Positions 1 to 14,000 of a stretch of 14,000 nucleotides of DNA are shown piece after piece (the first letter of the stretch is position 1; each line of letters starts with the position of its first letter). Origin of the DNA: Candidatus Poribacteria bacterium (GTDB lineage: Bacteria > Poribacteria > DTPJ01 > WJIO01); contig WJIO01000289.1 of the NCBI GenBank assembly GCA_014730235.1, positions 1 to 14,000 of the forward strand. Reading direction: 5' to 3'. The position numbers and the translations under genes were made by a program. The notes under the pieces were generated by a model. That model did no database searches. It was not told the DNA's origin and saw only the letters and a program-made list of their open reading frames with translations.

Positions 1-1
1 C

Positions 2-967
2 ACGGATACAAAATCTCTTAGCAATCAGGTTTGGGAAATTAGACGGCAAACCCCTTCAACGCCACCTATCGCTAAATTCCTTCAAGGAGAACAGGGAATT
101 GATAAAACTATGGAAGAGCTAATGCCATTGCTTCCATCCTATGCAGAAAGCGCGAAAAGCCTTGTACAGATATTAGAGGTAGATCAGTCAAAACGTCATT
201 TAGTTGTGGAATTGCTGCGGAATAGCAAACCCTTCACCCCACTTAATCGGGAAGTGGAGGAGCAACAGGGATTAAGAAACAGACGGGATAACCTGGCTAT
301 ATTCGAGCTACCAGGCGGAAAAGATGGGGAATTAGCCAAAATATTTAATAATGAAGGTATTATAAAAAATCTGAACCAGATTGTAGATTCAGGCGATGAT
401 GAGATCAGAGTGTATTATATGAGGGATGGTTTGCCCTATGCGGTAATTCAACCGCTGCAAAAGTATCGAAAGCGTCATAATCAATACCTGGAGAAATTTG
501 GGGCAATAACTCCTTATACAATGCCAGGGGCAGATCAGCTTCCTAAACTTGAGCCTTCACGGATTAATCTCCGTTCCCATACAGAAAACGTGCTATACAC
601 GACTAAGGCAATATTACCAGGTGTAGTAACGCCAGTGCCATCTGGCGGGTTTGCCTTCAGCTATGAAAGCTATACAGATCAGGGTTTCGAAATACCTATG
701 CAGGAAACATTCCCTGATTTTGATTCCATGTCTCGCTGGTTAGCTAAAAGGGTTGAAGAGCGAAAAGCTTTAGAGGAAAAACTCCGATTGAGTCTGAATA
801 ATGAGCCTGATAAATACAAAAATGCGCTGATTTCAGCCTGGAAGAATGCATCAGGTAAAGAGCGGGAATGTCTCCAGTATGCAATATTCAGTCTTGGAGT
901 AAACCCTCATAACTATACCAACAATGTAAATTCAATTATCCCTAGTGGACAAACCCAGAATCCATAA
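2..967 (+). CDS. C-terminal part of a probable tubulin-like (Tubulin_2/FtsZl-type) protein, 5' end outside window
   Basis: The frame is open from base 2 without a stop, so the gene enters from the left and 321 residues of its C-terminus are visible; the internal ATG at 110 is probably not the true start. No GTPase signature (tubulin GGGTGSG-type loop) is in the visible part, so the family call is indirect. It rests on the segment around 405-485, where a short strand (EIRVYYMRDGLPYAVI) is followed by a K/R-rich helix with a YRKRHNQY run, which resembles the C-terminal end of large bacterial tubulin-like proteins, and on the vWA membrane protein immediately downstream, a typical partner of that family. 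The last ~80 residues are charged and helical (RWLAKRVEERKALEEKL), possibly coiled coil, then a polar tail. The stop lies 26 bases before the next start, so the genes are probably co-transcribed. It could equally be another large cytoplasmic partner of a vWA protein. Confidence 0.5.
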   Translation, partial: TDTKSLSNQVWEIRRQTPSTPPIAKFLQGEQGIDKTMEELMPLLPSYAESAKSLVQILEVDQSKRHLVVELLRNSKPFTPLNREVEEQQGLRNRRDNLAIFELPGGKDGELAKIFNNEGIIKNLNQIVDSGDDEIRVYYMRDGLPYAVIQPLQKYRKRHNQYLEKFGAITPYTMPGADQLPKLEPSRINLRSHTENVLYTTKAILPGVVTPVPSGGFAFSYESYTDQGFEIPMQETFPDFDSMSRWLAKRVEERKALEEKLRLSLNNEPDKYKNALISAWKNASGKERECLQYAIFSLGVNPHNYTNNVNSIIPSGQTQNP

Positions 968-993
968 TAAGACTTGAGAGGAGGGAGATTACT

Positions 994-3558
994 TTGGGTT
1001 ATATTTATAAAGCCATTGCACTCAGCATTCTCTTATCTGTTGTCACCAATGCTCAATCCGATCAGATGACAAAACCAGTAGAAGCACAACAAGTGCTGTT
1101 TATAATTGACGATAGCTCATCAATGACCGAAACAGCTTTTATGCCGGATGACCCACAGGCAAGCAGATGGGAAGTTTTAAGGAAAGTATTTCCTGAATGG
1201 CTTAATAGTCTTGATTCAGATACTTTTGCAGGAGCTATATCTGTTGGTGGAGTATGCGGCGAAAATCCTAAAATTAACATTCCACTATGCACGGATAGAG
1301 AACGGATAAAATCTGAACTGAGAAATGCCCGGCCTCATGGCAATACTAACCTGAATTCAGTTCTAAAGTCAGTTCCTCAACTGTTTGATATGTCAATTCA
1401 AGGTGGCAAACGTATTATTCTGCTGAGTGATGGATTAAACACTTGTCCGCCACTGGAATCTACATGTGAGATAGCAGCACAGCTTCACAGTGACTATGGG
1501 ATTGTCATTGATGTAGTGGCCTGGATTACTGAATCAAAGATGGAAGACGAGTTTCGCTGTGTCGCAAGAGTTACTGGAGGAACTTTTATTGCACCAAAAA
1601 CTGTAAAGGACTGGCAAAGTATTCCTTTGTCAGATATCAATCCCTGGTCTTATGTAGTCTTCGTCCTCGGATTTGCAACTTTAGTTTTATCTTCAAGAAT
1701 TCTATATAGACAGTGCTTTCATGTGTTTAACTGGAATACTGGTAAATCTACTATGGCGGGAGGGTTTCTAATGCTTTTTGGCGCTTTGGCTTTATATATG
1801 TTTTTGTTTGTGGAGTCAGGTGGAATTGCGTTAATACTGGGGGTTTTTGCGCTGTTCGGAGTTATTTTTTTGTTATCACAAAGGCAGTCTACTAATTCTG
1901 ATTCTGATAAAGATTCATTTGCTCAGTGGCCTAAGATTGCTATATTGCTTATACTAACCCTTATAATGGCAAATATCTGTAACGCGCAAGAAAACTACAT
2001 GAAAAATCCAGATACAAAATTCGCATCTCTACCATATTATCATCATATCCTGGCCATTGATCTGTCTGGTAGTGTAACAAAATACCTGGAGGAGATGAAA
2101 TACTTACTGGCTCGTTATGCTGAGATATATACCCATCCTGGGGAAGAAGTATCTCTTGTAGGCTTTGCATACAATACAAAAGGTTCCGTAAAGAAGTTAT
2201 ACACTTTTACAATACCACCTAGTGGATCAACAATAGCCCTTAGTCGCATCCTGGATGATCTGCAGATTCAGAATCCAAAGCAGACAAAGACATACTACAA
2301 GCCATTAGCGGATTTTTTGAATAATTATTTAAAAGGGGTAAAATTGCATCCTGTTATTGTCGTTATTTCTGATGGCAGGAGTGATGGCCTGCCGTATCTT
2401 CATAATGACGAATTACCTTTTAAAGAGATTTCCTTTGAAAGTCTTGGGATACGTGGTGTATATGCAGCTCCGGGTATTAATAACTGGAAAGTGGCAGTTG
2501 CCGGGGGTGATGGACTAGATTTAACAACTTTATTTCAGAAACCAATACCCACAGAGAAAATTAATAGAAACTCATACCAACCGCTAACACCTATCCTTGA
2601 TCCTGAGTTAATTGAGCCAGCATTTTATACTGAGGTTGATAGAAATCTGTCCCTAAGTCCCAATTGGAATCCGTTTTCACACAGATATTCCGGCAAGCTG
2701 TTCCTTCGGGTTCATAATGAGCAAGTAGCACGCTTTCGGACATTTCGTGTAGAACTTCGTCATGGAAATAAAGCCATTGATATTGGTGGACAAAAAAATA
2801 TTTTGGTGGACAAAAAACCAAAAGAATTTATTTTTCCAATATCATGGGACAAACAAGATGATGGAATTCCACAAGAAGCCATTGTTCAGGTTATCCTTGA
2901 ACAGGGTAATGGAATATATCGCACTATTTATCCTGATATATCAGCAAATATAAGTATAATAAAGTTAGGATATTTGTCAGAATTCTGGTTTGAATTGCTT
3001 GTAATCTTTATTAGCTTTGTTTTATTGATAATATTGCTCTTTCTGATTATACGGAAAGAGATTAACCGGAAGCAAAATCAGAAACAAATAGTTAGAATAA
3101 TGGGTGGTTCAGGTGCTGCTTTGAGTCGTTACCAGTCTATTATGATAGGTGGCAAAGGTTGTTCATTAGAGATTTCTGGAGTTCCAGATGGATTGGTTTT
3201 TGGTACTGCGGAATGGAAAGGAGTTAAAGGTGAAATCGCGATTCAACCTTTTAGTGGGATTCAGATTAGAGTTAACGGAATAGCATCAAGGGAAGTTGTG
3301 AATTACAATTTGGGATATCCGATTCAGTTCATAACTGAAGATGGGAATGCTTATGATTTCACTCTATATTCAGGTACATATAAAGATATTACTCCTGGTG
3401 TATTTCCAGACCCAACTGGATTGGATAATCTAGGTACAGAAATACACTCTCAATCTTTTGGTGATATAATATCCAGTGATTCTTCTATTACAGGATTGCA
3501 GTTTAGTCCAAATGGAGGAAATAATCAAGATAATAGTAAATATGATCCATATATTTGA
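994..3558 (+). CDS. Membrane protein with two von Willebrand factor A domains and a cytoplasmic C-terminal beta domain
   Basis: Starts at TTG 994, with a strong GAGGAGGG about 6 bases upstream. The 854-residue product begins with a signal peptide (1-20, ending TNA). vWA domain 1 spans about 33-212: MIDAS D39-x-S41-x-S43, T118 in HGNTNL and D146 in LLSDG. Hydrophobic segments follow at about 217-234, 254-272, 276-295 and 314-330. vWA domain 2 covers about 350-515, with DLSGS at 356-360 (its preceding D355 frame is AIDLSGS) and D460 in VVISDG. After a beta-rich stretch comes a helix at about 660-686 with KE/RK residues behind it, then a beta-rich domain at 698-800 of FHA-like appearance and an N/S-rich tail. 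The predicted topology puts both vWA domains outside the membrane and the C-terminal domain in the cytoplasm. Metal-dependent adhesion or complex assembly is typical of vWA domains; the ligand is unknown. It sits between the tubulin-like gene and a small membrane gene, probably in one operon. Confidence 0.85.
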   Translation: MGYIYKAIALSILLSVVTNAQSDQMTKPVEAQQVLFIIDDSSSMTETAFMPDDPQASRWEVLRKVFPEWLNSLDSDTFAGAISVGGVCGENPKINIPLCTDRERIKSELRNARPHGNTNLNSVLKSVPQLFDMSIQGGKRIILLSDGLNTCPPLESTCEIAAQLHSDYGIVIDVVAWITESKMEDEFRCVARVTGGTFIAPKTVKDWQSIPLSDINPWSYVVFVLGFATLVLSSRILYRQCFHVFNWNTGKSTMAGGFLMLFGALALYMFLFVESGGIALILGVFALFGVIFLLSQRQSTNSDSDKDSFAQWPKIAILLILTLIMANICNAQENYMKNPDTKFASLPYYHHILAIDLSGSVTKYLEEMKYLLARYAEIYTHPGEEVSLVGFAYNTKGSVKKLYTFTIPPSGSTIALSRILDDLQIQNPKQTKTYYKPLADFLNNYLKGVKLHPVIVVISDGRSDGLPYLHNDELPFKEISFESLGIRGVYAAPGINNWKVAVAGGDGLDLTTLFQKPIPTEKINRNSYQPLTPILDPELIEPAFYTEVDRNLSLSPNWNPFSHRYSGKLFLRVHNEQVARFRTFRVELRHGNKAIDIGGQKNILVDKKPKEFIFPISWDKQDDGIPQEAIVQVILEQGNGIYRTIYPDISANISIIKLGYLSEFWFELLVIFISFVLLIILLFLIIRKEINRKQNQKQIVRIMGGSGAALSRYQSIMIGGKGCSLEISGVPDGLVFGTAEWKGVKGEIAIQPFSGIQIRVNGIASREVVNYNLGYPIQFITEDGNAYDFTLYSGTYKDITPGVFPDPTGLDNLGTEIHSQSFGDIISSDSSITGLQFSPNGGNNQDNSKYDPYI

Positions 3559-3569
3559 TGGAGGTTATC

Positions 3570-3896
3570 ATGTATAGAATGATTCCAGAATTAATAATTG
3601 GTTTAAGCATTGGAATATGGCTGTTTATATGTCTTGCGCTCTACAGATATTCAAGGAAAGCTGCATGGTTGGCTGGTTCTACAGTTGCATCGAGTTTGTT
3701 TCTTCTTGGTTCTACAATTGCGTTTAGTTTTATGGTCAGATGCGCCATTTTTCTTATACCTTTATGGTCTGCAATTCTAATACTTCTCATAATTCATCTG
3801 AAATCTGCTCTACATTCTTCTGAAAACCTGAACAAAAATTTCCAGGAACCAAATCCAAGAATTAATATACAATTCCCCAATGATTTGGGAATATAG
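3570..3896 (+). CDS. Small three-helix membrane protein of the vWA operon
   Basis: I do not recognise this 108-residue protein. It has three hydrophobic segments at about 7-26, 31-54 and 56-76 and a polar, N/P-rich cytoplasmic-type tail (PNPRINIQFPNDLGI). I chose ATG 3570 because GGAGG lies at 3560-3564 with a 5-base spacer. In-frame alternatives are TTG 3555 and ATG 3558, which would overlap the vWA stop codon at 3556-3558. The 11-base spacing after the vWA gene indicates translational linkage, so it is probably a membrane partner of the double-vWA protein. No catalytic motif is visible. Confidence 0.7.
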   Translation: MYRMIPELIIGLSIGIWLFICLALYRYSRKAAWLAGSTVASSLFLLGSTIAFSFMVRCAIFLIPLWSAILILLIIHLKSALHSSENLNKNFQEPNPRINIQFPNDLGI

Positions 3897-3944
3897 ACAA
3901 ATAAAAAACTCGTATTGTATCCAAAACTATCCTAAAAAGACCTA

Positions 3945-3963
3945 ATACCAATTTAAATAAATA
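3945..3963 (+). repeat. Left terminal inverted repeat of the IS630 element
   Basis: Nineteen bases matching the reverse complement of 5062-5080 exactly; the match stops at 3964. The first three bases include the duplicated TA target. Confidence 0.9.
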
Positions 3964-3980
3964 TTGTATTATGCTATAAT
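3952..3980 (+). promoter_or_regulatory. Promoter of the IS630 transposase
   Basis: TATAAT at 3975-3980, preceded by TGC (extended -10), with TTTAAA (4 of 6 matches to the -35 consensus) at 3952-3957 and a 17-base spacer. It overlaps the left terminal repeat, so transposase binding there could repress it. Confidence 0.55.
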
Positions 3981-4034
3981 TGACGCCATAGGAAGAAAAG
4001 ATCATGTATACTTGACTTTCCAATGGAGTTGATT

Positions 4035-5053
4035 ATGAAAGCAATAGCATTATTAGAACATGTGACAGAGTCGGAACTTGCAGAGAAAATACGCCATGAA
4101 AAGGATGCATCAGTCCGGGACAAATATCGTGCTATACTATGGATATATCAAGGAGAAAGTCGTGTTGAGATAGCCAAACGTCTGGGTATTGGCAATAATA
4201 CTCTTTACAGGTGGGTAAAGCGATATAACACCAGTGGAGAGTCAGGACTTCATCGCCAACCGGGACAAGGTAGGAACCCGATCCTAACACCGGATAAAGT
4301 GGAGAAGATAAAGGACTGGGTATCTGAAGGGGAAGGGGTATGGACACTGAAACGTATGATGCTGAAACTGGAGGAATCAGAGGGTATATGTGTAACCCAG
4401 CAAGCTATCTGGTATGCGTTGCAGGATTCAGGCTGGAGTTGGAAGACAGGAAGACCAACCAACCCAAAAGGCGACAAGGATGCACAGGAAGCCTTCAAAA
4501 AAGGGGGCTAACAGAAGCAGCAGAAGATGGTAGTGGGGTTATCTTTGCAGATACTATGCGCTATGGGTTGATAAGCAATCCCTGGCGGAACTGGGGACCC
4601 GTGGGAGAGGGAGTATCTATACCCAAGCAGATGGAGTTTGAGTGGGGTTATCTGTGGGCAGAAATAAAGGTTTTGTCAGGAGAGGTGAATGTATGGTTTC
4701 TTCCAGAGATGAATGGAGCTACTTTATCCAAAATAGTGGCTAAGATGCCGGAAAAATGGGGTAACAATGTGGCTTTGGTTTGGGACAACGCAGGAGCACA
4801 CAAGTCAGCGGCTAAGAATCTTCCAGATGGCATAAACGTAATACCATTGCCAGCATACAGTCCAGAACTGAATTCTGTGGAGCGTTTCTTTCAGGAATTA
4901 CGTCGCAGCATAGCCAACAAGATATTCGGTTCTCTGGAAGAGCTTGAGGACGCTTTATCAGAAGCCTTGAAGGAATATTTCCAGAACACAGAGAAAGTCA
5001 GACAATTGTGTGCATATCCCTGGATCCTTGAGCAGATTCAGGGAACAGGATAA
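4035..5053 (+). CDS. IS630-family transposase, expressed across two frames
   Basis: The first frame runs to a stop at 4509-4511 and the second is open from before 4340 to 5053. Joined by a -1 shift at an A6G5 run they give about 339 residues, the usual family length. The N-terminal part has a helix-turn-helix (about residues 41-64: SRVEIAKRLGIGNNTLYRW) for binding the inverted repeats. The second frame carries the DDE triad: D codon at 4550 (VIFADTMRYG), D at 4784 (VWDNAGAHKS) and E at 4880 (YSPELNSVERF). ATG 4035 is preferred because GGAG sits 6 bases upstream; ATG 4023 is the alternative. The enzyme should cut and paste the element into TA sites. The split is either a programmed frameshift, known in this family, or a decaying copy; the intact triad and ends favour the former. 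Confidence 0.85.
4494..4507 (+). promoter_or_regulatory. Probable -1 frameshift site in the IS630 transposase
   Basis: First-frame codons read TTC AAA AAA GGG GGC and meet TAA two codons later. Slippage of the lysine tRNA back one base on the A6 run moves ribosomes into the second frame (reading AGG GGG CTA). The heptamer is not the ideal A AAA AAG phase, so P-site slippage or transcriptional slippage on the A6G5 run are both possible. Confidence 0.55.
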
Positions 5054-5061
5054 TAAATTAT

Positions 5062-5080
5062 TATTTATTTAAATTGGTAT
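5062..5080 (-). repeat. Right terminal inverted repeat of the IS630 element
   Basis: Exact reverse complement of 3945-3963. It begins 8 bases after the transposase stop codon and ends at the TA that joins the IS5 remnant. Confidence 0.9.
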
Positions 5081-5219
5081 AATTCATAGAATATGCCGTT
5101 GAGAATCTCACGCATATCTACTTCACGTGGTCTTCCACCTGCTTTGGCTGCTGGTATCAAAGGCTTATAATATGCCATTCGGAATCATTCAGATCGCTAG
5201 GGTATGGTTTTCTTTCCAT
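5081..5219 (-). pseudogene. IS5-family transposase, N-terminal fragment, frameshifted
   Basis: From ATG at 5219 the minus strand reads [18 protein letters not shown], then hits TGA at 5159-5157. Shifting one base near 5163-5168 restores [18 protein letters not shown], then [12 protein letters not shown]. This is the classic DUF4096-type N-terminus of IS5-group transposases. A one-base deletion in or near codon 19 therefore breaks the frame, and the remaining coding sequence is cut off by the IS630 end. It is dead. Confidence 0.8.
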
Positions 5220-5274
5220 AGCCCATTAGTTTATTACATTATAATCGCTTCATCAACTTTTCAGACACGCTCTA
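5081..5274 (-). mobile_element. Truncated IS5-family element (5' end only)
   Basis: The right boundary is a terminal repeat reading GAGCGTGTCTGAAAAGT on the minus strand, beginning at 5272 and typical of the IS427/IS1031-type IS5 elements, followed by TA at 5273-5274. Inside is the start of an IS5-type transposase. The copy stops exactly at the TA where IS630 inserted. Its other half is not found left of IS630 (bases 3897-3945 do not encode the expected continuation), so a deletion accompanied or followed the insertion. Confidence 0.75.
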
Positions 5275-5276
5275 AA

Positions 5277-5555
5277 ATGATTAGGGGTAAAAGTCCAGAC
5301 AGTACCAAGCTTTTCAATATAATTCAAAAATATACGAAGATGATTCAACAGGGCTCAAAATCCAGTGCGTCTGGAACTCCAAAGGGGTTGACATAAAAGT
5401 GAGAAAATGTGTCCATGTGGCATATACGTGGCAAATAGAATGCCTAACAATACTAAATTATACTGAAAAATACTGAAACAAACCAAAAAGCAAAGATGGT
5501 GAAAACCCAAGAAATACTTAACTCAATGAAGGTATCCTAAATTATTCTTAAAAGC
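5277..5555. other. AT-rich non-coding stretch between IS5 remnant and tRNA fragment
   Basis: About 280 bases without a convincing gene. It holds TTGACA at 5388-5393 with no matching -10 at normal spacing, and a short direct repeat ATACTGAAA twice near 5461-5476. These could be integrase arm-type sites given the adjoining att-like junction, but nothing in the sequence proves it. Confidence 0.4.
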
Positions 5556-5566
5556 TGGTCTTCGGA

Positions 5567-5611
5567 CTCCGGATCTAAAGGCCGTCGGTTCGAATCCGAC
5601 CAGGCATACCA
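5567..5611 (+). pseudogene. 3' half of a tRNA, probably tRNA-Arg(CCG); attachment-site remnant
   Basis: The segment gives anticodon loop CTCCGGA (anticodon CCG at 5569-5571), 3' anticodon strand TCTAA (5574-5578), a variable loop of 5, a perfect T arm (GTCGG at 5584-5588, loop TTCGAAT, CCGAC at 5596-5600), an acceptor 3' strand CAGGCAT (5601-5607), discriminator A and CCA (5609-5611). The bases before it do not complete a tRNA: the 5' anticodon strand mispairs and no ATGCCTG-like acceptor strand or D arm is present. A tRNA 3' fragment with an integrase reading towards it is the classic signature of site-specific integration. Identity depends on where the true anticodon stem lies, so Arg(CCG) is the best reading only. 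Confidence 0.7.
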
Positions 5612-5612
5612 A

Positions 5613-6197
5613 CTATAAACCCTGTGAAGATGTAGCTTCATGGGGTTTTCCCTTTCTCGGTGTGTCAGCAAAATTACCTGCCGAGTGTCCTAATAGTGTC
5701 CTAAATTTGCCGGAGCGTTCTGCATAAGGGAGTTTCATGACCTGCTGGTTGATGTGATCCTGGGATAGATGAGCATATTGAAGTGTTGTTTCGTAACTCC
5801 TGTGGCCCATCAACTCCTGCACTTCCCGGAGTGGAACACCCGCCATCACAAGCTGGGAGGCAAATGTATGCCTTAAAGTGTGCAGTGTAACATTTTTCAA
5901 GCCAGCATCTTTCACTATACGTCCAAGACTTTTCTTTATATTACTCCTGAGCCTTTTACCCCTGAAAGTGAATACATAATCACTTTTAATTTCGTTTTCT
6001 ATGTAATATCTTCTGTGTTCCTGAAGAACATCAAATAATACAGGGGTTATTGGAAGTATTCTTGAGCGGTAGTTTTTTGTATGCCAGTCTTTTTTGGCCT
6101 GGACTGTTATAATTCCCATATCAAAATCAATATCAGACCACTGCAGATTAAAAAGCTCTGACTTTCTAATGCCCGTATGCAAAGCTTCTCTTCCTAT
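5613..6197 (-). pseudogene. Tyrosine recombinase/integrase, N-terminally truncated
   Basis: About 189 residues from TTG 6182 make up a complete phage-integrase catalytic domain: R6 (HTGIRKSEL), K36 in the beta-hairpin, H101-x-x-R104 (HTLRH), H127 (MGHRS) and the nucleophile Y136 (LQYAH). The SAM-like core-binding domain that should precede it is missing; in frame, a TAA lies at 6200-6198, only six codons upstream of the TTG, and the start region of the next gene begins there. A working integrase of this type is about 300 residues or more, so this copy has most likely lost activity. It ends 2 bases from the tRNA fragment, oriented towards it, which marks it as the integrase of the element inserted at this tRNA. 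The alternative is a rare stand-alone catalytic protein started at TTG 6182. Confidence 0.8.
5617..5649 (+). terminator. Rho-independent-type terminator hairpin behind the tRNA fragment
   Basis: AAACCCTGTGAAG (5617-5629) pairs with CTTCATGGGGTTT (5636-5648) through 13 bp including two G-U pairs, around a 6-base loop, ending in TTTT. It starts 5 bases after the tRNA CCA, as expected for the original tRNA gene's terminator, and overlaps the last codons of the integrase on the other strand. Confidence 0.6.
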
Positions 6198-6245
6198 TTA
6201 TAGACATGGTTGATGAAGATAACAATTATAATAGGGAATTTAAAA

Positions 6246-6752
6246 ATGTGGATCCGGGATCATATATGGCCAATATTTAGCGCAGTTGTAGCTGCCATTT
6301 TTTTCGCTGTTTATCTTATACTATCCGTTCATCTTTATATTTTGGCTCAAGCTATAATAATTCTATACGCTTTAATATGCTTCTTTTGGTTAGTTCCTTG
6401 GTTTCTTCGTGGAAACTATGAGAAAGACCGCAAACAAAGCATATTATTAGCGATTTTTATGATGTTACTTTCTACATTTGCTTGCATCCTTTGTTTTTCT
6501 TTAATATATTATAAAATGGGAGTTTTTTATGATGAGGGATCAAAAAGAATCCAGGCATTGCTTCCTGAATGTCTTTATTTTAGTGTAGTTACCTGGACGA
6601 CTCTTGGCTATGGTGACTATTATCCCTGTGGCTGGTCACGTTTTATTGCATCTTTTGAGGCCCTTATAGGATATGCCGTTATGGGATTAATTATAGGTTT
6701 CATTGCTACTTTTTCATACAACTCACTAATTAATAACAGTGAAAATAATTAA
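6246..6752 (+). CDS. Two-transmembrane-pore-type K+ channel protein
   Basis: 168 residues from ATG 6246 (AGGGA at 6233-6237, 8-base spacer); in-frame TTG 6210 and ATG 6213 would add 11-12 residues without a clear ribosome site. Hydrophobic helices at about 8-28, 31-54 and 66-89 precede a pore helix (109-118) and the potassium selectivity filter TTLGYGD (118-124), then the inner helix 131-155 with glycines (GYAVMGLIIG) that could form the gating hinge. No cytoplasmic RCK/TrkA-N or cyclic-nucleotide domain is present, so gating must come from elsewhere. The channel should sit in the inner membrane as a tetramer and let K+ flow. The STAND ATPase gene starts 26 bases downstream, so the pair is probably an operon, and the ATPase is a candidate regulator. 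Confidence 0.85.
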   Translation: MWIRDHIWPIFSAVVAAIFFAVYLILSVHLYILAQAIIILYALICFFWLVPWFLRGNYEKDRKQSILLAIFMMLLSTFACILCFSLIYYKMGVFYDEGSKRIQALLPECLYFSVVTWTTLGYGDYYPCGWSRFIASFEALIGYAVMGLIIGFIATFSYNSLINNSENN

Positions 6753-6778
6753 TAAAGGAAACGGGTGAAATTGAGGAA

Positions 6779-9295
6779 ATGTTTGAAGATTTTGACAACA
6801 CATTATTTCTAATTATTAGCAGTCTATTAGGCTCTTTTTTCGTAGGTCTTGTTACTTACTTCTTCTTATATGCGTTGAAAAAAAAGCAATCGGATGCGAA
6901 AAAAGCAGGAGAAAATTCATCCAGCCAGAAGCCATTGTTGTCTTTGGCCAATTTACCATCTACTGAGGCAAGATTGTTTGGCCGGGATAATGAACTTAAA
7001 ATACTTGATTCTGCATGGAATGACCCTGAGATCAACATAGTTAGCCTTGTGGCTGCTGGTGGAGTCGGTAAAACTACACTGGTTAATAACTGGTTAAATA
7101 AAATGCAGGAAGATGATTATCGAGGTGCTGCAAGGATTTATGGATGGTCCTTCTATAATCAAGGAGTGACAAAAGGAACGCAAGCATTGGCTGACAAAAA
7201 TCAAACAGAGATTGAAGAAACACAAGCATCGGCTGACGCATTTATTACCGCCGCGCTAGAATGGTTTGGAGATCCGAATCCCACAGAAGGCTCTCTTTGG
7301 AACAGAGGCGAAAGATTAGCTGGATTAATTGGGAAACAAAAAACATTGCTTATTTTGGATGGTTTAGAGCCATTACAAAATCCTCCGGGACAAGAGACAG
7401 GTAAGATCAAAGACAGGGCTCTCAAGAATCTATTGCGTGGATTGATGTATCAAAATTCCGGTCTTTGTATTATTACTACGCGTTTGCCAGTTGATGATTT
7501 AAAAGAAAATGTTGGCAATTCCGTAAAGCAAATTGTTCTGGAAGATCTATCCCATGAGGCAGGTGCAAAGCTTCTCAAAAGCTTAGGGGTAAAAGATACT
7601 TTGGATATAAATGATACTGATGATGAAATTAATGAGGCAATGGATGAGTTTGGTCGTAATGCTTTGACGCTGACGCTTTTGGGCAGATACCTGGCGATTG
7701 TATACGGAGGCGATATCAGAGAACGGCATAGGATTGATAAACTTACAATTGAACCAAAGCAGGGAGAGCAAGCTAAACGAATAATGAAATCTTATGAAAC
7801 ATGGTTCAAAGATGAGACTGAACTAGGTATACTGAAGGTAATGGGCTTATTTTATCGTCCTGAAGAAATTGATGTGGTTAATGAGCTTCTCGAGAGCGGT
7901 ATTAGTATGCTGATTCCTGAATTAAAAAATAAGTCTGATGTCACTCGGCAGATTGCTCTAAGCAATCTAAGGGATGCTGGTCTTTTGTTTCCAAAAGATC
8001 CAAACAGACCAGATATCTTAGATTGGCATCCATTAATGCGTGAATATTTTGGGGAGAAGTTGAAAGAGGATGAACAAGATTCATGGAGGAAAGCCCACTA
8101 TATAATGTATAAATACTATGAATCTAAGGCTAAGGAATTTCCTGAAACATTCAAGGAGATGGAATCTCTATATACTGCGATGGCTCATGGTTGCCAGGCC
8201 GAACGATATGAAGATGCCTGGAATGATGTATATTTGCCCAGAATACCTGGAGAACAGCGACCCGATGGTAAAAAATTCTACAGTACATATATTCTTGGAG
8301 CTTTCGGTGCTGAATTAGACGCCCTATCACATTTTTTCTCGAATCCATGGAAAGAATTGGTAGAGAATATTGATCCAGCAATAGGATTATCAGTTAGGCA
8401 GCAGACTGGTTTCTGTCTAAGAGCACAGGGACTTACTAAGCAAGCTGTTGATTGCCTTAAAGAAGCTCTCAAGGAGCATAGGAAAAAACCTGAATGGAAA
8501 GAAGAGGCAGTCAAAGATACCAGTATACTGATGCAGCTATATTTAAATATGGGTGAGATAGAAAATGCAGAGAAATGTATTGGGGAAGGAGTTGATCTGG
8601 CAGATGAAATTGAGGATGTTTTAGAGCCTTTCAAGAAGCGCACTGAACATGCATGGGTTTTGTTTAAAATGGGAAGAATGGTAGAAGCTGATAAACTCTT
8701 TAATGAAGCCTGGAGTTTGTCAGGGGCAAAGCAGGCTGAAAAGCAGCAGGGCGGGACATACTCATATTCAGTTTCTCGCTATTGTGAATTTCTTCTAAGC
8801 ATGGGAAGGTGTAAATGTGAAGAAGCTGAAGAATATACTAACAAAGCAGAGAAAGTCCAGGGGGATAACAAATTAGCTATTGCGCTTAACACACTTACCC
8901 TAGGAAAGATTGCCCTTTTGAAGAATGAAGATGCAGAAGAATTGCTTAATAATGCAGCAGAAGGATTTAGGGAATCTGGACGAGATGATGATCTGCCACG
9001 TGGTTTACTTGCACGGGCATTGTATTATATAAAGAAAAGCGACTTCACAAACGCCCAGAGGTATCTAGATGAAGTTATGACTTTTGCCAGGGATAACAAA
9101 ATGCGTTTGTACGAAGCAGATTGCTATCTGGAATATAGTTGGCTGTATCTAACTATGGATAAAATAAGTGAAGTCCAGAAAAGCATGGAAAAGGCTAGAG
9201 AAATGATTAATCATATGTGTTATCATCGCTGGGATAGAGAGGTAAAATTCCTTGAAGAAGTATTAAAAGAATTGCGGAACTCTGATGAAAATTAA
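6779..9295 (+). CDS. Membrane-anchored STAND-type NTPase with C-terminal TPR-like repeats
   Basis: 838 residues. One N-terminal transmembrane helix (about 8-32) is followed by a K-rich linker, then a STAND/NB-ARC-like NTPase: FGRDNEL at 67-73, Walker A AAGGVGKTT (92-100, K98), Walker B LLILDGLE (190-197, D194), sensor IITTR with R235, a NALTLTLLG segment (294-302) in place of the usual GLPLAL, and DWHPLMREYF (415-424) in the winged-helix region. Residues from about 430 to 830 are helical repeats of TPR type (for example AQGLTKQAVDCLKEALKEH, MGEIENAEKCIGEGVDLA). Such proteins hold ATP/ADP in the off state and oligomerise when the repeat domain senses a ligand or partner. The start ATG 6779 has GAGG only 2 bases away and AAGGAAA about 18 upstream, so translation may be coupled to the channel gene ending at 6752. 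The pairing with a K+ channel suggests the channel is the effector; this is inference. Confidence 0.85.
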   Translation: MFEDFDNTLFLIISSLLGSFFVGLVTYFFLYALKKKQSDAKKAGENSSSQKPLLSLANLPSTEARLFGRDNELKILDSAWNDPEINIVSLVAAGGVGKTTLVNNWLNKMQEDDYRGAARIYGWSFYNQGVTKGTQALADKNQTEIEETQASADAFITAALEWFGDPNPTEGSLWNRGERLAGLIGKQKTLLILDGLEPLQNPPGQETGKIKDRALKNLLRGLMYQNSGLCIITTRLPVDDLKENVGNSVKQIVLEDLSHEAGAKLLKSLGVKDTLDINDTDDEINEAMDEFGRNALTLTLLGRYLAIVYGGDIRERHRIDKLTIEPKQGEQAKRIMKSYETWFKDETELGILKVMGLFYRPEEIDVVNELLESGISMLIPELKNKSDVTRQIALSNLRDAGLLFPKDPNRPDILDWHPLMREYFGEKLKEDEQDSWRKAHYIMYKYYESKAKEFPETFKEMESLYTAMAHGCQAERYEDAWNDVYLPRIPGEQRPDGKKFYSTYILGAFGAELDALSHFFSNPWKELVENIDPAIGLSVRQQTGFCLRAQGLTKQAVDCLKEALKEHRKKPEWKEEAVKDTSILMQLYLNMGEIENAEKCIGEGVDLADEIEDVLEPFKKRTEHAWVLFKMGRMVEADKLFNEAWSLSGAKQAEKQQGGTYSYSVSRYCEFLLSMGRCKCEEAEEYTNKAEKVQGDNKLAIALNTLTLGKIALLKNEDAEELLNNAAEGFRESGRDDDLPRGLLARALYYIKKSDFTNAQRYLDEVMTFARDNKMRLYEADCYLEYSWLYLTMDKISEVQKSMEKAREMINHMCYHRWDREVKFLEEVLKELRNSDEN

Positions 9296-9421
9296 TAAAG
9301 AAACAACAATGGACTGACAAATCATGTTACTTTCACTGAGGGGACAAATATTTCCATTGCTGATCCATATAAATCTTTAGGGAACCACACTTCCACAAAC
9401 CTGATATGCCCTTTATCCCTA
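9296..9421 (+). other. Spacer before the HerA-like gene, open in the same frame
   Basis: After two consecutive TAA stops of the STAND gene (9293-9298) the same frame is open for 41 codons up to TTG 9422, without an ATG or GTG. No terminator hairpin, clear promoter or Shine-Dalgarno site was seen. The HerA gene may begin upstream with a rare codon, may be leaderless, or may have lost its original 5' end. Confidence 0.35.
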
Positions 9422-11359
9422 TTGAATTCCATGCTTGCCGATGACCTATTCAAAAAACTAAAGCCTATCCTCGGGGAAGAAATCTATCCATTACAGGCAG
9501 TCTATTTTGCTGGAGACAATGAAAGCAAACGAAATGTTGAGCGAGTGCTAAGAGTAGCCTACGCAAACATAATAAACGGAATCCATCCTCCGCCATTTGA
9601 AATTAGCAGCGGCAAATATCCACTAGGCTTGGTTCTGTCAGGCAACAAAGATTTGCATCCATTTTCTTTGAGAGACAATGATTTTTTCCATATCGGAATT
9701 TTCGGCCAGACAGGAAGAGGAAAGACAAATGCAATGCTTCATCTGCTCCAGACACTGGAAAATATTCCCTGGTTAGTCTTTGACTGGAAACGTGCAGGCT
9801 ATCGGGACCTTGTGAGTAATTACAGGAAGCCGGTTGCAGGTTGCTGGGAGAAGTACCGCGATGTTTGTGTTTTCACAGTAGGAAGGGATGTTTCTCCATT
9901 CTATCTTAACCCATTAATCCCGCCGCTAGGAGTTGATAATATTACATGGTACAAACAATTCATCCAGTGCATATCCCACGCATATTTTCTAGGCCACGGC
10001 TGTGAAGTAATATTGCAGGACGTTATTGGCAAAGACACACCAACACTTATTGACGTATTCAAAAAGCTAAATTCATATCCTGCCAAATGGCGAAAACTCC
10101 AATGGCTGCAATCCACAGAAAGGGCAGTAAAAGCATTGTGCTATGGCGGCATAAGCAAAGTTCTAAACACTAATTCGCCGCCAATAACTGAATGGCTGGA
10201 TAAAAATGTGGTCTTTGAGTTAGACGCTTTGACAGAATCAGAAGCAAAATTCTTTGTAAACATTGTGATGAGCCAGATTTATCTCTACAGAAAAGAAAAC
10301 AGGCACCATGGATTACAGCATGTCAGCGTGATTGAGGAAGCCCATAATGTCCTGAAAAAAGAGCCAGAGAATATGGAAGCAAAATCAGTGATGGACAAAA
10401 TCTTTAGAGAAATCAGAGAATACGGAGAAAGCATTGTAATAGTTGACCAGATGCCATCAACAATTTTGGATTCTGCCATTGCCAACACAGCAACACAAAT
10501 AACCTTCAGCTTAAAGCACAGTGAAGATGTAAAAGCAGCAGGAAAGGCAATGCTGTTGGATTATGATGACCAATTATTTCTGGGAAAACTTCCAGTAGGA
10601 ACAGCCATTGTAAAACTCCAGAACAGGTGGCACGCTCCGTTTATGATCAGATTGCCGTATGTGCCCATCAAAACTGGAAAAGCCACTGATGATATGATTA
10701 AAGCCAGAATGCCAGGTTATTTACCCCAAAGCAAAGTTATTTACCAGGAAATGCCAAAGCCGCAGGTTATTCCGGTTATTTCCAATCAAGATAAAGAAGG
10801 TAAAAAACTGGTAGTGAGCATAATTGAAAAGCCGTTATTAGGTATGGCACAAAGGTATAAAGACCTGGGACTAAACCCGAAAATCGGCAATAGGCATAAG
10901 CAAAGATTGATTGATCTTGGGCTAATAAAAGAGGTCAGTATCAAAACTCCAAAGTCAAGAATCAAGCTTCTGGAACTCACAGAAAAGGGAATGCAAAAAT
11001 ATGGCATCTCAAAATCATGGCGACATGGCGGAGTTGAACATCAGTATTGGGTTGCAAATGTTAAGAAAAAACTGGTTAAGGCTGGCTATCATCCAAAAGA
11101 GGAATATTCTATCGGCAATGGTGAGACTGTTGATTTGGCTATCATTGGAAAGAATAAGAAGATTGCCGTCGAAATCGAGACCGGAAAATCCCATGCCATC
11201 AGAAATATTCGGAAGTGCCTGGATACCGGATTTGAGATAATTTCACTGGCAACAAATAGGGATGTATTGAATAAGATAAATATAGAACTTAAGAAACTTT
11301 CTGGAGTTGAACGGCAGAGAATCAGAACCAGGATTATCACAAACACAAACCAACGCTAA
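9422..11359 (+). CDS. HerA/DUF87-type ATPase with winged-helix-like segment and PD-(D/E)XK-like C-terminal domain
   Basis: 645 residues from TTG 9422, or 642 from ATG 9431; no ribosome site precedes either, so the start is uncertain. The ATPase core has Walker A GQTGRGKT (95-102), the DUF87-type FDWKRAGYRDL (120-130), Walker B HVSVIEEAHNVL (300-311, E305/E306) and the motor-type REIREYGESIVIVDQMPS (329-346), with R329/R332 as possible arginine fingers. This fold pumps or translocates DNA as a hexamer. A segment of about 460-530 looks like a winged helix (RHKQRLIDLGLIKEV ... LLELTEKGMQKYG). Residues 560-615 fit a restriction-nuclease-like fold: ETVDLAII (D571), then KIAVEIETGKS (E584, E586, K589). 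The pattern is not a canonical D-ExK, so nuclease activity is a prediction. It could be a one-chain equivalent of HerA-nuclease pairs used in DNA repair or phage defence, or a plasmid/phage DNA-transfer ATPase. It converges on the toxin gene, whose end is 7 bases away. Confidence 0.75.
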   Translation: MNSMLADDLFKKLKPILGEEIYPLQAVYFAGDNESKRNVERVLRVAYANIINGIHPPPFEISSGKYPLGLVLSGNKDLHPFSLRDNDFFHIGIFGQTGRGKTNAMLHLLQTLENIPWLVFDWKRAGYRDLVSNYRKPVAGCWEKYRDVCVFTVGRDVSPFYLNPLIPPLGVDNITWYKQFIQCISHAYFLGHGCEVILQDVIGKDTPTLIDVFKKLNSYPAKWRKLQWLQSTERAVKALCYGGISKVLNTNSPPITEWLDKNVVFELDALTESEAKFFVNIVMSQIYLYRKENRHHGLQHVSVIEEAHNVLKKEPENMEAKSVMDKIFREIREYGESIVIVDQMPSTILDSAIANTATQITFSLKHSEDVKAAGKAMLLDYDDQLFLGKLPVGTAIVKLQNRWHAPFMIRLPYVPIKTGKATDDMIKARMPGYLPQSKVIYQEMPKPQVIPVISNQDKEGKKLVVSIIEKPLLGMAQRYKDLGLNPKIGNRHKQRLIDLGLIKEVSIKTPKSRIKLLELTEKGMQKYGISKSWRHGGVEHQYWVANVKKKLVKAGYHPKEEYSIGNGETVDLAIIGKNKKIAVEIETGKSHAIRNIRKCLDTGFEIISLATNRDVLNKINIELKKLSGVERQRIRTRIITNTNQR

Positions 11360-11366
11360 TTATCTC

Positions 11367-11819
11367 TTATCCCTCCTCGTTTGGATCAATTACAGCCAGG
11401 TTGGATATTCTGGCCGCTTCCTTCATTTCGTTATCCGATGTAATGAGAATTACCTGGTGGTCATCCTTCGGAATGCGTCTCTGCAAAAGCAGACATGATC
11501 CCAGATGCACCGCATCAGCGCCTCGAAGTGCCAATTGTTTGGCAAGGTTTGCCGCAATATCCATAGCTTCATCCCGCAATTCCACATGTATAAAGTTTTG
11601 CCAATCCTTTTCCAAATCTTCAATCTTCTGCCCGAATGTGGATGAATTGATGGCGCCAGCCTTATGTTTGCGGGCCAAAGTGGCTGTTACTTCCACTAAG
11701 CCCAGAGCAGAACATGCTAAAGGCTTGCTGTTATCAAATAAGGCCTGAACCCAATCTGTGCCCGTCTCATCATAGTAGCGTTTAACCCATGCGCTGGAGT
11801 CCAAATAATAGAAGGTCAT
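11367..11819 (-). CDS. vapC: PIN-domain toxin, VapC-like
   Basis: 150 residues, typical of VapC. The PIN acidic set is present: D7 (YLDSSAWVKRY), E43 (LVEVTATLARK), D102 (RGADAVHLGSC) and D129 (LITSDNEM). These bind Mg2+ or Mn2+ for ribonuclease activity, usually on tRNA or rRNA. The start codon overlaps the antitoxin stop as ATGA (11816-11819), giving coupled translation. The symbol reflects family resemblance only. Confidence 0.85.
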   Translation of the reverse strand: MTFYYLDSSAWVKRYYDETGTDWVQALFDNSKPLACSALGLVEVTATLARKHKAGAINSSTFGQKIEDLEKDWQNFIHVELRDEAMDIAANLAKQLALRGADAVHLGSCLLLQRRIPKDDHQVILITSDNEMKEAARISNLAVIDPNEEG

Positions 11820-12055
11820 CGTCTGTCCTCTATAAGAAGCTGAGATGCTGGAATCCCTGTGCCCTTTGCTGGCTTTACAACAGGAAAGGCTAGTTTTTTG
11901 GGAATCTTAAAGGCTGGATCATTGGCCAATGATTTCAACATCGATAGAACATTCCCTTTTTCCTGCAGAGATTGGGTAAATTCCAGTACCCGGTTTGCCT
12001 CATCATCACTTAGCGTATCAATGGTGTTATGCAATATTTCCTTGACTGAGTTCAC
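11816..12055 (-). CDS. vapB: VapB-like antitoxin of the PIN toxin
   Basis: 79 residues from GTG 12055, with a perfect AGGAGG (12063-12068) 7 bases upstream. The N-terminal half is helical (SDDEANRVLEFTQSLQEKG), resembling DUF2281-type antitoxins, and the C-terminal half (AFPVVKPAKGTGIPASQLL) is extended and would wrap the toxin's active site. It is the first gene of the pair and overlaps the toxin start by four bases. Antitoxins of this kind usually repress their own promoter, which lies at 12126-12154. Confidence 0.75.
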   Translation of the reverse strand: MNSVKEILHNTIDTLSDDEANRVLEFTQSLQEKGNVLSMLKSLANDPAFKIPKKLAFPVVKPAKGTGIPASQLLIEDRR

Positions 12056-12125
12056 AATAACACCTCCTGTATTTACTCCTTGCCGCAGTTATCCTGTGTA
12101 TGTCTTTACCAATTTGGATGAGAAA

Positions 12126-12154
12126 ATTATAGCATAGGGTGGTTTCTGATTCAA
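12126..12154 (-). promoter_or_regulatory. Promoter of the toxin-antitoxin pair
   Basis: On the minus strand TTGAAT (12149-12154) and TATAAT (12126-12131) are separated by 17 bases, with TGC before the -10 (extended -10). This near-consensus sigma70-type promoter is about 70 bases upstream of the antitoxin GTG, leaving room for autoregulation. Confidence 0.75.
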
Positions 12155-12155
12155 G

Positions 12156-12324
12156 AAAAACTCAAATCGATAGATATATAAAGCCAATATGTATACTAAC
12201 ACAGGAAACACACCCTATCCGACGACAAAGGGCATTTATGCTGAAAACGCCCACATATAACATGGTCCCTTTGACCTCCGGCCAGGGCGTAACTGTCCCT
12301 ATGTGAATGCCGAAAGATTTATAT
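12156..12324. other. Non-coding segment with two TATA-rich boxes
   Basis: No gene I can support. Near its ends it has ATATATAAAG (about 12174-12183) and CGAAAGATTTATATATG (12311-12327), roughly opposed in orientation, the second cut by the insertion sequence that starts at 12325. The latter looks like an archaeal BRE-TATA promoter, which is out of place beside bacterial promoters. It may be the upstream part of a region broken by the insertion. Confidence 0.3.
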
Positions 12325-12343
12325 ATGTAATCGTTAAAAAATG
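12325..12343 (+). repeat. Left terminal inverted repeat of the DDE insertion sequence
   Basis: Exact reverse complement of 13621-13639; it ends 3 bases before the transposase stop codon (12347-12349). Confidence 0.88.
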
Positions 12344-12346
12344 CAA

Positions 12347-13555
12347 TCAAGTAAATTTCTGAGCCACTTTTCTTAGCAAAGTGGCAGTATCCACGAGTTG
12401 AGCAAGCAACCTGAAATTGAGCAATCTACGAAAAGGTAGATTTTTCAGCTTTGACCAAAGAGTCTGCATGCCGAATTCTGGCTCAATAAGACGACGTAGA
12501 GATAACAGCAAACGTCCACACCTTGTGTGTGCAGGAAAAGCACCCAGCAAAGCTGGATGTTTCTCCATAGGAATCTCAAACTGGCATGGACATTCATGTC
12601 TGTAGAAGCAATTAAGTTCAGTGCAGTGATAGATATGCACCTCATCATCCCAATCTACATGAGACCATTCCAGTGGCTTCTCCATTTGTGGGCAACAAGG
12701 TGTGCCTGTATCACTGATAGGATATTCTGGCAGAACAGCATTTTTCTTGGGCTTAACCAGAACCAGGATATGATAGTCTTCATGCCAATCCAGTATCTGC
12801 TGAAAGTCATAGATAGCCTGGTCAACAAGGAGTATGTCCAGTTTGCCTTTGCATGCTTTGAGTAACTCCTCAATGATCTCTATGTCTGGTTTGTTAGCAG
12901 GTTGAGCATTAGTGGCAATGGGAAGCCTTTGATTCTTGTCCTGATCATATAGAAGAACCGTATGTTTACGGTATCCCAGGAACTTGTCTTTGCGAGTAGG
13001 TGTTGGGCTTTGCCAACCTATGGTAGCATCCCTGTCGCTGAAGTGCTTAGGGCAATTGCATGGTTCTTCACAATCGCAATGCTTGGTGTCCTTATATGGG
13101 GATGAATAACTTGGCATGGGAACACTGTCCCACATACCAATGCGCATAGATAGTGTGTTTGACTCAAGCTCCAAGGCATTGAGTATATCTTCATGTAGTT
13201 GTGCTGCCATCTGTGGAGTCAAGTGTTCCTTACGGAATAGGGACAGATAGCCTGATGTGAATGTAATACCATCACTTCGGCAAAAGGCGCGGTAATCAGG
13301 TTTATCCTCTACCTGTTTGGGTAGTTCGTTGAATGATACTATCTCCCGCTTCAGGAAGTATAGTAGATGGGCTTTATATGGTATCACTGGATCCAATGGC
13401 TTACGTCCCTGATTTGTCTGGCAGCCTATATATGTAGCCGCAAAGTGTTGGCGTATCTGGTCTTCATCAAGACATGAGTCTATGAATCCAAGCTGTTTGT
13501 CTTTATATTCATATTCATCATTGACATTGCCGTAGTTAAATCTTAATATTGACAT
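12347..13555 (-). CDS. DDE transposase with cysteine clusters
   Basis: 402 residues from ATG 13555, with AGGAGA 4 bases upstream. A TATAAT at 13595-13600 on the minus strand is a likely -10 box. The catalytic triad reads D143 (MWDSVPMPSY), D245 (LLVDQAIYD) and E358 (RRLIEPEFGMQ), the last in the helix typical of IS4/IS5/IS1182-type enzymes. Unusually, two cysteine-rich insertions are present: C160, C162, C166, C168 (HCDCEEPCNC) after the first D, and C311, C316, C322, C324 before the E. They suggest structural metal-binding. The frame is intact and the repeats perfect, so the copy could be active. I cannot place it more exactly than an IS4/IS1182-like or unclassified DDE family. Confidence 0.85.
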   Translation of the reverse strand: MSILRFNYGNVNDEYEYKDKQLGFIDSCLDEDQIRQHFAATYIGCQTNQGRKPLDPVIPYKAHLLYFLKREIVSFNELPKQVEDKPDYRAFCRSDGITFTSGYLSLFRKEHLTPQMAAQLHEDILNALELESNTLSMRIGMWDSVPMPSYSSPYKDTKHCDCEEPCNCPKHFSDRDATIGWQSPTPTRKDKFLGYRKHTVLLYDQDKNQRLPIATNAQPANKPDIEIIEELLKACKGKLDILLVDQAIYDFQQILDWHEDYHILVLVKPKKNAVLPEYPISDTGTPCCPQMEKPLEWSHVDWDDEVHIYHCTELNCFYRHECPCQFEIPMEKHPALLGAFPAHTRCGRLLLSLRRLIEPEFGMQTLWSKLKNLPFRRLLNFRLLAQLVDTATLLRKVAQKFT

Positions 13556-13620
13556 AGTATCTCCTTTGGTTCTGATTGCTCTTTTCTACCAATCATTATA
13601 ACCTATGGAGATACTTTTTT

Positions 13621-13639
13621 CATTTTTTAACGATTACAT
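13621..13639 (-). repeat. Right terminal inverted repeat of the DDE insertion sequence
   Basis: Exact reverse complement of 12325-12343, upstream of the transposase start and its -10 box. Confidence 0.88.
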
Positions 13640-13669
13640 TAAACATATTTTCTATCTGTCATTCTCGAT

Positions 13670-13882
13670 TCAATCTAAAAAATAAAAATCCTCACAATTA
13701 TAGCTCCGTTCTCCTGCCTCAACACAGCAGTCAAAGCCAGCTATTTCATCATCCATATAAACGGGCATTGCAAAATCATAACCCATTTCCCAGCAGGTTT
13801 GGTTATAATTTAGTTCTGTAACATCCTTAGAAGCACAGGATGTTATTACCAAGGTAATAACTATCAGTAAAATTGCTTTCAT
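13670..13882 (-). CDS. Small lipoprotein
   Basis: About 70 residues from ATG 13882 (ATG 13891 would add three). The N-terminus MKAILLIVITLVITSC is a lipoprotein signal peptide, with lipobox ITSC and the lipidated cysteine at residue 16. The mature part is short and acidic with cysteines (TCWEMG, FDCCVEAG, YNCEDF) that could form disulfides in the periplasm. No clear ribosome site was seen. It lies between the insertion sequence and a partial gene of the same orientation. Function unknown. Confidence 0.6.
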   Translation of the reverse strand: MKAILLIVITLVITSCASKDVTELNYNQTCWEMGYDFAMPVYMDDEIAGFDCCVEAGERSYNCEDFYFLD

Positions 13883-13915
13883 TGGAGGCATATAGGTGGG
13901 TGAAGAATAAAAAGG

Positions 13916-14000
13916 TTATGCTGCCAAAGGAGGTGTAATCTTTTCCTCCAAAAACCCAATAATCTCCTTTGAAGCAGAAGAAATAGCTTCCAGATTCTCC
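13916..14000 (-). CDS. C-terminal end of an unidentified protein, 5' part outside window
   Basis: The last 27 codons and TAA (13918-13916) of a minus-strand frame that is open to the window edge, ending in KEIIGFLEEKITPPLAA. The fragment is too short for identification. It precedes the lipoprotein gene by about 35 bases and could share its transcript. Confidence 0.4.
   Translation of the reverse strand, partial: ENLEAISSASKEIIGFLEEKITPPLAA

Follow-up and report, generated by a model that had tools for sequence, protein, structure and literature searches.

A gene for a K+ channel and a gene for a membrane-anchored STAND NTPase lie side by side in the window (the whole stretch of DNA analysed, a complete contig of 14,000 bases). 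Together they may form a split-effector NLR-like system with a ligand-triggered K+ channel as its effector, probably directed against phage and placed in an old integrative-element site; a probability of roughly 0.5 is given to this reading. It draws on the two genes and their motifs, on the fold and family of the second product, and on the exchange of N-terminal modules and the split upstream effectors seen elsewhere in that family. The features concerned, with the basis of each in brackets, are as follows.

5565..5611, + strand: 3' fragment of a tRNA-Arg(CCG), an att-like remnant (5580-5611 is identical to the 3' end of the intact tRNA)
5613-6182, - strand: tyrosine integrase remnant, 5'-truncated, catalytic half only (DNA match to the copy on contig C64)
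6246..6752, + strand: K+ channel gene, 168 aa from ATG (PF07885, filter, hydrophobic segments)
6597..6617, + strand: selectivity filter TTLGYGD (channel translation)
6753..6778, + strand: intergenic spacer of 26 bases; GAGGAA lies shortly ahead of the STAND start (sequence)
6779..9295, + strand: membrane-anchored STAND NTPase with TPR superhelix, 838 aa (domain matches, alignment, fold)
6800..6877, + strand: transmembrane helix at the N-terminus, filling the slot that TIR, SEFIR, DUF4062, nuclease or kinase modules occupy in relatives
7052..7078, + strand: Walker A, AAGGVGKTT, with K98 (family alignment)
7346..7372, + strand: Walker B region, LLILDGLEP, with D194 (family alignment)
8027..8050, + strand: HPLMREYF motif of the winged helix, which served as family signature in the collection scan (alignment)
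8375..9292, + strand: TPR superhelix, presumed sensor and autoinhibitor (domain matches, fold)

The channel reading frame spans 6210-6752 (+). The ATG at 6246, chosen in the initial annotation, is the likelier start and the best one, with AGGGA about 8-10 bases 5' of it, though TTG 6210 and ATG 6213 are possible. That annotation had also described a pore protein with a TTLGYGD filter and no regulatory domain, and this is confirmed by a match to PF07885 (Ion_trans_2; E=1.1e-11) and by four hydrophobic segments, arranged as an N-terminal transmembrane hairpin, an outer helix, the pore loop and an inner helix, without a cytosolic gating domain. K+ channels (PF07885) are recognised by a T-x-G-Y-G filter between two membrane helices, and TTLGYGD is such a filter. 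In a phmmer search the protein matched KcsA and Kv pores, the KcsA alignment covering residues 102-168. Judged by their charges, the basic loop RGNYEKDRK and the N-terminus would both lie inside, which fits a pore; the single-sequence structure model is poor (pLDDT 66). Like KcsA-type channels, the window channel has an M1-P-M2 pore with a TTxGYGD filter, but it differs from them in its extra N-terminal hairpin, in the missing gating domain and in the adjoining STAND gene. Only two K+ channel matches were detectable in the source genome.

The second reading frame begins 26 bases past the channel stop, on the same strand. It had been annotated as a STAND NTPase with an N-terminal transmembrane helix and TPR repeats, and each of these elements was recovered: there is one hydrophobic helix at about residues 8-26 (score 2.12), the domain matches are to AAA_16/NACHT/NB-ARC and to TPR_12/TPR_MalT, and an AlphaFold2 model built from 51 aligned family members reaches a pLDDT of 88. 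The acidic N-terminus and the KKK after the helix predict a cytosolic NTPase. Walker A K98 (GGVGKT) and Walker B D194 are invariant across the 51 members. The closest fold matches are to the PH0952 STAND-TPR sensor (PDB 6mfv; Z 24.3, rmsd 10.2 over 605 residues) and to Apaf-1 (Z 22.1, rmsd 5.1 over 410 residues), followed by parts of MalT and by plant NRC proteins (resistosomes), while a profile search found AfsR and PH0952. Among the VIA-align rows TPR proteins predominate, and these rows were not taken for functional relatives. With its Walker motifs, NTPase-helical-winged-helix fold and superhelical sensor, the protein is a member of the STAND family. PH0952, Apaf-1 and MalT, its best profile or fold matches, have the same NTPase, winged helix and superhelical sensor; in contrast to the window protein they are soluble, lack a membrane anchor and a channel partner, and are only 14-17% identical to it.

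The truncated integrase and tRNA fragment reported beside the pair in the initial annotation were both verified, the latter as an exact tRNA-Arg(CCG) 3' end. An intact tRNA-Arg(CCG) with an adjoining intact 345-aa integrase gene is present on contig C64 of the source genome, and the integrase DNA of the window is 67% identical to this copy, the match ending at 6186, just before the channel gene. Since the channel reading frame begins 24-60 bases beyond this end, the cassette begins at a recombination break. Further copies of the tRNA 3' end lie at C64:2110-2141 (the intact tRNA, with the integrase gene) and at C418:7937-7968; C418 and the window have ~130 bases in common from the tRNA end onward. 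As the same end is copied in the window, C64 and C418, several elements have used the site. A search of 83 other genomes from the phylum gave no relative of the STAND protein, and for this reason the cassette is probably accessory DNA. Promoter and terminator scans gave results at chance level. A non-functional remnant of a mobile element, decaying as cargo, would agree with the truncated integrase next to the pair and the several insertion sequences around it, but is the least probable of the explanations considered, given that both reading frames are intact and that the filter and both Walker motifs (A and B) are retained.

Relatives of the STAND protein were collected with the degenerate pattern D..HPL.REYF, a single-protein scan of genome contigs having found nothing. 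The pattern gave more than 100 relatives in Proteobacteria, Planctomycetes, Verrucomicrobia, Acidobacteria, Thermodesulfobacteriota, Bacteroidota and Actinobacteria, and also in methane-cycling archaea; together with searches of Thiotrichales, Magnetococcales and others, the collection comprises 170 distinct members. A member occurs in half of the Thiotrichales genomes searched (21/42). Sulphur-oxidising Thiotrichales (G093, on contigs C5 and C9, G095 and G495) have several per genome, with differing N-terminal modules, and in Thiothrix members stand in tandem.

Across the family the NTPase-TPR core aligns well and is constant, while the N-terminus varies. The modules found there are TIR, SEFIR, DUF4062, nuclease (DUF4365 and others), kinase, cyclase, protease (trypsin-like) and HNH-like domains and membrane helices, some of them identified solely by reading the sequence. 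A tree of 130 cores requires at least 58 changes of module label (minimum 5; shuffled mean 80.7), and the transmembrane label alone changes at least 9 times across well-supported branches; these counts are approximate, as the labels were assigned by simple patterns. The rows nearest to the window protein carry TIR, SEFIR and nuclease modules. Effectors of known defence systems are matched by the SEFIR module (bSEFIR SEFIR domain, 4.5e-53), the TIR-like module (ThsB TIR-like, 9.5e-29), the nuclease (pAgo-associated nuclease, 1.5e-27) and the kinase (PD-T4-6 kinase, 4.6e-71), and DUF4062 is an antiphage NADase domain (Swarozyc; PMC13174449). These results support the assignment of the window STAND to a widespread NLR-like family with exchangeable effector modules in the N-terminal slot. 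They bear also on the improbable explanation that the two genes serve stress responses or K+/osmotic homeostasis, in which case the STAND protein would sense a metabolite or K+-related signal and regulate K+ flux with no immune role. Homeostasis is a common role of K+ channels, and STAND-TPR regulators of transcription or metabolism (MalT, AfsR) match by sequence and fold; against this, the closest STAND relatives have TIR, SEFIR or nuclease modules, the lack of a relative in the 83 other phylum genomes searched points to an accessory gene, and the setting is that of a mobile element.

Family members with a short N-terminus often have a separate effector gene immediately upstream:

L175:638-3909: split SEFIR gene before the STAND gene, gap 5
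L041:180-3681: split SEFIR gene before the STAND gene, gap 7
L066:224-3912 (L066/L142): cyclase-like gene before the STAND gene, overlap 1
L226: split TIR gene before the STAND gene, gap 32
L245 and L241: split TIR gene immediately before the STAND gene

At four loci the C-terminal stretch of the upstream protein repeats the N-terminus of the STAND protein, forming a homotypic tail. The local scores between the two are 102 (L041), 143 (L175), 91 (L066) and 59 (L163), against shuffled means of 23-30, and in none of 300 shuffles for each locus was the score matched or exceeded. For these pairs it argues strongly that the switch recruits the upstream protein. At L163 (1024-4025) a 116-aa protein and the STAND protein have the motif GDNVAGDK in common, at tail and start respectively. 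A TrkH K+ transporter-like gene directly 5' of these two was not counted as a channel partner, as another gene lies between it and the STAND gene.

Membrane proteins also occur upstream of a few transmembrane-anchored members:

L229/L196: trypsin-like protease with four transmembrane helices, overlapping by one base the start of a transmembrane-anchored STAND gene
L230/L197: CorA-like end (GMN motif, two transmembrane helices), 245 bases before a transmembrane-anchored STAND gene
L128/L192: two transmembrane helices joined to a weakly matching TIR/deoxyribosyltransferase-like domain (E 0.03); the gene lies 112 bases before a STAND gene with three transmembrane helices

A soluble adaptor common to the membrane protein and the STAND protein was present in none of the membrane pairs tested. 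Two further membrane neighbours are weak cases. At L247 (2996-4052) a broken STAND gene of the family is preceded by a DUF4062-like gene and by a frameshifted gene for an octameric membrane protein of the 8xMP type (PF24838, E 1e-24). The MotA/ExbB gene at L233 was rejected as a further channel partner, since it looks truncated and its STAND gene is broken.

The window channel occupies the position of these split effectors, 26 bases 5' of the STAND gene on the same strand. An ungated pore would leak unless it is controlled, its neighbour is a membrane-held switch, and the other partners in this position are effectors; the window therefore fits a membrane-bound split effector, and the channel is probably an exchangeable weapon of the STAND switch. 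The initial annotation had proposed a separate channel as the effector, and the part of this proposal that stands is the existence in the family of upstream effectors that are split and exchangeable. In the search for homologous adjacent pairs that it suggested, no second K+ channel/STAND pair was found in the 209 family loci, nor any relative of the STAND protein in the 83 other phylum genomes, and the exact pair was seen only once. The one other channel-like gene, at L134, lies ~1.1 kb upstream of a DUF4062-STAND gene and is probably unrelated. The contrary pattern named in the same annotation, a constant channel partner with a varying STAND gene, was absent; the opposite was seen, an unchanging STAND core with varying partners. 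No adaptor is common to the channel and the STAND N-terminus (score 29 vs a shuffled mean of 25, p 0.19). The STAND protein had no match in plasmid and phage records, neither protein was confirmed in viral contigs, and no STAND gene adjoins the plasmid-borne relatives of the channel (Sulfitobacter, Aeromonas) in records with annotated genes. With no other K+ channel neighbour, no relative in the 83 other phylum genomes and no common adaptor, the evidence for the pairing is a single instance.

The start of the channel gene coincides with the recombination break, so its adjacency to the STAND gene could be accidental. The leading alternative, which we regard as rather unlikely, is that the membrane-anchored STAND protein acts alone, with its helix as effector or localiser, and that the channel is an unrelated passenger from the recombination site. 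Most transmembrane-anchored members lack an effector gene directly 5' of them and may work by themselves, and about a dozen such cases are known in the collection (e.g. L151, L155, L156, L160, L236 and L237); the same break that cuts the integrase short marks the beginning of the channel gene, and the pair is not repeated. Weighing against a passenger are the common strand, the 26-base gap and a position that short-N members use for split effectors, as well as the rarity of K+ channels in the genome, though this last finding was singled out post hoc.

For a split-effector system with a channel as its weapon, we infer membrane topology, co-expression, physical coupling, signalling direction, ligand and defence role to be as follows. 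The N-terminal helix would hold the STAND-TPR protein at the inner membrane, where the TPR sensor would keep it closed. A ligand, most likely a phage product, would bind the TPR part, upon which the NTPase would exchange nucleotide and oligomerise, and so cluster or open the neighbouring channel, which has no gating domain of its own. Efflux of K+ and a change of membrane potential would then lead to growth stop or cell death. More tentatively, a bacterial NLR-like switch might directly gate a K+-selective channel that is encoded by a gene of its own and shares its membrane, turning pathogen sensing into K+ efflux, with the channel being one of the exchangeable split effectors, soluble and membrane-bound, of a single STAND-TPR family found in many phyla. 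In animals, inflammasome signalling is well known to be triggered by K+ efflux, and in plants some NLRs become cation channels once activated. If the proposal is true, the opening of a dedicated K+ channel by an immune switch in bacteria would extend the range of effectors by a type that is clean and measurable. In the collected family one switch core is combined with many effectors, either fused to it or encoded separately, of which some are recruited through a shared tail and some are bound to the membrane, and the family offers a way to undiscovered effector genes, by reading the gene directly upstream of members that lack an N-terminal module.

Avs5 combines a STAND switch with a variable N-terminal effector and a C-terminal repeat sensor (PMC12931631). 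Bacterial NLR-like (Avs, AVAST) proteins resemble the window protein in their plan of switch and C-terminal repeat sensor, but their effector is fused in the chain, whereas in the window protein a membrane helix alone fills the effector slot, and Avs models gave no match. Against the PADLOC models (Avs, bNACHT and others), the best match of the STAND protein was no better than E 0.015 and the channel had none; as none of the models of known defence systems matched, membership in them is not claimed. In the counter-invader conflict systems of Kaur et al. (2020, 2021), exchangeable effectors are recruited via matching adaptors, the effector-associated domains (PMC7159879, PMC8195603). The split pairs at L041, L175 and L066 fit this logic; the window pair lacks a matching adaptor, and the portions of the two papers drawn on here name no K+ channel effector. 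In SLATT and other pore-forming effectors of conflict systems, the killing component of an immune switch is a membrane protein (PMC7159879); compared with SLATT effectors, the window has a canonical P-loop channel of K+-selective type, without a ligand-binding domain. The parts are of known kinds, and their combination, of which no described system was known at the outset, was not found in the open-access literature searched, although absence there is not proof.

Downstream of the STAND gene by 127 bases, a gene at 9422-11359 (+) encodes a HerA/FtsK-like ATPase; the gene may be a third piece of cargo or may belong to a mobile element. Its ATPase part matches PADLOC mad8 (2.5e-13) and CedD, and its C-terminal part has weak winged-helix and MTES_1575 nuclease matches. 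The left part of the window (110-3896, +) encodes a 285-aa protein, an 854-aa VWA protein with transmembrane helices and a small membrane protein, followed by an IS element with an IS630-type transposase in two overlapping frames (4023-5053, +), the first having strong HTH matches. On the right there are a PIN-domain protein and a 79-aa partner with a 4-base overlap, resembling VapBC (11367-12055, -), and a DDE transposase gene of an insertion sequence (12347-13555, -).
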